Source of the DNA: Calditrichia bacterium | GTDB lineage: Bacteria > Calditrichota > Calditrichia > RBG-13-44-9 > J075 | Assembly (NCBI GenBank): GCA_028284905.1 | Contig: JANQQU010000043.1 | Coordinates: 186,001 to 250,000, forward strand | DNA: 64,000 nucleotides | Direction: 5' to 3' | Position numbers and translations under genes: made by a program | In this document: positions 1-64,000 of the stretch, in pieces | Numbering within the stretch: position 1 is the stretch's first letter | Layout: every line of letters begins with the position of its first letter | The notes under the pieces: generated by a model | Told to the model about the DNA's origin: nothing | What the model saw: the letters and a program-made list of their open reading frames with translations, nothing else | Database searches by the model: none

Positions 1-996
1 CGAACCCTGAAAATGTGCGCCCATGCCTTTCGGCTGCTGTTCGCTGTCAGCAACGATCATGGTAAAGCCAGCGTCATATTCACATTCGAAATAATAGCTT
101 TCCGGTGTGTCAAAAATGCCTTCTCTGGCGGGAGGAAAGATACCCTGTCCCTTAATAGTTTTCGGGGACGTCGTTTCGGTGTCCATGCCCCAGTTAGCGA
201 TATCGACATGATGGCCAGCCCAGTCGGTTAATTGGCCGCCGGAATAATCGCTGATCCAGCGAAAGTTCCAATGGCAACGGCCGGGAGAATATGGCCGCCA
301 GGGTGCTGGTCCCAACCACATATCATAATTGAATCCATCCGGCACCGGCGCCAGTTCTGTGCTGAGTTTTCGAATGTTATTGCCTTGCGGCAAACCAACC
401 CGCACTGTGTGCACTTTGCCGATATACCCATTTCTTACCAACTCTGCGGCAAAACGGAAATTGCGCTGCGAGCGCTGCCAGCTGCCAGTTTGCCAAATGG
501 TACCATAACGTTCCACGGCATCACAGATCGCCCGGCCTTCAGGAATCGAATATGCCAGTGGCTTCTCGGCATAAATGTCTTTCCCGGCGCGAGCGGCTTC
601 CGTTGCTAAAATGCCATGCCAGTGATCCGGCGTTGCAATCATCACCGCATCAATATCTTTCCGGGCAAGCAGGGCGCGGTAATCGCCGTATGTCGCACAG
701 TCCGAATTGCCGTATTTTTCATCGGTTAATTTCTTCGCGCGTTCGTAGTGTCGCCGGTCGACATCGCATACTGCCAGCACATGGGCGGTATCGTTTGCGA
801 GAAAACTTCGCAGGTTCGATGTGCCCATGCTGCCGACGCCGATACATCCAATGGTGATTCTTTCCGACGGGGCAACGCCGCCATCTTTGCCTAAAACAGT
901 AGACGGAATAATCGCCGGCAAGGCTGCTGCACCGAGGGCGAAACGGGAGGAACGTTTAAGAAATTCCCGCCGGTTGATTTTCTTTTTATCAGACAA
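1..996 (-). CDS. Gfo/Idh/MocA oxidoreductase, Tat-exported, partial at left edge
   Basis: NAD(P)-dependent sugar oxidoreductase, probably periplasmic, acting on a sugar or inositol-type substrate. The frame is open from 996 to base 1, so at least 332 codons are present and the C-terminus lies outside the window. I chose a TTG start at 996-994 because GGAGAG lies 5 nt upstream and no better ATG exists. The N-terminus carries a twin-arginine signal (RREFLKR, Arg9-Arg10) followed by a hydrophobic stretch. A Rossmann motif GCIGVGSMG follows at residues 50-58, and the EKP motif expected of the family (AEKPLAYS) lies around residue 135-140. It is the last gene of a three-gene minus-strand operon with an isomerase and a second Gfo/Idh protein. 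The substrate cannot be told from sequence. Confidence 0.88.
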   Translation of the reverse strand, partial: MSDKKKINRREFLKRSSRFALGAAALPAIIPSTVLGKDGGVAPSERITIGCIGVGSMGTSNLRSFLANDTAHVLAVCDVDRRHYERAKKLTDEKYGNSDCATYGDYRALLARKDIDAVMIATPDHWHGILATEAARAGKDIYAEKPLAYSIPEGRAICDAVERYGTIWQTGSWQRSQRNFRFAAELVRNGYIGKVHTVRVGLPQGNNIRKLSTELAPVPDGFNYDMWLGPAPWRPYSPGRCHWNFRWISDYSGGQLTDWAGHHVDIANWGMDTETTSPKTIKGQGIFPPAREGIFDTPESYYFECEYDAGFTMIVADSEQQPKGMGAHFQGS

Positions 997-1023
997 TGGT
1001 TCTCTCCGTGTCAAAGAATAGGT

Positions 1024-2019
1024 TTAGTCATTTTCAAAAGCAGCGTCAAAGGCGATGTTCGATGATGGAAAATCGACGCTACGCACATATGCACAGGCTT
1101 CTTTCGCACCATGCTCGCGATCCATCCCGCTGTCTTCCCATTCCACTGAAAGCGGGCCCTGATAGCCTAAATGATTTAGCGCGCGGATGATTTCTTCAAA
1201 ATCTACACCACCATGGCCAAGCGAACGGAAATCCCAACCGCGTTCCCGTTGCCCAAAATTGAGGTGAGAACCAAGAATGCCGGTCCGGCCGTCCAGCTGC
1301 AGCGCGGCATCTTTCATATGCACATGATAAATACGATCGGGGAAATCATAGAGAAAAGTGACCGGATCAACCATTTGCCAGTGCAAGTGACTGGGGTCGA
1401 AATTGAAGCCAAATGTTTTCCGGTTGTCCAGTGCATCGAGTGCACGACGGGCAGTGACAATGTCGAAAGCAATTTCGGTTGGATGCACTTCCAGGGCAAA
1501 GCGGACGCCGCATTCGTCGAAAACATCGAGGATCGGATGCCACATCTCCGCGAAATATTCAAAGCCTTCGTCAATCATTTTATCCGATACTGGCGGGAAG
1601 CTGTAAATGTAGTGCCAGATGGAGGAGCCGGTAAATCCGTTTACGACATCGAGGCCGAGATTCTTGGCAGTGCGGGCGGTGTTCTTCATCGCTTCTACAG
1701 CCCAGGCGCGCTTCTTTTCGGCATCACCGGCGCAATCGTCCGGGGCAAATCCGTCTGTGCGGCTATCGTTGTTGGGGTCGCATACCAACTGCCCGGCCAG
1801 GTGATTGCTGATCGAATATAAACTTAGGCCATTATCCGAGAGAATCTTTTTTTGCTGGTCACAATATGCGGGATCTTCAGCGCCTTTAAATACATCGAGA
1901 TGATCTCCCCAGCAAGCCAGTTCTAATCCATCATAATCCCAGCTGGCGGCTTTTGCGGCAAGGTCTTTTAAACTCAGGTCGGCCCATTGGCCGGTAAATA
2001 AGGTGACAGGTCTGCTCAT
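1024..2019 (-). CDS. Sugar phosphate isomerase/epimerase, TIM barrel (IolE-like)
   Basis: 331-residue protein of the xylose-isomerase-like TIM-barrel family (AP_endonuc_2 fold), which isomerises, epimerises or dehydrates sugars and inositols with a divalent metal. Likely metal ligands are visible: the Glu of EVHPTE near residue 177, Asp and His of NFDPSHLHW near 210, His of HVHMKD near 235 and the Glu of VEWED near 294. The ATG at 2019 has GGAGAAA at suitable distance. It lies between two Gfo/Idh oxidoreductases, an arrangement common in bacteria that oxidise glycosides or inositols to keto-sugars. No signal peptide is seen, so it is cytosolic. The precise substrate is unknown. Confidence 0.88.
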   Translation of the reverse strand: MSRPVTLFTGQWADLSLKDLAAKAASWDYDGLELACWGDHLDVFKGAEDPAYCDQQKKILSDNGLSLYSISNHLAGQLVCDPNNDSRTDGFAPDDCAGDAEKKRAWAVEAMKNTARTAKNLGLDVVNGFTGSSIWHYIYSFPPVSDKMIDEGFEYFAEMWHPILDVFDECGVRFALEVHPTEIAFDIVTARRALDALDNRKTFGFNFDPSHLHWQMVDPVTFLYDFPDRIYHVHMKDAALQLDGRTGILGSHLNFGQRERGWDFRSLGHGGVDFEEIIRALNHLGYQGPLSVEWEDSGMDREHGAKEACAYVRSVDFPSSNIAFDAAFEND

Positions 2020-2086
2020 TACATTTCTCCATCTTTTATAATTTTTAAACGCTAATCTTTAAACTCTGAACTCTGAATTCTGAACG

Positions 2087-3259
2087 TTACTTCGGCATAA
2101 CGGTCCATTTTTCATCACTTTTTGTGCTGGCGAGAACGGTTTCAATAAAGAGCATCCCTCTTAGTCCATCATCAGCATTGGGGAAGTCCATAAATAGTGG
2201 ATCGGGAGTTACGCCGCTAATCCGGGCACGAAGGGCATCTGCAAAGTTGGCATAAATGTTGGCAAATGCTTCCAGGAAAGCTTCTGGATGGCCAGAGGGC
2301 AGGCGGGTTGCCCGGGCTGCGGCAGGACTTATTTCTGCGACGTATCCATTTCCGCGGGACCAGATCTCCAGTGGTTTATCGGCCGCTTTTACATGCAAGT
2401 AGTTCGGATGCTCCTGGTGCCACTCGATGCTCTTTTTGGTGCCATAAACATTGATTGCCAGGGCGTTTTCTTCCCCAATGGAAATCTGACTGGCATGTAA
2501 AACACCGCGGGCGCCATTTTCGAAACGAAGCAAACAGTTGCCGTCATCATCTAGGCGGCGGTTGTCTACGAAGATGGATAGATCCGCACAGATGTGGGAG
2601 ATGCGCAATCCGGAAATATATTCCGCCAGATTCTCCGCATGAGTACCAATGTCGCCCATACTGCCGGCACCGCCACTTTGTGAAGGATCGGTCCGCCAGG
2701 ATGCTTGTTTCTGACCGCTGGCTTCCAGGTCCGAGGCCAGCCAACCCTGCGGATAGCGGGCGACGATTTTCCGGATTTCGCCCAGCTCACCCTTACGGAC
2801 CATATCCCTTGCCAGCTTGACCATCGGATAGCCGGTGTAATTGTGAGTTAATCCAAACAGGCGGCCACTGTCTTCTACTACTTTTTTCAAATCCCGGGCT
2901 TCTGCGACATTGAAGGTCATTGGTTTATCGCAAACGACATCGAAACCGGCCTGCATAAAATCACGGGAAATCGGAAAATGTGAATTGTTTGGCGTGGTGA
3001 CAGATACGAAGTCAATTCTTTCGCCTTCCGGCAATTTCGACTCTTTTTCGATCATTTCCTGGTAGCTGCCATAGGCACGTGATGGGTCGATAAGGTAACT
3101 TCTTCCGGCTTCTTTGGATTTTTCTGCATCCCGGCTAAATGCGCCGGCGACCAGTTCTATGCCACCATCCATCTGGGCCGCTTTTACATGTACAGCACCG
3201 ATAAATGCGCCGGGGCCTCCGCCGATTAATCCCATTTTTAATTTGCGACCAATGTTCAT
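2087..3259 (-). CDS. Gfo/Idh/MocA family oxidoreductase, cytosolic
   Basis: 390-residue NAD(P)-dependent oxidoreductase. The N-terminal Rossmann motif GLIGGGPGAF is at about residues 10-19, the family Lys is in CDKPMTF near residue 113, and a C-terminal alpha/beta substrate domain follows. Unlike its Tat-exported relative at the left edge it has no signal sequence. The start at 3259 has a strong GGAGGCGAC ribosome-binding site. It is the first gene of the operon that continues with the isomerase and the Tat-exported oxidoreductase; a promoter should lie in 3260-3460. Together the genes probably interconvert keto- and hydroxy-sugars; which sugar is inference only. Confidence 0.88.
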   Translation of the reverse strand: MNIGRKLKMGLIGGGPGAFIGAVHVKAAQMDGGIELVAGAFSRDAEKSKEAGRSYLIDPSRAYGSYQEMIEKESKLPEGERIDFVSVTTPNNSHFPISRDFMQAGFDVVCDKPMTFNVAEARDLKKVVEDSGRLFGLTHNYTGYPMVKLARDMVRKGELGEIRKIVARYPQGWLASDLEASGQKQASWRTDPSQSGGAGSMGDIGTHAENLAEYISGLRISHICADLSIFVDNRRLDDDGNCLLRFENGARGVLHASQISIGEENALAINVYGTKKSIEWHQEHPNYLHVKAADKPLEIWSRGNGYVAEISPAAARATRLPSGHPEAFLEAFANIYANFADALRARISGVTPDPLFMDFPNADDGLRGMLFIETVLASTKSDEKWTVMPK

Positions 3260-3466
3260 GTCGCCTCCTTATTTTATAGATGTGAGGATTCGAAAGCTTG
3301 ACAAGCTTCGCTAAAGAGGAACGTTATCCCAAAAACAAGTGATTAAGGTATCAAAACGGAAAGTAATATCAAAATTTTTCAGGCAGCGAAAATATTAATT
3401 TTTGATAAGTATACTGGGATGAAGATTTCGAAGGGAAATTCAGCCTTAAGAATGTGAATTACAAGG

Positions 3467-4207
3467 TTATAAAATGAATAGAGAGATTAACAATGGAGGG
3501 ATTATTTGCATGGTGGCGTTGTCCCACCCATGCGGGGAAACTGCTTCTACCAGCATGCATCCGATTGCGACCGGTAGCGCGAGCAGTATACTTGTTGCAT
3601 CCAGTTTTAATTCCGGCACAAGTGTAATTCCGGCAAGAATCGCCAGAAAGGACACAATAAATACAGCGCCGGATCCTTCGTAACTGCGGGTAGATTTGAC
3701 GTTGCGCAAAGAAGGCACCCGGTACTGATGTTTCCCGAAACGGGTGCCGACCGGCTCGCCAATTGCGTCTCCAATGCCGGTTACCAGGTAACCGATGACT
3801 GCCAGGGAACCAAATAGGATGTTGCTGGCAACGCCGCCAATCAGCGTTGCAAAGTAAGGAGTAATGATATAAAAGGTTCGATGCGGCGCATCTTTCTCCC
3901 GGGCCATCGCTTCGTAAAGCATATTACCTTCTCCCCGGAGGATTGCATAGAAAACCACCAGGGAGGTCATTCCACCAAAAAGGCAGACCCCGGGCAGACC
4001 CCATTGCCAGTTTACAAATGCAGCGGTCATGAATATGAGGAAATGGAATATCTTGCGGGAATAACCGGTTTTTAAATGTTTGGTCTTTTTGAGATAGCCG
4101 GCAAAAAACAAGCAGGAAAAAGCCCAGAGCAGCGATAAAGGGCCACCAGTTAGCAATGCCCGGGCAGAGGGGAAATTGTCGATAAAAAAATCCAAAATCA
4201 TGTTCAT
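3467..4207 (-). CDS. Phytol/dolichol kinase-like CTP-dependent membrane kinase
   Basis: 246-residue integral membrane protein with about six to seven hydrophobic segments. The central block GDAIGEPVGTRFGKH followed by a Ser/Thr-Arg and YEGSGAVF matches the conserved loop of the polyprenol, phytol and dolichol kinase / CDP-diglyceride synthase-related family, which phosphorylates long-chain isoprenoid alcohols using CTP. In a bacterium without evident photosynthesis it may salvage prenols. Two ATGs at the start (4207 and 4201) are possible; neither has a strong ribosome-binding site. Neighbours do not reveal a pathway, although the window also encodes squalene synthesis genes 50 kb away. Confidence 0.75.
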   Translation of the reverse strand: MNMILDFFIDNFPSARALLTGGPLSLLWAFSCLFFAGYLKKTKHLKTGYSRKIFHFLIFMTAAFVNWQWGLPGVCLFGGMTSLVVFYAILRGEGNMLYEAMAREKDAPHRTFYIITPYFATLIGGVASNILFGSLAVIGYLVTGIGDAIGEPVGTRFGKHQYRVPSLRNVKSTRSYEGSGAVFIVSFLAILAGITLVPELKLDATSILLALPVAIGCMLVEAVSPHGWDNATMQIIPPLLISLFIL

Positions 4208-4298
4208 GGCAGAATCCCGTTAGATACCTGTTCCTTTTTTAGAACACCTTTCGCTGCCTAAGGTTCAGATAGTTCATCTGAAGCTTTTAAGGTAAGCA

Positions 4299-4580
4299 TC
4301 AAAAAAGAAAGAAGAAGATAACGCCCCAGAAAGGTAATGACAACAAAAACGCCCAAAGTGTACCTTTGCTGGGTGCCAGTCGCGCTTCGGAGATTTCATC
4401 TTCAAAATGTTGTAGAAAAACCGGGTTTTGCCGATGGACATGGGTTTTGAAAATCGATTGGGAGTGATGAGGATCAGTGTCATCCGTAAAAGAAGCTGAT
4501 AGAAAATTTACTACGTCCGCCCAAATTGAGGGACGGGTATCGCGGCTTTTTGCGCGATGAATTCGCTGAAGCGTTCGCAT
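4299..4580 (-). CDS. Small hypothetical protein with C-terminal membrane anchor
   Basis: 93 codons. The first two thirds are polar and charged, with an acidic patch near residue 65, and the last 20 residues (TLWAFLLSLPFWGVIFFFLF) form one transmembrane segment running to the stop, so this would be a tail-anchored protein. AGGG lies 7 nt before the ATG. No family recognised. It sits alone between two minus-strand genes, about 280 nt downstream of the metallohydrolase terminator, so it would need its own promoter. The domain-like organisation and ribosome-binding site argue for a real gene; the short length argues for caution. Confidence 0.45.
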   Translation of the reverse strand: MRTLQRIHRAKSRDTRPSIWADVVNFLSASFTDDTDPHHSQSIFKTHVHRQNPVFLQHFEDEISEARLAPSKGTLWAFLLSLPFWGVIFFFLF

Positions 4581-4799
4581 AAAACATCCCTGCCGTTTTA
4601 AACGCTGAAAAATGAGAATGCACAGTACGTATCCATAGGACTGAATAAATCTGTGTCAAATTAATGAAAATCTTCCCGCTGAATATGGACAAAATAATGC
4701 TGAGAGTTCTATCTTTGTTTAGAATTGGGAAGATACTTACATCGGCGAATATATACCGACTTTACAGCAGTTGTTGTGCGCTGGCGCAGTAGAGACAAA

Positions 4800-4831
4800 A
4801 AAATAGCCTGGGGATTAGGCCAGGCTATTTT
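4800..4831 (-). terminator. Rho-independent terminator of the metallohydrolase gene
   Basis: Perfect 12-bp stem (AAAATAGCCTGG / CCAGGCTATTTT) with an 8-nt loop, 25 nt after the stop of the beta-CASP gene. On the minus strand it is followed by an uninterrupted T run. Confidence 0.85.
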
Positions 4832-4855
4832 CAATTTGTTGAATTATGATTAAAG

Positions 4856-6250
4856 CTAAAAATCAATTTCGTAGGTATCACCGAAGCTGGGTATAACGAC
4901 TTTCCAGCCAAACATGCTGCGAATTTTTTCTGCCATCGCTTCGGACGCTTTTTCCTCTCCATGAACAAGGAATGTTTTTTTCGGTGCATAGTTAAAACCC
5001 ATTAGCCAGGCGAGAATTTCATTGTAATCGGCGTGGCCGGAATAGCCGGAAACCGATTCAATCTGCGCCCGTACCGGTACATAACGACCGTGAAATTTAA
5101 CTTCTGATTTTCCTTCTAAAATTGCTCGCCCGCGGGTGCCTTCCGCCTGGTAGCCGATAAAGAGAATGGTGTTCTTCTCATCCGGTAACCTTGCTGCAAG
5201 GTGATGAAGAATGCGACCACCGGTGACCATACCGCTGGAAGAAATGATGATGGAGCGGGATTTGTAAGCGTTGATCGATTTTGATTCATCCCGGCTCCGG
5301 CAAATTTTCAGTCGCTTCGGGTGAAATAGTTTTTTCCCCTCAAAAGTCTCCACGCGGCTTTGCAGGTCCAGGTCGGAAATGTGTTTCCGAAATACCTTCA
5401 GCGCGTCGATGCCCATTGGGGAGTCTACGAAGACATTTAATTCCGGAATCTTTCCCTGGTCTTCAAGATCGCGAATAACATATAGTAATGTTTGTGTGCG
5501 GCCAACTGCAAATGCCGGAATAACCAGAACGCCTCCACGTTCGACGCTTTCGTTGATGATCTGCGCCAGCGCTTCTTCCGGTGGACGTGTCACCTCGTGC
5601 CGGCGATTGCCATAGGTCGATTCCAATACCAGATAATCGACGTTGTATGCCTGGGTCGGCGGACGTAGTAGCGGTTTCTCCGGTCGGCCGATATCGCCAC
5701 TAAAGACAATTTTACGGGAATGATCCTGATCCTTACGACGAATCTCGATAAAAGAAGAGCCGAGAATATGACCGGCATCTTTAAATTTAATACGCAGGTT
5801 GTCGATAAAAAGGCTTTCGCCGTAATGATGGCCGACGAAACATTTTAAGGCATTTTCAGCATCTTCAATTGTATACAGGGGAAGTGCCGGCCGATGTTTG
5901 CTAAATCCTTTTTTGTTTGCCCAGGCGGCATCTTCTTCCTGTAGGTAGGCGCTGTCCCGTAGTAAAATTTCAATTAAGTCGTAGGAAGCATGGGTGCAAT
6001 GGGCATTGCCGGCAAATCCATTTCTATGAAATCGGGGAAAGTAGCCGGTGTGATCGATATGGGCGTGGGTAAAAAGCAAATGGTCTACATCGCCGGGATC
6101 GACCGGAAACGGATCCCAGTTCTTCAGGCGATTTTCTTTTTTGCCCTGAAACATTCCGCAATCAACAAGAATTCTCTTCCCATCCACTTCCAGCATGTGC
6201 CGGGAGCCGGTCACTGTTCGGTTCGCACCCATAAATCGAAGTTTGGCCAT
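4856..6250 (-). CDS. MBL-fold metallohydrolase with beta-CASP domain
   Basis: 464 residues. The N-terminal metallo-beta-lactamase domain holds the HAHIDHTG zinc motif near residue 62-69 and the later GHILGSS and SGDIG motifs. The central beta-CASP domain begins around residue 230 (VLVIPAFAVGRTQ) and the C-terminal part holds SGYSGHAD and FLVHGE, which supply the last zinc ligands. This is the order in bacterial and archaeal RNases related to CPSF73/Ysh1 and to the YafE/TTHA0252 group, so it is probably an RNA endonuclease or exonuclease in the cytosol. Monocistronic, with its own terminator. Confidence 0.92.
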   Translation of the reverse strand: MAKLRFMGANRTVTGSRHMLEVDGKRILVDCGMFQGKKENRLKNWDPFPVDPGDVDHLLFTHAHIDHTGYFPRFHRNGFAGNAHCTHASYDLIEILLRDSAYLQEEDAAWANKKGFSKHRPALPLYTIEDAENALKCFVGHHYGESLFIDNLRIKFKDAGHILGSSFIEIRRKDQDHSRKIVFSGDIGRPEKPLLRPPTQAYNVDYLVLESTYGNRRHEVTRPPEEALAQIINESVERGGVLVIPAFAVGRTQTLLYVIRDLEDQGKIPELNVFVDSPMGIDALKVFRKHISDLDLQSRVETFEGKKLFHPKRLKICRSRDESKSINAYKSRSIIISSSGMVTGGRILHHLAARLPDEKNTILFIGYQAEGTRGRAILEGKSEVKFHGRYVPVRAQIESVSGYSGHADYNEILAWLMGFNYAPKKTFLVHGEEKASEAMAEKIRSMFGWKVVIPSFGDTYEIDF

Positions 6251-6500
6251 AATTCCACCTGTATTAAACGTGAAAGATTCCAGTGTTGAGAAATTGATTT
6301 ACCAGAACGTGTAAATCATCTCAGCGCACTTAACTTATTCCCTGATGAGAATTTATCCGCTCTGGGTGAGAATGTCAAATGAAATAAAGCTTCCCGATCG
6401 AAGGTTTGAAATAAACGGAAAATGATTTACCTTATAGCAGAAATTTGCTAAGCCCCGGATAATTCGTCTGAAATTCGATAGCTAATCAGGAGAAAACTTA

Positions 6501-8036
6501 ATGAGACCATCCCGCCATTACAATTCCATTATTAGTATTGTAATCCTGTTGTTGTTGCTGGTTAGTTCTTTGCCGGCCCAAAACGGGAAAATGGAAACCA
6601 TCGATAAATACATCGAGAAGACGCGCCAGGATTGGCAAATCCCCGGATTGGCAGTCGCGATTGTTAAAGATGACAAAGTTGTTTTTGCCAAAGGATATGG
6701 CGTACGAACATTAGGTGAAACTGCAAAAGTGGATGAGAATACGCTTTTCGCCGTTGCATCAAATAGTAAGGCGTTTACGACGACATTGCTGGCAATGCAG
6801 GCGGATGCCGGGTTGCTTGGGTGGGATGATCCGGTGATCGATTATTTACCGGATTTCCAAATGTATGATCCTTACGTTACCCGGACACTGACCATCCGCG
6901 ACTTGGTGACGCACCGGGGTGGGCTGCCAACCTACGGCGGCGATCATCTTTGGATCGGCCATGATCTTTCCCGGAGCGAAATTCTCCGGCGGATTCGCTT
7001 TCTCGAACCAACTGCACCCTTTCGCAGCAAGTATCAATATCAAAATCTCATGTTCCTGGTAGCCGGCGAATTGTCCGCGAAAGTTGCCGGAAAAAGTTGG
7101 GATGATTTAATGAGCGAACGGATCTTTCAACCGTTGGGAATGAAGAGTGCAAATACCAGCATCCGGAAATTGCCGGACATGGATAATGTTGCTTCCCCGC
7201 ACGAATACGTAAAGGGGAAAATAACAGCGATCCCTTATGATAATCTGGACAATGTCGCTCCAGCGGCGGCAGTAAATGCCAGTGTGATGGATATGGTGCA
7301 ATGGATGCGCTTTAACCTGAACAAGGGAAAGGTGAACGGTGAGGCCTTGGTTAGTGAAGGGCAAATGCGCCAATTGCACAGTATTCATATGCCGGTGCCG
7401 GTTTCAAAATATGCGGAAAAATTTTACCAGCGGCAGTTCGCCGGTTATGGCCTTGGCTGGTTTATTTCGGATTACCAGGGCATTCGGCTGGTGGGGCACG
7501 GTGGAGGAATGTCCGGGATGATTTCTCTGCAAACCCTGGTGCCCTCGGAAGATCTTGGTATTATGGTTGTCACAAATTTTGCGCCGAGCAGTCCGACCCG
7601 GGCAATTACCCACCGCATCCTCGATGTTCTCCTTGATGCTGGCGAACGGAATTGGTCAACGGAAATGCTCAATGCACGGGAAAGTTCGAAACAAAGTGCT
7701 GCAGAAAAAGAAAAGGGAATTCAAGCTGAGCGAAAGAAGAATACGAAGTCTTCCTTACCGCTAACAGCGCTGGCCGGCACCTATCATAATGATCTCTCCG
7801 GGGATGTTGTCCTTTCTGTAAAGAATGATAAACTTTGGTTCGAATACAATGCCCGGCACCGTGGTTATTTGCAACACTGGCATTACAATACTTTTCGGAT
7901 AACCTGGGATAATCCTATTTATGATATGCCTTCAAAATCCTTTATCAGTTTTTACCTGGACGAAGGCGGTGCGCCGGAAAAATTTCAGGTAACTTTTTAT
8001 GACCCAATGACATTTCATCGAAAAACCACAAAATAA
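6501..8036 (+). CDS. Secreted serine hydrolase of the beta-lactamase / PBP4* family
   Basis: 511 residues. A signal peptide of about 27 residues ends at SLPAQ. The penicillin-binding fold follows with the catalytic SxxK as S87-N-S-K90, a YQN motif near residue 180 and a glycine-rich GHGG near 331 in place of KTG. The C-terminal 110 residues form a beta-rich DUF3471-like extension typical of these peptidase/esterase homologues. Such proteins are D-aminopeptidases, esterases or of unknown substrate; resistance is unlikely. AGGAG lies 8 nt before the ATG. The next gene is 47 nt downstream, with a long palindrome between. Confidence 0.88.
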   Translation: MRPSRHYNSIISIVILLLLLVSSLPAQNGKMETIDKYIEKTRQDWQIPGLAVAIVKDDKVVFAKGYGVRTLGETAKVDENTLFAVASNSKAFTTTLLAMQADAGLLGWDDPVIDYLPDFQMYDPYVTRTLTIRDLVTHRGGLPTYGGDHLWIGHDLSRSEILRRIRFLEPTAPFRSKYQYQNLMFLVAGELSAKVAGKSWDDLMSERIFQPLGMKSANTSIRKLPDMDNVASPHEYVKGKITAIPYDNLDNVAPAAAVNASVMDMVQWMRFNLNKGKVNGEALVSEGQMRQLHSIHMPVPVSKYAEKFYQRQFAGYGLGWFISDYQGIRLVGHGGGMSGMISLQTLVPSEDLGIMVVTNFAPSSPTRAITHRILDVLLDAGERNWSTEMLNARESSKQSAAEKEKGIQAERKKNTKSSLPLTALAGTYHNDLSGDVVLSVKNDKLWFEYNARHRGYLQHWHYNTFRITWDNPIYDMPSKSFISFYLDEGGAPEKFQVTFYDPMTFHRKTTK

Positions 8037-8043
8037 CCAATGT

Positions 8044-8065
8044 CAAATTCGGAATTCCGAATTTG
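8044..8065. repeat. Perfect 22-bp palindrome between two genes
   Basis: Self-complementary sequence with arms CAAATTCGG and CCGAATTTG around AATT. In RNA it forms a 9-bp hairpin; in DNA it could be an operator. It lies 7 nt after the hydrolase stop and 18 nt before the next start, just upstream of that gene's ribosome-binding site. There is no T run, so it is not a standard terminator. Confidence 0.7.
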
Positions 8066-8083
8066 TAATCATGGAGGAATCGA

Positions 8084-8695
8084 ATGGCCAGTTTAAAACA
8101 ACACTTTAATGGCAATCATAAAGAGATATGGCTTAAACTCTGTGAAGAGCTGGATGGCAAATTTACTGAGGATGTGCTTAAAAAGAAAGTAGAGCTAAGC
8201 CATGGGGAATGGGTGTTTACCCTCGATGTTTATAAAGAGACAGCAATGAACGGTATTACGATGTCTTTTACCCGAATGCGCGCCCCTTACATTAATAAAG
8301 GAAATTTTCAATTTCAGATATACCCGGAAACTATTTTTAGCAATTGGGCAAAAATGCTTGGCATGCAGGATGTCGCTGTTGGATTCGAAAACTTCGATGA
8401 GAAATATGTCATCAAGGGCAACGATGAAAACAAGCTGAAAGCACTCTTTGCCAATCCACGCATCCGGGAAATGATCGAAAAGGAGCCGGAAGTGCATTTA
8501 GAGGTTCGTCCGGACGAAGGCTGGTTTGGGCAGCACTTCCCAAAAGGCGTTGATGAACTTTATTTTGAAACCACCGGCATCGTGAAAGATTTGGACCGCT
8601 TGAAGAATCTCTATCACCTTTTTGCTGAAATTCTCAATCATCTTTGCCAAATAGATGCCGCTTATGAAGATGATCCCGGAATTGTTATCAAATAG
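8084..8695 (+). CDS. Conserved-looking cytosolic protein, DUF3137-like C-terminal half
   Basis: 203 residues, no signal peptide or membrane segment, acidic. GGAGG lies 6 nt before the ATG. The central part alternates beta strands (GEWVFTLDVY, ITMSFTRMRAP). The segment around residue 105 (FDEKYVIKGNDE) followed by a short helix and a final helical pair resembles the layout of DUF3137/galanin-type proteins, where a Phe-x-Val strand precedes a DE-rich turn. That is a fold impression, not a firm match. A second protein with a similar arrangement is at 22241-22885. Function unknown. Confidence 0.7.
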   Translation: MASLKQHFNGNHKEIWLKLCEELDGKFTEDVLKKKVELSHGEWVFTLDVYKETAMNGITMSFTRMRAPYINKGNFQFQIYPETIFSNWAKMLGMQDVAVGFENFDEKYVIKGNDENKLKALFANPRIREMIEKEPEVHLEVRPDEGWFGQHFPKGVDELYFETTGIVKDLDRLKNLYHLFAEILNHLCQIDAAYEDDPGIVIK

Positions 8696-8832
8696 AACGC
8701 TACGATTGGGGACAATAATTGTCCCGTACAGTACATGGAGCTTTTTGCTAGTGAGTTAGTTTGATGTACTTGTTTTTTACTTTCTTTCTTTAAGTGTTTG
8801 ATATTGCTGATTTTGTGTGATTGTATTAAAAG

Positions 8833-8849
8833 TTGGCACGGCACTTGTT
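8833..8849 (+). promoter_or_regulatory. Sigma-54 (-24/-12) promoter
   Basis: TTGGCACGGCACTTGTT matches the RpoN consensus TTGGCACG-N4-TTGCW at every position except the C of the -12 GC, which is T. The GG and the -12 dinucleotide are 10 nt apart, as required. Transcription should start near 8860, giving a 5' leader of about 40 nt before the lipoprotein start at 8901. An activator-binding site would be expected further upstream but I do not recognise one. Confidence 0.75.
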
Positions 8850-8900
8850 TTAGTATTGGGTGAACGAATAACCAAAACCCTAATACTAAAGGAGCAAGAC

Positions 8901-9785
8901 ATGAAAACTAACGTTCAACCCGCAAACATCCGTTTCTCTTTCGCTATTTTATTTATCGCCAGTTTATTCCTGATGGTCGGCTGTAACAAAGATACTGTAG
9001 AGCCGGATCTGGATATTCCCACCCTGAGCGCAGACGCTGATGCTGCAGAATCCCTCGCGAGCACTGTTGGTGAAGACAATGGTGGTTTAACCGACCAGGC
9101 CGGCGACCTGATGTCCCTCGCTACCAATGATGGCTTCAATCAACTTGGCAAAACTGATGACAGTGAAGCAATTACCCGTGAATATGACGAAGATGCTGGC
9201 CTCTGGACAGTTACCCTTTCCCGGGAACGCGGCAATCCGGATGAAGGACGCTATGCCTTAGTCGAGCGCATTTATACGGTTCAATTCCTGAATGAAGATG
9301 GCCAGCCGCAGCAATTCTGGAATACAGATGGCGATACTGCCCGCACCATTAAGTTTGAAATTCTCGAAGGTGTCGGTCGCCATATTACCCGTCGCTTGTC
9401 TCAACAATTAACAGGCCTTTCCGGTAGCTTTGTTGCTACTAATGTTCACACCGATCTGGTAACGATCAATGGCAGTTATTTCCGCTCCGCAGTCGATACC
9501 GTTACTACGCAAAACGCCGTTCGCACCCTGGATCATAGCATCGATCTGACCGTCACCGATCTGGTTGGCCCGCGTGGCAGCCGTCGGGATCTCTCTCAAA
9601 AAATTAGCGGCACTATCTCCGGCACTTACGCTGCTTTTGCAACCTTCACTTCCGGTAGCGGGGGATACCGGGAGCGGGAAATTAATCGCACCTTCACAAT
9701 CAATATTGGCAGCGGTGAAGCTCAGATTCAGGTTGGCAGCGAGAATTATCGCAGCGACATTCAGACTGGTGAGCTGAGTGACTAA
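8901..9785 (+). CDS. Secreted lipoprotein of unknown function, sigma-54 controlled
   Basis: 294 residues from the ATG at 8901, which has GGAG 6 nt upstream; the frame is open further upstream to a GTG at 8817 but that would start before the promoter. The N-terminus is a lipoprotein signal with lipobox LMVGC (Cys near residue 31), followed by an acidic Ala/Asp/Ser-rich linker. The rest is beta-rich with many Thr, Gly and Arg, ending in repeated strands. No known domain recognised. Codon choice favours C-ending codons (ACC, CGC, GGC) more than its neighbours, consistent with high expression. It is a single-gene unit between a sigma-54 promoter and a strong terminator. Confidence 0.85.
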   Translation: MKTNVQPANIRFSFAILFIASLFLMVGCNKDTVEPDLDIPTLSADADAAESLASTVGEDNGGLTDQAGDLMSLATNDGFNQLGKTDDSEAITREYDEDAGLWTVTLSRERGNPDEGRYALVERIYTVQFLNEDGQPQQFWNTDGDTARTIKFEILEGVGRHITRRLSQQLTGLSGSFVATNVHTDLVTINGSYFRSAVDTVTTQNAVRTLDHSIDLTVTDLVGPRGSRRDLSQKISGTISGTYAAFATFTSGSGGYREREINRTFTINIGSGEAQIQVGSENYRSDIQTGELSD

Positions 9786-9837
9786 AAAATCAGGCTGAGG
9801 GCTTTAGGCCTGTAGTATTACTTTGAAGTGGTCTTGT

Positions 9838-9872
9838 AAAGGGAAGCGGCAATGTGCTGCTTCCCTTTTTTT
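9838..9872 (+). terminator. Rho-independent terminator of the lipoprotein gene
   Basis: A 10-bp perfect stem (AAAGGGAAGC / GCTTCCCTTT), extended inside by GCA/TGC pairing, followed by seven T in total, 50 nt after the lipoprotein stop. Confidence 0.9.
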
Positions 9873-9886
9873 ATAGTTACTAACTG

Positions 9887-10107
9887 ATGTTACGCACGTA
9901 CAAAATATTCAATACGAGAATAATTATGAAATTTTATTCCTGCCCGCAAAACACGCAAAATACGCGAAAAGTACTGATTACTATCCTGGGAATAATGCTA
10001 AGTTAAATACATGTTCTCAAGCTAGTTGCCCTTATATGCTTTGTTATAATATTTTTCGCATATTCTGCGGGATTCTCTTTCCAAGACATTTAAGTTAGGC
10101 GTAACAT
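9887..10107. repeat. MITE-like inverted-repeat element, non-coding
   Basis: A 221-bp non-coding segment bounded by perfect 9-bp inverted repeats ATGTTACGC (9887-9895) and GCGTAACAT (10099-10107). Inside lies a second imperfect inverted pair: TGCCCGC plus A-rich ACGCGAAAA at 9941-9970, against TTTTTCGCATATTCTGCGGG at 10052-10071. This nested symmetry suits a miniature transposable element or a large structured RNA/DNA hairpin. No ORF inside. The remaining 10108-10379 is AT-rich and I see no further feature in it. Confidence 0.5.
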
Positions 10108-10379
10108 GAATTAAAAAATAAAATTCGGAATATTAGCTGAATAAGACTCAAAAATGATCGGGAACACAGCATTCCCACAAATTATTCGGGATATTCCGCT
10201 GATACTGCCGAGATGGGCGAGTTTCGGCAAAGTCGCAACTTCATTGAAATATTGACACTGCATTTTCCACTACAGCAACAGATCTATTTAAATTAAAAGT
10301 TTTTGAGAAAAAGCAGCTTCCAGGAAGCTCTTTAGAGGTGAAAAGAAAATTCTACCTCATAGCAAATCGGGGAAAACTT

Positions 10380-11069
10380 ATGACCTGTCGGATGTCGATT
10401 AAAATTGTTTTATGTTTATCAATATTATTAAGCACCCAATCATTGCTCGCCCAGGCCGGAGAGAATGATCAAGCTGCAAATAGTGCGGTTATATCTTCCG
10501 GATTAGATGAATATCTGGGGGCTGTAAAATTGTTGAAGAATCGCTACCAGGGGGCATCTATCTGTCTCGAAAAAGGGCGGGATTTTCTTTTTGATCTCAC
10601 AGCGAATGCAGATCAAAAAGCAATGCTTGGCGATCAGCTGAACGAGCTGAATGCCAGTAAAGATGATTTTGAAAAAGAGCTGTTGGCGATTCGCCTGGAA
10701 CAGTTTAAATCCAGCGTGATTGAATACGGTCTGGATAATGATGAAATTCTCTCCGCATCCTTGTCGGGAGAATCCGCCCGACATCTGGACAGATTATACC
10801 ATTACGCCAATGCCGCCATTGATATTCAACGGGACAATCTTAATAAGTGTGCGCAATATCTGGAACGCGGTGCCTTGTTGATGCGTGCTTTGTCCGAAAA
10901 TGAATACCAGATCACTTCAACTCGTGTCAATGAATTAAATGATCTCATGGTCAACGAATTACAGCCTTTGCAGGATACGATCCCGATGCAGATTAGTGCA
11001 CTGGAAGATTTTCTGGCTTCAGTATCACTGCTAAAAAGAACCGAAGTATATGCGGCGGTTCGAAAATAA
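10380..11069 (+). CDS. Secreted alpha-helical protein of unknown function
   Basis: 229 residues from the ATG at 10380, preceded by GGGGAAAA; in-frame GTG 10338 and ATG 10392 are alternatives. A signal peptide (VLCLSILLSTQSLLAQA) is followed by an almost wholly helical, Leu- and Glu-rich mature region with two Cys (ICLEK near residue 62 and NKCAQ near 160). No known domain recognised. It could be a periplasmic helical-bundle protein. Its stop is 3 nt from the stop of the convergent M28 peptidase gene. Confidence 0.75.
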   Translation: MTCRMSIKIVLCLSILLSTQSLLAQAGENDQAANSAVISSGLDEYLGAVKLLKNRYQGASICLEKGRDFLFDLTANADQKAMLGDQLNELNASKDDFEKELLAIRLEQFKSSVIEYGLDNDEILSASLSGESARHLDRLYHYANAAIDIQRDNLNKCAQYLERGALLMRALSENEYQITSTRVNELNDLMVNELQPLQDTIPMQISALEDFLASVSLLKRTEVYAAVRK

Positions 11070-11072
11070 GTT

Positions 11073-12077
11073 TTAGGCTTCTTTAGCTGGGGGAGGTGTT
11101 ACGACGATCTGCGACCGTTGAGTGATGTACCAGTAAACGCCTTTTATAACCTCTGCCATCCCATCGAAACTTAAAGTCTCGATTGTGTCGCTGGGGCGGT
11201 GATAGTTTTTGTTGCGATAGAATGCCGTATCGGTAATCATGATCGCTGGAAAACCATATTTCCAGTAACTCTGATGGTCGGAAAGGCCGACGCCGGGGAT
11301 AAATGCCGGGGCGTTTATCGAGAAAACATCCACACTACAAGCCTGCGTCATAAAGTTCTTACAACGGCGAACAAGTCCCCAATTTCCCAAATTCCCCACA
11401 ATACTGATGTAATTTCCCACTGATGGATAGCAGAGCTTTAATGGCGCCAGTGGATAGCTTTGTGAATTTTCCTCCTGGGTGAAATACCCAATCATCTCCA
11501 GGCTGATCATTTCCTTGACCGGAATGCCATTATCGGAAAGGCTGCGAGCATGCACATCACTGCCCATATGACCGGTTTTGAAAAATGGAGGCTCTTCCAG
11601 CGTGTAAGCAATCAGATCGATGCGATATTTCAGGCGAGGCTTAAGCTTTCCTAATAAACGGGCCAATTCGATGATACCGGCAACACCACTGGCATTGTCG
11701 TCTGCACCGGGCTGATCTTCACAAACATCATAATGGGCACCAACAATAACCCGATCTGCCTGCGATGGCCCAAAAGAGCAAATAACATTTCGGTAGGTGC
11801 TGTCACTGAATTGATATTCCTGAATGGTAACGTTACCACCGGTTTTTTCAAAACTCTGACGAATAATTTCGGCCGCCTCGTCCAGGGCATCCACATTGGT
11901 ATAGTTGCGGGGTTTGCTGAGGCGCGTCAGGGAAGAAACGGTTTCATACAACTTTATTTTGCTAACCGGAATGGAAATTTGCGGCAGGTATATTTCCGAA
12001 GTGGGATTTGTCATTACGTAGACAACAAAGAAAATCACAATCGGTGATAAAACGATGATCCAGAATAGTAGGCTCAT
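11073..12077 (-). CDS. M28-family zinc aminopeptidase, membrane-anchored
   Basis: 334 residues. An N-terminal hydrophobic segment (residues 2-24) is a signal anchor, so the catalytic domain is probably periplasmic. The di-zinc peptidase motifs are visible: GAHYD, GADDNASG, TLEEPPFF with the catalytic Glu pair, and the final His in NYHRPSD. These proteins remove N-terminal residues from peptides. I use the ATG at 12077; an in-frame TTG at 12086 would add three residues. No clear ribosome-binding site for either. Confidence 0.88.
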   Translation of the reverse strand: MSLLFWIIVLSPIVIFFVVYVMTNPTSEIYLPQISIPVSKIKLYETVSSLTRLSKPRNYTNVDALDEAAEIIRQSFEKTGGNVTIQEYQFSDSTYRNVICSFGPSQADRVIVGAHYDVCEDQPGADDNASGVAGIIELARLLGKLKPRLKYRIDLIAYTLEEPPFFKTGHMGSDVHARSLSDNGIPVKEMISLEMIGYFTQEENSQSYPLAPLKLCYPSVGNYISIVGNLGNWGLVRRCKNFMTQACSVDVFSINAPAFIPGVGLSDHQSYWKYGFPAIMITDTAFYRNKNYHRPSDTIETLSFDGMAEVIKGVYWYITQRSQIVVTPPPAKEA

Positions 12078-12270
12078 AGAGGGCAATCATCCGTTTTGCG
12101 GCGGTTTACGAACTCGTCCACTTTTCTAATTCGACATTCGAATGCAGTTGTTTTTATCTTGAAACCAGCAAGATTATATCTATCGGCATTCCCATCGGAA
12201 AACCTTAAGAATAAAACATGGTGGAAATCAAAATCCAAACCAATTTATTGTTTTTCAATGATATGTGGGA

Positions 12271-13398
12271 TCAATTCGTAGCGGCACCGAAGCAAAAAAT
12301 AGTGCCCTCAACCGAACCAACGACCAGTTTGTTTTCCCCAACTCCCGGGGAGGCATAGATCTCCATACCGGTTGGATATTCCCATTCTACTTCACCAGAC
12401 AAGATATCAATTGCATAAACATTACCGCTTTTACCACCAAGGATCACCCGCTCTCCGACAATAACCGGGGAGGCATCGATGCGGGATTTCTCCCGAAATG
12501 TCCAAAGCTCTTCACCGCTGCCGGTATCCAGTGCCCGCAGGATTTTATCCCGACCACCGATAACCGCTACTTTTTCTGTAACGGCAGCGGAAGAGTAATA
12601 GGGGAATTTGCGTTTGGCATGCTCATATGTCCACACTATCTCAGATGCCTGGAGGTCCAGGCAAACAACCTGGTTGTCGAAGGTGCCGACATAGACCCGG
12701 TTCGCCAGAATTGCCGGGCTTGCGGCAACATAGGAGCCGATAGAAATAGCGTTTGATTGTTTTCCGGTGTTAATGTCGACTATGCGTAGAAAGCCATCGC
12801 ATCCGGTAGAGATAATTCCACCCTGGTAAATCGCCGGACTGCTGTGAACGTAATTGTCTGTCTCCAGCTTCCAGAGCAGTTTTCCATCGCTGGCATTCAG
12901 GCAATATAAAAATTGGTCGTAAGAGCCAAAGATGACTTTGTCTTCATAAATATTTGCAGAAGAGATGATTTCTCCTTCTGTCAGGAAAGACCAGCGCTGT
13001 TCGCCGGTTTCGCTGGAAACAGCATGGAACAATCCCGATTCATCACCAAAGAAGACCAGGCCGTCCGCCACTGATGGAGAAGATTTTATCTCTCCAGTGG
13101 CCTTGTATTTCCATTTTACGCTGCCATCGTCGGCGTTCAGCGCGTAAAGGTTAGAGTCTAATGAAGAGAGGTAAACAGTGCCGCCAACAATTGCCGGGGC
13201 AGATTCGATATCGCCATCGAGTTGGAAGGTCCAGAGTAATTCCGGGGATTCTGGTAAGCTCGTGTGTGCCACACCGGTAAGCTGGGCGTTTCCCCGAAAC
13301 ATTGGCCAGGCAGCCGTTTCATTGTTTTCTGCCCAGCCAGCCGTGGCGATAAAAATGGCCGTAAAACTATATATTAAAAATTGATATGCTTTTTGCAT
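12271..13398 (-). CDS. Secreted PQQ-type beta-propeller protein (BamB-like fold)
   Basis: 375 residues from the ATG at 13398, where the signal peptide (ending AGWA) begins naturally; an in-frame TTG at 13416 is less likely. After WPMFRGNAQLTG come seven or eight repeats of the type 'SSPAI..G.VY.GS.D..LYALNA.DG...W', the quinoprotein propeller blade. No quinone ligands typical of the dehydrogenases are evident, so it is more likely a structural or binding propeller, as in BamB or PQQ-like scaffolds. Same strand as its neighbours on both sides. Confidence 0.88.
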   Translation of the reverse strand: MQKAYQFLIYSFTAIFIATAGWAENNETAAWPMFRGNAQLTGVAHTSLPESPELLWTFQLDGDIESAPAIVGGTVYLSSLDSNLYALNADDGSVKWKYKATGEIKSSPSVADGLVFFGDESGLFHAVSSETGEQRWSFLTEGEIISSANIYEDKVIFGSYDQFLYCLNASDGKLLWKLETDNYVHSSPAIYQGGIISTGCDGFLRIVDINTGKQSNAISIGSYVAASPAILANRVYVGTFDNQVVCLDLQASEIVWTYEHAKRKFPYYSSAAVTEKVAVIGGRDKILRALDTGSGEELWTFREKSRIDASPVIVGERVILGGKSGNVYAIDILSGEVEWEYPTGMEIYASPGVGENKLVVGSVEGTIFCFGAATN

Positions 13399-13508
13399 TT
13401 TCCAGTCCCTTTTCAATCATCTATCTTCAGCTCTAATCAGAACTCTTAATCATTCCCTTTGGTTCCGTGTAATACCAGTTGCGTTGAGTTAATATAATAG
13501 TCGTTTTT

Positions 13509-14657
13509 CTAGAATGCTTCCTGGTAAATTTGCAGGAGAGACGCTTCGTCAACTTTGCGCGGGTTGAAATTGCCGGTCCACTGAGTCGCCGCATCGGCTG
13601 CCAGTTTCGGGAGGATTTCTGCATCAATGCCGCAAGATTGCAAATTCTCTGGCAGTTTCGCGGCTGCCTGCAGCTGTCGTAGACGCGTGATTAATTTTTC
13701 AACATCGCCATTCCCGGTCAGTTTCTGCAGATTGGCAGCCTGCACAAGATCGCCATAAAGACCGTTAACTATTGTGCTGTTATAGCGCATGACATGCGGG
13801 AGCATTAAACCGACAGCAATGCCGTGCGTAATGTTGAAACGGGCAGTGAGCGGATTTGCACAGGCATGTGCAGCGCCGAGCATGGAGTTTTCAATCGCCA
13901 AACCGGAGAAGTGAGCCCCTAATAGCATCTGTCCCCACGCTTCCGTATGAGATTTATCTTCCAAAACGGTTTCAAAATTTTTCTCGAGCATTTTCCAGGC
14001 TTCCCGGGCAAACATTTGCGAAATGGGATTGCGTTTGCTGGTAACATAACTTTCCAGGGCGTGAGAAACGGCATCAATACCGGTAACGACAGCAACATCC
14101 TGCGGCACACTTTTCGGGAGCAGCGGATCGAGAATTACCACCCGAAATCGTGCTTTAATATCCCCACAGGCCATTTTTCGATGATTTTCTTCCTGGGAAA
14201 TGAGCGCAAAGGATTGTCCTTCGCTGCCGGTGCCGGCTGTGGTCGGAATGCCAATCGAAGGAAGCATCGGTTCAGTCGCTTTGCCAACCCCCCAGTAGTC
14301 TTCCATCTTTCCGCCATTGGTATAGAGGAAGTTAATGCCTTTGGAACAATCCATCGCACTACCGCCCCCCAGGCCGATAATGCCGTCGATATCCCCGATT
14401 GATTTGGCAAACTGCACACCTTTTTCGACATGCCGGGTGGTAGGGTTCTCCTCCACGTCCTGAAAGATAAAAGTTGCTATACCGGCGGCCTGCAACGATT
14501 TTTCTGCAGCAGCGACATGCCCGGCATTCACAATGCCGGGATCCGTTACAATTAAAGCACGTTTGATGTTGAGTTCTTTGGTGAGCTCCCCCAGGCGTTG
14601 CAGGCTGTTTTCGCCAAAAATCATCCGGGTGGTGGGATTAAAATCAAAAGTCAGCAT
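13509..14657 (-). CDS. Iron-containing alcohol dehydrogenase
   Basis: 382 residues, full length for the Fe-ADH (type III) family. The N-terminal Rossmann-like domain holds GGGSAMDCSK at about residues 97-106. The iron ligands are in the C-terminal helical domain: Asp and His of TGIDAVSHALESY near 196-200, and His of GAAHACANPL and FNITHGIAVG near 264 and 278. It oxidises or reduces a primary alcohol/aldehyde pair with NAD(P); the substrate is not deducible. Transcribed alone or ahead of the propeller gene 110 nt downstream. Confidence 0.92.
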   Translation of the reverse strand: MLTFDFNPTTRMIFGENSLQRLGELTKELNIKRALIVTDPGIVNAGHVAAAEKSLQAAGIATFIFQDVEENPTTRHVEKGVQFAKSIGDIDGIIGLGGGSAMDCSKGINFLYTNGGKMEDYWGVGKATEPMLPSIGIPTTAGTGSEGQSFALISQEENHRKMACGDIKARFRVVILDPLLPKSVPQDVAVVTGIDAVSHALESYVTSKRNPISQMFAREAWKMLEKNFETVLEDKSHTEAWGQMLLGAHFSGLAIENSMLGAAHACANPLTARFNITHGIAVGLMLPHVMRYNSTIVNGLYGDLVQAANLQKLTGNGDVEKLITRLRQLQAAAKLPENLQSCGIDAEILPKLAADAATQWTGNFNPRKVDEASLLQIYQEAF

Positions 14658-14943
14658 AGTCGGTCCATTTTCTCGAATTCATATCGCGCAATCAGAATTA
14701 TTATAAGTGCTTTTTAGAAGATAGTTGCAAAAAACCGAATCGATGCGCCGTGGAATATAATCAACTGTTTACAGCGAAGAAATTGAAAAGAGAGTTAATC
14801 TGAAAACACCCTTATCGGAAATGATTCAAAAAGCATTATGGTCTCACTGTTAATAGCATTTTTTTTAATTGTAATAAGCCTGCGGATAGCTTAGGTTTAG
14901 GCGGAAGAAAACCTGTTGGATACTGATTTCCCCGGAGAAGAAT

Positions 14944-16206
14944 GTGGCAAAACATCAAAAGAAGCGACGGAAAACGGAAGAAGCGCCCGCACGTAAGCGA
15001 ATTACCTTTCGGGATGTGTTGGAGTCCCTGGAGAAATATGAACCGGAAAAGTTTACGCCGGGTATTAATCCGGAAACCCTCGCACACCTACCTTATCGTA
15101 AAGAACTGGCCCTGAAAAACGAAGCCTTACGAAAATTCTGGCAATTTACCCGTTTGCCGGGGCGAGCCTCACGGACATTGGCAGCCCCGCAGCCCCGGGA
15201 ATACCTTAGCACCAGTAACCGAAGAATTTTTGAACGGGGCGGGCATTTTTTTCTGTATTCTCCGGAAAAAAAAGATGTAAAAGCAAAACAGTTCTTTCAG
15301 CCCTCTTCCCTGGAAAACGCTAACTATCGTGCAGTATATAAATTTTTGGCGGAAAAGATCAATCAACCTGCCTATGTCAAGTTTGCCCGGATGTTAAATT
15401 TTATAACCGTGCGCGGTGGAGACAGTGGAATTGCGGTTGTTCTGAACATGACCAAACTTGATAGCTCCGTCGTTCGAAAAATGAAGAACCTTGCTAGCCA
15501 ACTGGTTGGCATGGATAAAAATGTCATCGCATTCTACGCCAGTCCTTTACAATTGAGAACCGGCCATTATCTCGGGATCAGCCGCCCAACTGGTCAGCTC
15601 CGTTTTAAAACGATCACCGGTCCGGATAAAATGCTGCTGGAGACAGGAACTCAGAAATTCCGTTATCCGCCAATGCTTTATTCGCCCTTAAACGAGGCAA
15701 TGGTGCCGGTGATGATCAATTCACTGAGAAATCTGATGCAGCCGCAGCCGCAGGAAAAACTCATTGATATCTTTTGTGGATATGGGTTATGGTCTCATTC
15801 GCTTGCCGGCAATTTCGCCGAAGTGCTGGGGATTGACATCGATGGATTGTGGGTAGATGCCGCCAATGCGAATTTCGGCCCGGGCAGCTCCCGGAAGCGC
15901 GTTCGTTTTATCTCCAAACGATTAAAGTCCAGCAATCTGGAGGAAGCATTGCTTAGCAAAACCAAAAGAAGCGAAACGGTGCTTCTCTCCCAATTTCCCG
16001 GCAATTTACCACCCGGTTTGCTAAAAACTCTTGCCGGACGTGGGCCGGAGAAGGTGCTGCATTTCTTTCACGATATAAATGATATGCCTTCCCGGTTGGG
16101 CGAATGGCGCAGTAATGGTTACCGCTTCTCGAAAATTGTTCCGGTAGATGCACTGCCCGGTGTGCCGATATTGAAAGCATTTGCATTATTGGAGAGGCTT
16201 TCTTAA
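14944..16206 (+). CDS. TrmA/RlmD-like SAM-dependent RNA methyltransferase homologue, catalytic residues lost
   Basis: 420 residues with a GTG start and GGAG 6 nt upstream. A Lys/Arg-rich N-terminus (residues 1-20) suits RNA binding. The class I methyltransferase domain begins near residue 270 with LIDIFCGYGLWS (SAM motif I) and GIDID, and ends in PVDALP..PILKAFALLER, matching the C-terminal signature of uracil-5 methyltransferases (PVDMFP.T.HVE). The DPPR motif is replaced by QFPGN and the catalytic Cys motif (SCNP) by FHDIN. No TRAM domain or Fe-S cysteine cluster. It is probably a homologue with altered chemistry or a non-catalytic RNA-binding protein. Confidence 0.8.
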   Translation: MAKHQKKRRKTEEAPARKRITFRDVLESLEKYEPEKFTPGINPETLAHLPYRKELALKNEALRKFWQFTRLPGRASRTLAAPQPREYLSTSNRRIFERGGHFFLYSPEKKDVKAKQFFQPSSLENANYRAVYKFLAEKINQPAYVKFARMLNFITVRGGDSGIAVVLNMTKLDSSVVRKMKNLASQLVGMDKNVIAFYASPLQLRTGHYLGISRPTGQLRFKTITGPDKMLLETGTQKFRYPPMLYSPLNEAMVPVMINSLRNLMQPQPQEKLIDIFCGYGLWSHSLAGNFAEVLGIDIDGLWVDAANANFGPGSSRKRVRFISKRLKSSNLEEALLSKTKRSETVLLSQFPGNLPPGLLKTLAGRGPEKVLHFFHDINDMPSRLGEWRSNGYRFSKIVPVDALPGVPILKAFALLERLS

Positions 16207-16341
16207 ACCGTCGGTTCTATTTTGTGCGTTTAATCGTTCGCTACCGACAGGAAATGTTTATTTTTCCAAAATAGTTCATAAACGAATATTATTTATCTGC
16301 TGCCAGAACAGGGTTTCTGCGCGCTACGAATATTGTTTCCC

Positions 16342-18165
16342 ATGAGAATTCTCAAAACTTTTACGATCCTTTGTTGCTTTTTGGGCACACTTTGCGCTCA
16401 GGAAGGGTATGAAGTCCAGAGTATTGAGTTTGAGGGAAATACTGCCTTTTCTGCTTCATCCCTTGCCTATTACATGGAAACTTACAGCGTTGGCGCACTT
16501 TCCAAGTTGATGCTTGGGAAAGACGTTTATCTGTTTTCACAAGAAATGCTCGATAGCGATGTGGATCGCCTGATCCGTTTCTATCAACGGGAGGGGTTCC
16601 TGCATGTGCAAATTGTCGCGGCCATCACATCTCAAAATCATCGTGAAAAGAAGCTGTCTCTACAAATTACCGTCACAGAAAATATGCCAGTCGAGATAGA
16701 GAGTGTCACTTATAACCTCATCGCAGATCCTGAGAACTACAATGAAGCAAACGCGTTGATTGATAATATCTGGCCGGAAATGAGTGCGATGATGGGGCAG
16801 CGGTTTCGGGATGAGGATGTTCGCAGCGCCCAGGAAGCCTTGGTCAAAAAATTTCAACAGCAAGGATTCCCTTACATACAAATCACGCCGCAAATCACCG
16901 TAAATGAACCTCAGAATACTGCAGAAATCACCTGGGATATAGAAAGCGGTCCTCGCTGTGTTTTTAGTGATATTTTTATTGCCGGTAATGAGCATATCAG
17001 TGAAAACTTAATCCGCAAGCAAACCGCCTTTCGTTCTGGCGATTTATTTGATATTAGAAAAATCGATGCTACCCAGAAAAGAATTTTTGACCTGGGGATA
17101 TTTACCATCGTTAGCGTCAGTGCCAGACTGGATGCAGCAACAAACAGCGAAGTGGCCGTTGAGATCCAGGTAAAAGAAGCGCCACGGTTGTCTGCCAAGT
17201 TTGGTGTTGGATACGGCCGTGAGGATCGATTTCGGGCATTTACGGAAACGCGCCGGCTGGGATTTCTGGGCGGTGCCCGTCGGGCGACTCTGGCACTGAA
17301 GCATTCCGGCCTGGAACCTTATAATGCTGATTTAAATTTTATCCAGCCGGCCTTTTTACATCCACGCTTAAGTTTGCGCATTAACCCATTTGCACTGCGG
17401 CAGAAAGAACCCGGTTTCCTTTTAAATCGCACCGGTAGTAGTATTGCCAAGCAATATGCACTCTTTGATTATACGACGACGACCATCAGTTATTCATTTG
17501 AACAGGTCGATCTGGATACCAGCAGTGTTACCAGCGGAACGGCCAGCAGCACCGATTTAACCGCTCTCTACAATAAGGCAAGCATTACCTTCGGCATTCT
17601 TCGAGACAATTCCCAACCTTTGTTTTTCCCGCTCAGCGGTTTTTATACCAGTCTTGTTTACAAATACTCCGGCGTTGGTTTTCGGAGCCGTTATCGTTAT
17701 CAACGGTTGCAGGGGGAAGTGCGCTGGTATCAGAAAATTAGCGGAAAATGGGTGTTTGCCAGCCGGATAAAAGGTGGCGTGGTAACATCTCGGGATACCG
17801 ATGGGTTTATCCCGGTAGAGGAAAGATTTTATGCCGGTGGCAGTAATTCCGTGCGGGGTTGGTCCCGGGCGAGGTTAGGACCCCAGGATGGCAGCGGCAT
17901 TCCTGTTGGTGGAAATAGTTTGTTGGAGATTGGTGGTGAGTTACGGTATCCATTATACGGATTATTGTCCGGAGTGGTTTTCGGGGATGCCGGCAATGTC
18001 TGGGAAAAATCCTGGCGATTTGAAACGACAGAACTCCGATACGCTCTGGGAATTGGTATTCGCTTCGAAACGCCGATTGGACCATTACGCCTGGATGCTG
18101 CACAACCGGTGTGGGATCCAAATAAAACGGTGCAAGTGCATGTCAGCGTGGGACAGGCTTTCTAA
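16342..18165 (+). CDS. tamA: TamA/BamA-type Omp85 outer-membrane protein
   Basis: 607 residues from the ATG at 16342, where the signal peptide (ending LCAQ) starts; a TTG at 16333 is in frame. POTRA domains occupy about residues 22-285, with the recurring pattern 'IEFEGNTAFS' and 'IFIAGNEHIS'. The Omp85 barrel follows, with the conserved GGSNSVRGW near residue 500 and a final strand ending in Phe (VHVSVGQAF). TamA inserts or assembles outer-membrane proteins, or with TamB moves phospholipids to the outer membrane. The next gene is the large TamB homologue, supporting TamA rather than BamA. No strong ribosome-binding site. Confidence 0.9.
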   Translation: MRILKTFTILCCFLGTLCAQEGYEVQSIEFEGNTAFSASSLAYYMETYSVGALSKLMLGKDVYLFSQEMLDSDVDRLIRFYQREGFLHVQIVAAITSQNHREKKLSLQITVTENMPVEIESVTYNLIADPENYNEANALIDNIWPEMSAMMGQRFRDEDVRSAQEALVKKFQQQGFPYIQITPQITVNEPQNTAEITWDIESGPRCVFSDIFIAGNEHISENLIRKQTAFRSGDLFDIRKIDATQKRIFDLGIFTIVSVSARLDAATNSEVAVEIQVKEAPRLSAKFGVGYGREDRFRAFTETRRLGFLGGARRATLALKHSGLEPYNADLNFIQPAFLHPRLSLRINPFALRQKEPGFLLNRTGSSIAKQYALFDYTTTTISYSFEQVDLDTSSVTSGTASSTDLTALYNKASITFGILRDNSQPLFFPLSGFYTSLVYKYSGVGFRSRYRYQRLQGEVRWYQKISGKWVFASRIKGGVVTSRDTDGFIPVEERFYAGGSNSVRGWSRARLGPQDGSGIPVGGNSLLEIGGELRYPLYGLLSGVVFGDAGNVWEKSWRFETTELRYALGIGIRFETPIGPLRLDAAQPVWDPNKTVQVHVSVGQAF

Positions 18166-18180
18166 AAATCGGTTGTTTGA

Positions 18181-18211
18181 GTTTCGTGTGATTCGCGTAT
18201 TTCGCGGGCAT
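18181..18211. repeat. Copy of the GCGGG/CGCGAA dispersed intergenic repeat
   Basis: GTTTCGTGTGATTCGCGTAT followed by TTCGCGGGCA, in the short gap between tamA and tamB. On the minus strand it starts TGCCCGCGAAATACGCGAA, close to the inner arm of the element at 9941-9970. A shorter related stretch (TTTCGCGGGCA) is at 22991-23001. Confidence 0.45.
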
Positions 18212-18267
18212 CTTGTATGATTGTTTAAGCGGTTGTGTAATATGTTAAAAATATAAAGTAAAGATCT

Positions 18268-21200
18268 ATGCAACGCTGGATAAAAATATCATTGATTTCT
18301 ATGGCCGGGATGGGCGGATTGTTTCTGCTGATTTTGGCGTTTACCCAGACCGGTATCTTTCGCAACTGGCTGAAGGAACAGGTGATTGCTGCCACGAATC
18401 CCATGCTGAATGGTGAACTGCGGATCGATGCACTCGATGGCAGTCTTTTCAGTAGCCTGGAAATCAATGGATTATACATTTATGACAGTAACGAAGATAC
18501 TGTTGCCGCGGTAAAACGCATTTACGCCGATTATGCGTTTTGGGATCTGCTGAGCGGCACAGTATGGCTGGATTCTGTGATTATCGATCAACCCCGGCTA
18601 TACCTGGCAGAACTGCCGGATAGCAGCTGGAATGTTGCTCATCTGGTAAAAACTGACAGCACTGCGCCACCACCGGACACCAGCAATTCGCCACTTGGCT
18701 GGGCAATCGAGTTAAGGCAATTCGATTTGCGTAACGGACATATCTATCTTCGTTCCGAAAATGAATTGATCCCAGAAAAAGTGCAGCGGATTAATAGCCG
18801 TTTCTCGGCTAGCTACCGGGATGACCAACAAGCTTTTACTTTGGCGCATTTCAGCTTTGCAACACTCCGCCCGGATTTTCAGCTGAACGAGGTTAGTTTT
18901 AAAGTTGCTATGCAGGAATCGTCCATTCATTTGGAAGATTTAATAGTGAAAAGCGCTGCGAATCAGTTGACGGGAGCGTTGCTCTATACAACGCCGGAGG
19001 ATACCAACACCCATGCCGAAATATCGACTGATCCGCTGGTCTTTCAGGAGTTTGAGTTTGCCATGCCGGATATCCATTTGAAGGTTCGGCCAAAGATAGA
19101 TCTCGTCGTTGATGTTCGTAAAGATTCCCTGGAATTCACCCTGGATATTCTGGAAAATAATCGTGGCATAGCATTAAAAGGGGGCGTTTCCCCGGTGAGC
19201 CGCTTTCTTGATAATTCCGTTAAACGACCTTGCTACGGAATCTCCGGAAATATACGTGCATTGGATCTTGCCCATTGGATGAACGACACAACGATGGCGC
19301 ATCTTATCAATGGCGATTTTTGGTTGCAGGGCTGTGGGATCGAGCCGGGTGACGCGGTGCTGGCTAGCAATCTAACGCTTTCCAATAGTGTCTTCAATGG
19401 TTTGGCAGTGGACAAGCTTGCCTTAAATGGCAGTTATAAGAATCGCAATGGCGCAGCAAAACTGCAAATAGATGGTGGCTTTGGAAATGTTCGCGCAAAT
19501 TTGCAGGCGCGGGATGTCCTCGATCAACAGCAATTTAAGGCGCAGCTAAATGCCCGAAATATTAACCTGGCTGCGATCAATGCGGATGATTCCCTGCAAA
19601 GCGATATCGATGCATTTGCAACCATCGATGGGGCGGGATTCGATCCGGCAGAAACTGTTTTTCGTTCTACCTTTCATCTCCGGCCATCCACAATTATGGA
19701 TTTATCGCTGGATACCATGTTTAGCGTAGTTACTGGGGTTGGGCAGGATTATCGGATCGATACGTTGGATCTTAAAACGCCCTACTTAAGTGCTGCGCTT
19801 TCCGGGAAAGCCAATCCTGATGCAGAGACAAACATCGCTTTCACGGGCCAACTTGGTGAGCTGAATTTGTTAAAACATTTTGCCGGCGCGGATTCCCTGG
19901 CAGCATCCGGGAAAATAAGCGGAAACATTTCCGGCCGGGGAAATGATTGGCAACTGGCAAGTGCTTTTGGCTTCAAAGAAATTGTTTTTAATGAAGTTGC
20001 GATTTCAAATATCGACGGAGCGCTAGATGCCTCCAGCGACCTGAAAAAATTTGCAGCGAATACAGTCGTCGATGTCCGGGAAACAAGTGTCGGGACTTTT
20101 CTGCTTGATCACTTGCAGCTTAACGTGGATGCAACGGATGAACAAACAAATTTGCTATTAAGCTTCAGGAATGCTGATAGCCTAAGTGGTATAGTTAATT
20201 CTGCTTTTATTCCGGGAGATGTCGCTGAAGTGCAACTGCCGGAAATAGACCTTAAATATCGCGAACTGCACTGGCAGGGTGGGGGAGCGGAGATGAAAAT
20301 TCTCCTTGATGCTGATGAGGTCATTTTTGAAGATATTCGTTTAGCCGCTCCCCATCGCGAAGGCGGTGAGCAATACCTGCACCTCGATGGCAGCTTTAGC
20401 ATGACCGGGGAAGAAAGCCTGAAGTTGGAAATTGTGAATGTGGACATCGCGCCGTTAGCTGCAATTGCACAAAGCGAGATCCCGGTTGGAGGCAATTTTA
20501 ATGCGCAGATGTTACTTGCTGGGAATGCAGATGCACCAATCCTTGATGGACACTTTGGCATATCTAATGGTTCGGTCGCCTCAATGAAATATGAATCTTT
20601 CCATACCCGTTTTGACTATGCCCGGGAAAAATTTTCCTGGCGCAGTGGATTCCGTCCCGCCAGTGAAGACAGTATCAACCTTAACGGCTACTTTCCACTC
20701 AACCTTGCCTTGAATAACACCGGCGATGTGATTTTCAGTGATCGCCCGCTGGAAATTGTTTTGCATACTGCCGGATTTGCACTGTCCCAATTAAATGCTA
20801 CGCCAGAAAGTGTTGAGACGCTGAAGGGGACAATCACCAGTGACCTGCGAGTGACAAATACTTTAAATGATATCCGTACCAATGGATATTTTCGCCTGCA
20901 GGAAGGTGTTCTGCAAGCGTCGGCGTTTGGACTGGATTATGAGCAAATGTTGGTGGATGTTAGTGCCGACAGTGCCCGTATCAATTTGAATAATCTGCAA
21001 ATCCATCGCGAGGAAGGATTGCTAAAAGCAAATGGGCATGTAGCATTTGACAGTAGCCTGGTTAGTGGACAAATACGCACGACGCTCTTTGAAATGACCG
21101 CAGATAACTTTGTCGTCGCCCGCAACAATGACTTCGAGATTCAAATCTCCGGTAACAGCAAAATTGCCGGTGCGCCGGAAGCCTTGGAATATGGCGGAGG

Positions 21201-22155
21201 TATAGAAATCCTTCGCTCCAGTGTTTACCTGCCTGCATTTATTGATGAAACACCTCCGCCGGTATACGACGATGCCTATCCCATGCTGGTAGCCGCTACT
21301 CAAAAAGATAGTTTGCTGCAGGATGGTGTTGCGGCGGATTCAATTGTCAATCCAGATGCAGCGGATGCTACCTCGGAGATTTTCGAGAATTTGCGTGGTT
21401 CCCTGAAACTGAGTATTCCCCGCAATACCTGGATTAAAAGCAAGGAAATGCGCATGGAATTGTCCGGCGACTTGGACATCGTTAAAAACGGGCCGGAATT
21501 TGAAATTTTTGGCCCGGTTGAAATTATGCGTGGGCATTACGAAATGCTTGGACGCCGCTTCACCGTTCAGGAAGGCGTGCTCACATTCCAGGGCGGTAGC
21601 GAATACGATCCGAATGTACTATTAGTTGCCGATCATGTTTTCCGCACTGCTTCCCGGGATAAGAAAACGCTCACCTTAAAAGTAACTGGCACGGCCTTTC
21701 AACCGGTTATTTCATTTTTGCTGGATGAAGACGCGATTAACGAAGGTGATGCTATTGCCTATTTGTTCTTTGGCCGTTCAATGGATGAATTGACATCTTC
21801 GCAAAAATCCGGCATAGCCAGCGAGGAAAGTGGTTTGGCAGAACAAGGCGTTTCAGCAGGGATAGGGATGGCAACAGCGATGGTGACGCAGGCAGTCGGG
21901 CGAAAATTCAACCTCGATTATATAGAATTAAAAGGTGAGGACAATTGGCAGAAAGCGACTTTTGTTGCCGGGAAATATATCACCAACGACCTGTTTATGA
22001 GCTATGAGCGGGATATCGATTTTACACAGTCTGAGCAATCCGGCGATGAAACAATTTCTCTGGAATATGAATTGATTCGCCATCTCTATTTGCAACTGAT
22101 TCAGGGCAGTCCAACGAAAAGCGGGGCGGAATTAATCCTGAAAATTGAAAGATAG
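18268..22155 (+). CDS. tamB: TamB-like translocation/assembly and lipid-transport protein (DUF490)
   Basis: 1295 residues. An N-terminal transmembrane anchor spans about residues 7-27. A very long periplasmic stretch of repeated beta strands with frequent Asp and Asn follows, as in AsmA-like and VPS13-like lipid-channel proteins. The last 300 residues match the TamB domain: GHYEMLGRRFTVQEGVL, FQGGSEYDPN, AIAYLFFGRS, and a C-terminal strand with LSLEYEL and GAELILKIER. TamB spans the periplasm between the inner membrane and TamA. It begins 102 nt after tamA on the same strand. Length is within the family range. Confidence 0.93.
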   Translation: MQRWIKISLISMAGMGGLFLLILAFTQTGIFRNWLKEQVIAATNPMLNGELRIDALDGSLFSSLEINGLYIYDSNEDTVAAVKRIYADYAFWDLLSGTVWLDSVIIDQPRLYLAELPDSSWNVAHLVKTDSTAPPPDTSNSPLGWAIELRQFDLRNGHIYLRSENELIPEKVQRINSRFSASYRDDQQAFTLAHFSFATLRPDFQLNEVSFKVAMQESSIHLEDLIVKSAANQLTGALLYTTPEDTNTHAEISTDPLVFQEFEFAMPDIHLKVRPKIDLVVDVRKDSLEFTLDILENNRGIALKGGVSPVSRFLDNSVKRPCYGISGNIRALDLAHWMNDTTMAHLINGDFWLQGCGIEPGDAVLASNLTLSNSVFNGLAVDKLALNGSYKNRNGAAKLQIDGGFGNVRANLQARDVLDQQQFKAQLNARNINLAAINADDSLQSDIDAFATIDGAGFDPAETVFRSTFHLRPSTIMDLSLDTMFSVVTGVGQDYRIDTLDLKTPYLSAALSGKANPDAETNIAFTGQLGELNLLKHFAGADSLAASGKISGNISGRGNDWQLASAFGFKEIVFNEVAISNIDGALDASSDLKKFAANTVVDVRETSVGTFLLDHLQLNVDATDEQTNLLLSFRNADSLSGIVNSAFIPGDVAEVQLPEIDLKYRELHWQGGGAEMKILLDADEVIFEDIRLAAPHREGGEQYLHLDGSFSMTGEESLKLEIVNVDIAPLAAIAQSEIPVGGNFNAQMLLAGNADAPILDGHFGISNGSVASMKYESFHTRFDYAREKFSWRSGFRPASEDSINLNGYFPLNLALNNTGDVIFSDRPLEIVLHTAGFALSQLNATPESVETLKGTITSDLRVTNTLNDIRTNGYFRLQEGVLQASAFGLDYEQMLVDVSADSARINLNNLQIHREEGLLKANGHVAFDSSLVSGQIRTTLFEMTADNFVVARNNDFEIQISGNSKIAGAPEALEYGGGIEILRSSVYLPAFIDETPPPVYDDAYPMLVAATQKDSLLQDGVAADSIVNPDAADATSEIFENLRGSLKLSIPRNTWIKSKEMRMELSGDLDIVKNGPEFEIFGPVEIMRGHYEMLGRRFTVQEGVLTFQGGSEYDPNVLLVADHVFRTASRDKKTLTLKVTGTAFQPVISFLLDEDAINEGDAIAYLFFGRSMDELTSSQKSGIASEESGLAEQGVSAGIGMATAMVTQAVGRKFNLDYIELKGEDNWQKATFVAGKYITNDLFMSYERDIDFTQSEQSGDETISLEYELIRHLYLQLIQGSPTKSGAELILKIER

Positions 22156-22240
22156 CTGCGAATTAAGTATATTTATCTATTGCAATTAAGCGCGTACTTG
22201 TCTTATTTATTTTGAATGAAATAATACTCAAGGAGCTTCC

Positions 22241-22885
22241 ATGGATCTCGAACAGGGCATGCTAAAACCGAAATACGTTGAACTACACCGGAATTGCCTG
22301 GCAGCGCTTCAGGAAAAGTATACTGTCGAAAAGATTGTGAATAATCATTTCACCAAGCTGGAAAATTTCCTGGAAGATTATTATCTCTATCGTCCCTACA
22401 ATATCCAAATGCTTCTGGAGGCGCACTGGATTCGTCAGGATGGCTTAAAAGTGGTTCATTGTCTGATTGCTACGGATAAACTCTCTTCGGAACTGGGAGA
22501 AGAAGTAGAACATGAAAAGCCAGTCTTAACAGACCCTTATCAATTTTTCCTGATCGACCTGAAGAAAGATTATGGGAAAGCGCTGATCCGCCCGGAGACC
22601 TTTGGGGATAAAGTTTTTGAAGTGCTCATTCAGCAGGAAATTGATTTCCCTGAACATCCCGGTTTTAGCGATAAATATTATTTTTACACCGATGAGGACA
22701 ACAAAGAGAAAACCCGCGCTGCGATGACCCCGGAAATTCTTGAAACGATATATCAATACGATGATCTGACAATTCAGATTGTTCGAAATATCATGCTGGT
22801 TAAACGCCTGCGTCGCATTACCCCGGAAGATTGTCAGGAGCTGGCAGCGTTTTCATTCCAGCTAAAAGCAAGTCTGAAAAAATAG
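22241..22885 (+). CDS. Uncharacterised cytosolic protein
   Basis: 214 residues, no signal or membrane segment. AAGGAG precedes the ATG by 6 nt. The N-terminal third is helical (LHRNCLAALQEKYTVEKIV), the middle is beta-rich, and the segment near residue 145 (FSDKYYFYTDEDNKEKTRAA) precedes helices rich in Ile and Leu. The arrangement of Phe-rich strand, acidic turn and following helix resembles the second half of the 8084-8695 protein, so the two may share a fold. Not assigned to a family. It follows tamB by 85 nt and may be cotranscribed. Confidence 0.7.
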   Translation: MDLEQGMLKPKYVELHRNCLAALQEKYTVEKIVNNHFTKLENFLEDYYLYRPYNIQMLLEAHWIRQDGLKVVHCLIATDKLSSELGEEVEHEKPVLTDPYQFFLIDLKKDYGKALIRPETFGDKVFEVLIQQEIDFPEHPGFSDKYYFYTDEDNKEKTRAAMTPEILETIYQYDDLTIQIVRNIMLVKRLRRITPEDCQELAAFSFQLKASLKK

Positions 22886-23155
22886 AACTCTATCATTAAA
22901 ATTTTCTCCGACTTCTGATGCTTCCTTATCAGTTGCCGGGAAGATTTACATTTTGGTGAAAATCATAATAACTTAAAATATATCCGCCTGTTTCGCGGGC
23001 AAAAACAACTATCCGCAATTCTGCTGACATTAGTATCCCTCGTGATTAGGTAATATCCAATTCACTTCAATTTTTTCTTCCCCAACACTTAATAAAATTT
23101 GCAAATTGAGCGGGAAATATTAACTTAGTAACCTTGACTTAAAAGTGGGAATTAT

Positions 23156-23896
23156 ATGACCGATTTTACCTATCAGTTACCGGGATTAAAAGACAAAGTC
23201 GCCATTGTTACCGGCCATAAATTTGGCATTGGAAAAGCAGCTGCGGCATTATTATCGCAATTAGGCGTGAAGGTCGCTGGCTTTGACTTGCCGGAAGTAG
23301 ATTTAAACGATCTGGCAGCCATCGATGGTCACGTTGCGAGAGTGAAAGCAGAGTATGGCAGAATTGATATCCTCGTCAACAACGCCGGTATAACAAATAT
23401 GGGCGATATTGTCGAAACACCACTTAGCGAAGTGGAAGATGTATTGACAGTGAATCTGAAAGCCGCTTTTATGATGATGAAGGCGGCAATCCCGGCAATG
23501 ATTGAACAGGGCAAGGGATCGATTATCAATAACGCTAGCGACCAGGCGCTGATTGGTAAGCGCTTCAGTGCCATTTATGGCGCCAGTAAGGCGGGGTTGG
23601 CTCAGTTGACAAAGAGTGCCTGTCTCGATTGGGGACAGCATAATATCCGCGTCAATTGCATCGCGCCGGGCAGCACAGATACACCAATGCTGCGTCGGGT
23701 GTTGAAGGAACTCCATGATCGCTATCCGAATATCTATCCGAAAGACAGCGAATCTTTTTACAAGTCTTCCATCCCATTGGGGCGATTCGCAGATCCTTCG
23801 GAAATTGCCTGGGTGATAGCATTTTTAGCCAGTGATGCCGCCTCTTTTGTAAACGGCACAATTATTCCTGTTGATGGAGGTTTTACAGCCCAATGA
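23156..23896 (+). CDS. Short-chain dehydrogenase/reductase (first of an overlapping pair)
   Basis: 246 residues of the classical SDR family. The cofactor motif TGHKFGIG is at about residues 19-26, NNAG near 77, and the catalytic Ser, Tyr and Lys are in NNASDQ and YGASK. Typical end: DAASFVNGTIIPVDGGFTAQ. The protein acts on a hydroxyl or keto group of an unknown substrate with NAD(P). Its last bases overlap the next gene by 4 nt (ATGA), so the two SDRs are translationally coupled. Confidence 0.9.
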   Translation: MTDFTYQLPGLKDKVAIVTGHKFGIGKAAAALLSQLGVKVAGFDLPEVDLNDLAAIDGHVARVKAEYGRIDILVNNAGITNMGDIVETPLSEVEDVLTVNLKAAFMMMKAAIPAMIEQGKGSIINNASDQALIGKRFSAIYGASKAGLAQLTKSACLDWGQHNIRVNCIAPGSTDTPMLRRVLKELHDRYPNIYPKDSESFYKSSIPLGRFADPSEIAWVIAFLASDAASFVNGTIIPVDGGFTAQ

Positions 23897-24618
23897 TTGA
23901 AAGTAGAAAAACTGTGCTGATTACCGGTGGCTCCCGGGGGATTGGCAAAGCGTTAGTTGAGCGTTTTAAGGCTGAAGGGGGGCAGGTAGCAACCTGTGCG
24001 ACAGCGCTTAAAAACCTGCAGGATTCATCAGCGGATTTTACTTTTGCCTGTGATGTCGGCTCAGTGGATTCCGTGAAAGCGGGGATCGCTGCCGTAAAAG
24101 AGCGTTTCTCGAATATTGATGTGTTGATTAACAATGCTGGCTTGGCCGGCACTTCTTCGTTGAATCCGGAAGAGGATGACTGCCACTGGCATCGCATTAT
24201 CGATGTGAACTTACACGGCACTTACTATCTGTGTAAATATGCATTACCGCTGTTGCGGGATAACGGGCGGATTATTAATGTTGCTTCGGTACTGGGGCTT
24301 AAAAGTGTGCCGGATCAGGCAGCATATTGCGCTGCAAAACATGGCGTCGTCGGTTTAACGAAAAGTCTGGCATCGATGTTGGCCTCCCGGCGAATTACCG
24401 TCAACGCGATTTGCCCTGGCTGGGTGGAGACGGATATGGCGCGCGGGCGATTCGAAGAGTTGGATTTAACACTGGCGTCAGTGCATCAGTCCGTGCCGAT
24501 CGGAGAAATTACGCAACCGGATGAAGTCGCAGAAATGGCAATTTATCTCGCCAGCCCGGCTGCTGGAAAAGTAACCGGCCAATCGTTGGTCATCGATGCT
24601 GGTTCGATGCTTTGGTAG
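23893..24618 (+). CDS. Short-chain dehydrogenase/reductase (second of pair), FabG-like
   Basis: 241 residues. Cofactor motif TGGSRGIG at residues 11-18, NNAG near 79, catalytic Ser in NVASV and YCAAK active site. The end (VTGQSLVIDAGSMLW) suits a FabG-type or sugar-alcohol SDR. The ATG overlaps the preceding SDR stop in ATGA. Two linked SDRs with different specificities often act in succession on one sugar or sugar acid; which one is not visible here. Confidence 0.9.
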   Translation: MIESRKTVLITGGSRGIGKALVERFKAEGGQVATCATALKNLQDSSADFTFACDVGSVDSVKAGIAAVKERFSNIDVLINNAGLAGTSSLNPEEDDCHWHRIIDVNLHGTYYLCKYALPLLRDNGRIINVASVLGLKSVPDQAAYCAAKHGVVGLTKSLASMLASRRITVNAICPGWVETDMARGRFEELDLTLASVHQSVPIGEITQPDEVAEMAIYLASPAAGKVTGQSLVIDAGSMLW

Positions 24619-24648
24619 TTTTTTCGAAATAATAGAAGACAAGTTTAT

Positions 24649-24746
24649 AGCCACAGATAAACACTGATTTACACGGATAGTATCTCTTATAAATAATTTG
24701 ACATTGTACTTTATTTCATCCGTGAACATCAGTGAAATCCGTGGCT
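24649..24746. repeat. Palindromic intergenic element of the CCACAGAT type
   Basis: Left arm 24649-24678 begins AGCCACAGATAAACACTGAT and right arm 24718-24746 is its imperfect reverse complement (read inverted, AGCCACGGATTTCACTGATG). Both end in CACGGAT. The 39-nt middle is AT-rich. The whole would fold into one long hairpin. It resembles CCACAGAT-type palindromic intergenic repeats that I have seen in many bacterial genomes. It lies between the SDR pair and the cytochrome gene. Confidence 0.7.
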
Positions 24747-24790
24747 AAAAAAATTGTATCACTAACAATCTGTGCATTAGCGGAGTTTTC

Positions 24791-27622
24791 ATGGCAGCAA
24801 AAAAACAACGATCTTTTCTTAAACTTACCGCAATTTCTGTCTTATTAATTGTCGCTAACAGTATTTATTTGCTCGGCTTTGGCGGCGCAAGTTTCTTCTA
24901 TATTTTTAATATTCTTCTGCACCTCGGTTTAGGAGTTTTAGTTACAATCGGTGGTGCCTTGCTCCTGCGACGTGTTTTTCCGGAAGCGATGAAAGGAAAA
25001 GGCGTTTCTCTGTTTGTTGTTGGGGCGATCCTTTTTGTCGTCAGCGTTGTTAGCGGTATTGCGATTATTATTTGGGGAAATTCCAGCAAAACCGCGCTAT
25101 TGCTGCACGGACATATTTTTGCCAGTTTTTTTAGTGTGATTTTACTTCTGCTGTGGATGTGGGGGAGTGGCCGCCTGGCATCCGTTAGTAGCGGTGTTAA
25201 ATTTGGTAGTGCCATTGCCCTGGTCGCTGTTGTTGTCGCGACAATCATCGGTAGTGAGATCTCCGATGCCCAATATGCGATTAATAATCCCGGACTTTTA
25301 CCGGCAACATTGGAAGAAGAAGCAATGGGCGGAAAGGATGGCCCCTTCTTTCCCAGCGCATCCGCGACCAGCGACGGTAAATTAATTCCCGCGAACTTTT
25401 TCACCGATTCGAAAAGCTGTGCCCGTTCCGGCTGCCATCCGGATATCTACGAACAATGGGAATCTTCGGCCCATCATTTTTCATCTTTCAATAATCAGTG
25501 GTACCGCAAATCGATTGAATACATGCAGGAAATTACCGGACCGGAAGCCGCCAAATGGTGCAGTGGCTGTCACGATCCGGCCTTGCTGTTTAGCGGACAG
25601 ATGGATATGTTAGTCAAGGATTTCATCGATAAGCCGGAAGCACATGCCGGCTTGGGATGCGTTGCTTGTCATAATATTGTCGGTGTGCAAAACACGATGG
25701 GGAATGGTGCTTACGTCATCGAATATCCCGAATTACATGATATGCTTGCCAGCAATAATAAGTTTATCCAGATGGTCCATGATTTTATCCTGAAGATCGA
25801 CCCGGAACCGCATAAACGCACTTTCATGAAGCCGTTTCATACCCGCCAAACTGCGGAGTTCTGCTCTTCCTGTCATAAAGTACATCTGGATGTGCCAGTG
25901 AATAACTATCGCTGGGTACGTGGCTTTAATACCTACGATAACTGGCAAGCCAGTGGGGTTTCCGGGCAGGGCGCCCGTTCATTCTATTATCCGCAATCGC
26001 CGCAGGATTGCGCCAGTTGCCACATGCCCGAGGTGGCTTCGAATGATGCCGGCAATGTCGATGGCAAGGTTCATAACCATCGCTTCCTTGCTGCAAATAC
26101 CGCTTTACCGGTGGCGAACAAGGACACGCTTCAACTGGCATTGACGGAAGCTTTTCTGAAAGCGCGCCAGCTGACTCTGGATGTTTTTGCCGTTAGTGAG
26201 TCTGTACCTATCACTGATGAAGGCAGCGGTAATCGCTTTGGCGAACAAGGCGCGGCACTAGCTACTTCTTTTGCCGTGGGAGAAGAATCCGGGTTCTCCA
26301 TTGGCGGCGGCCGGGGAATTACCGGTGGCGTCAGTAAAATTGTTGCACCGTTGCAAGACGGCATGCAGGTGCTGAAGCGCGGTGAATCAGTGCGTCTGGA
26401 TGTTGTTGTGCGCACTCGCGGTATCGGGCACTTCTTTCCCTCCGGCACGGTTGATGCTCAGGAAGCCTGGCTGGAAGTGAAAGCCGTCGATAGTCGCGGT
26501 AAAACCATCTTTTGGAGCGGCGCTGTGGCCGATGATGGGAAAGGGCCGGTCGATCCCTCCGCGCATTTTTATCGCAACATGATGCTCGATGCAAAAGGAA
26601 ACCTGATCAACAAGCGGAATGCCTTTGCGAGTCGTTCAGTGCTTTACGTGAATCTAATTCCACCCGGGGCGGCTGATATCGGCCATTATCGCCTGAACAT
26701 ACCAAAAGATTGTGGCGATGAGGTAACTATTACTGCTAAGCTCCATTATCGCAAATTCAACTGGTGGCATACCCAATGGGCTTATGCCGGCGAGCGCGAT
26801 CCGAATCAACCAAATTATGAAGCGACCCGTGATTATGATAACGGCAATTGGAAATTTACCGGCAATTTGGAGAATGTCTCCGGAAAGTTGAAAGAAATTC
26901 CGGTGCTTCCAATCGTGACCATGGGCGAAGATTCCTTAACCTTAAAAGTGGCTGGTCGTACCCAGGCATTAGTCAGTGAAGGTAACAGCATTAAAAAAGA
27001 TCGGGAAGCCTGGAATGACTATGGTATTGGATTATTATTAGAAGGAGATTTGAAAGGGGCAGAGCGCGCTTTCCGGCAGGTGACGCATTTGGAACCGGAA
27101 TATGTCGACGGCTGGATTAATCTTGCCCGAATTTATCTCCGCGAGGGAAATCTGGACAAAGCGGAAAGCGTATTGGATAGCGCCGATGCCTACGATTCCA
27201 ATTTCCACAAAAACAAATTCTTCCGGGGGCTATACTACAAAGCGAATGGTGATTATGAACTCGCGCTGAAAGAATTAAAAGCAGTGGCCGATCTTTATCC
27301 GAAAGACCGGGTCGTGCAAAACCAAATTGGACGAATCTACTTTCTGGATTCCCAGCCGGAGGTGGCAATTCCTTACTTTGAAAGTGCCTTGTTGATCGAT
27401 AGTGAAGATTTAATGGCGCATTATAATCTGATGCTTTGCTACCGGGCGGTGGGAAATATGGAAAAATCCCAGGCGCATGAAACTCGCTACCTGCGCTATA
27501 AAGCCGATGAATCCGCCCGGGCAATTTCCCAGGAATACCGCCAGAATAATCCGCATGATAACAATGAAGCGCAGGCTATTCATGAGCATCAGTCCATGGA
27601 CCTGAAAAAAATCAAGCGGTAG
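24791..27622 (+). CDS. Membrane-bound pentaheme cytochrome c with C-terminal TPR domain
   Basis: 943 residues. Four or five transmembrane segments fill residues 12-155, including a His-containing one (LLLHGHIFASFF). A periplasmic multiheme domain follows, with five c-type sites: CARSGCH (CX4CH) near residue 209, CSGCH near 256, CVACH near 289, CSSCH near 357 and CASCH near 407. The first is in the cytochrome c554-like context 'CHPDIYEQW'. A beta-rich domain spans about 470-720, and three to four TPR repeats span about 735-900 (AWNDYGIGLLLEGDLKGAERAF onward). Likely an electron-transfer protein in respiration, with the TPR part recruiting partners. GGAG precedes the ATG. Confidence 0.88.
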   Translation: MAAKKQRSFLKLTAISVLLIVANSIYLLGFGGASFFYIFNILLHLGLGVLVTIGGALLLRRVFPEAMKGKGVSLFVVGAILFVVSVVSGIAIIIWGNSSKTALLLHGHIFASFFSVILLLLWMWGSGRLASVSSGVKFGSAIALVAVVVATIIGSEISDAQYAINNPGLLPATLEEEAMGGKDGPFFPSASATSDGKLIPANFFTDSKSCARSGCHPDIYEQWESSAHHFSSFNNQWYRKSIEYMQEITGPEAAKWCSGCHDPALLFSGQMDMLVKDFIDKPEAHAGLGCVACHNIVGVQNTMGNGAYVIEYPELHDMLASNNKFIQMVHDFILKIDPEPHKRTFMKPFHTRQTAEFCSSCHKVHLDVPVNNYRWVRGFNTYDNWQASGVSGQGARSFYYPQSPQDCASCHMPEVASNDAGNVDGKVHNHRFLAANTALPVANKDTLQLALTEAFLKARQLTLDVFAVSESVPITDEGSGNRFGEQGAALATSFAVGEESGFSIGGGRGITGGVSKIVAPLQDGMQVLKRGESVRLDVVVRTRGIGHFFPSGTVDAQEAWLEVKAVDSRGKTIFWSGAVADDGKGPVDPSAHFYRNMMLDAKGNLINKRNAFASRSVLYVNLIPPGAADIGHYRLNIPKDCGDEVTITAKLHYRKFNWWHTQWAYAGERDPNQPNYEATRDYDNGNWKFTGNLENVSGKLKEIPVLPIVTMGEDSLTLKVAGRTQALVSEGNSIKKDREAWNDYGIGLLLEGDLKGAERAFRQVTHLEPEYVDGWINLARIYLREGNLDKAESVLDSADAYDSNFHKNKFFRGLYYKANGDYELALKELKAVADLYPKDRVVQNQIGRIYFLDSQPEVAIPYFESALLIDSEDLMAHYNLMLCYRAVGNMEKSQAHETRYLRYKADESARAISQEYRQNNPHDNNEAQAIHEHQSMDLKKIKR

Positions 27623-27623
27623 A

Positions 27624-28559
27624 TCACTTATATTCTAGCCCCAACTCTTTCCGTAAGGTGGAATCTGCCACATCATTTTGACTCCAATAAGGGGAGTTGA
27701 TTGAATGGGTGCGGATTGCCGTCGTTTTCAAAGGCTTTGCCTCACCAAATCCACTGGAAATCTCCTCGCTCCAGGCAACAATCGTGTATGGAAACTCCGG
27801 CTCATATTTTATCTCCAACGTTCTCTCAATTGATTGATATTCGATCCTGTAAACATTTAGTGGTCGATCAGACAATCTCTCATCGACAATTTCTCCCACG
27901 GTGATCCGCGCATCTTCTGTTTTCATGGGCAGGTGGCGCAGCCGGAGATGGTGAAAGGCGGGGATGATTTTTACATTGCCCTGCGGGAGGCTGCCCGGAT
28001 CTATTCGTAGTTGTGTCCATACTGCATCTTCCAGGAGAACATTCGGCAGATCAAAGTTCATCTCAACTTCTGCCTGAAAGTATGAATGGAGAAAGCCTTT
28101 GTAACGATCCTCCCGCAAATTAGCCTGCATGTAAGTATGGCCGCACCATTCCTGTGAAGATGAAGTAACTTTAAATGTTTCTCCGCTGCCGGCATTTTGA
28201 ACCGGGGTAAACACTGAAGTCATGATTGAGTAAGGATAGATGCCGGTAAAGAATTTTCGGGTAGCATTCAGTTTTAATACTGAAGCGACACTGTTCGAGC
28301 GGGGGCCATACTCATATTTCACCTGCTGATCCGCTAGAAAATCTTCTGTAACGAAGATCATTACTGCCTCGCCGTCATGAATTTCTCCATAGCGCGCCTG
28401 TTTCAAATCATAGCGGGTTAATTCCGCTTTTCCCTGATACCAGTAGTTACCAAATGCTTCATTATCTGTTGGGGATACAACTTTCTCTTTACTACCAACT
28501 ACAGTGCAACTAAATAGCACACCCAAAAAAGAAAAAATAATTAAAAGGAAAAGCTTCAT
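27624..28559 (-). CDS. Lipoprotein of the family often misnamed 'septum formation inhibitor Maf'
   Basis: 311 residues with a lipoprotein signal (LGVLFSC, Cys near residue 18). The mature start, YWYQGKAELTRYDLKQARYGEI, and AVMIFVTEDF near residue 67 match a Bacteroidota/FCB lipoprotein family that databases label Maf without sharing the Maf nucleotide pyrophosphatase fold. Function unknown. Its stop is 1 nt from the end of the convergent cytochrome gene, and its start lies opposite the DksA-type gene. Confidence 0.75.
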   Translation of the reverse strand: MKLFLLIIFSFLGVLFSCTVVGSKEKVVSPTDNEAFGNYWYQGKAELTRYDLKQARYGEIHDGEAVMIFVTEDFLADQQVKYEYGPRSNSVASVLKLNATRKFFTGIYPYSIMTSVFTPVQNAGSGETFKVTSSSQEWCGHTYMQANLREDRYKGFLHSYFQAEVEMNFDLPNVLLEDAVWTQLRIDPGSLPQGNVKIIPAFHHLRLRHLPMKTEDARITVGEIVDERLSDRPLNVYRIEYQSIERTLEIKYEPEFPYTIVAWSEEISSGFGEAKPLKTTAIRTHSINSPYWSQNDVADSTLRKELGLEYK

Positions 28560-28721
28560 TCCAACTCCTGTTTTAATGATCCATATGCGGCATCGAATTC
28601 TGCAAACTCTGTTAGTGTTAATAAATATTTTCAGAAAATATCCTGCAAAACTTTTTTCATTTCAACCGCTTTTATTATTATGTTTAAAGAGACTAAAGTC
28701 ATAGAGAGCATTGGAGTAATG

Positions 28722-29057
28722 ATGACGCCGGAAAACAAAGAACAGTTGCGCCAAAAACTTATAGCGGAAGTAGAAGCAACGAAAAATGATATTGACCGCC
28801 TGGAAGAGTTAACCCAGCCAATTGCGCCGGACAATGCTATCGGGCGTCTGAGCAGGATGGAAGCGTTGAACAGCAAGAGCGTAAACGAAGCGGCATTGGA
28901 AAGCGCCCTGGCCAAATTGCCTCGTCTGGAAAATACCCTCGCAAAAATTGATCATCCCGAATTTGGTTTATGTAAAAAATGCAAATCGCCGATTCCTTTC
29001 GAGCGATTGATGTTTATGCCGGAAAGCAACCTGTGTATGAGCTGCGTGCGCCGTTAG
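28722..29057 (+). CDS. TraR/DksA-family zinc-finger protein
   Basis: 111 residues from the ATG at 28722, which has GGAG 5 nt upstream; in-frame starts at 28719 and 28680 exist. The N-terminal helical hairpin (residues 5-85) is followed by a C4 zinc site formed by CKKC and CMSC. DksA-type proteins enter the RNA polymerase secondary channel and alter transcription, often with ppGpp. The coiled-coil tip carries PIAPDNAIGRLS, close to the family pattern of a DxA-type tip. Divergent from the lipoprotein gene. Confidence 0.88.
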   Translation: MTPENKEQLRQKLIAEVEATKNDIDRLEELTQPIAPDNAIGRLSRMEALNSKSVNEAALESALAKLPRLENTLAKIDHPEFGLCKKCKSPIPFERLMFMPESNLCMSCVRR

Positions 29058-29125
29058 GCCTGTATTAATAAACTATATCCTCTTGTTAAATTTAAAATAG
29101 TCCACTCTGAAATCTGAACTAATGG

Positions 29126-29154
29126 TTGACATTTGCGGGGGAATTTCCTATTGT
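29126..29154 (+). promoter_or_regulatory. Sigma-70-type promoter of the ROK regulator
   Basis: TTGACA (29126-29131), a 17-nt spacer and TATTGT (29149-29154). Transcription would begin near 29161, where the inverted repeat starts. Confidence 0.6.
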
Positions 29155-29161
29155 TGTATTT

Positions 29162-29176
29162 GTTGTTTAAAACAAC
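29162..29176 (+). promoter_or_regulatory. Putative operator for the ROK repressor
   Basis: GTTGTTT-A-AAACAAC, a perfect 7-bp inverted repeat with a 1-nt centre, placed over the expected transcription start. It resembles the XylR operator type (GTTTGTTTAAACAAAC) bound by ROK-family repressors, so autoregulation by the gene just downstream is likely. Confidence 0.6.
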
Positions 29177-29196
29177 TAATTTCCTGAAGGAGCTAA

Positions 29197-30396
29197 ATGA
29201 GAAAGAAACGGCAAAATGTGATCATGGGGAATGCGAAGGTGGTGCGGAGTATTAACCGGGCAGCCATCCTGAATATTATCCGTGAACAGCAGCCAATTTC
29301 CCGAATACAAATCGCCCGCATTACCGGCCTGAATAAAAGTACTGTTACCAGCATTGTGCCGGAACTGGTGGAGGAGAAGCTGGTTTATGAAGCCGTCGAT
29401 CGCGATAAAAATGTAGGTAGAAATCCGATCAGTCTGCGCTTACAATCCGGCACCCATTTTGTTGGCGGTATCAGCATAGAAGCGAACAAGACTTACCTGG
29501 TAGTGGCCGATATCGACGGCAGCATTAAAGCACAAGAAATAGTGAAGACCCGCGCCAGCGACCCTGCAAATTTTCTGGCCGATTGCGCCCGGAGATTGAC
29601 GGAATTACGACTATCTGAAAACATTGCAGCTTTTAAAAGCCTTGGTATCTGTTTGCCGGGTGTTGTCGATCCACAAAATGGAACGGTCTTTTTTTCGCCG
29701 CAGCTCGGCTGGGAAAATCTCAATCTTGTTTCAGAAATGCAATCTTTGATGCCAGAACAGGAAGCAATCGTGATTGACAATGATGCCAACGCTTCTGCCC
29801 TGGCGGAGTTATGGTTTGCCAAACATGATAAACCGTTGCAGGATTTTGTCTTTTTACAGGTGGAAAACGGCATTGGGGCCGGTATTGTGCTGGAGAAGGA
29901 ACTGGTGTGCGGCGGGAATTTTGCTTCGGGAGAATTTGGCCACTTAACCATTTATGAAGGCGGGGAATTGTGTGCCTGTGGTAATTATGGCTGCTGGGAA
30001 GCATACGCATCTGTTGGGGCAACGCTAAAGCGCTATCAACTCCGTTCTGTTTCCCGGGAGGCGCCCGACGGTCTGCAAAGTATTGTTGCGGAAGCGCGCC
30101 AGGGAGATGAAATTGCCCGCGAAGTGTTGCTGCAAACTGGGCAATATCTTGGCCTGGGAATCGCAAATATTATCAAAGCTGTTGATCCGCATGTGATTGT
30201 TTTAAGCGGCGGCATTGTAGAAGCGTTCGACCTGATTTATCCGGAAATGATGACGACGGTCAATCGTCGTGCTTTTTGGGGAAGAAAGCGGGAAATTCAA
30301 ATTCTGCCGACAGCATTAGCGGTCGAGCCCCGGGTGCTTGGCGCGGCAACACTGGCAATACAGGAATTATTCAATGACTTTCGAATCACTCGCTAA
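29197..30396 (+). CDS. ROK-family transcriptional repressor (NagC/XylR type)
   Basis: 399 residues. An N-terminal winged helix-turn-helix (residues 17-75, ISRIQIARITGLNKSTVTSIV) is followed by the ROK sugar-kinase-like domain: DNDANASALAE near residue 190, and the zinc motif ELCACGNYGCWEAYAS near 252-267. ROK repressors bind a sugar and leave DNA. AAGGAG precedes the ATG. The phosphoesterase gene follows 19 nt downstream and is probably cotranscribed. The effector is unknown; the window has sugar oxidoreductase genes but none adjacent. Confidence 0.92.
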   Translation: MRKKRQNVIMGNAKVVRSINRAAILNIIREQQPISRIQIARITGLNKSTVTSIVPELVEEKLVYEAVDRDKNVGRNPISLRLQSGTHFVGGISIEANKTYLVVADIDGSIKAQEIVKTRASDPANFLADCARRLTELRLSENIAAFKSLGICLPGVVDPQNGTVFFSPQLGWENLNLVSEMQSLMPEQEAIVIDNDANASALAELWFAKHDKPLQDFVFLQVENGIGAGIVLEKELVCGGNFASGEFGHLTIYEGGELCACGNYGCWEAYASVGATLKRYQLRSVSREAPDGLQSIVAEARQGDEIAREVLLQTGQYLGLGIANIIKAVDPHVIVLSGGIVEAFDLIYPEMMTTVNRRAFWGRKREIQILPTALAVEPRVLGAATLAIQELFNDFRITR

Positions 30397-30415
30397 AATT
30401 TAAGGCAGAATAGAG

Positions 30416-31201
30416 ATGCGCTTTGGAATCGTAACTGATACACATTATGCGAACATCGATCCGGTAGAAGACCGCTATTTTCGTGATTCTCTGGAAAAAA
30501 TGGCGGTTTGTATCGAGACAATGAATCGGGAAAAAGTAGATTTTCTGATAATGCTCGGTGATATTAAAGATCAGGATCCTGATCCGGTAGAAACCAACAC
30601 ATTGTTATATCTGGCTGAGATAGAATCCGCCTTTCGAAAATTTGAAGGGCCTTGCTACCATGTGCTTGGTAATCACGACATGGACAGCATTTCCCGCGAG
30701 CAATATTTTACCCTGGTAGAGAATAGTGGCATTGCAGCCGGAAAAGGACATTACAGCTTTCAACATAACGATGTCACATTTTTGGTGCTGGATGCCTGCT
30801 ATCGTCCGGATGGCGTGCCTTACAATAATGGTGATTTTGACTGGATGGAATCCTTTATTCCAAAAGAACAATTGGAGTGGTTAGAAGCGGCGCTGCAAAA
30901 CAACTCGCGGGAAACAGTTGTATTTACACACCAATTGTTGGACATGCCCGGGAAATATGGCATCAGCAACGCTGACGCTGTGAATGAAATTCTTGTTAAT
31001 ACCGGGAATGTTCGGACTGTTTTCCAGGGACATTATCATAAAGCACGGCAGGAAAAATTAAACGGGATAAACTACTATACATTAGCAGCAATGGTGGTTG
31101 GGCAGGGCAAAGAAAATGCCACTTACGCGATTGTAGAGTTGCTGGAAAATGGCGCTGTTAAAGTGAACGGATATGGTGCTGCGGAAGATGCTGCCTTTTA
31201 G
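30416..31201 (+). CDS. Calcineurin-like metallophosphoesterase
   Basis: 261 residues. All five phosphoesterase motifs are seen: DTH near residue 8-10, GDIKD near 48, GNHD near 84-87, FTHQ near 171 and GHYH near 208. No signal peptide, so it should be cytosolic and could cleave a phosphodiester or sugar phosphate. Downstream of the ROK repressor by 19 nt. Its last 4 nt overlap the end of the convergent YqeB-like gene. Confidence 0.9.
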   Translation: MRFGIVTDTHYANIDPVEDRYFRDSLEKMAVCIETMNREKVDFLIMLGDIKDQDPDPVETNTLLYLAEIESAFRKFEGPCYHVLGNHDMDSISREQYFTLVENSGIAAGKGHYSFQHNDVTFLVLDACYRPDGVPYNNGDFDWMESFIPKEQLEWLEAALQNNSRETVVFTHQLLDMPGKYGISNADAVNEILVNTGNVRTVFQGHYHKARQEKLNGINYYTLAAMVVGQGKENATYAIVELLENGAVKVNGYGAAEDAAF

Positions 31202-32064
31202 TCTGTTTGATTTTCCTTGCTTTTTTCTCCTGGTTGCCCATAACGCATAATCGCTTGCAGCGTTGCATTCGCGATTGCGTTTTCCCGATATCCCACTTTC
31301 CGATATGCATCATCTCCGCTACCCTGAAAAATCATGGCGACAGAGCTCCGTGCTGCTAAAAAACGCCCGCTTCTGGCGATTCCCCAAATTTGACCATCGA
31401 AAGGGGAGCGAATCTCAATATTATCAATTTTTCCCAGCGATTCATTCTGGCTAACCATTTCACCGTTCGATTTAGTGGATACCCACAATCCCTCCAATGG
31501 GGTATGGCAATAAGCAAAGGGATCATTGAAAAAATGGGCATCATTGGATGGTGGCTCAGCGGTATTGTCCGGGGAAACAATTTCTCCCAGCTGCCAGGAG
31601 TTTGCCGATGAGATTGCTAAATGACAATCTTTGCCGGGCGTATGAAGGGTTTGCAGGCCAATGACCAATGGTGCCATTGAAATAAGCGAAAGTGCTTCCA
31701 GTGGCTCGGTGATAGTGTTAACAATAACGGTCGGTTGCAGCGCTTCCAGCAACCAATCAAGATCCAGTTGATGTATCAGGGGAAGTCTGCGATCCTGCAA
31801 TATAAACTGAATGGATTCCTTTAGTTTTTCTTCAATGGAGAGAGTAGGGGACTCGGCTAATTGTTCATCGCTTAACAGGCTGGCGGTAACCGAATTAATC
31901 GTTTTACTGCCCTGGTAGATTGCATCCCCGAAAGACAGGTGATGTCGGAGGAGATTCTCTTTTTCATCCGCAGATATGACTACCGGGAATCCGGACTGAA
32001 AAAGGGTTGATGCAATAGTGCTGGCAATTTCATTGCCGCCGATGACACAGATCAGTTGCTTCAT
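31198..32064 (-). CDS. YqeB / EF2563-like protein
   Basis: 288 residues. The order of motifs follows the EF2563/YqeB family linked to selenium-dependent molybdenum hydroxylase maturation. VIGGNEIASTIASTLFQSGF corresponds to the family's GAGDIATG start, LLRHHLSFGDAIYQG to RR.VSF.EAVY.G, LVIGLQTLHTPGKDCHLAI to IGLGPGFTAG.DVH, and VGYRENAIANATLQAIM to the C-terminal ISDKALAI..GVLEA. Several family-invariant Gly, Asp and Arg are altered, so it may be a divergent or repurposed member. Last gene of a four-gene operon (33412 to 31198), 34 nt after the YqeC-like gene. No molybdenum hydroxylase gene is in the window. Confidence 0.6.
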   Translation of the reverse strand: MKQLICVIGGNEIASTIASTLFQSGFPVVISADEKENLLRHHLSFGDAIYQGSKTINSVTASLLSDEQLAESPTLSIEEKLKESIQFILQDRRLPLIHQLDLDWLLEALQPTVIVNTITEPLEALSLISMAPLVIGLQTLHTPGKDCHLAISSANSWQLGEIVSPDNTAEPPSNDAHFFNDPFAYCHTPLEGLWVSTKSNGEMVSQNESLGKIDNIEIRSPFDGQIWGIARSGRFLAARSSVAMIFQGSGDDAYRKVGYRENAIANATLQAIMRYGQPGEKSKENQTD

Positions 32065-32098
32065 GGTAAAGAACCTTTGTAATAAATCTCTAATATGA

Positions 32099-32767
32099 CT
32101 ATTGCAGAGTTTGCGGTAAAAATAACGGCCTGATAATATTTTGACTCAAATTACCAAGTGCAATATGCCGGATGCCCTTTTGGTGCAATTCCCGGGAAAA
32201 AGATATTGCCAAATTTTCGCGGGCAGTCACATCGATGCCATTAAAAAACAATAACGCCGGCCAGTCTTGAAAGAATAGGTGCCTGGTCGCAGACTGAAAA
32301 TCCTCCGAAAGCTGGTTTTGCGCTTTCCAATCGTCAATATCCACACAATAGACCAGCTGATCCCAAAATCCACGCTGCGCCCAGGAGGGTAAAACAGCCT
32401 GGCTTTTCGGGAAGGCGTTTAAATCGATTAAAAGATAATCTGCCGGCAATGCCTGACTGATAAACTCCAGCGACTGCCAGTTAAATCCTTCAACGATATT
32501 ATTGCGCAACTGCTTACCGGCAATTAGTATCCGCTGACAGGCAAACTCTTTGGATATTTGATTTACCAGAATTGGCAATTGCTTGCCAAGTACAACACTC
32601 CCTTTAACCGGCAGCTTTTGATCCTCATCGGAAATCAGCAAGACCCGCTTTCCTTTGCGGGCCAATTCTCCGGTAATACGGCGGACTAAAATATGCCGCC
32701 GGGCAGTGCCGCAAAAAGCTATGATTCGAAATTCGGGGTTTAGCAAAATACGGCTTGTAACTACCAT
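32099..32767 (-). CDS. YqeC-like accessory protein with degenerate P-loop
   Basis: 222 residues. The layout resembles YqeC, the partner of YqeB: an initial strand and loop (RIIAFCGTARRHI) where YqeC has the GAGGKTT P-loop, then ELARKGKRVLLIS for RGK.VLVTTTT, and ADYLLIDLNAFPKS where YqeC has ADG..L.EADG. The Walker-type Lys-Thr and the EADG motif are absent, so nucleotide binding is doubtful. It starts 7 nt after the PIN gene stop and is followed by the YqeB-like gene. Family assignment rests on motif order and neighbour, not on a database match. Confidence 0.5.
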   Translation of the reverse strand: MVVTSRILLNPEFRIIAFCGTARRHILVRRITGELARKGKRVLLISDEDQKLPVKGSVVLGKQLPILVNQISKEFACQRILIAGKQLRNNIVEGFNWQSLEFISQALPADYLLIDLNAFPKSQAVLPSWAQRGFWDQLVYCVDIDDWKAQNQLSEDFQSATRHLFFQDWPALLFFNGIDVTARENLAISFSRELHQKGIRHIALGNLSQNIIRPLFLPQTLQ

Positions 32768-32774
32768 GTTACTC

Positions 32775-33200
32775 TCATTCTTCTCGTTCGGGGATAACCC
32801 GCAAACCCAGCGAGCGATAATCTGCCCGTGTCGTGAGGATAGTATTGATCCTCCGGCGCTGCATCAACACATAACTGGCAAAATCATACACATCCAGGTC
32901 CAGATCCATATGTTGGCGCATCAGGCGAATTGCTTCTTTTTGGGTTCTGCGGCCAATCCAAAGAATACTTAAATACGTCCCTGTATAGGCCTCTTCGATT
33001 GTTGTGCTAAATTTGTTCGCAATTGGCACACCTACCACCCTTCGGATGTCGCTCAAGGCGATACCAACCGCAATGTTGTGCGTAAAAATTTTGTCGTTAT
33101 TATTTAACGAACTATTAAATTGCTCCACTATCTGTTCATGAAATGGCGCTGCCGGATTCATCAGTTGAACCCAGCCACTGGCATCGATAAATAACTTCAT
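32775..33200 (-). CDS. PIN-domain protein, VapC-like, active site incomplete
   Basis: 141 residues with PIN layout: MKLFIDASGW (first catalytic Asp, residue 6), THNIAVGIALSDIRR, LDVYDFASYVL (second Asp) and ILTTRADYRSLG. In active VapC-type RNases the second block holds a Glu (normally AE) and the last block a T-x-D; here the Glu is absent (VGIAL) and the T-x-D position is Arg. Two of the four acidic residues are thus missing, so RNase activity is questionable. The start overlaps the last base of the AbrB-like gene, as in toxin-antitoxin pairs, and the YqeC-like gene begins 7 nt after its stop. Confidence 0.75.
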   Translation of the reverse strand: MKLFIDASGWVQLMNPAAPFHEQIVEQFNSSLNNNDKIFTHNIAVGIALSDIRRVVGVPIANKFSTTIEEAYTGTYLSILWIGRRTQKEAIRLMRQHMDLDLDVYDFASYVLMQRRRINTILTTRADYRSLGLRVIPEREE

Positions 33201-33412
33201 TATCCCTCAGGTGTCTCGTTGGTGGTGGAATTATCCAGTAAGCGAAATAATGGGTTTTCGGATAGCATTAACTCCAGGCGATTGGATTTGATCTTTTTGA
33301 TGGAAATCTCAATACGATCGCCGTTCTGTATCCGAAGTTTCTCAAATACTTCCCGGGGGATTTTAATTTCTTTGCCGCTTTTTACTTCTGCAATAAAGGT
33401 CGCATATTTCAT
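33200..33412 (-). CDS. SpoVT/AbrB-family antitoxin-like DNA-binding protein
   Basis: 70 residues, swapped-hairpin AbrB fold: VKSGKEIKIPREVFEKLRIQ then GDRIEISI. In VapB/MazE antitoxins such a domain binds DNA and the tail neutralises the toxin; here the tail after residue 45 (LFRLLDNSTTNETPEG) is the likely partner-binding part. It is the first gene of the operon and is 1 nt overlapped by the PIN gene. Its ribosome-binding site (GAGGA) lies inside an inverted repeat. Confidence 0.82.
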   Translation of the reverse strand: MKYATFIAEVKSGKEIKIPREVFEKLRIQNGDRIEISIKKIKSNRLELMLSENPLFRLLDNSTTNETPEG

Positions 33413-33416
33413 TTAA

Positions 33417-33437
33417 TTTCCTCAGAGTTTGAGGAAA
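33417..33437 (-). promoter_or_regulatory. Inverted repeat over the ribosome-binding site of the AbrB-like gene
   Basis: Perfect 8-bp inverted repeat (TTTCCTCA / TGAGGAAA) with a 5-nt loop, ending 4 nt before the ATG at 33412. The minus-strand arm contains the ribosome-binding site GAGGA. It can act as an operator for the AbrB-like protein or as an RNA hairpin hiding the ribosome-binding site. The 33438-33781 region beyond it is AT-rich and I see no gene in it. Confidence 0.6.
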
Positions 33438-33781
33438 AATTAGCAATCTTTTTGAAAAGTTACAAGGTCTTTCTCCTGCAGCACAACGAACGAAATCAAT
33501 ACTGTTTTATCGATTTTACGATTATTCGAAATATCTTTTGTAAGATCTGAATTCAAAATAAGCGGTGAGATTAGCTGACGATTGATAGAAGTATAAAAAC
33601 TTAAATTAATTTTGTGAATAAATACTCGCCTTACTAAATTGAAAAACCGTTTTTTGTAAAAGTTCAAAAAATGGAATTGTTCTGATAACTAGATTTTAGC
33701 CGATGACTGCGATTGCATTGCCGTTCTGTCGTTCCTGTTAATTACGACCTTGATGCCTGCGCGCTTGATCGGGAGGTGACT

Positions 33782-34630
33782 ATGAAAAAAAGACAAATTA
33801 ATGTAGCTGTTCTGGACTTGTATGATAATGAACCTAACCAGGGAATGCGTTGTATTAAAGAAATTATAGAGAGCTGGGATGGGAAAATTGATGATCTGCC
33901 AGTGAGTTACAATATCTATGATGTGCGCTATAAGACGGAAGTGCCCAACCTGAAATATGATATCTATATTTCTTCCGGGGGCCCGGGAAGCCCCTATGAT
34001 GGGGAAGGATCAAAATGGGAAAAAGAATACTTCCGTTTATTAGACCGGATCTGGAATCACAACCAGCAAAATAACGAACAACGCAAGTTCCTTTTCTTTA
34101 TCTGCCATTCATTTCAGATGATGGCTCGTTTCTTCGATTTGGCTACTGTTCAGAAGCGCAATAAACAATCTTTCGGGATTATTCCGGTTACGAGAACAAA
34201 AGAAGCGCGGGCAGATCAACTGCTTGGAGAGTTGCCGGATACCTATTACGCCGCGGATTTTCGTCAGTTTGAGGTCGTTGCGCCAAAAGAAAACGTTTTC
34301 CGGGAACTGGATGCAAAACTATTATCCCGTGAAAAATTTCGGGTCGATCCCACAATGGAAAGAGCACTGATGGCAGTGCGCCTCTCCGATGAAATTTTCG
34401 GCACGCAATACCATCCGGAAGCGGATCCGATCAGCATGCTTTATCATTTTCAACAGCCGGAAAGAAAGACCCAGGTGGTCGCTGAATATGGTGAAGATCA
34501 ATATTACAATATGATCGAACACCTCGAAGACCCCACAAATATTCTGCTGACCAGAAGTAAAATACTTCCGGTTTTTCTTAAAACGGCAATTGAGCAAATC
34601 GCTAAAAATTCTGATGACAATATCCACTGA
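33782..34630 (+). CDS. Class I glutamine amidotransferase-like protein
   Basis: 282 residues from the ATG at 33782, preceded by a perfect GGAGGTGA; an in-frame start at 33713 is possible but weaker. The GATase1 fold shows SGGPGSP near residue 63, the nucleophile Cys in CHSFQMM near 109, and QYHPEAD near 206 with the catalytic His and Glu. No synthase domain is attached, so it may work with a separate partner or be a glutamine hydrolase of unknown pathway. The YceH-like gene follows 198 nt downstream. Confidence 0.85.
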   Translation: MKKRQINVAVLDLYDNEPNQGMRCIKEIIESWDGKIDDLPVSYNIYDVRYKTEVPNLKYDIYISSGGPGSPYDGEGSKWEKEYFRLLDRIWNHNQQNNEQRKFLFFICHSFQMMARFFDLATVQKRNKQSFGIIPVTRTKEARADQLLGELPDTYYAADFRQFEVVAPKENVFRELDAKLLSREKFRVDPTMERALMAVRLSDEIFGTQYHPEADPISMLYHFQQPERKTQVVAEYGEDQYYNMIEHLEDPTNILLTRSKILPVFLKTAIEQIAKNSDDNIH

Positions 34631-34636
34631 TCTTAA

Positions 34637-34672
34637 CGTCAGCCTTTGGATAATGATCAACGAAGGCTGACG
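34637..34672 (+). terminator. Stem-loop after the amidotransferase gene, possible terminator
   Basis: 10-bp stem (CGTCAGCCTT / AAGGCTGACG) with a 16-nt loop, 6 nt after the stop codon. There is no T run, so it may act as an RNA-stabilising hairpin. Confidence 0.4.
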
Positions 34673-34828
34673 AATTCTCTCGTAGATTACCTCTCTTTTT
34701 CTTTGCATCTTAATCGTTCATTACATAACATTGTTAGATGAAAATTGACTGATATTGATGAGTCGGTGCTTCATGCTAATTTTCAGGGTTAAGTACCGGC
34801 AAGGAGTGCAACGGAAGGATGCCCGCTG

Positions 34829-35503
34829 ATGGAAGATTTTATTCGTGAAGAGGAAATGCGCGTTCTCGGGGTATTGATTGAAAAGCAAATGACCACCCCT
34901 GAATACTATCCAATGACTGTAAACAGCATTAAAACCGCCTGTAATCAAAAAACCAACAGATATCCGATTGTCGACTATGAAAGTGATTTTGTCGAGGATA
35001 TTATCAGCGGTTTGCGCCGCCGGAAGATGCTTGTTGTCGTTAGTGGTCCGGGCATGCGTTCGAAAAAGTATGAGCACAACTTCAAGTCATTACTGTTCCT
35101 TAGTCAAAAAGAGATGGCTGTGCTCGCAGTGCTGATGCTGCGAGGCCCCCAAACGGTCGGGGAACTTCGTGGCCGCACGGAGCGGATGGTGAAATTTGAC
35201 GGTCTGGATGAGGTGGAAGAAACCCTGAAAGATATGATAGTTGAGAGTCGCCAGCCATTTTCATTGGTTCAAAAACTACCAATGATGCCGGGGCAAAAAG
35301 AGCATCGTTTCGTTCAAACTTTAACCGGTGCACCCAACATCGAAAAATTGACGGCAGAACTCGTTTATGACACACCAACCTCCAGTAGCCGTCCCAGCCA
35401 AAGTGCGCGAATTGATGAGCTTACCGAAAAAGTAGATACACTTAGCCAGGAACTGGCAGAATTAAAAGCTGCGTTTGATAAATTCCGCCAGGAATTCGAA
35501 TAA
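34829..35503 (+). CDS. YceH-family protein (DUF480)
   Basis: 224 residues. The N-terminal block LGVLIEKQMTTPEYYPMTVN and ACNQKTNRYPIVDYES match the DUF480/YceH signature, two tandem winged-helix domains. The C-terminal 35 residues are a coiled coil (LTEKVDTLSQELAELKAAF). Molecular function of YceH is not established. It is followed 113 nt later by the M48 peptidase gene on the same strand. Confidence 0.88.
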   Translation: MEDFIREEEMRVLGVLIEKQMTTPEYYPMTVNSIKTACNQKTNRYPIVDYESDFVEDIISGLRRRKMLVVVSGPGMRSKKYEHNFKSLLFLSQKEMAVLAVLMLRGPQTVGELRGRTERMVKFDGLDEVEETLKDMIVESRQPFSLVQKLPMMPGQKEHRFVQTLTGAPNIEKLTAELVYDTPTSSSRPSQSARIDELTEKVDTLSQELAELKAAFDKFRQEFE

Positions 35504-35616
35504 AGATTACCAATTATGCATCTTTTCTCTTGCATTAATGCCGGAGAGATGATATGAATGTTCTGAGGGGAAGCGGACAATTAACAACGAACCGTAACAA
35601 AACACAGGATTAAGTT

Positions 35617-37071
35617 ATGAGAAAAAAGCAGGTAGTTCAAGGGATCAGTTTTCTGATGCTGATTAGTTTGTTACTGTGGGGATTGTCCTGCGCGGTAAAC
35701 CCGGTAACCGGTAAAAGAGAGTTTATGCTGTTATCGGAGGCGGAAGAGATTGCCCTCGGGCAGCAGTCAGATGGCCAGGTGGTCAGCGCTTACGGCGTCT
35801 ACAATGATGCGAAGATTACTAAATTTGTTGCTGATGTCGGAAATCGGATGGTACCGGTATCGCACCGCCCTAATCTGAAATATGAATTTAAGGTGCTGGA
35901 CTCTCCGGTGATCAATGCCTTCGCTGTGCCGGGAGGCTTCGTTTACATCACCCGTGGAATTCTTGCATATATGAACAATGAGGCAGAATTCGCTGGCGTT
36001 ATGGGGCACGAAATTGGGCATATAACCGCCCGCCACTCTGCCAAGCAATATAGCCGGGCGCAATTGGCGACGATTGGATTAGGTATTGGAACTGTAGTTT
36101 CAGAAGATTTTGCCCAATTGGCCGGACTGGCCCAAACCGGTCTCGGTTTAATCTTCCTGAGATTTGGACGGGATGCCGAGCGTGAATCCGATCGCCTGGG
36201 TGTGGAATATTCTACCCGTATCGGTTACGATGCCCGGGAAATGGCAAACTTTTTTCAGACGCTGGATCGCATGTCTCCCGGAGAACGGGGCGGATTACCC
36301 GGATGGTTCTCTACGCATCCCAGTCCTTCCGAGCGCGTCGGGAACATCAAATCTTTGTCTACCCAATGGCAACAGGATCTCAACAAAAATCCTTCTAACT
36401 TAAAAGTAAATCGGGATGGCTTCCTGGCGATGTTGGAAGGAATGGTTTACGGAGAAGACCCCAAGAATGGTTACATCGAAGGCAATATGTTCTATCATCC
36501 GGAGATGAGATTTCAGTTTGGTTTTCCCGCAAATTGGAAAGCGGTAAATTCTGCCAGTCAGGTGCAGGTAGTTAGTGATGACGAAAAAGCAGCGGTCATC
36601 TTATCCCTCGCTTCCGGTTCGATTGCTGCGGTTTCCAGTAAATTCCTTACGGATAGCAAAGCAACAGTGATACGCTCCAGCGATAATGCCGTTAATGGAT
36701 TCCCGGCAAAGCAGGTGATTTCGGATATTGCCAGCCAGCAGGGGACATTACGAGTGGTTTCTTATTTCATCCAATACAACAATAATATCTTTGTTTTTCA
36801 TGGATTTAGCTCTCAGCAAACCTTCTCGAATTACCAGGCAAAGCTGGAATCGGTAATGAAGAATTTCCGCAAGCTGACCGACCCGGCCAAGATCAATGTC
36901 AAGCCGGATCGTATTCGAATTAAAACCGTTAGCCGGCAAATGTCTGCCCGGGATGCATTCCTTTCCCTGGGAGTGGCGGATAAAGATTTGGAAAATATTG
37001 CTTTGATGAATGGCATGCTTTTGACGGATGTTATTCCGGCAAGAACGAAAGTTAAAACGGTTGGCAAATAA
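35617..37071 (+). CDS. M48-family metalloprotease, secreted lipoprotein
   Basis: 484 residues. A lipoprotein signal ends at LSC (Cys near 25). The zinc motif GHEIGHITARHS lies near residue 131-141, and ERESDRLGVEYS supplies the third ligand. This matches BepA/LoiP-like periplasmic peptidases that clear misassembled outer-membrane proteins. A C-terminal beta-rich domain (residues 290-410) and a final small LysM-like stretch (SLGVADKDLENIALMNG) follow. A strong terminator closes the gene. Confidence 0.9.
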   Translation: MRKKQVVQGISFLMLISLLLWGLSCAVNPVTGKREFMLLSEAEEIALGQQSDGQVVSAYGVYNDAKITKFVADVGNRMVPVSHRPNLKYEFKVLDSPVINAFAVPGGFVYITRGILAYMNNEAEFAGVMGHEIGHITARHSAKQYSRAQLATIGLGIGTVVSEDFAQLAGLAQTGLGLIFLRFGRDAERESDRLGVEYSTRIGYDAREMANFFQTLDRMSPGERGGLPGWFSTHPSPSERVGNIKSLSTQWQQDLNKNPSNLKVNRDGFLAMLEGMVYGEDPKNGYIEGNMFYHPEMRFQFGFPANWKAVNSASQVQVVSDDEKAAVILSLASGSIAAVSSKFLTDSKATVIRSSDNAVNGFPAKQVISDIASQQGTLRVVSYFIQYNNNIFVFHGFSSQQTFSNYQAKLESVMKNFRKLTDPAKINVKPDRIRIKTVSRQMSARDAFLSLGVADKDLENIALMNGMLLTDVIPARTKVKTVGK

Positions 37072-37094
37072 AGTTTTAAAACATTGTAGATTAC

Positions 37095-37125
37095 AAAAAA
37101 GGCCGGTTTTATACCGGCCTTTTTT
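37095..37125. terminator. Bidirectional terminator between M48 peptidase and transketolase
   Basis: Perfect 13-bp stem (AAAAAAGGCCGGT / ACCGGCCTTTTTT) with a 5-nt loop. The A and T runs at both ends let it work on both strands, for the M48 gene and the convergent transketolase gene. Confidence 0.92.
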
Positions 37126-37178
37126 ATTGCTCTAAATTCAATTTGAAGTAATGTTTGCTTTCAAAAAATACTATCAGT

Positions 37179-39203
37179 TTACTTTCCGGCTTTCTTAATT
37201 GATCGCTTTGCAGCTGCTGCCATATTCTCCGGTGTTAAGCCGAGATTTTCATAGATCGTTTTATACGGTGCGGAAGCACCAAAGCGATCCAGGCCAATTA
37301 CCTCGCCACTATCACCAACATATTTATGCCAGCCGTTGGTTACACCTGCTTCGATCGCGACACGTGCCTTTACTGAAGGAGGCAGCAATTCTTCACGATA
37401 GGCATCCGGCTGTGCTTCGAACAGCTCCGTGCTGGGCATGGAAATGACCCGTGCCTTGATACCCTCTGCTTCGAGAAGTTTTGCCGCATCGACAGCAATA
37501 TGCGTCTCGGAACCAGTACCGATTAAAATAACATCCGGGGAAGCTGAATCTACGATGGCATATGCGCCTTTACAAACAGCGTCCGCTGTAGCAACTGCCG
37601 GATCGAAAGAATTCAGTCCCTGGCGAGTTAAAACCAATGCTATCGGTCCATGGGAATGTTCCAGGGACGCTTTCCAGGCACCGGCGGTTTCGTTCGCTTC
37701 TGCCGGGCGGATCACTGTAAGATTTGGAATCGCACGCAGTGCATTTAAGTGCTCAATCGGTTGATGCGTGGGACCATCTTCGCCTAATCCAATCGAATCG
37801 TGGGTAAAAACAAAGACGACCTGTTGTTCCATTAATGCAGCGAGGCGGATGCTGCCGCGCATATAATCGGAGAAGACCAGGAATGTACCGCCGTAGGGAA
37901 TGAATTCGCCATGTAGGGCAATACCATTCATAATTGCCCCCATTCCATGCTCACGCACACCATAATGTACATAGCGGCCGGCAAACGCTTCCGGGGTTAA
38001 ATGCGCCTCATCTTTCGGGCGGGTATTGTTTGAACCGGTAAGATCCGCAGAGCCACCGATTAATCCGGGCACATGGGCAAATATCGCATCCAGAACTGCG
38101 CCGGATGCTTTACGGGTTGCCATGGCCGTGTCGGTGGAGAATGTGGGCAAGTGTTTCTCCCAATTAGCCGGCAGTTTGCCGCTGGTCATTTGCTGATATT
38201 CTGCCGCCTCCTGCGGGAAAGCTTTTTCATAAGCCTGGAATTTTTCCTGCCATTCAGACTGGTAAGAATTACCATGAAATTCTACAATTGCTTTATAATC
38301 AATCATTCCTTCCGGAATAAAAAAAGTTGGTGAATCGGGAATACCCAATTCTGCCTTCGTCAGTGCTAATTCTTCGGCACCGAGGGGCTCGCCATGGGCT
38401 TTAGCCGTCCCCGCACGGTTCGGGCTACCAAAACCAATGAATGTTTTACAGGCAATGATCGTTGGGCGATCATCAGAGTTCTTGGCATTGCTGATCGCAG
38501 TATTAATCGCATTTAAATCGTGGCCATCGACCTGAGCGGTAGCCCAGCCATACGCTTCGTAGCGCTTCAAAACATTTTCACTAAAGGAAAGGGCAGTATC
38601 GCCGTCAATGCTGATACTGTTATCGTCATAAAGCACAATAAGGTTTTTCAGCTTAAGATGACCAGCCAGGGAGCAAGCTTCGTGGGAAACCCCTTCCATT
38701 AAATCTCCGTCGCTGGCGATAACATAGGTATAGTGGTTGACTATTTCATGCCCCGGGCGGTTAAACTTTTCTGCCAACCAGCGTTCGGCGATCGCCATAC
38801 CGACAGCGGTAGAAATTCCCTGCCCGAGGGGGCCGGTAGTAGTTTCTACACCAGCGGTGTGTCCATGTTCCGGGTGACCAGGGGTAAGACTGTCCCATTG
38901 ACGGAAATTGCGCAATTCATCCAGGGATAAATCATAACCATGCAGGTGCAATAAACTATAGATGAGCATACTGCCATGACCGGCAGATAATACAAAACGA
39001 TCCCGGTTATGCCAATGTGGGTCTTTCGGATTGTGACGAAGGTGTTTTAGCCATAAAGTTGCCGCAACATCCGCCATTCCTAAAGGGAGGCCGGGATGTC
39101 CGGAGTTTGCTGCCTGAACACCATCCATCGAAAGTCCGCGGATCGTTTTAGCCAGCAGTTTTATAAATTCGGTATCTTTTACGGATATAGATTGGGCTGT
39201 CAT
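37179..39203 (-). CDS. tkt: Transketolase
   Basis: 674 residues, full length. Thiamine diphosphate motif [14 protein letters not shown] near residues 166-179 with NSISIDG; catalytic region SGHPGLPLG near residue 35, GHGSMLIY, and [12 protein letters not shown] near 425, with the cofactor-contacting Glu. It transfers two-carbon ketol units in the pentose phosphate pathway and carbon fixation cycles. GAGGA precedes the ATG at 39203. Convergent with the M48 gene, sharing the terminator. Confidence 0.97.
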
Positions 39204-39314
39204 ATCTTCCTCTACAATTTCAAACAGTTTAACACGATCTTTTAGACAGCCCTAAACATAAGGAGGGAAAAGATTGAAATCAATCAGTTAACTTTCTTGC
39301 GGGTAAAAATTAAG

Positions 39315-39950
39315 CTATTCGAAAAGGGTTTGCAGTACAGCCGGGGATTCAGCAGTAAAGTCCGGGGAGAAAGCCTTGAGGTTTTCCAGGTCACGAAAGC
39401 CATATCCTACTGCGCAAGTCTTTACGCCGGCAGCTTTGCCTGCGAGGATGTCGTTGCCGCTATCGCCGATCATGATAGTATCTCTGGGCAATACTTTCAT
39501 TTGCTCAAGTATCAGTGAGATGCCTTCCGGTGAAGGTTTGAGAGAAATGTCTGCCTTTGCGCCGACGACCATTCCAAAATATGCGGACAACTCCAGATGG
39601 TTAACAATTTCCTGGGCGTAAACTTCTGGTTTGTTGGTTAATACCGCTTTTTGATAATCATTATAGTGTTCAAGCATTTCCCGAATACCATCGTAGGGTT
39701 TCGTTTCGTCCAGATGATGTCGGCTATAATATTGCTGAAAGTATCGAATGCCCTGCTTCAGTAACTGCTCGGGAGGATCCTGCATCGATCTTTCCATCAA
39801 CTTATACATGCCATCGCCAACAAACCGTTGAACCGTTTGCCGGTTAAGCGCTGAATATCCAAATTGCCGGATACTGTAATTAACTGCATTGGTCAGATCC
39901 TGTAAGGTGTCTATCAGGGTACCGTCGAGATCAAAAATCAAAAGTTTCAT
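39315..39950 (-). CDS. gph: HAD phosphatase, phosphoglycolate-phosphatase-like
   Basis: 211 residues. HAD motif I as DLDGTLIDT (residues 7-15), motif II as VLTNKP near 106, and motif III/IV as MIGDSGNDILAGKAAG near 176-191. Sequence length and the cap helices match Gph-type phosphoglycolate phosphatases, but other substrates (phosphosugars, pyrophosphate) are possible. It lies 111 nt upstream of the transketolase gene on the same strand, where phosphoglycolate or sugar phosphate cleavage would fit. Confidence 0.82.
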   Translation of the reverse strand: MKLLIFDLDGTLIDTLQDLTNAVNYSIRQFGYSALNRQTVQRFVGDGMYKLMERSMQDPPEQLLKQGIRYFQQYYSRHHLDETKPYDGIREMLEHYNDYQKAVLTNKPEVYAQEIVNHLELSAYFGMVVGAKADISLKPSPEGISLILEQMKVLPRDTIMIGDSGNDILAGKAAGVKTCAVGYGFRDLENLKAFSPDFTAESPAVLQTLFE

Positions 39951-40158
39951 TCTTAAAACCCGCTATTTCCTCAGATAATCTTCAAATACTATTTGAAACT
40001 GTCACCGAAATTGCGTAAATCAGCAAAGGCCCTGCAATTTATGCATAAACAGGAAATTGAAATGTCATAGATAACATTTTTAGAATAATGAATTTAATTT
40101 GTAATTCGGTTGGCTGTACTATGAATTTTTATTCGCTGACTTGATTATTGGAGGTGAA

Positions 40159-40614
40159 ATGATGTTGTCACGCTTATTATTGTGGGGACTGCTGTTTCTT
40201 GGATTCGTTGCTTGTGAACAAATACCTGAGAAAAAGCCCGTAAATACGAATGATATCCGTGAAGTGTTAAATCGGCAGGTGATTGCCTGGAATAAGGGAA
40301 ATATTACCGGCTATATGGCTGGCTACTGGCAATCGGACTCATTGCGTTTTGTTTCCGGCGGGGATATCAATTTGGGCTGGCAGGCTACTCTGGAACGATA
40401 TCAGAGGCGATATCATAACCGGGACTTAATGGGAAGGCTACAATTTAGTCAAATTGATATACGAGTGATTGACGAAAAGACAGCACTCGCGTTCGGGAAA
40501 TGGGCTTTACAGCGAAAAAACGATGCCCCCTGGGGATTGTTTACATTGCTATTTCGCAAAATGGATAATGGATGGAAAATCGTTCACGATCATACATCCT
40601 CATCTGATGAATAA
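40159..40614 (+). CDS. NTF2-like lipoprotein (SnoaL/DUF4440 fold)
   Basis: 151 residues from the ATG at 40159, with GGAGGTGA just upstream; an in-frame TTG at 40141 would start before the ribosome-binding site. Lipoprotein signal ends LGFVAC (Cys near 19). The cone-shaped NTF2-like fold is suggested by AWNKGNITGYMAGYW, LERYQRRYH and GWKIVHDHTS, the pattern of DUF4440/SnoaL proteins. No catalytic role assigned. Followed 47 nt later by the PhyH dioxygenase gene. Confidence 0.82.
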   Translation: MMLSRLLLWGLLFLGFVACEQIPEKKPVNTNDIREVLNRQVIAWNKGNITGYMAGYWQSDSLRFVSGGDINLGWQATLERYQRRYHNRDLMGRLQFSQIDIRVIDEKTALAFGKWALQRKNDAPWGLFTLLFRKMDNGWKIVHDHTSSSDE

Positions 40615-40661
40615 AGTTGTACTTTCGGGAGACTTTTCCTCGCTAAATTTGGAGACAAAGT

Positions 40662-41504
40662 ATGCAAATTAGTAATGAGCAGCTGGCATTTTATGAAGCA
40701 AATGGATATTTGATTATCGAAGACTGGCTCAGTGCCGATACCTGTCGTCAGCTGCGTGATACTGCCCGTGGAATGGTGGAAGCGTTTGATCCCGGCGAAG
40801 TCGCCTCGATCTTTACCACAAACGAACAGGAACGGAACAGCGATGAATATTTTCTAACATCCGGCGATAAAATCCGATTCTTTTTTGAGGAGGAGGCTTT
40901 TTTGGCAAATGGAGAATTACGGCAGGAAAAGGCATTGTCTATTAATAAAATTGGACATGCATTACACGATTTGTCCGAACCCTTTCGTAAGATCAGCTAT
41001 AGTCCCGAGTTGGCAGCGTTAGCACGAAAAATCGGTTTCCAAAAACCGCTTGCCGCCCAATCGATGTATATATTCAAACAGCCGAATATTGGCGGAGAAG
41101 TAAACTGCCATCAGGATAGCACTTTTCTATATACCGATCCCCCCAGCGTAGTTGGATTTTGGATGGCGTTGGAAGATGCTACCCTGGAAAACGGCTGTCT
41201 TTGGGCATTGCCCGGCGGGCACAAAATTTCCTTAAAATCCCGCTTTATCCGGGATGGCAAAGGTGGTACTACCTTTCAGGTGCTGGATGAAGCTGCAATT
41301 CCTTCAGAAGGGTTACAAGCCCTGCCGGTTCGGGAAGGAACGCTGATATTACTGCATGGACAATTGCCGCACCTCAGTAAGACGAACCGTTCACCCAAAT
41401 CCCGTCACGCCTATGCGCTGCATGTTATTGAAGGCAACCATGATTACCCTGCGGACAATTGGTTGGCCCGTCCTGTCAATAATCCTTTTAAACTTTTAGC
41501 GTAG
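40662..41504 (+). CDS. Phytanoyl-CoA dioxygenase-family Fe(II)/2-oxoglutarate oxygenase
   Basis: 280 residues. The double-stranded beta-helix iron ligands are in CHQDST (His and Asp, near residue 147-149) and a later His in LHGQLPHLSK near 231, with Arg nearby in SPKSRHAYALH. The family hydroxylates varied lipids and small molecules with 2-oxoglutarate and O2. Substrate unknown. Probably in one operon with the preceding lipoprotein gene. It is convergent with the SRPBCC gene. Confidence 0.88.
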   Translation: MQISNEQLAFYEANGYLIIEDWLSADTCRQLRDTARGMVEAFDPGEVASIFTTNEQERNSDEYFLTSGDKIRFFFEEEAFLANGELRQEKALSINKIGHALHDLSEPFRKISYSPELAALARKIGFQKPLAAQSMYIFKQPNIGGEVNCHQDSTFLYTDPPSVVGFWMALEDATLENGCLWALPGGHKISLKSRFIRDGKGGTTFQVLDEAAIPSEGLQALPVREGTLILLHGQLPHLSKTNRSPKSRHAYALHVIEGNHDYPADNWLARPVNNPFKLLA

Positions 41505-41516
41505 AGGACTTGGCTA

Positions 41517-41963
41517 CTAGCTTGCGGCGACTTCTTCGCCTTCGGCAAACTTTTTAAAGTTCTCCATATAGACTCTGCTTTGCTTACTAAAAGCACCTTT
41601 CATGAAGAAAGCGAACACTTTCATAAAACCGCTAAATTCGAAGACATTTTCCGAGACCCAGCGAGTTTTTTCACCTTCGGCATGAAAATAGTTGTTTACC
41701 CAGTTCATAACGCCTTTCGCCTCATAGGTGCCGGAGAATTCATCTGGGAAATTCCGGGTGGTGATGGTTTCGACCATTTCAATGGTTCGGCCATTTTGCT
41801 CAAAGACCAAATGGGACTTTGCACCTTCCTGGCCCGGTTCTCCACTTATTGCTTCAAATGATTTAAGACCTACCATCCACTTCTTCATGTTCTCGACATT
41901 ATCGAATAAAGCAATAACTTCATCTCTTGGCTTATCGATAATAATTTCAGTCTGATATTTCAT
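41517..41963 (-). CDS. SRPBCC-family (START-like) protein
   Basis: 148 residues from the ATG at 41963; the frame extends to 41990 but that region gives a weaker start. The helix-grip fold is seen as ETIIIDKPRDEVIALFDNV-type start and WMVGLKSFEAISGEPGQEGA. Members bind hydrophobic ligands; the function is unknown. Its stop lies 12 nt from that of the convergent PhyH gene. Confidence 0.85.
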   Translation of the reverse strand: MKYQTEIIIDKPRDEVIALFDNVENMKKWMVGLKSFEAISGEPGQEGAKSHLVFEQNGRTIEMVETITTRNFPDEFSGTYEAKGVMNWVNNYFHAEGEKTRWVSENVFEFSGFMKVFAFFMKGAFSKQSRVYMENFKKFAEGEEVAAS

Positions 41964-42208
41964 TCCTGATCCCTTATAAATGTTTAACATAAAGCAGGAT
42001 TAAGTATCTGGTAATCCATTCCTGTTTTAAAAATTATACCATCTCTGCGGGACATAAACAAATTCGCCGCAGTGGAAGTCAGGAAATTTTATGGCTTTAA
42101 GATTCATAATTGGATTGCCGTTCTATTGTCTAAAATATTCGAAGTACTTATCTTGCCGGATTAGTAAATAGATACTAGAATGATTTACGTTTCCGAAGGC
42201 GCTGATTT

Positions 42209-45200
42209 ATGAAATACTTGCTTTGCTGTTTGATGCTTATGCTCTTTTCTGCTTGTAATTTTACTGAAATCGAAAGAGAGGAAAAACGAGTTCTGTTAGT
42301 GGTTGGTCCGGAAGCCCTGCAGTTGCCGGGGAATGCGGATATTGTTGAAAAACTCGCAGCGGTAGCATCTACAGAACAAATCCGGCTTGATACCAGTTTT
42401 ACCTTTGAATTGCTGGAGGAGGACACACTTCAGACTTACAGCACCCTTGTATTGCTGGATATCATCGAGGATTCTCTCAGGGTTTGGCACCATGCCGATA
42501 TCGAGCGCTACGTCGAAATGGGGGGCGGAGTGATCATCGCTGATACTAACCGGGTAACGCCATATCTCTGGCCCTGGTTCTCCGGATTGAAGTCGGGGGA
42601 TTATCAAGCAGCAGTGGCCTATACACCAGAAGATGATCCGCTGGCCGACGTTTCAAAATATAAATTGGGAAGCGGAAGGGTCGCAGTGCCGCAATCATCC
42701 GGACTGGATGAGGAGAAAGTCTCCGCCTTACTATCGTTTTCCATTGACAATAATCGTTATGATCCTGCCAAAGCTGTCAGTCCCCGCGCAGCAAATTTTA
42801 ATCGCTACACCAAAATTGTATTGGATGATAATATCTACGAGCCGATGGATTTGGTGGTCTTACCGGACTTACGGGTGTTATTCCTGGAACGGCGTGGTAA
42901 AATGAAGATGTATGATCCGGCACTGGAGGAAACCCGCCAGGTAGCCAACTTTGATGTTTGTATCGATGGCAACTACGAGGATGGACTGACCGGATTGGCC
43001 CTTGATCCCGGGTATGGTAAGGAAAATCACTGGATTTACGTTTATTACTCGCCATCTGCTGCCTGCGATAACCCCAATCAATATCTTTCCCGCTTTGTTT
43101 TTAAGGACGACAGCTTACATCGTGCTTCGGAAAAGGTTGTGCTGGAAGTTTTCGTTCAGCGCGAGACCTGCTGCCATTCCGGAGGCGCCATCAAGTTTGG
43201 GCCGGATAGCTTGCTTTACCTTTCTACCGGAGATAATACCAGCTCGAAAGAATCGGATGGTTTTACGCCAATCGACGAACGCCCAGGTCGCGGGCCTTTC
43301 GATGCCCAGAAGTCATCCAGTAATACTCATGACCTTCGCGGTAAAATTCTGAGGATAAAACCGGAAGCCGATGGCAGCTACACGATTCCGGATGGCAACC
43401 TCTTTCCGAAAGATGGTTCGCAGGGACGTCCGGAAATTTATGCGATGGGCTGCCGTAATCCTTTCCGGATTGCCATCGATCCGCAAACCAACTGGCTCTA
43501 CTGGGGAGATGTCGGTCCGGATGGTGGACATCCCGGTCGCTACGGCCCTGCCAGCCTTGATGAATGGAATCAGGCAAAAGGGCCCGGTTTTTTTGGATGG
43601 CCTTATTTTGTGGGGGATAATGCAGCCTACAACGAGCGGGACTTTGCGACAGACGAAGTGGGCGCTCCTTTCGACCCTGCCCATCCGGTAAATGATTCTC
43701 CGAACAATTCCGGTAGCCGGGAGCTACCGCCGGCGCAACCTTCCTGGGTGTGGTATGATTATGGCGATTCGGAAGAGTTCCCGCTGTTAGGGGCCGGCAG
43801 CCGGAGTGCGATGGCCGGGCCATTCTATTCTTCCTCCGCGGTTGATCCACAGTCTCCGGTAAAATTCCCCGAATATTATGATGGTAAATTTTTTGCATTC
43901 GAATGGGCCCGCAGCTGGATTCAGGTTTGGACAATAGATAAAACAACCGGCGAGCTGTTGAAGATGGAACCACTGTTGCCGAAGATGCCTTTAAGCAAAC
44001 CGATTGATGTCGAATTTGGACCGGATGGTGCACTCTATCTGTTAGAATACGGTCGACAATATTTTATGAATAATCCTGATGCAACACTTTCCCGCATTGG
44101 TTTTGCCCGGGGAAATCGGCCTCCGGTTGCGCAGGTTCATGTGGATAAAGCCAACGGCGCTGCACCGCATAGCGTCCGCTTTTCCGCAACAGGGTCCTAC
44201 GATTTTGATGTGGAAGATAGCCTGCTAACATATGAATGGCATTTCACCGATACGGCAAACGTGCAGGCGACCGGGGAATCTGTAGAATTTACATTTACTG
44301 AAAATGGTATTTATGCAGCTCAGCTAAATGTGCGGGATTCTCACGGGGCGGTCACTACCCTCGAGGAAACAATACAGGTTGGTAATGCACCACCACAGGT
44401 AGCCATTAGATTAGCCGGTAATTCTACATTTTATACTGCTAAAGAAAAATTGAACTATAATATCGAAATTTCCGATAAAGAAGATCTTGAGAATGGCGGG
44501 ATTCAGGCCAATGATGCTGTTGTGAATTTTTCCTGGATGGCTGATGCGGACTATTTGGAAGAGTTATTAAAAGGGAGAGAAGAACTGCCGGATGCGCCAT
44601 TGGAGTTTATTGATGGTGTCCGCTTAATCGCAGGTAGTGACTGTGCCAGTTGTCATGATGTTCATAAGCAGAATATTGGTCCTTCCTACGAAGAAATTGC
44701 CCGTTATTATCAAAAGCAAAATGTTGAAGAGCTGGTGCCGCATCTTGCCTTGAAAATTATTAAAGGCGGGAATGAAACCTGGGGCGGTGCGATGATGGCA
44801 GCACATCCGCAATTGTCGCAAAGTGACGCGGAGAAAATGACTCGCTATATACTTTCGCTGAACAATGAAAGTAAGCGTTATCCTTTGAATGGGACATTTC
44901 AATTGGGCAATCACAAGACCGCTGAATCGCCCGGAGGATATATTATCTCCGCAACCTATAAAGATCGTGGTGCGAATGGGATAGAAGGTCTCTCCGGAAA
45001 AGATGTGAAAATTCTTCGTTCCCCAAAAGTTGAAGCAGAAACCTATGACGATGTCTATAATGGACTTGAAAATCGTTTCGGCGAAAACCGTGAAAAAATT
45101 CAGGTAAACATGCGTGCGAGCAGTTGGCTGATGTTCAAAAAACTTGATCTTGCCGGAATGAAGCGCGCACGAATTCGCCTGAAACATTACCTGCCGGCAA

Positions 45201-45406
45201 GCTTGGCGCTTTACCGCCATGGCGTAGATGGCGAGCTGATGGGACAGTTAAAGATTAGCCAAAGTGGGGCCAATGGAGAATGGCGGGAATATGATATTCC
45301 GCTGAATAAGAAGACAAAAGGTATAGCAGATATTTATCTTGTTTTAAACGCCCAGGTAACGAATGATTTTGATGTATTTAATGTGGATTGGATTGAATTC
45401 AAATAA
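42209..45406 (+). CDS. PQQ-type sugar dehydrogenase fusion: ThuA-like, GSDH propeller, PKD, cytochrome c, CBM
   Basis: 1065 residues, lipoprotein signal ending FSACN. Order: ThuA-like domain (20-180); soluble glucose/sorbosone dehydrogenase propeller (200-630), with the EDGLTGLALDP and GGAIKFGPDSLLYLSTGD loops typical of calcium/PQQ propellers; a PKD domain (640-730, SATGSYDFDVED); a second Ig-like stretch; a cytochrome c domain with CASCH at 811-815 and a later Met in the MMAAHPQ loop; and a C-terminal carbohydrate-binding-like domain from about 935 (AETYDDVYNG). It would oxidise a sugar outside the cytosol and pass electrons to its own heme. The cupin gene follows within 20 nt. Confidence 0.9.
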   Translation: MKYLLCCLMLMLFSACNFTEIEREEKRVLLVVGPEALQLPGNADIVEKLAAVASTEQIRLDTSFTFELLEEDTLQTYSTLVLLDIIEDSLRVWHHADIERYVEMGGGVIIADTNRVTPYLWPWFSGLKSGDYQAAVAYTPEDDPLADVSKYKLGSGRVAVPQSSGLDEEKVSALLSFSIDNNRYDPAKAVSPRAANFNRYTKIVLDDNIYEPMDLVVLPDLRVLFLERRGKMKMYDPALEETRQVANFDVCIDGNYEDGLTGLALDPGYGKENHWIYVYYSPSAACDNPNQYLSRFVFKDDSLHRASEKVVLEVFVQRETCCHSGGAIKFGPDSLLYLSTGDNTSSKESDGFTPIDERPGRGPFDAQKSSSNTHDLRGKILRIKPEADGSYTIPDGNLFPKDGSQGRPEIYAMGCRNPFRIAIDPQTNWLYWGDVGPDGGHPGRYGPASLDEWNQAKGPGFFGWPYFVGDNAAYNERDFATDEVGAPFDPAHPVNDSPNNSGSRELPPAQPSWVWYDYGDSEEFPLLGAGSRSAMAGPFYSSSAVDPQSPVKFPEYYDGKFFAFEWARSWIQVWTIDKTTGELLKMEPLLPKMPLSKPIDVEFGPDGALYLLEYGRQYFMNNPDATLSRIGFARGNRPPVAQVHVDKANGAAPHSVRFSATGSYDFDVEDSLLTYEWHFTDTANVQATGESVEFTFTENGIYAAQLNVRDSHGAVTTLEETIQVGNAPPQVAIRLAGNSTFYTAKEKLNYNIEISDKEDLENGGIQANDAVVNFSWMADADYLEELLKGREELPDAPLEFIDGVRLIAGSDCASCHDVHKQNIGPSYEEIARYYQKQNVEELVPHLALKIIKGGNETWGGAMMAAHPQLSQSDAEKMTRYILSLNNESKRYPLNGTFQLGNHKTAESPGGYIISATYKDRGANGIEGLSGKDVKILRSPKVEAETYDDVYNGLENRFGENREKIQVNMRASSWLMFKKLDLAGMKRARIRLKHYLPASLALYRHGVDGELMGQLKISQSGANGEWREYDIPLNKKTKGIADIYLVLNAQVTNDFDVFNVDWIEFK

Positions 45407-45421
45407 AGAATGGAGACGACT

Positions 45422-45895
45422 ATGAAAACGAAGCTGTTTCAATATGTATTGCTAGCTGCTGCATTGTTGATCGCATTTATTGCTGGTACGATTATCGCAG
45501 ATCAATCTGAAACTGATTTGACAAGCCAGGTAGTAAGTGAGGAAAAAGCGGCGAAAGATGTTGCGGATTGGGGAACATTTTATGCCTATTATACCGGGCA
45601 AACCTTTGGCACCAGAGAGGCTTTGAATGGTGTCGCTGTAATTAAACCCGGCCGGGAAATCCATCCTCCGCATCGTCATGCAGAAGAAGAGTTCCTGATG
45701 GTTATCGAGGGGGAAGGGGAGTGGCATGTGAATGGGAAAGACTTCCCGGCGAAAAAAGGCGATATTCTCTATGCAGCCCCCTGGGATATTCATGGCATAA
45801 AAAATACCGGAAAAACCGAGCTGCGCTTTGTGGTTTGGAAGTGGAATAATAAAGGGGTAGATATACCTGCAGATCCTCAGGCAGATGAAAAATAA
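45422..45895 (+). CDS. Membrane-anchored cupin-domain protein
   Basis: 157 residues from the ATG at 45422 (GGAG 6 nt upstream). An N-terminal hydrophobic segment (residues 5-22) anchors or exports it. The cupin barrel contains HPPHRHAEEEFLMV, with metal-binding His, His and Glu, and a later His in PWDIHGIKN. It may bind sugar or act on the product of the upstream dehydrogenase. The two genes are 15 nt apart. Confidence 0.85.
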   Translation: MKTKLFQYVLLAAALLIAFIAGTIIADQSETDLTSQVVSEEKAAKDVADWGTFYAYYTGQTFGTREALNGVAVIKPGREIHPPHRHAEEEFLMVIEGEGEWHVNGKDFPAKKGDILYAAPWDIHGIKNTGKTELRFVVWKWNNKGVDIPADPQADEK

Positions 45896-45907
45896 GTCTC
45901 AAGGTGT

Positions 45908-48900
45908 CTAGAAAGAGAAGCGCAGTCCGACGATGATACTGCGGGGATTGAGGAAAATCTGGTCGACTTTATCCGGCATATCGATGTATGCCTTGTCGGC
46001 CAGGATTTGCGACACATACCCGGCATCTGCCGTTTGCCAGTTACCGTTTTGATATTGAAGATAACGCTCTTCGCTGTGGATATAGTATAGCGCCTGATCA
46101 TTACTGCTGGCAGGTAATTCATATTGGTGGCGAACAACATTAATCGGTACGTGTGCCACGCCTGATTTACGAAAATCACCGGGACGGTCGTTTCCGGGGA
46201 TAAACAGATAGGGGATGTCCTCGCCGCCAAGATTCTCAAAAGTTGATTCGGGCAGATGAAGGGAGGCCATATAAGCATTGTAGTCGATGAATGGATTCCC
46301 TTCATTGATCGCGAAGGGGCGCTCAAAATACATATATTTCAAGTTCAGCAAATTGTTGATGTCGACGAATAGCTGCACTGCACCTTTTCCGCTAAGTTTA
46401 TGCTGAAATTGTTTGCTGAGGCGTAAATCCAGGCTAAAGAAGTCCCGGGTGCGTAAGTTATTACGAAGCGACGGATGCGGCGTATATTGTATCCCGAATG
46501 TTGCATCATCTTCATCCTCTATCGGCCCTCCCCAGGTAAATACTTTTCCGGCCCTCCACTGGCTTAAAATGTCCATTTGCCAATTCGCAAATGGCCTAGT
46601 GCCGGCAAGGGAAGGGCCGAAATCCGCCGGTGCCAGAAATTCCAGGTTGAATCGAGCAAATGGCTGACTGGCGGATTTACTTTGATAATGATCCTGGGAG
46701 TTTAAGCTGTAATCATTGCCGGTGAGGGGATCCAGTATAACCGCAGAAGTGCCAAAATTCCCTGTACTAAAAGATTGGTAAGTGAAATTCAAAAACCCAC
46801 GTAGCCAGCTTCCCCGGTTCTTGCTCAATGTTAATTCAAATCCACTGGCATCATTAAAATTTAGCGGTAGTGCCAGGGAGTAGCTAACGTCTTCACTGAT
46901 GTAATAGCGAAAACTGGTCTGGTTGTCAATATCTCTTAAGTATGCACTGGCTCTGAAGAGATATTGATCGCTGAAACTTTTCTCATATCCGATCTCATAT
47001 GCAACTGTACGCGGCATGGGAATATCCGGATTGCCAATATTGGTGAGCGAGCTGCGGTTTACGATAAACTGTTTTTGCTGCAGAGAAAAAAGATGCTGCG
47101 CCTGTGGCATCTGTCGGAAATGCCCGTAGTTGAAATAGAGCTTGGAATCAATGGTGATAAGGAAAGAAACACCCAATCGCGGGCTGATTGCCAATTGCTT
47201 CTCCGCCGGCGTTGCAGATAAATCGTCTGTGCGGGATTGAATGTCGGTTTGACTGAGGAGCTGATCAAAATCATCAAACCGCAGGCGCGATCCTCTTGAA
47301 TTAAAATAATCCAGGCGGGCACCAAGGTTAAGAATCATTTTATTCAATTCAATTTTTGACTGCAAATATCCAGCGCCCTGATGTGGCGCAGCCTGCCACC
47401 CTTCAAAAATTCGATAGGGAGATTGAAAATCAATGTTGCCAGCGCAGAGCAGGGTTGCCGCAGAGCCTAATGCCGATACTCTGCTGCCACAAGCATCATT
47501 GATTTCCGAGGAAATATTATAATCACTAACCAGGTATTCCAGGCCACCTTTTAAACGGATGTGCCTGCTAATCTGACTGGTAAGGTCAAATTTCCCCGTC
47601 CAAACAACAACATCGGATGTATCCCTGTCAATGATCCGTTCCTGCAAACCGGGACGAAGAAAATATTCCGACTGCAGGCGATGCGCTTTTATTTCGAAAA
47701 AAGTGCTCGGATTTATCGTATGCAGATAGGTTGCTGAAATTAGCCGATGCTTAATATCTGCCAGGCCAATATTGTCATTTTTGAAAAGCCCCTCCCGACG
47801 AAAAAAACTGTTTTCAAATCCCCAGGGATAAGCCGGGGTGCCTGCCGGCATAATGGTGCTTACCGAATCTGCAACACCGCGGACATTACTAAGTAGCCCC
47901 ATTAAAGTAAGTCGGGACTTTTTCGACAAATCGGAAATTAGCTTAAGCTGAATAGTTTCTTCGCTGCGCTCCTGTCTGTCAAAGTTCTCGATATATGGAT
48001 TAGACTGATTTCTTACAGAGGCGAGAAAACGAGGATTACCAATCGCCTTTGATGCGAATGGCAAAAGCGGCCCGCCAACTGTAAAATCAATATCGTATGC
48101 TGAAGCTTTATTTCTTTCCGTGAAGATAAGCGCCTGTGGGCCTGTCGGCGGATAATCAAAACTCAGCGGTTGTGTGAAGCGATAACGGCTAAAGATATCT
48201 ACGGTGTATTTATCCCGCGGAGGATCTTTGGTAACAAGCGCTATTAAGCCGGAACGGACATTCCCGTGTTCGGCATTAAAGCCACCAGTCTGTATTTGTA
48301 ATTGTTCAAGTGCGGTGTAACTTAGGCCCATCACCGGGGCATTGCTGCGCCCCTCTCGCAAATTTATACCGTCAACCAAAAAGGAAACGGTGTTGATTTT
48401 TCCACCGCGAATGGTAAGATTCGGTTCAATGCCCGGTTGTAATTTGATGGCATCTTCGATGGTTGCGATTGGCAGGTTTTGTAGTTCTTTTGCCTCGACA
48501 GTGATGTGCGTAGCGGCGACTTCCTGCCGAATTACCGGACGATCTGCAACAACGGTGATCTCCTCACTACTATAAATTTTTCGCTGAAGGTGAAAGTTAA
48601 TGGTTGTGGTAAGATTAACAAAAACCTGAACCTCGGTGTAAGTCGTTTTATTAAAGCCAATGTACGATGCGCTTAGTTGATGATTCCCCGGAGGCACATT
48701 GGGAATCAGGTAAAATCCTTCAGCATCGGTGGTTGCTCCCAGGCCAGTCCCCTCCAATTCAATATTCACCCCCGGCAGATAGCTGCTGTCCTCAGCGGCA
48801 ATAACAAATCCGGCAATTGTCCCGGGCTGTGCACGTAAAATTAGAGAACTAGCAAAAAAGAATAAAAAGATAAACCAAAATTGTGGTAATCGTAGATATT

Positions 48901-48934
48901 CTAGTTTCTTTAGGCTCCTGGACTCACAACGCAT
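45908..48934 (-). CDS. TonB-dependent outer-membrane receptor with carboxypeptidase-regulatory domain
   Basis: 1008 residues. Signal peptide of about 35 residues, then a carboxypeptidase-regulatory-like domain (residues 36-120, GTIAGFVIAAEDSSYLPGVN), the plug (residues 130-240, AAVATIEDAIKLQPGIEPN-type box) and a 22-stranded barrel to the final aromatic residue (VGLRFSF). This is the arrangement of importer receptors for oligosaccharides or siderophores in the FCB group; no SusD partner is nearby. Its end is 12 nt from the cupin gene stop, so the cluster is convergent. Confidence 0.92.
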   Translation of the reverse strand: MRCESRSLKKLEYLRLPQFWFIFLFFFASSLILRAQPGTIAGFVIAAEDSSYLPGVNIELEGTGLGATTDAEGFYLIPNVPPGNHQLSASYIGFNKTTYTEVQVFVNLTTTINFHLQRKIYSSEEITVVADRPVIRQEVAATHITVEAKELQNLPIATIEDAIKLQPGIEPNLTIRGGKINTVSFLVDGINLREGRSNAPVMGLSYTALEQLQIQTGGFNAEHGNVRSGLIALVTKDPPRDKYTVDIFSRYRFTQPLSFDYPPTGPQALIFTERNKASAYDIDFTVGGPLLPFASKAIGNPRFLASVRNQSNPYIENFDRQERSEETIQLKLISDLSKKSRLTLMGLLSNVRGVADSVSTIMPAGTPAYPWGFENSFFRREGLFKNDNIGLADIKHRLISATYLHTINPSTFFEIKAHRLQSEYFLRPGLQERIIDRDTSDVVVWTGKFDLTSQISRHIRLKGGLEYLVSDYNISSEINDACGSRVSALGSAATLLCAGNIDFQSPYRIFEGWQAAPHQGAGYLQSKIELNKMILNLGARLDYFNSRGSRLRFDDFDQLLSQTDIQSRTDDLSATPAEKQLAISPRLGVSFLITIDSKLYFNYGHFRQMPQAQHLFSLQQKQFIVNRSSLTNIGNPDIPMPRTVAYEIGYEKSFSDQYLFRASAYLRDIDNQTSFRYYISEDVSYSLALPLNFNDASGFELTLSKNRGSWLRGFLNFTYQSFSTGNFGTSAVILDPLTGNDYSLNSQDHYQSKSASQPFARFNLEFLAPADFGPSLAGTRPFANWQMDILSQWRAGKVFTWGGPIEDEDDATFGIQYTPHPSLRNNLRTRDFFSLDLRLSKQFQHKLSGKGAVQLFVDINNLLNLKYMYFERPFAINEGNPFIDYNAYMASLHLPESTFENLGGEDIPYLFIPGNDRPGDFRKSGVAHVPINVVRHQYELPASSNDQALYYIHSEERYLQYQNGNWQTADAGYVSQILADKAYIDMPDKVDQIFLNPRSIIVGLRFSF

Positions 48935-49008
48935 AAAGTATACAGATCCTGACCGTTAGATATAAGAGATGTAATCGATAAATAAAAATTAGCTAACCAG
49001 AGAATTCT

Positions 49009-49521
49009 TTACCAATCTCCTGCATAGGATAGGGAAATATTTCCAGCGAGGAATTGGAGATATTGGTGCTTTAAACGGGTGATTTGTCGGAAATGAAGAT
49101 AGTCGTGCGCCAGCCAGTTCGCCAAAATTTTTTCCGCACTCATGGGGCCGAGTGTCGGATTATTATGCGTGTTTTGCCAGTCCGGATGATCGAGGCCATT
49201 TAGCCAGAGAATTGAATGATCCCGTTCGGCGAGAAATTTTTCCAGGGTGTCCCGAAAAACCTGCTGTTGGTAATTGCGTAGTTTCGGCCATTCGGCTGGG
49301 GCAATCGACGGCCAAGGGGTTTCCGGGTTTTCCAGAGTAAGGCGAAGGCGCTGCCGAAAATCTTCCCGTTCTTCATCATATAAGTGGCATAATATTTCCA
49401 AATGGGACCACTTCTCTGCTGCCGATCGCCAAAGTATTTCTTCGTTGCTAAGGCCGCTGAACAGTGCAATGTAAGTGGCCTTGTTGGTTGCAATCTGTTC
49501 GATAATCGCCGAATGATTCAT
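49009..49521 (-). CDS. DinB-family protein (YfiT/DinB metal-binding bundle)
   Basis: 170 residues from the ATG at 49521, which gives a 10-nt gap to the upstream NlpC gene; the frame continues upstream into that gene. The four-helix bundle has HLEILCHLYDEERED and a final HDYLHFRQI, with the three His that bind metal in the DinB superfamily. Such proteins are metal-dependent thiol transferases or of unknown role. It is probably translated with the NlpC gene. Confidence 0.85.
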   Translation of the reverse strand: MNHSAIIEQIATNKATYIALFSGLSNEEILWRSAAEKWSHLEILCHLYDEEREDFRQRLRLTLENPETPWPSIAPAEWPKLRNYQQQVFRDTLEKFLAERDHSILWLNGLDHPDWQNTHNNPTLGPMSAEKILANWLAHDYLHFRQITRLKHQYLQFLAGNISLSYAGDW

Positions 49522-49531
49522 AGTGGCCCGG

Positions 49532-50755
49532 TTAATTCGTCGTGGAAGAAGTTCGAATATAGTTATACAAACCATCCCGTTGCAGAAAGCTGACACCACT
49601 ATCCTGATTTAGGATGCGTTTCGTTCTCAGGTAGCGATTATAGTTATATTTATCGTAATTATCCGCGGCTTTGTCCATACTGCTAATGCGCACCCGACCG
49701 GAGGAATGAATAAACTCATTATTGCCGATCCACATGCCAACGTGCACGACGCGTTCCCTGGTGGAGTCCGTCGCTGCTCTGCCAAAAAAGAGCAGATCGC
49801 CAACTTCGAGTGAGGCGAAGTTTTTTTCTTCGTCAACCAGTATGCCGGCATGTACTTGCTGGGAGGCGTCACGCGGCAGGATTATGCCATGCATATAAAA
49901 GATGGTTTTCGTGTATCCACTACAATCTACGCCCTTGGCGGAAGTGCCGCCCCAAAGATATGGAATACCCATTAAATCTTTCGCAACCGCTTTGAGGGAT
50001 TCGCCATTGCTTTTTATTTCTTTAATCCAAACATCATAAGGCTGTGCATCTTTTTTGGCAACGAAACCTGTTCGGCTATCCGGATAGCGAACTTCGTAAT
50101 AATTGCCGGTCTCTCCGGTTTTCTCCAGAATCGCGCCGTTAACCAGGTCGCCAACAGGTGCTGCGTTGGCTTGCGGGGCTTGATAGGCAAATCCGTAAAT
50201 TGGTTTAAATACGATTTTTTCCGAGTCCCGAAAAGTTGCCAGTTCAGCGGCGTCGACGCGTCGTATTCCTTGTGCATCCACCCAGCCAAGATAACCATCC
50301 GGTGTTTGCACCCGGTAAAAGCCACGTTCCTTTTTGAGAACATTCAATGGTGTACCAAGTAATGCCTGGGTTGCTAGCTCTCCGGAATGGCGTGGTGCAG
50401 AGCGAATATTGACGACAGAATTTAATGCCAGTGCCCATTTCTTTTCACCCAGTTCAGGGTCTGGTAACAATAAAATCTGGTCATTCACCAACAGGCCGCT
50501 CTCCTGTAAATTGGCGACTAATTGCGCTTTCGCTTCGGGGAGATTGGTCTCTCCGGTAAGCAGTATCGCATTGCCGGTTGCTGCAGCTGCCACATCAAAA
50601 TGGGCGACACGCTTATCCGGTGCATGGGTCGATTTAATTTCCTTGATCGCGTCATCAGCTGTCTGTTGCAGCTCTTTGCTATGATCGCAGCTTGTAAACA
50701 GTAAAGTAAGTAAAAACAAACTATAAAGCCCGTGAAAAAGACGTGTTGCCAACAT
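49532..50755 (-). CDS. NlpC/P60 cell-wall peptidase with SH3 domains, lipoprotein
   Basis: 407 residues. Lipoprotein signal ends FTSC (Cys near 23). Two SH3-type stretches lie at about residues 110-180 (VVNIRSAPRHSGEL) and 190-240. The NlpC/P60 domain has catalytic Cys in DCSGYTKTIF near 275, His in VHVGMWIG near 336 and a third polar residue in FIHSSGRVRI. It cleaves cross-links in peptidoglycan stem peptides at the outer membrane. Immediately upstream of the DinB gene. Confidence 0.92.
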   Translation of the reverse strand: MLATRLFHGLYSLFLLTLLFTSCDHSKELQQTADDAIKEIKSTHAPDKRVAHFDVAAAATGNAILLTGETNLPEAKAQLVANLQESGLLVNDQILLLPDPELGEKKWALALNSVVNIRSAPRHSGELATQALLGTPLNVLKKERGFYRVQTPDGYLGWVDAQGIRRVDAAELATFRDSEKIVFKPIYGFAYQAPQANAAPVGDLVNGAILEKTGETGNYYEVRYPDSRTGFVAKKDAQPYDVWIKEIKSNGESLKAVAKDLMGIPYLWGGTSAKGVDCSGYTKTIFYMHGIILPRDASQQVHAGILVDEEKNFASLEVGDLLFFGRAATDSTRERVVHVGMWIGNNEFIHSSGRVRISSMDKAADNYDKYNYNRYLRTKRILNQDSGVSFLQRDGLYNYIRTSSTTN

Positions 50756-50812
50756 TCAATAAATCCTTTCTAAAAATATTTTTACCGCTGATTAGTTCAG
50801 GTAATTATCGCA

Positions 50813-52519
50813 TTAGCCAATGAGTTCCCGATGAGTGGGACAAGTGATACAGCGAGGACCACCGCCCCACTTGACGACATTTGGCATGCTTACTTCCACC
50901 ACTGTAACGCCATTATCTTTCAAGCGTTGATTTGTTTTTACATTTTCTTTTACAGCGATCACTTTATTCGGGCCAATCGCCACAACATTGCAGCCGAGAC
51001 TCGGTTGCTCCGCGGGATCTGCTTCGATAATCGTATAATCGTTTTTCCGTAAATAATCGATAAATTCGCCGGAAACCCGGGTGGGATCGAGTAAGCATTT
51101 TTTCGGACCAACCATCGTGAAAAGCACATCAAGATGCAGGTCATCATGAATAACCGGAATGAACTCATAATCCGGAAAAGCATGGCGAAGTTTGATTAAT
51201 CCTGCTTCCGTGGTGCGTTGGCCCAGCCCGACTGCCAGGGTATTGGGGCCGATAAAAATAATATCGCCACCTTCTGTAAATGCACCATCCTCATCGGTCA
51301 GCTCCAGGGTGGGATGTCCGGAACTCACCTGGCGCATACCCTCAGTTTCGTAGACACGCTGCGCCATTGCCAGGCGGCCAATGACAAAGGTGTTCCCCAT
51401 GGTATAGGCAGGGTCCCGGGTAAAAATAGCAGATTTTCCTTCACTGCCGATGGAGTTTGAATGGACGATTTTTACGCCCTGGTCAACCATAGTCCCGATG
51501 AACAGATTGTATTCGTCCTTAAATGAGATCGGATCGATATTGTTCACATTTTGCTTCGCCACGTCATTGATGGCGTATTCCTCGCGAATCTGGGCATTCT
51601 CCGGCGTAAAGGAGACAATCACTTCCCGTAAAGTGCCATATTCGGAATTGACCTGCACAGGCATGCTTAAGCGGTCCGCTTTCGGGGGAGAATCTTTCCG
51701 ATAGAAAATTAGCAGTTTTTCCGGCCCGGGAGGCGCTTCGTATTCTTCCGGGAGAAGCAATCCAACTCCCAGATAATCATATTGCAATATCTCTTCGATG
51801 ATTTGGTGCGAGGCCTCATAGATCTTGTCTTCATTGTAGATGCGCACGGCAACTCTTGGCGGTAAATTATGCCGGGATATTGAGCTGCGTGCCTGCGCCA
51901 AAGTTTCCAGAAGAAGAATCTCTTTTTCCCAAACCAGGCGGGATTTTCGCTTCGGTTTAAACGGAAAAGATTCATTAATCAAGTCTTTTTCCATAACCAG
52001 TCGACTGCCACCTTCCTGTAGGCTGCCATAGCGTGATGGATCATATTCCACAATGCGATAGCCCGCCTTTAGCATTGCTCGAATGGTCTCTGTGTTCTCT
52101 ACGCGTACGGTTGCCCGGATGCGATGTTTGTTTTGCTCCCGGGCGATGACCTCCTGGGCCTTAAACATAATCTGACCATAGCCCCGACCCGCCGTGCCGT
52201 ATGAATATGCTTCATAACGACGAACTTCCTGCTTGGGGATCGACTGAAATAATATCTGTGCGACGGCAACAGCTTTTCCGGATTCATCCCGGTAGATCAA
52301 GTTTTTACCATAGGTTTTAATTCGTTCCAATTGCTGATAGCTGATCTGTTGATTCCCGGAAAAATATTGATCATCGACCTGCTTAAGTTCCTCCAGTTCT
52401 TCCCGGGTTTGGGCCGTAAAAACCTTATAAATATGATTCTCGTGCTTTACCTGGATAAACTGTCTGCCGCTTTCATCATAAACGGATTTATTGATGATTC
52501 CCTGAAATGGGGAGTCCAT
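50813..52519 (-). CDS. GNAT acetyltransferase fused to an amidinotransferase/arginine deiminase-like domain
   Basis: 568 residues. The N-terminal half contains a GNAT-like fold (about residues 55-180: YSYGTAGRGYGQIMFKAQEV, ENTETIRAMLKAGYRIVEYD). The C-terminal half (from about 290) is of the arginine deiminase / DDAH / arginine dihydrolase superfamily: FTRDPAYTMGN, EGGDIIF, DDLHLDV and the catalytic Cys in GGGPRCITCP at the end. It may hydrolyse arginine or methylarginine and acetylate an amine. The linker between the halves is about 100 residues with no recognised domain. No arginine pathway gene is adjacent. Confidence 0.85.
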   Translation of the reverse strand: MDSPFQGIINKSVYDESGRQFIQVKHENHIYKVFTAQTREELEELKQVDDQYFSGNQQISYQQLERIKTYGKNLIYRDESGKAVAVAQILFQSIPKQEVRRYEAYSYGTAGRGYGQIMFKAQEVIAREQNKHRIRATVRVENTETIRAMLKAGYRIVEYDPSRYGSLQEGGSRLVMEKDLINESFPFKPKRKSRLVWEKEILLLETLAQARSSISRHNLPPRVAVRIYNEDKIYEASHQIIEEILQYDYLGVGLLLPEEYEAPPGPEKLLIFYRKDSPPKADRLSMPVQVNSEYGTLREVIVSFTPENAQIREEYAINDVAKQNVNNIDPISFKDEYNLFIGTMVDQGVKIVHSNSIGSEGKSAIFTRDPAYTMGNTFVIGRLAMAQRVYETEGMRQVSSGHPTLELTDEDGAFTEGGDIIFIGPNTLAVGLGQRTTEAGLIKLRHAFPDYEFIPVIHDDLHLDVLFTMVGPKKCLLDPTRVSGEFIDYLRKNDYTIIEADPAEQPSLGCNVVAIGPNKVIAVKENVKTNQRLKDNGVTVVEVSMPNVVKWGGGPRCITCPTHRELIG

Positions 52520-52638
52520 AATAACCTTCTTTGGTATTGGGATGTGAAAAGTTAAATGTCTATTGCAAATTAGCTTAAGAAAAACAAGTTACATTCTAAG
52601 CAACAGAAAGAAAATTGTCAAGAAAGATGCCCGGCTTT

Positions 52639-53979
52639 TTATTGGGCTAATAATAGCTCTACAGCCATCCTCCCACTAAACACTGCACTCTCAATGGTTG
52701 CCGGAAGATCGGTGTCAATCCAATCTCCTGAGAGAAAGAAGTTGTTAAAAGCGGTGCCTGGGCCGGGTCGATATCTCAAAGATTGGGGCGTTTGTAAAAA
52801 AGTCGCAGTCTTTTCCTTGATAACTTTATAATCTTTCAGCTTGAAATCTGATTGTAAGCTTTTCGAAAAATAATGCTGGAACTCCCGGTTCGCCAGATTA
52901 ATAATCGCTTCATTGCGCATCGCGCTCTCTTTGAATGCAGCGCTGATTACCAGGGTATATCCGTGTAAACCAGCCTTTTGAGATGCCTCAACCATTGGAA
53001 AAATCCACTGAATTGGAGAATCAATTAACGCAATCGGAAATGGACCGGGAACCGGATTTTCGGTCCAAATATTTATGGTAATAATTGGGGAAAATGTAAA
53101 CCGGGATAAATTCAGGGATAATTCTTTGTCGAGATTGTCGGACGAACTAAGCAGTTTCATCAAGGCGTTCGGAGGAATTGCGGAAATTAGATGCGGCGTT
53201 TCTATCCTTTCCCCGTCCCTGGTTTCTACTGCCTGAACTTCTTTGCCGGACCAAATGATTTTTTTTACAACGCAATTTGCCTGAATTTCCCCACCAGCAG
53301 CAGTGATGTATTTCTCTGCAGGTTCAGCAAAAAGTGCATCCAACAGGTCATTAGGGAGGCCGAGCCCAGTATTTGCCCGGCTACCAACAAAGGCATTGAT
53401 GAGCACCTGGTAGAGCAAGAATGCGCTGGCCTCATCGATACTTGTGTTTAGCGTTGCCAGGGTAATTGGCTCCCAAAATAACCGTTCCAGTAATGGGGCC
53501 TCGCCGTATTCTTCCAGCCATTCCCGTACCGTCAGCCGCTTTAGCGAATCCGGATCTGCCCGCCAGAAAGCGAGTCCCCAGCGTCGCATAAACTGCCGGT
53601 CCGACCGGGCCAGGGGAGCCTTGAGAAAAAGGGGGAGCACAAAGTGGAGCGGTGCTGGTAAGTTCCAGGGCTGAAATTGAAAATCATGGCGATTACTAAT
53701 GCGAAAATTGATGAAAAGCGGTTCCTGAAAAGTGACCCGATCGTGACTGCCAATTTCTGAGAGAAGCTGCCGGGTCTCCTGGTAGCTGGCGGAAAGCACA
53801 TGTTGCCCATTATCGATACTACTGCCAACATCTTTGGCATAAAGAGAGCGCACCCGTCCGCCTAAATGTCCGGTACGCTCGAGGATGACCGGTTTCCAAC
53901 CATGCTTAATCGCGGAAACAGCCGCAGAAATACCCGCGACGCCTCCGCCGATAATGAATACAGTTTTCGGATTATTCAT
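52639..53979 (-). CDS. hpnE: Hydroxysqualene dehydroxylase HpnE
   Basis: 446 residues of the FAD-dependent amine oxidase/phytoene-desaturase-like fold. The dinucleotide motif IIGGGVAGISAA is at residues 9-20 and GGRVRS near 40. The C-terminal FLSGDWIDTDLPATIESAV is the family's FAD-binding end. In the three-enzyme route HpnE reduces hydroxysqualene to squalene. It follows hpnD by 12 nt, completing a hpnC-hpnD-hpnE operon, as in other squalene-making bacteria. Confidence 0.9.
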   Translation of the reverse strand: MNNPKTVFIIGGGVAGISAAVSAIKHGWKPVILERTGHLGGRVRSLYAKDVGSSIDNGQHVLSASYQETRQLLSEIGSHDRVTFQEPLFINFRISNRHDFQFQPWNLPAPLHFVLPLFLKAPLARSDRQFMRRWGLAFWRADPDSLKRLTVREWLEEYGEAPLLERLFWEPITLATLNTSIDEASAFLLYQVLINAFVGSRANTGLGLPNDLLDALFAEPAEKYITAAGGEIQANCVVKKIIWSGKEVQAVETRDGERIETPHLISAIPPNALMKLLSSSDNLDKELSLNLSRFTFSPIITINIWTENPVPGPFPIALIDSPIQWIFPMVEASQKAGLHGYTLVISAAFKESAMRNEAIINLANREFQHYFSKSLQSDFKLKDYKVIKEKTATFLQTPQSLRYRPGPGTAFNNFFLSGDWIDTDLPATIESAVFSGRMAVELLLAQ

Positions 53980-53991
53980 TTCAGGAAATGC

Positions 53992-54846
53992 TTAGAATGC
54001 TGACGAAAGTTTAATGTTGGAAACCGTACGCATTGTAATCCACAATTTATTAAAAGTGGATAGGCGGATCGGGGTGTCCAAAACGTTGAATTCTTTCTCT
54101 TTAATATCTTCCAACAAACGGTAGTAAATATTCCGCATAATTTCGGAAACAAGCATGTTTATCCGCTCGGAATCGGGTAAGCAATCGTTTGCCCGCTGGT
54201 AGTAGTCCTCTGCACGGTCTGCCTGGAATTTCATCAAGCGAATAAAGTCTTCGTTGTAGGTCAGGTTGCTAATGTCTGCTTCTGTGACGCTAAACTGAGC
54301 GAGTTCCTCACGCGGGATGTATAACCGGCCCATCTCTGCATCAGTGCCAACATCTCGGATGATGTTGGTTAGCTGTAAGGCGATACCGAGGTTCTCTGCG
54401 TATTGTTTGATCACCGGATCACGATAGCCAAAAATTTGAATGCACATCAGTCCGACAATTGAAGCCACCCGATAGCAATAAAGTCGCAGATCATCGAAAG
54501 ACCGATATTGGCGATTATGAAGATCCATTCGTACGCCAGCGATCAATTCCAGAAAATACTCGGCAGGAATCTTAAAGCGTTCCGCCACCTGATGCAGCGA
54601 ATCAAAATAGTTCGAGACTTTTCGGGAGAAGCAATTCTTTAATTCTTTTTCCCAGCGATTGAGCACCAGCGCCTTTTTCTCCAAGGGTGCTATTTCATCG
54701 GCAATATCGTCTGTTTGCCGGCAGAATGAGTAAAGGGTATAAATAGCTTCGCGTTTTTCCCTGGGGAGAAAAAAGAATGAAAAAAGAAAATTGCTTTTAC
54801 TTTGGAAAGTGATCTGCTGATCAGTCTGTATCAGATTCTCGCTCAT
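53992..54846 (-). CDS. hpnD: Presqualene diphosphate synthase HpnD
   Basis: 284 residues of the squalene/phytoene synthase family. First Asp-rich motif QTDDIADE near residue 41 and second RDVGTDAEMGRLYIP near 163. In HpnD two farnesyl diphosphates are joined to presqualene diphosphate. The gene follows hpnC by 4 nt. It has GGTGA just before the ATG. Confidence 0.9.
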   Translation of the reverse strand: MSENLIQTDQQITFQSKSNFLFSFFFLPREKREAIYTLYSFCRQTDDIADEIAPLEKKALVLNRWEKELKNCFSRKVSNYFDSLHQVAERFKIPAEYFLELIAGVRMDLHNRQYRSFDDLRLYCYRVASIVGLMCIQIFGYRDPVIKQYAENLGIALQLTNIIRDVGTDAEMGRLYIPREELAQFSVTEADISNLTYNEDFIRLMKFQADRAEDYYQRANDCLPDSERINMLVSEIMRNIYYRLLEDIKEKEFNVLDTPIRLSTFNKLWITMRTVSNIKLSSAF

Positions 54847-54850
54847 ATTA

Positions 54851-55684
54851 TCACCGCCTTAAGATGAAAGTATAACCCGCAATTTTTAACCAGTCTATTT
54901 TATTAATAACCGGGCGCTGAGAAAGGACATTATAGCCAATTTCTTCGATTTTATCAAGAATTGTTACGCCACCCCGATAAGTAAACTTTAATTCCCATTT
55001 TAAACGGCCCCTGAGGTGCTGTAGCAATGGCTCTCCGGAAGTAAATATTTGCCGGGTATCAACAACCAGCGCTGCCATTAGTTGTGCGAAATTTTCGCTG
55101 AAATGTTTCTCGGCAATATCTTTTTCGGGAATATTATATTGCTGCAACATATCCTGGGGGATGTAAATGCGATTTTTCTTGATGTCAACTTTCACATCTT
55201 GCCAAAAATTTGCCAGCTGCAGTGCCGTGCAGATGTGATCGGAATATCGCATCAAGCTGTCGTCTTTGTAGCCATGTAAGTGGAGAATGATTCTGCCGAC
55301 GGGGTTGGCGGAATATCGGCAATAAGCCAAGACTTCTTCCATAGAGTCATATCGTCCCTTTTCAGTGTCCTGGAGAAATGCAGTTAATAGATCATCAAAG
55401 AGGGAAATCGGTAAGTCGTATTTACGAATAGTATCTGCCAGGGCGATAAAAATCGGATGGCCGCCAGGGTCTTCCAAACAACTATGTAACCGTTCACGCC
55501 ACTCGAATAGGCCTTCCCGATCATTATACTCATCGGCCAAATCGTCGGCGTGCCGGGCAAAGGCATAAATCGGATAGATGTGTTTTCGGGAACTTGCCGG
55601 CAAAAGACGGGATGCCACCGGGAAATTCTCGTAATGATTAACGGTGATATCCTTACAAACCTTGTAGGCTTTCTCTATATTCAC
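54851..55684 (-). CDS. hpnC: Hydroxysqualene synthase HpnC
   Basis: 277 residues, GTG start. Asp-rich motif HADDLADEY near residue 45 and FWQDVKVDIKKNRIYIP near 160. Together with HpnD it converts farnesyl diphosphate to hydroxysqualene; HpnC performs the second step. It is the first gene of the three-gene cassette. Squalene-hopene cyclase is not in this window, so hopanoid production is not established here. Confidence 0.9.
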   Translation of the reverse strand: MNIEKAYKVCKDITVNHYENFPVASRLLPASSRKHIYPIYAFARHADDLADEYNDREGLFEWRERLHSCLEDPGGHPIFIALADTIRKYDLPISLFDDLLTAFLQDTEKGRYDSMEEVLAYCRYSANPVGRIILHLHGYKDDSLMRYSDHICTALQLANFWQDVKVDIKKNRIYIPQDMLQQYNIPEKDIAEKHFSENFAQLMAALVVDTRQIFTSGEPLLQHLRGRLKWELKFTYRGGVTILDKIEEIGYNVLSQRPVINKIDWLKIAGYTFILRR

Positions 55685-56018
55685 GATAGATTGCCGAATC
55701 TGATTTTTTGAGCGAATTAAGGAGCCAATCTAAATTCAATTTTTACATATAACAACGGGAAATTTACAAAAGGAATGTCAGATTTGTGATAATTTCGAAT
55801 GGATAAATGCTGCTTCATGGCTATTCTGGAATAACAAAAAGAGTTTTAAATCTTTGATGACAAGCGATAAAAAATCACAATTTTGGCCCGGACAGAATCA
55901 CCGTCGGTTGCCTGACCTTTAGTCGTAAATGGTGGCTGGAATAAGTTTATTTAAGCCACTCCTATCTATCAAGCCTGCCCAGTTTGTTTAAGTTAAAATA
56001 GAATAAGTGAATAAAAAA

Positions 56019-56051
56019 CAAGGAGGTATGTTTATTCCGGGTAATGCTTGA
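56019..56051 (+). other. Orphan ribosome-binding site with 7-codon mini-ORF
   Basis: CAAGGAGGT followed at once by ATG TTT ATT CCG GGT AAT GCT TGA. The ribosome-binding site is near perfect but sits only 1 nt from the ATG, too near for good initiation, and 42 nt or more from the next gene's start. It may be a leader peptide or regulatory uORF of the following gene. The rest of 55685-56018 is AT-rich and I see no gene there. Confidence 0.4.
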
Positions 56052-56094
56052 TCTCTTTAAATAATATGTGTCAGACAAACAAGGGAGAATTGTC

Positions 56095-56883
56095 GTGGAG
56101 AGGGAAAAAAATCAGGGAAGGTATGCGTTCAGAAAAACTGTTTTCGGATTCATCATTGTTGCGTTGAGCAGCGGGGTGATATTTTGGGGATTAACGTCAA
56201 TCTCAAAAATACAATCCGGCTTTTCCGCCAGTATCGATGCCGTCGGGCAGCTTGGTATTTACGCCCAGGGAATAAGCAGCCATGTCCAAAAAATAGCACA
56301 TGTGCAGGATCAGCGTTCCTTTGAAAAACACGTACGGCAAATTAAAGCAGGCCTTTATAAGATGCGCCTGACTCATGCCAGTCTAATGCGGGGAAATCCC
56401 CAGATGGCCGCCGAAGAAGAATATGCATCCGTCTTAAAGTCAATCTATAGCGCCGATAAGTATGGTGCGCAGACGGCTGTCGAGACATTTATTAATACAA
56501 CGCAATTGCTATTGAAAATGTCTCCGGAAGATATATCAAAAAAGGGAATTCAAGCATATTTTCGACCGGTCAATCAGCGGCAATTCATCGCTGTTATTTC
56601 TGGAAACATCACTCGATACAATCTGGCTTATGACCAACGGATATCTGAAATAATCTTTTCATTAGTCGGTGCCTTTGTTGCACTGGTTGTGATGGCCGCT
56701 TTTGGTTATGCGTTAAATGCAAGCCTGGCCATACATGCAAAAAAAGAGAGCGTAGAAAATTCAGTGGCAGATAGCGTCGCGACAGTGTTAAATGAAGTCT
56801 CTCTTATGCCGGACAAGGAAGATATTCGAGTAGAGTTAATGAGCAAGAACATGCTGGAATCGGAAAGCCTGGTAAGAAATTAG
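56095..56883 (+). CDS. Membrane sensor-like protein with chemoreceptor-type periplasmic helices, no signalling domain
   Basis: 262 residues from the GTG at 56095 (GGGAG 7 nt upstream); another in-frame GTG at 56068 is possible. Two transmembrane segments: about residues 13-36 and 188-211. Between them lies a wholly helical periplasmic region of about 150 residues, as in PilJ- and MCP-type four-helix sensors. After the second segment only about 50 residues remain, acidic and helical, with no HAMP, MCP or kinase domain. It may sense through a partner. Function unknown. Confidence 0.75.
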   Translation: MEREKNQGRYAFRKTVFGFIIVALSSGVIFWGLTSISKIQSGFSASIDAVGQLGIYAQGISSHVQKIAHVQDQRSFEKHVRQIKAGLYKMRLTHASLMRGNPQMAAEEEYASVLKSIYSADKYGAQTAVETFINTTQLLLKMSPEDISKKGIQAYFRPVNQRQFIAVISGNITRYNLAYDQRISEIIFSLVGAFVALVVMAAFGYALNASLAIHAKKESVENSVADSVATVLNEVSLMPDKEDIRVELMSKNMLESESLVRN

Positions 56884-56975
56884 TTAATCTTGCAATATTA
56901 ATTACCAAAGCATTGAATTCAGTTTTTGAACGCAATCCAGAAAGAAAAAATCAATAAGATTTTTTTCCATAGACA

Positions 56976-57009
56976 GGGAGCAATACGTAAAGTGTTGCTC
57001 CCTTTTTTT
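56976..57009 (+). terminator. Rho-independent terminator of the sensor-like gene
   Basis: 8-bp stem (GGGAGCAA / TTGCTCCC) with an 11-nt loop and seven T, 92 nt after the stop. Confidence 0.85.
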
Positions 57010-58051
57010 ATTTCAACGATGCGAGTCTCTTGTTAAGTATTTCTTCCAATTGTTGCTCACTGATTTGAGAGACGCAATTGCCATTCGGGCACTTGGCTGG
57101 CTGACAATGATTACAGGGGGTAACATCCGGTAACAGCACCCATTCTTCCTGGCCGAACGGGCCCCAGCGACGGGGAGAGCAGGGTGGGGAAGGGCAGTAA
57201 TAAGATAGCACCGGCACTCGAAAAGCGTTTGCGATATGCAACGGTCCCGTGCTACTGGCGATCATTAAGCTTGCCTGTGATATCAAGGTGCATAACTGTT
57301 CCAGGTCATAACTGCCGGCAAGATTGTGGATGCGGTCTGTAGGCAAGCCTGTTGTTATTTGTTCAATAACACTTTTTTCAGTTGCTGCGCCGGTAAATAG
57401 GATTTGCTGACTGGTATCCTCAAGAAGTTGTCGAGTGAGATGCCTGTATTGCTGGATGGTTAGATTGGGCGCAGAACCGCCGCTGCCGGGATGAATAATG
57501 ATAAACCCTTTTTGCAATCCCTTTTCCCGACATTCGATTTCCCACCAGGCTTTTGCCTCAGATGATAGCTGAAAGCCAAATTCGATCGTAGTCTTATCAT
57601 CAATTTCCAGAAAAGGGCTTAGCAAGGTCAGATTGTGAGTTAATTCATGCTTATTACCCTTCTTCCGATGCTCATAAAAACGTTGATTGATGAGTGGCGA
57701 GTACCAGCGATATCCAACGCCAATTCGCTGCGGGATGCCCGCCAGCCAGGCGGCCATTGCCAGTGTTGGGCGGGGATAAAAGAGGATCGCAGCATCGTAT
57801 GCCCCGGCTTTAAGCGCCTTTGCCAGGCGAAGGTGCCCGGAAAACCCCTTGTGTTTCCCTTCCGGTTGATAGGTGATAATCTCGTCGATTTGCGGATGCT
57901 GTGCGAGGAGCGGACGGGTGTATTCCCGCGCCATAAATGTGATATGCACATCCGGATAACGATTCTTCAGTACGCCAACGGCAGGGGTGGTTAATATAAC
58001 ATCGCCGATACGATCGGTGCGTATATAAAGGAAGCGCTTTGGTGTTTTCAT
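57008..58051 (-). CDS. Glycosyltransferase family 9, heptosyltransferase-like
   Basis: 347 residues. N-terminal FLYIRTDRIGDVILTTPAV (residues 7-25) and the C-terminal domain with IHPGSGGSAPN and ASSTGPLHIANAF match GT9 ADP-heptose:LPS heptosyltransferases. A Cys-rich insert (PCNHCQPAKCPNGNC, about residues 311-325) is common in this group. It adds heptose to lipopolysaccharide core at the cytosolic face. Part of a minus-strand operon with the GT4 gene 78 nt upstream. Confidence 0.9.
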   Translation of the reverse strand: MKTPKRFLYIRTDRIGDVILTTPAVGVLKNRYPDVHITFMAREYTRPLLAQHPQIDEIITYQPEGKHKGFSGHLRLAKALKAGAYDAAILFYPRPTLAMAAWLAGIPQRIGVGYRWYSPLINQRFYEHRKKGNKHELTHNLTLLSPFLEIDDKTTIEFGFQLSSEAKAWWEIECREKGLQKGFIIIHPGSGGSAPNLTIQQYRHLTRQLLEDTSQQILFTGAATEKSVIEQITTGLPTDRIHNLAGSYDLEQLCTLISQASLMIASSTGPLHIANAFRVPVLSYYCPSPPCSPRRWGPFGQEEWVLLPDVTPCNHCQPAKCPNGNCVSQISEQQLEEILNKRLASLK

Positions 58052-58129
58052 CTTCTCTGTTAGTCGTTTATTGTTCTAATCTATCGCTGAAAAAATATCT
58101 TACTGCCACTGCCACTAATATTTTCACTG

Positions 58130-59281
58130 CTACTGCGTCTGCCCTGCCAGAACCTGCCGGTATACTTCCAGGGTTTCTTTTGCGAAAACCTGATAACTGA
58201 ATCGGAAAAGCGCAGCTTGCCGGGCGGCATTAGCCATTTGTTTTCGAAAATTTGCTTGCTCGCACAGTTGGCAAATTGCCTGCGCCAGTGCATCGGCATC
58301 GCTGTGTTGAATAATCAGGCCGGTCTTTTCATTGTCGATGATCTCCGGTAAAACATTAACATCAGTAACGATTTGCGGAATGCCCATCGCCATATATTCT
58401 ACCGCGATCCGGCAGATGACTTCCGAGCCAGTCGAAGCGATAATACCACCATCCAAAGCGCCGATAAGATCAGCGTGGTCAATACTGTCATCACGGGGAA
58501 GAAAGATCACCTGATCGCTGATGCCCAGCTCTCCGGCAAGTGTTTTTAATGATTCGAAGGAAACTTCTACTTCCTCACCAGCGATGAGGAATTTCAATCC
58601 GGAATGTTTCTTCAGTGCTTTTGCTGCGGCCTTTAAGAATGTTGCATGATCTTTTACCGGGGAAAGGCGGGCGATTATGCCAAATAGTAATTCATTATCC
58701 GCAATGCCTAACTTTTTCCGCAGTGGTGATCGGGCCTTCAACGGTTGATATTTATCCGTGTCAATAGCGCTATAAATTACCTTGCTTCGCCGTTCGAAAA
58801 TCGGCCAGACCGACTGGTAACGATCATAGCTTGCTTTACAGCTGAAGATATAAAAATCCGTAGCTTTATCATGCAATAATTTGTTTAAACTGCGATCTTT
58901 TGGCGCTCTTACATCGCTTACTGTGCGTACTAGTGGTATTCGTTTGCTTCCCAGTGAATTCAATATTGCCGTGAAGGAGTGATCTTCCGGGCGGTGCGCA
59001 TTAATTAAGCTAATGTTGTTTTTGCGTATGAAATTTTTTAACGCCCGCAGATTTTTTAGTGCAGAAAGTGGACTCAGTGATTCCAGATTTATGTCGCTGA
59101 AAATCGGTAGCTGGAAAACGTTTTTCGCCTTGACGATCGGTGGGCTATCGGCTCGTCCACCGACAGTGCAGTTTTCGCCCTGTTGCGTGAGTGCATCTGC
59201 CAGGGTGATGCCGTAATAGGCGCTGGCATTCCACCAGCGGACGGATACCAATTGTAATGTATTGATAGGCGTAGTCGTCAT
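58130..59281 (-). CDS. Glycosyltransferase family 4
   Basis: 383 residues, GT-B fold. The N-terminal domain has NAHRPEDHSF near 93 and DVRAPKDRSL. The C-terminal domain contains the GT4 motifs LFGIIARLSPVKDHATFLKAA near 204-224, FLPRDDSIDHADLIGALDGG near 264, and IASTGSEVICRIAVEYMAMG near 284, with Glu of the E-x7-E signature. It probably transfers a sugar in surface polysaccharide or LPS synthesis, together with the GT9 enzyme. Confidence 0.9.
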   Translation of the reverse strand: MTTTPINTLQLVSVRWWNASAYYGITLADALTQQGENCTVGGRADSPPIVKAKNVFQLPIFSDINLESLSPLSALKNLRALKNFIRKNNISLINAHRPEDHSFTAILNSLGSKRIPLVRTVSDVRAPKDRSLNKLLHDKATDFYIFSCKASYDRYQSVWPIFERRSKVIYSAIDTDKYQPLKARSPLRKKLGIADNELLFGIIARLSPVKDHATFLKAAAKALKKHSGLKFLIAGEEVEVSFESLKTLAGELGISDQVIFLPRDDSIDHADLIGALDGGIIASTGSEVICRIAVEYMAMGIPQIVTDVNVLPEIIDNEKTGLIIQHSDADALAQAICQLCEQANFRKQMANAARQAALFRFSYQVFAKETLEVYRQVLAGQTQ

Positions 59282-59355
59282 AAGGGGTGGAATATAAGCG
59301 TTTGTGGAGTGGGATGCAAAGAGAAGGGAGATATTCAGAATTGAATATTAAATGA

Positions 59356-59910
59356 TTATTCATCATCTAATTCTTGCATCATATTACAAAACAAAGCCCC
59401 TTGCTCAATCGCATCATCCAGGGCCAGGTGCGTATGGGGGAGGTCGTCGAACCAGTGTCGGGGCATGTTGCGTTTGGTGGATTGGCGGTATTCTTTGCCG
59501 AGCATAACCATCGCCATAGTTTTGATATCCAGTGCGGAATGAGAAAAGGGATTTTCCCCGGTAAAACGATGTAGATACCAGCAAACAAACATAAAATCAA
59601 AAGCAACCGGATATGAAACAAAGACTGGTCTGCCGGGAAGGGCCTTTAGCCATTTCAGATAGGCTTGCATTGCGACTGCAGGCTCTTGTAGGTCCATACG
59701 ACAGGCTTCCCAGGCAACCGGCTGCGATTGCCACCACTTCATTGTAGATGGATGGCCAGCAGCGCCTTCAAGTGTTTCCAAATTCGCGCTAAAAGTGTCT
59801 ACCAGGGTTTTGTCCGCCAGGTAGGCTGCGGAACCAAAGCTAAGCATGGAATGCGGCCCGGGTATAGGGCCGTCGGTCTCGACATCGGTGCTAACATATA
59901 TTTCCGCCAT
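59356..59910 (-). CDS. DEDDh 3'-5' exonuclease, DUF5051/RNase AS-like
   Basis: 184 residues. The catalytic acidic residues are DVETDG (residues 9-14), Asp in VAFDFMF near 104 and HLALDDA near 160 (His and Asp). The size and the final His-x4-Asp suit the DEDDh class, close to the RNase AS group that trims adenylate-rich RNA. It lies 13 nt downstream of the tesA-like gene and ahead of the glycosyltransferases on the same strand. Substrate not proved. Confidence 0.85.
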
Positions 59911-59923
59911 CTTTAGTCCTTAT

Positions 59924-60601
59924 TTAATTTTCCAATATAGATTCCAGAATTGGGGCCAGGATTTTCCAAACATTGTCCCTTAATATCTGCTGGCCTTCAG
60001 CGGTTGGGTGAATGCCGTCGGGTAAATTTAAGGACTTGATGCCGGCAACGCCCTCGAGGAGAAACGGAATCAAGTCAGCATCGTTCTTCCCGGCCAGCGA
60101 TTTAAAAATGTTACGAAAGCGCGAGGTGTATTCTTCACCCATGTTCGGCGGTGCCTCCATACCGGCGATGATAACCTTTACCGCGGGATTCTTTTTCTTC
60201 ACTTTGTCGATGATTGCCTGCAGGTTCTCAATCGTTACATCCGGAGAAATGCCGCGAAGGCCATCGTTGGCGCCGAGTGCCAGCACGAGGATGTCAATCG
60301 GTCCTCGCATAAGCCAGTTAATACGGCGGAGACCGCCGGCGGAGGTTTCCCCGCTTAATCCGGCATTTACTGCGGTTGCAGCCCATTTTAAAGAGTCCAG
60401 TCGGTTCTGAATTAATGCCGGATAGGCCTGGTCTTTATCAAGTCCAAATCCTGCGGTAAGGCTATTGCCAAGAAATAAAATGCGTTTAGCAGCGGAGGAC
60501 TGATCGCTTTGCCCGTATGTTGTAGAAGTTGTCATCAGAAAGAGAGTGAGGAAAAAACAGAGAATGATGTTTTTCCCTAAAAAAGATATTAACTTAGTCA
60601 T
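59924..60601 (-). CDS. tesA: SGNH-family arylesterase / lysophospholipase, TesA-like
   Basis: 225 residues from the ATG at 60601; the open frame extends to 60769 but the signal peptide (residues 8-30, ending TYGQS) begins here. Catalytic Ser in FLGNSLTAGFG near 46 (GDSL-type), oxyanion Gly and Asn in LGANDG near 108-113, and Asp-His in DGIHPT near 196. It hydrolyses esters or thioesters in the periplasm. Divergent from the ABC ATPase gene, the same order as E. coli tesA-ybbA-ybbP. Confidence 0.9.
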   Translation of the reverse strand: MTKLISFLGKNIILCFFLTLFLMTTSTTYGQSDQSSAAKRILFLGNSLTAGFGLDKDQAYPALIQNRLDSLKWAATAVNAGLSGETSAGGLRRINWLMRGPIDILVLALGANDGLRGISPDVTIENLQAIIDKVKKKNPAVKVIIAGMEAPPNMGEEYTSRFRNIFKSLAGKNDADLIPFLLEGVAGIKSLNLPDGIHPTAEGQQILRDNVWKILAPILESILEN

Positions 60602-60758
60602 TTTGCAGTGTCCGTAATTTAATTTTCTGTAACCTAAAATGGTCTTACAAGTAATAGGGAAATAAGTGCTGTAAAATTCGATGAAGATAAAAATTGAATA
60701 ACCGGTTTCCCTAATGGTAAAACTAAAATCGCAATCAAAATAAGAAAATAAGGTGACT

Positions 60759-61466
60759 ATGTCTAGCATTTTAAAGGTAGAATCGCTCTCGAAAGTATAT
60801 CGTAGCGGAGAACGGGATTTAACCGTCTTAAATGATGTCTCTTTTGATATAGAAGAAGGCCGTAGCTGTGCTATTGTTGGTCCATCCGGTAGTGGAAAAA
60901 CAACTTTGCTGGGACTGTGTGCCGGTCTCGATCGGAGTTCCAGTGGACGCGTAATTTTAAATGGCGTCGATTTAAAAGAAATGGATGAAGATGCCAGATC
61001 CCATGTGCGGAATCAGTATGTGGGTTTTGTCTTTCAAAATTTTCAGTTGATCCCCACCTTGACGGCTTTGGAAAACGTCATGGTGCCGATGGAATTGCGG
61101 GGTGTACGAAATATCCACAACCGGGCAGAAGAACTCCTAAGACGGGTAGGACTGGGCGATCGCCTTGATCATTATCCGATCCAGCTTTCCGGGGGAGAAC
61201 AGCAGCGGGTTTCCCTGGCGCGTGCATTCATCAATGAACCGAAAATCCTATTTGCCGATGAACCGACCGGAAACCTCGACACCGAGACCAGTGAAAAAAT
61301 TTCCTCCTTGATTTTCGAACTAAACCGTGATGCCGGCACAACACTTGTGCTGGTAACCCATGATATGGATTTGGCCCGGCAAACTGAACGAATTATCCGT
61401 CTTAAAGGCGGCAAAGTCGTTAATGACGATTTTCAGACTAACCCCGTATTACAAGAGGCAAAATAA
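60759..61466 (+). CDS. ABC transporter ATPase, YbbA/LolD family
   Basis: 235 residues from the ATG at 60759 (AGGTGA just upstream; a GTG at 60753 is in frame). Walker A GPSGSGKTT near 41-49, Q-loop FQNFQL near 92, signature LSGGEQQR near 143-150, Walker B ILFADEPTGNLD near 164-175, H-loop VTHD near 199. It powers the large FtsX-type permease encoded 69 nt downstream. Probable role in moving lipids or lipoproteins. Confidence 0.93.
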   Translation: MSSILKVESLSKVYRSGERDLTVLNDVSFDIEEGRSCAIVGPSGSGKTTLLGLCAGLDRSSSGRVILNGVDLKEMDEDARSHVRNQYVGFVFQNFQLIPTLTALENVMVPMELRGVRNIHNRAEELLRRVGLGDRLDHYPIQLSGGEQQRVSLARAFINEPKILFADEPTGNLDTETSEKISSLIFELNRDAGTTLVLVTHDMDLARQTERIIRLKGGKVVNDDFQTNPVLQEAK

Positions 61467-61535
61467 CCAACTCTTTTTCAGAGATTTATATATCACAATG
61501 GCCACTGCTTATGGCCCAACATTGACGAGAAAAAA

Positions 61536-64000
61536 ATGAATCAAAATACACCTATAGAAAAACCGAAAGTATCGATATTCGACCCCTGGCTATGGAAGAT
61601 GGCCTGGAGGGACAGCCGCACACATCGGGGAAGATTGATGCTTTTCATGAGCTCCATTGTTCTGGGGATTGCGGCGTTGGTTGCAATTTCTTCTTTTGGG
61701 GAATCGTTGGAAAATGCGATTGATGATCAGGCAAAATCATTGCTCGGCGCCGATCTGGAAATTCGTACCCGCAATCCATTCACAGAAACCCAAATTGCTC
61801 TATTTGATAGCCTGGGGGGCGAGCAGGCCCGGGAAACCAGCTTTGGATCGATGGCATACTTCACCAGCAATGCCCAAACCAGACTCGTGCAGGTGCGTGC
61901 CCTGGAAGGACGCTATCCTTTCTATGGGGAAATTGAGACCACACCAGCTGCTGCCATTGAAGAATTTCACACAAGTGGAGGCGCCCTGGTTGATCAGGGA
62001 TTAATGTTGCAGTATCAACTCACAATCGGTGATTCAATTCGGCTGGGAGAAAAATCTTTCGCGATTCGTGGTAAGCTGGACAAAGTGCCCGGCGCCGCCG
62101 GTGCCGGGATGGTCGTCGCACCCCGAGTATATATTCCTTTTGCTGATCTGGAATCAACCGGTTTGATTCGCTTTGGCAGCCGGGTGTTCTATCGGAAATA
62201 TTTTAAGTTTGCTGATAACTCCGGCACGGAAGCGCTGGCAGAACGGCTGGAGAAAGAATATCGTGAAGAGCGCCTGCGGGCGGTAACTAGCGAGGAAAGG
62301 CGGGAGAGTTTCGGCGAGGCAATGGGAAATCTTTATCGCTTCCTCAATCTTGTCGCATTTATTGCCTTACTGCTGGGAAGCATCGGCGTCGCCAGTGCCA
62401 TACATGTCTATGTAAAGCAAAAGCTGTCGACTATAGCCGTGCTACGATGTGTTGGGTGTTCTATTCGCCAAACCTTTTATATTTACCTGATTCAGGCGGC
62501 AGCGATGGGCATCATCGGTTCGATTGTCGGGGCGATTCTCGGTGTGGCGATTGAGTTGTATCTACCAGCAGTATTAAAAGATTTCCTGGTTTTTGATGTC
62601 GAGTTTACAATCTCATTCAGTGCTATCCTGAAAGGGCTGCTGCTTGGGTTGGGAATTACACTCCTTTTTGCATTGCTGCCGTTGATTGCTATTCGGAAAA
62701 TCTCACCGTTGCTGGCTATCCGCGCCTCTTTTGAATCCACCGATGACGGAGAAGAAATAGACACCCTACGTTGGAGTCTTTATGGTTTAATTGCCCTGGT
62801 AATCACACTCTTTGCAATAAATCAGATGGAGCATTGGACGCAAGGGATTCTCTTTGCGCTGGGACTGGCAGTTGCCTTTGGGCTATTGGCCGGACTGGCA
62901 AAACTGTTGATGTATGCAATAAAGAGATTCTTCCCACGATCCTGGGGGTATATCTGGCGGCAAAGCCTGGCAAATCTTTATCGTCCGAACAATCAAACGC
63001 TGGTATTGATGCTCTCGCTTGGCCTGGGCACTTTGTTGATTTCCAATTTGTTCCTTACCCAGGAAAATCTGCTGGAACAGGTAAATGCAACCGACAGTAA
63101 TAACCAACCGAATTTGATCCTTTTTGATATTCAGGAAGATCAACGGGAGGCGATTACCGAATTAATAACTGAGCAGGATATGCCCGTGCTGCAAACCGTT
63201 CCAATTGTGACCCTGCGTTTACAGGACATCAAAGAACGGGCGGTGGCGGAAATCCGGGATGATACGACCAGTGATATACCCGATTGGGCCCTGATGCGCG
63301 AATACCGGGTGACTTACCGGGATTCCCTACACGATACCGAGGAAGTCATTCGCGGTGAATGGGTCCCGGAAGTTGACCCAATGGCGGACACGATCGCTGT
63401 TTCTCTGGAGGAAGGAATTGCTCGTAATCTGACTGTGGATGTCGGGGATGTTCTGACCATCGATGTGCAAGGCGTTCCTTTTATTACTAAAATAACCAGC
63501 ATTCGAAAAGTCGATTGGCAGCGGGTGCAGCCGAATTTTTTTATGGTATTTCCGAAGGGCATCATGGAAGAAGCACCGCAGATCCATGTGCTGGTTACCC
63601 GTGCATCCAATCCGGAAAAATCAGCGCAATTGCAACGGGCCGTTGTGGAATCATTCCCAAATGTCTCTGCGATTGACCTTGGGCTGGTGCTGAAAACCGT
63701 TGAGTCGATACTGGATAAAATTTCCTTCGTCATTCGTTTTATGGCGATGTTCAGCATTTTTACCGGAATAACGGTATTAGCTGCTGCAGTGATTACCACC
63801 CGTTTTCAACGAATTCAGGAAAGCGTATTATTGCGAACGTTGGGTGCCCGTCGGCAGCAAGTTTCCCGAATTATAGCCCTGGAATATGTTTACCTGGGAG
63901 GCCTGGCCGGATTAACGGGAATATTGCTCTCCCTGGCAAGCGCCTGGGCGATTTCGGTGTTTGCTTTTCGCATTGATTTTCAGGTATCCCTCTTGCCGAT
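61536..64000 (+). CDS. FtsX/YbbP-family ABC permease, partial at right edge
   Basis: At least 821 codons; the frame is open from 61536 to 64000 and the end lies outside the window. The start is the ATG at 61536, followed by DPWLWKMAWRDSRTHRGRLM and a first transmembrane segment. A periplasmic MacB-PCD-like domain then precedes a FtsX core of several segments near residues 270-400, a second periplasmic part, and a second FtsX core from about residue 730 (FVIRFMAMFSIFTGITVLAAA). This is the double FtsX layout of YbbP. It pairs with the ATPase upstream and with tesA. Confidence 0.92.
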   Translation, partial: MNQNTPIEKPKVSIFDPWLWKMAWRDSRTHRGRLMLFMSSIVLGIAALVAISSFGESLENAIDDQAKSLLGADLEIRTRNPFTETQIALFDSLGGEQARETSFGSMAYFTSNAQTRLVQVRALEGRYPFYGEIETTPAAAIEEFHTSGGALVDQGLMLQYQLTIGDSIRLGEKSFAIRGKLDKVPGAAGAGMVVAPRVYIPFADLESTGLIRFGSRVFYRKYFKFADNSGTEALAERLEKEYREERLRAVTSEERRESFGEAMGNLYRFLNLVAFIALLLGSIGVASAIHVYVKQKLSTIAVLRCVGCSIRQTFYIYLIQAAAMGIIGSIVGAILGVAIELYLPAVLKDFLVFDVEFTISFSAILKGLLLGLGITLLFALLPLIAIRKISPLLAIRASFESTDDGEEIDTLRWSLYGLIALVITLFAINQMEHWTQGILFALGLAVAFGLLAGLAKLLMYAIKRFFPRSWGYIWRQSLANLYRPNNQTLVLMLSLGLGTLLISNLFLTQENLLEQVNATDSNNQPNLILFDIQEDQREAITELITEQDMPVLQTVPIVTLRLQDIKERAVAEIRDDTTSDIPDWALMREYRVTYRDSLHDTEEVIRGEWVPEVDPMADTIAVSLEEGIARNLTVDVGDVLTIDVQGVPFITKITSIRKVDWQRVQPNFFMVFPKGIMEEAPQIHVLVTRASNPEKSAQLQRAVVESFPNVSAIDLGLVLKTVESILDKISFVIRFMAMFSIFTGITVLAAAVITTRFQRIQESVLLRTLGARRQQVSRIIALEYVYLGGLAGLTGILLSLASAWAISVFAFRIDFQVSLLP

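Follow-up and report, generated by a model that had tools for sequence, protein, structure and literature searches.

A degenerate RlmC/RlmD-like protein of a Calditrichia bacterium that lacks the uridine pocket of the m5U methyltransferases

The window considered here, a stretch of 64,000 nucleotides on contig 61 of an 8.55 Mb Calditrichia genome, contains a gene for a protein that resembles the RlmC and RlmD uracil-5 (m5U) methyltransferases. The gene and the sites discussed below are listed in Table 1. Upstream lies a divergent gene for an iron-containing alcohol dehydrogenase (13509-14657, minus strand), and downstream, on the same strand as the methyltransferase-like gene, come an Omp85/POTRA gene (16333-18165) and tamB (18268-22155). 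The tamA-tamB loci of two other genomes that were examined (G008 and G005) are syntenic with this region and have no methyltransferase-like gene upstream; we therefore claim no functional link to the Omp85/POTRA-TamB pair. A Pfam scan of ten neighbouring genes found neither a regulator nor an RNA-related gene, three of the ten having no match at all. Further along, the window also encodes a 943-residue protein (24791-27622, plus strand) in which a cytochrome c554-like/MtrC-like region is followed by TPR repeats. The codon index of the methyltransferase-like gene, 0.716, falls inside the range of 15 other window genes (0.695-0.769) and its GC3 is 0.50, codon usage being a weak discriminator here because the other two forward frames also score 0.636 and 0.684.

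Table 1. The methyltransferase-like gene and its altered and retained sites, in window coordinates.
Feature	Position	Strand	Basis
GGAG, Shine-Dalgarno-like, six bases 5' of the GTG	14934..14937	+	read from the sequence
Gene for a degenerate RlmC/RlmD-like protein, 420 residues, GTG start	14944..16206	+	no internal stop in 420 codons
Basic tail at the N-terminus (residues 1-19; net charge +7)	14944..15000	+	charge count
Leu88 where RlmCD has the YR arginine (R127, RNA contact)	15205..15207	+	Arg in 41 of 41 A3 relatives; R127 contact from the available part of PMC6235398
Tyr246-Ser-Pro248 in place of F-x-Q (RlmCD F281, Q283)	15679..15687	+	RlmCD profile and family alignments
SAM motif I, intact, DIFCGYG, residues 275-281	15766..15786	+	alignment
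SQFP (349-352) in place of DPPR (RlmCD D381-R384)	15988..15999	+	subfamily alignment
His376 where RlmCD has the nucleophilic Cys (C408)	16069..16071	+	alignment; covalent C408 from the available part of PMC6235398
Lys411 where RlmCD has the general-base Glu (E443)	16174..16176	+	alignment; E443 from the available part of PMC6235398

To which family does such a protein belong? None of the Pfam or NCBIfam models reaches its cut-off, the best being PF05958 (tRNA_U5-meth_tr; 21.1 bits, under the Pfam cut-off of 23) and RlmD models (38 bits for that of NCBIfam, where the cut-off is 458). A search of the PDB with the single sequence left RlmCD and an unrelated methyltransferase, 3ccf, tied at an E-value of 0.0008 each, a tie that we resolve toward the m5U family because profile and structure comparisons favour RlmCD. 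An AlphaFold2 model from a 42-row alignment has a pLDDT of 88.3 and a pTM of 0.88; residues 1-9 are of low confidence, and the ten-residue blocks containing residues 246-248, 349-352, 376 and 411 lie at pLDDT 82-95. This model is biased to the family fold, since the alignment included relatives that keep the active site (one with Ser for Cys). When compared with known structures by VIA-align it matches RlmCD (5zq0) with a Z-score of 37.2 and an rmsd of 2.9 over 379 residues, RumA (2bh2) with 35.0, TrmA (3bt7) with 32.4 and archaeal m5U enzymes with 30-31. The nine top rows, at Z 30-37, are all m5U methyltransferases and the next, the tRNA m1G37 methyltransferase 2yx1, stands at 16.1; Foldseek places the same families in its first ranks. 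The overall fold is thus predicted to be that of the RlmCD/RlmD/TrmA family. No different methyltransferase family gives a closer match, either by profile, where there is no better Pfam or NCBIfam model, or by structure, where the nine best rows are m5U enzymes.

The nearest relatives form a subfamily of RlmC/RlmD-like proteins in which no TRAM domain was found in the six members scanned, and for which no NCBIfam model scored over its cut-off in the four members tested. A protein search of 385 genomes matched 33 at E-values up to 1e-6, the source genome included; three of these matches were near full-length, with E-values below 1e-48, and the rest were much weaker. A profile built from four rows (A1) matched 134 of 167 Fibrobacter-phylum genomes at 1e-15, lower-scoring canonical types included, and nine of nine genomes of another phylum, seven of them above 300 bits. 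A second, of 17 rows (A2), confirmed 571 stretches, and the 80 best of these provided named loci from Fibrobacteres, deltaproteobacterial groups, Acidobacteria, Lentisphaerae, Ignavibacteria, KSB1, Aminicenantes and others. Members without motif I or the C-terminal Glu stretch are under-sampled in this set, as these were the two search patterns. After thinning at 75% identity, 74 rows, ten of them chosen canonical types, were placed in a tree (rows shorter than 330 residues and the loci L146, L153 and L187 were dropped), which splits the 64 subfamily rows, the window protein among them, from the ten canonical types at 100/100. No end branch of this tree is longer than that of the window protein, 1.58 compared with a median of 0.41, and the position of the protein inside the subfamily is not fixed. 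Its identity to 41 aligned relatives is 22-34%. To judge from sequence, it descends from, and groups with, this TRAM-less subfamily of ten or more phyla.

The subfamily is widespread. At the loci L123-L202 the catalytic residues are conserved, mostly with HxFC[GD] where canonical enzymes have SCNP, and a possible FeS pattern, C-x(4,12)-C-x2-C, occurs near the N-terminus in 13 of 143 rows. One Ignavibacteria member (L184:2652-4250, plus strand) has Ser for the catalytic Cys, in HVFS, and keeps DPPR, Gln and Glu. At 43 subfamily loci no neighbour is common to more than nine, gene-overlapping ORFs aside, and distance and strand vary. A DEAD-box helicase with a DbpA domain adjoins the subfamily gene at L126:4374-6119, possibly by chance. 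At L129 the subfamily gene directly follows an ABC ATPase with an ABC_tran_Xtn domain, which we take to be ABC-F-like, and ORFs of the same sequence cluster lie upstream in L139 and L141, again possibly by chance. In the family f262, the frames of nine loci (L102-L107, L109, L111 and L114) extend about 50-240 residues past the methyltransferase domain; by eye, basic residues abound in the extensions of L102, L106, L107 and L109.

SAM motif I of the window protein is intact. With the residue register taken from a profile alignment to RlmCD together with the family alignment, D275, C278, G279 and G281 of motif I are kept and the motif II acid is D298, in agreement with the TrmA/RlmD-type SAM motif of the original prediction. 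C278, at a position that is Cys in 135 of 142 readable subfamily relatives, is the only Cys of the whole protein; a nucleophilic Cys has thus not simply been overlooked. Because there is no Cys in the N-terminal half, cluster cysteines of the RlmC/RlmD type are absent as well, a 4Fe-4S cluster being typical of E. coli RlmC and RlmD.

This contrasts with the state of the uridine pocket. In RlmCD, according to the available part of PMC6235398, the flipped uridine is contacted by F281, Q283 and D381 and by residue 443, which is Glu in the wild-type enzyme and Gln in the crystal; R384 touches the ribose of the target uridine and C408 is bonded to uridine C6; E443 acts as the general base, and R127 contacts RNA. 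All six of these uridine contacts are changed in the window protein: F281Y, which is conservative, Q283P, D381S, R384P, C408H and E443K. The original prediction had described the loss of DPPR and of the catalytic Cys, and both losses are real. The first site reads S349-Q350-F351-P352, the previously quoted QFPGN being the same stretch one residue on, and the second is H376. Pairwise alignment to RlmCD sets Q350, not S349, opposite the DPPR Asp, and the acid is absent in both registers. To these must be added changes that had not been described, namely Gln to Pro248, Glu to Lys411, the DPPR Arg to Pro352, Phe to Tyr246 and the RNA-contact Arg to Leu88.

The Q283A mutant of RlmCD retains about 8% activity on U747 RNA and about 50% on U1939 RNA, and D381A about 2% and about 4%, respectively, with RNA binding not severely affected in either, as reported in the available part of PMC6235398. 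SAM affinity was independent of F281 and D381 (PMC5614603, available in part). From the known mechanism of the family it follows that the window protein should not form m5U by the Cys mechanism. With the defining Cys, Glu, Asp and Gln absent, it is a homologue that, on its residues, does not count among the functional m5U methyltransferases (COG2265: TrmA, RlmC, RlmD, RlmCD). The earlier suggestion that it must use another chemistry or none still stands, and we judge none the more likely, because Glu, Asp, Gln and Arg have been lost in addition to the Cys.

The changed residues are near-invariant elsewhere. Among 143 subfamily rows besides the window protein, some of them the same protein entered twice, Gln, Asp and Glu are found in every row that could be read at the site (142, 141 and 140 rows, respectively). 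Of 141 readable rows, 140 have the DPPR Arg and 140 the catalytic Cys, the exception for the Cys being the Ser of L184, and the YR Arg is present in all but one of the 143. The 60 canonical-type ORFs have the Cys in 59, the Glu in all 60 and the Asp in 55, with four Asn and one Thr; the four NPPR variants (L038, L014, L030 and L008) keep Cys and Glu. A separate degenerate homologue, of the canonical RlmD type, is present in a genome of the same family as the source genome (G004, L011:1471-2916, minus strand), with TPPK for DPPR, Pro for Cys, Glu for Gln and His for the motif I Asp; its C-terminal Glu is kept.

Could the pocket residues have been lost simply because the whole protein has diverged? 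The window protein keeps 40 of the 64 columns that are conserved in at least 85% of the 41 relatives, whereas the least conserved of the relatives still has 53 of 62. Against this background of 24 changed columns in 64, the change of six uridine contacts out of six has a hypergeometric p of 0.0018, with the conservative F to Y counted, or 0.0006 when R127 is added. In these alignments the pocket loss exceeds the general divergence of the gene. A simple frameshift is not the cause, since neither DPPR nor a Cys in a family-like setting appears at these positions in the other two forward frames.

Two further members of the family, L001 on contig 93 and L002 on contig 13, are present in the same genome with DPPR and SCNP intact, so that the second, intact paralogue looked for in the follow-up does exist. 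Elsewhere in the phylum the gene is rare. Across 40 phylum genomes the A2 profile scores 312 bits for the window gene and at most 161 bits in the other 39; three of the 40 have no A2 match at 1e-6, some assemblies being incomplete (down to 62%). The gene, the sole subfamily-level match in these genomes and missing from the G008 and G005 loci, must have been gained in this genome or lost elsewhere. An intact subfamily member occurs at L132, in a record whose name, 'Calditrichaeota', may point to the same phylum. A scan of genome contigs with the protein alone confirmed no close relative (37 pattern matches), viral contigs gave none (17 pattern matches) and phages none, and on plasmids the matches were limited to three places, each annotated rlmD, with 21-24% identity. 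No second member with the same active-site losses was found in the collections sampled, and the literature searched, with partial coverage, held no dead bacterial COG2265 protein and no account of the TRAM-less subfamily.

The Lys/Arg-rich N-terminus, from which RNA binding had originally been suggested, proves to be part of a positive charge that extends over the whole protein. The net charge of the protein is +30, or +7.1 per 100 residues, the highest of 33 chosen window ORFs. Over the aligned region it is +23, whereas the 41 relatives have a median of +8 and reach +18 at most. A lineage effect may contribute to this, since the paralogue L001, at +14, is likewise the most basic of ten canonical proteins; the effect is not genome-wide, L002 having a charge of -8.

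We favour the view, with a probability of roughly 0.55, that the protein is a pseudoenzyme derived from the RlmC/RlmD-like subfamily and kept for a non-catalytic role in RNA binding or folding. On this interpretation the predicted fold and, in sequence, the SAM loop have been retained, while the loss of the uridine pocket and of the known catalytic groups would leave no m5U formation by the Cys mechanism. The basic surface and tail would bind structured RNA, either rRNA or tRNA, and so help its folding or assembly, and methylation would come from the two intact paralogues. RNA binding, SAM binding and function are each something that we infer for this protein. Two observations temper the proposal. 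With the YR arginine and the pocket for the target base gone, the protein may have lost its hold on the ancestral RNA, and the number of conserved columns kept, far below that of the 41 relatives, would fit relaxed selection too.

The loss is a real observation and not an artefact, and decay or the acquisition of a new function could also account for it. A decaying gene, that is, a horizontally acquired or leftover methyltransferase that has lost its function and is drifting in a frame still unbroken, is a possible though doubtful explanation. It would be consistent with the long end branch, with the 24 changed columns and with the sporadic occurrence of the gene, which is found in one of the 40 phylum genomes and not at the tamA-tamB loci of G008 and G005. 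However, the 420 codons are free of stops despite a divergence of about 66%, whereas simulated drift nearly always brings stops. Of 200 simulated runs at each level of identity, 26 were stop-free at 90%, none at 80%, one at 70% and none at 60%, and at 34%, the highest identity of the real protein to any relative in the tree, every one of the 200 had at least seven stops. Long neutral decay is therefore unlikely, although part of the divergence stems from functional ancestors and relatives, so that the simulation weighs against long drift and not against recent loss. The Shine-Dalgarno-like site, the intact SAM motif and the raised positive charge also count against decay.

A second alternative is that the protein has become a SAM-dependent enzyme with another substrate, which it methylates or on which it otherwise uses SAM through His376, Lys411 or other residues of a rebuilt pocket. 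The preservation of motif I and of D298 would suit such an enzyme, as would the replacement of the active site within an intact frame, the fairly confident model at the pocket and the independence of SAM affinity from F281 and D381 in RlmCD. We nevertheless regard it as unlikely. The motif IV position here has no acid, no Cys and no N/D-P-P-Y/F group; Asp, Glu, Gln and Arg have all gone, and no relative in the genomes searched has a new residue set in common with it. Still less probable, indeed very unlikely, is a regulator that senses SAM, in which SAM or SAH in the kept pocket would switch RNA binding. The survival of motif I beside a lost uridine pocket would be expected of such a protein, but the motif I residues may serve folding, and the ten neighbours scanned with Pfam include no regulator or RNA-related gene. 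Taken more broadly, a SAM-binding COG2265 protein whose rebuilt pocket serves either a new Cys-free reaction or SAM-controlled RNA binding is also unlikely in our estimate. An error of sequencing, assembly or alignment can be dismissed almost completely, even though a single genome is involved, as the altered positions are spread over distinct parts of a single open frame, the other forward frames restore no motif and the flanks align well.

If the protein is indeed a retained pseudoenzyme, it bears on the open question of whether m5U enzymes are kept for the methyl mark or for their action on RNA folding, both of which are performed by TrmA. A natural bacterial homologue without the catalytic groups, alongside intact paralogues, would separate the two roles. 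The protein also serves as a warning that proteins called RlmD-like from domain hits need not methylate.

Compared with known systems, the closest likeness is to the TRAM-less RlmC/RlmD-like subfamily of Fibrobacterota, Thermodesulfobacteriota, Acidobacteriota, Lentisphaerota and others, with which the window protein has near full-length homology, the same order of motifs and a motif I of the DLYCGYG type. In the relatives, however, F, Q, DPPR, Cys and Glu are nearly always present, whereas the window protein has lost them all, the F by a conservative change to Y, and is more basic. Along nearly its entire length it is predicted to fold like RlmCD (S. pneumoniae SP_1029) and RlmD/RumA (E. coli), and SAM motif I is common to all three; in contrast to these enzymes it has no catalytic Cys, Glu, Asp or Gln and falls under the PF05958 cut-off. 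Bovine TRMT2B, an m5U54 methyltransferase homologue, is described in the available part of PMC7237155 as having Tyr in place of the Cys, as apparently inactive and as perhaps solely a chaperone. It belongs to the same superfamily and, like the window protein, has another residue at the site of the nucleophilic Cys while being otherwise intact. From what that part of the source describes, TRMT2B is otherwise highly conserved, whereas the window protein is highly diverged and changed throughout its pocket; it is also a bacterial protein, and its genome carries intact paralogues. E. coli TrmA, which has the fold predicted here, is a tRNA chaperone, and modification enzymes can affect tRNA folding without modification (PMC11301382, available in part); TrmA is also an active enzyme, and for the window protein a chaperone role would be an inference. 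Finally, the TrmFO-like proteins of mycoplasmas have Tyr in place of both catalytic Cys residues, with an extended electropositive surface in several species and electronegative patches in the models for M. bovis and M. agalactiae, according to the available part of PMC7226160. They belong to a folate/FAD-dependent family unrelated to COG2265, and as far as that account goes they provide a parallel case in which the loss of Cys is accompanied by a wider positive surface.

Follow-up and report, generated by a model that had tools for sequence, protein, structure and literature searches.

An apparently vertically inherited Calditrichia operon that joins an AbrB-PIN pair to YqeC- and YqeB-derived genes with eroded signature motifs

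Type II VapBC modules and the YqeB/YqeC pair are the described systems closest to the locus presented here. In Shigella, an AbrB-type VapB and VapC are reported to assemble into an operator-binding octamer, the VapB tail inserting an arginine into the active site of VapC (PMC3384007). The TIGR03309 model of YqeB (EF2563-type) was set up to mark selenium-dependent molybdenum hydroxylases, and its scores are described to drop sharply to homologues that come largely from species without selD (PMC2276186). The labile selenium cofactor is presented as the least understood use of selenium; C. difficile requires YqeB to use purines in a selenium-dependent way, while the same account gives no clear phenotype for the loss of YqeC (PMC11448449). 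Each of the two proteins, when found alone, may according to another source serve processes unrelated to selenium (PMC5029168).

The window analysed here, a stretch of 64,000 nucleotides from a Calditrichia bacterium (JANQQU010000043.1:186001-250000), holds a block of four genes that combines elements of both systems. The block shares with VapBC (AbrB-type VapB, VapC20-like PIN) the gene order, the overlap, the AbrB-like partner and the PIN fold: the AbrB gene occupies the antitoxin position ahead of the PIN gene and overlaps it. It differs by an acidic tetrad that is incomplete in all PIN proteins examined, by a short AbrB tail, and by being syntenic, vertically inherited and linked to YqeC and YqeB. 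With the known YqeB (TIGR03309)/YqeC (TIGR03172/PF19842) pair it has in common near-full-length homology, adjacent genes and co-occurrence with SelD. In contrast to that pair, its YqeB lies below the equivalog cut-off, the signature motifs and (outside one genome, G016) the YqeC P-loop are lost, and a linkage to AbrB-PIN stands in place of the tie to molybdenum hydroxylases. In the portions of the literature that were searched, no earlier report of an AbrB-PIN-YqeC-YqeB linkage was found.

The four genes and their products

The source genome (G000, 8.55 Mb) belongs to family group f1 of the class. An ORF check recovered the four same-strand ORFs at the positions and with the spacing given in an earlier note on this DNA (Table 1). 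Each ORF (33412-31198) starts with ATG; AbrB and PIN overlap by 1 nt (TAATG), 7 nt separate PIN from YqeC and 34 nt separate YqeC from YqeB. Since the order recurs across the class and dN/dS values lie well below 1, the four ORFs are considered real genes. The family names AbrB, PIN, YqeC-like and YqeB-like have also held up against HMMs, class profiles, intermediates and predicted folds, the matches to AbrB, VapC20, TIGR03309 and the YqeC intermediates together making them right.

Table 1. Genes of the block and the convergent neighbouring gene (window coordinates).
Feature	Position	Strand	Basis or remark
AbrB/SpoVT-type (MazE/VapB-like) protein, 70 aa, class-conserved short NPL tail	33412-33200	-	ORF call, class relatives
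PIN-domain protein, VapC20-like, 141 aa, tetrad acids 2 and 4 missing	33200-32775	-	class profile
YqeC-derived protein, 222 aa, SIMIBI-type P-loop NTPase fold predicted, P-loop residues lacking	32767-32099	-	class HMM, AlphaFold2
YqeB-derived protein, 288 aa, two-domain, signature motifs lost	32064-31198	-	TIGR03309, alignment, AlphaFold2
Metallophosphoesterase gene, convergent	30416-31201	+	end overlapped over 4 nt by the YqeB-like ORF

By HMM, the AbrB/MazE identity of the first protein is weak (best NCBIfam match NF050106, E=5.8e-4). It has 27 relatives in the class at E-values of 1e-12 to 1e-20, in which the NPL tail is conserved, and three further ones in G003, G016 and G019. In the class alignment the tail is short and displays no evident conserved arginine of the VapC-neutralising kind. 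A search in the window and in its relatives did not find a conserved operator 5' of AbrB. The sole strong inverted repeat in the window, TTTCCTCA-n5-TGAGGAAA, covers the AbrB ribosome-binding site; it was set aside as an operator because the relatives do not have it. A defence-system reading was likewise dropped, PADLOC giving a single weak match of the AbrB-like protein to HEC-02B (E=0.032).

The window PIN protein has no direct family match; the profile of its class relatives matches VapC20 (5WZF) with an E-value of 6.4e-7. Mapped on VapC20, the window protein holds acids 1 and 3 and lacks acids 2 and 4, with an Asp located two residues past position 4; the earlier note had likewise read two of the four acids as missing. 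None of the 26 sequences tabulated has a complete tetrad, and Asp1 is invariant. The acids retained vary with the lineage: 1 and 3 in f2 and f3; 1, 2 and 3 in G005; 1 and 4 in G016; and 1, 2 and 4 in most f5 and f6 members, position 3 being there His or another residue. Asp6, W10, W81, R85 and P137 are invariant. An ordinary VapC20-like protein encoded elsewhere in G006 (L131) has all four acids, as read by eye. To note, the PIN gene of G036, an f5 genome with the complete gene order, contains an in-frame TAA. The PIN proteins with three acids (most f5/f6 members and G005) could retain some activity.

No significant match links the window YqeC-like protein to the PF19842 or TIGR03172 models. 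The profile of its class relatives retrieves YqeC proteins from outside the class whose genes adjoin YqeB or lie close to it (E-values of 1e-10 to 2e-7). The orthologue in G007 exceeds the PF19842 cut-off (E=2.8e-7) and falls below that of TIGR03172; the one in G016, also below the TIGR03172 cut-off, is a clear YqeC (PF19842 E=1.9e-17, above cut-off). The YqeC identity of the window protein rests on these sequence intermediates. The G016 protein possesses an intact P-loop, FIGGGGKTTLIQ (GGGGKTT), together with FIEADSTKG. Alignment with it confirms that the window protein is devoid of the GGKTT and EADG motifs, as previously remarked: FCGTARRHILV occupies the site of FIGGGGKTTLI, and LLIDLNA that of FIEADST. 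The P-loop is lost in all other class members aligned. The AlphaFold2 model (pLDDT 87.6, pTM 0.86) nevertheless exhibits a predicted P-loop NTPase fold. Foldseek relates it to the SIMIBI P-loop NTPases FtsY, UreG, HypB, MinD-like FlhG and MeaB; the resemblance to the SIMIBI metallochaperone GTPases (UreG, HypB) and to FtsY/MinD relatives is one of predicted fold, as the P-loop residues are absent and the TM-scores moderate (~0.5 by query length).

The YqeB-like protein matches TIGR03309 with an E-value of 7.1e-24 over profile positions 2-255 of 256, its score of 84.6 bits being well below the equivalog cut-off of 220, which none of 60 relatives reaches. The earlier note held that conserved positions are altered in this protein. 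Indeed, the motifs GPGF, RGHNLG, TGxPG, GDIDPR and ISDK, which eight YqeB proteins from outside Calditrichia have in common and which were defined on these, are missing class-wide. Several glycines remain, seven of them invariant in 24 Calditrichia YqeB proteins. The AlphaFold2 model (pLDDT 92.1, pTM 0.91) predicts an N-terminal nucleotide-binding-like domain followed by a C-terminal barrel-sandwich hybrid domain. Foldseek returned local matches of the latter to BesA (69 columns, 1.5 A), the aspartoacylase family and carboxylases, and weaker dinucleotide-binding matches. The C-terminal matches agree with a remark in PMC11448449 likening YqeB to the biotin carboxyl carrier protein. PDB sequence searches with the YqeC and YqeB profiles yielded short nucleotide-binding-site or chance matches only, and a scan of the genome contigs with the window YqeB-like sequence as query returned no relatives.

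Distribution, inheritance and selection in the class

Conservation was counted over 40 Calditrichia genomes, from which the loci were extracted and the genes called by script. PIN is present in 32 of them (cut by a contig end in G002), and AbrB lies ahead of it in 31, that is, in all but G002. YqeB is found in 31/40 (the G011 and G015 copies being cut by contig ends), and YqeC is complete in 20/40, with a fragment in G001. The complete order, which the earlier note had proposed to look for in related genomes, occurs in 19/40, distributed over four families: G000 (f1), G007 and G009 (f2), G008, G010 and G012 (f3), and 13 f5 genomes. Nine genomes have AbrB-PIN-YqeB without YqeC (G005, G006, G034 and six f6 genomes), G016 has AbrB-PIN-YqeC without YqeB, and G003 and G019 have AbrB-PIN alone. 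In G026, YqeB lies directly 3' of an eIF2B-like gene and there is no PIN. As YqeC and YqeB drop out separately while AbrB-PIN stays, the products do not form an obligate four-protein complex.

The PIN tree requires no more changes of family than the minimum, and the YqeB tree a single extra one, the f5 member G025 being placed among f6; these near-minimal numbers point to largely vertical inheritance. The operon appears to be inherited vertically in Calditrichia, with AbrB-PIN as its core. In a search of 385 genomes, PIN orthologues reach 154-214 bits within Calditrichia and the highest score elsewhere is 81; neither an AbrB nor a PIN relative was seen close to YqeB in 18 loci from outside Calditrichia. 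The four-gene linkage is therefore a feature of the class, as far as searched.

The block comes last in a long series of same-direction genes in f5 and f6. Common members of this series are pdxS, pdxT, cutA and an eIF2B-like gene, and several of these genomes carry response-regulator genes, accC and gcvH farther 5'. AbrB is preceded in f4 by the eIF2B-like gene and by one of cutA size, which in G016 is clearly CutA-like; a gene for a sodium:alanine symporter often lies 3' of YqeB in f2, f3 and f5. The f1 block has no pdxST, cutA, eIF2B-like or symporter neighbours. PdxST, accC, gcvH and the symporter were set aside as essential partners, since the f1 block does without them alongside. No molybdenum hydroxylase gene adjoining the block was recognised in the annotated neighbourhoods.

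In G005/G006, the sole unsaturated pair (dS 0.23-0.32), dN/dS amounts to 0.11-0.15 for PIN and 0.15-0.20 for YqeB; YqeC is absent from this pair. Other pairs point in the same direction, but their dS is large or saturated. For YqeC, one maximum-likelihood estimate of 0.79 stands against 0.07-0.08 by two other methods. Taken with the alignments, these values indicate that the motifs of PIN, YqeC and YqeB have eroded under continued purifying selection.

The earlier note had described a parallel loss of catalysis in adjacent genes. The parallelism does not stand: in G016 an intact YqeC P-loop lies beside a PIN already devoid of two acids, different lineages have lost different PIN acids, and YqeC or YqeB is missing altogether from the genomes listed above. 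Loss was thus staggered and uneven, as seen from the lineage differences in PIN acids and from the G016 YqeC. Loss of catalysis itself is suggested by the missing residues; to our knowledge, no catalytic activity of YqeB or YqeC has been demonstrated that could be lost.

Possible roles of the block

The catalytic or signature residues are mostly lost and the genes kept by selection, which probably reflects a new role. Reuse of the module after motif loss, as put forward in the earlier note, retains the support of a conserved, class-restricted linkage, of motif erosion and of a dispensable hydroxylase link, but not that of parallelism. The explanation we favour, tentatively and at somewhat less than an even chance, is a VapBC-type complex that has been domesticated and is no longer toxic, its YqeC- and YqeB-derived partners being non-catalytic. 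The AbrB-fold and incomplete-site PIN proteins would probably still bind each other, forming a complex that binds DNA and regulates itself instead of a toxin-antitoxin system; the short AbrB tail without an evident conserved arginine and the incomplete PIN site suggest such a structural pair, and the octamer of AbrB-type VapBC would, by analogy, count for it. The P-loop-less YqeC-like protein and the YqeB-like protein may serve as non-catalytic binding partners or as a ligand-sensing input, since they keep folds suited to binding and have lost the P-loop and signature motifs, and they would act independently of selenium-dependent molybdenum hydroxylases. That the proteins assemble and bind DNA, that toxicity and catalysis have been lost, and that the block regulates or senses are all inferred. 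Against the favoured explanation speak the separate loss of the YqeB and YqeC genes, which makes a stable four-part complex less likely, the negative outcome of the operator search, and the PIN proteins that retain three acids. A more elaborate version, in which a ligand on the two-domain YqeB, gated by a pseudo-NTPase YqeC, sets the activity of a VapBC-derived repressor within a four-part, non-catalytic DNA-binding sensor that controls an amino-acid/vitamin operon, appears improbable.

It is unlikely that the block still matures selenium-dependent molybdenum hydroxylases, diverged in sequence and with its expression under AbrB-PIN control. Molybdenum hydroxylase and selenium genes, which the earlier note suggested looking for, do occur in the window genome (four PF02738 matches, and SelD with one in-frame TGA), and the need for YqeB without a clear YqeC phenotype described for C. 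difficile would fit the frequent loss of YqeC (PMC11448449). Of the 40 genomes, 25 have both YqeB and PF02738, six YqeB alone, eight PF02738 alone and one neither, absences being provisional in these draft genomes. Four of the six, all f6 and of one genus (G020, G022, G023, G035; 85-96% complete), keep AbrB, PIN and YqeB with no PF02738 detected, the remaining two being 62% and 73% complete. SelD does not discriminate, as it is above cut-off in 38/40 genomes, including all 31 with YqeB; G016, with its intact YqeC, has none above cut-off. The eight genomes with hydroxylases and no YqeB, the low TIGR03309 scores, the lost signature motifs and the annotated neighbours (cutA, eIF2B-like gene, pdxST, alanine symporter, not hydroxylases) also speak against maturation. 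A required link between the block and molybdenum hydroxylases is not supported. Since most block genomes have molybdenum hydroxylases and SelD, a residual link could persist in part of the class. The Calditrichia YqeB and YqeC fit the selenium-unrelated group of PMC5029168.

An active, specialised VapBC with an altered active site, accompanied by YqeC and YqeB relics as passengers, seems doubtful as well. The VapB-then-VapC order with its overlap, the relationship of PIN to VapC20, the invariant Asp1 and the three acids of most f5/f6 members would favour it. Against these stand the absence of a full tetrad from all 26 sequences, an AbrB tail without an evident conserved arginine of the kind described in Shigella (PMC3384007), and the fact that each genome has a single, syntenic orthologue passed on with the families, unlike patchy toxin-antitoxin modules. 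Quite unlikely, finally, is that YqeC and YqeB are decaying remnants and AbrB-PIN the sole working part of the operon: both have lost signature motifs and each is gone from some genomes (YqeC from the nine with AbrB-PIN-YqeB, YqeB from G003, G016 and G019), but their frames are open across the class with dN/dS below 1, their models are confidently predicted to be well folded, and the YqeB glycines remain invariant.

The preferred reading, a domesticated VapBC-type complex with non-catalytic partners, would make this a further example of a VapBC pair become a fixed, class-wide cell component. YqeB/YqeC relatives that persist with no molybdenum hydroxylase detected could separate a binding role from the selenium pathway. 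As Caldithrix abyssi is cultured, the question is testable; in a C. abyssi-like genome, the four genes of the block overlap by 4, 4 and 1 nt.

Surroundings of the operon

The genes divergent from the AbrB-PIN-YqeC-YqeB operon include a 484-residue ORF that, by eye, reads like a putative M48-type peptidase; the two before it, glutamine amidotransferase-like and DUF480, also adjoin the operon in the Calditrichia genomes G003, G005 and G006. An inverted repeat, TTTCCTCA-AACTC-TGAGGAAA, overlaps the AbrB ribosome-binding region; no counterpart was seen in relatives.

Features and their coordinates
Feature	Location	Remark
Class-I glutamine amidotransferase-like, DUF480, then 484-aa ORF	window 33713-37071	divergent from the operon
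Inverted repeat	window 33417-33437
SelD match, window genome (G000)	G000:C21:22816-23739	one in-frame TGA
PIN gene, locus L065	G036:C194:6360-6782	in-frame TAA

SelD and variant loci in the class

The TGA of the window genome's SelD is probably a selenocysteine codon. Many class members have a SelD with an in-frame TGA; others have one without it. No SelD match over the cut-off was obtained in G016, the genome with the intact-P-loop YqeC, which is followed at its locus (L126, G016:C247) by carboxyltransferase and enoyl-CoA hydratase genes. AbrB, PIN and YqeC were not found in G026 (97% complete), whose YqeB comes immediately after an eIF2B-like gene (L069, G026:C169). The TAA in the G036 PIN gene possibly reflects recent inactivation or an assembly error.
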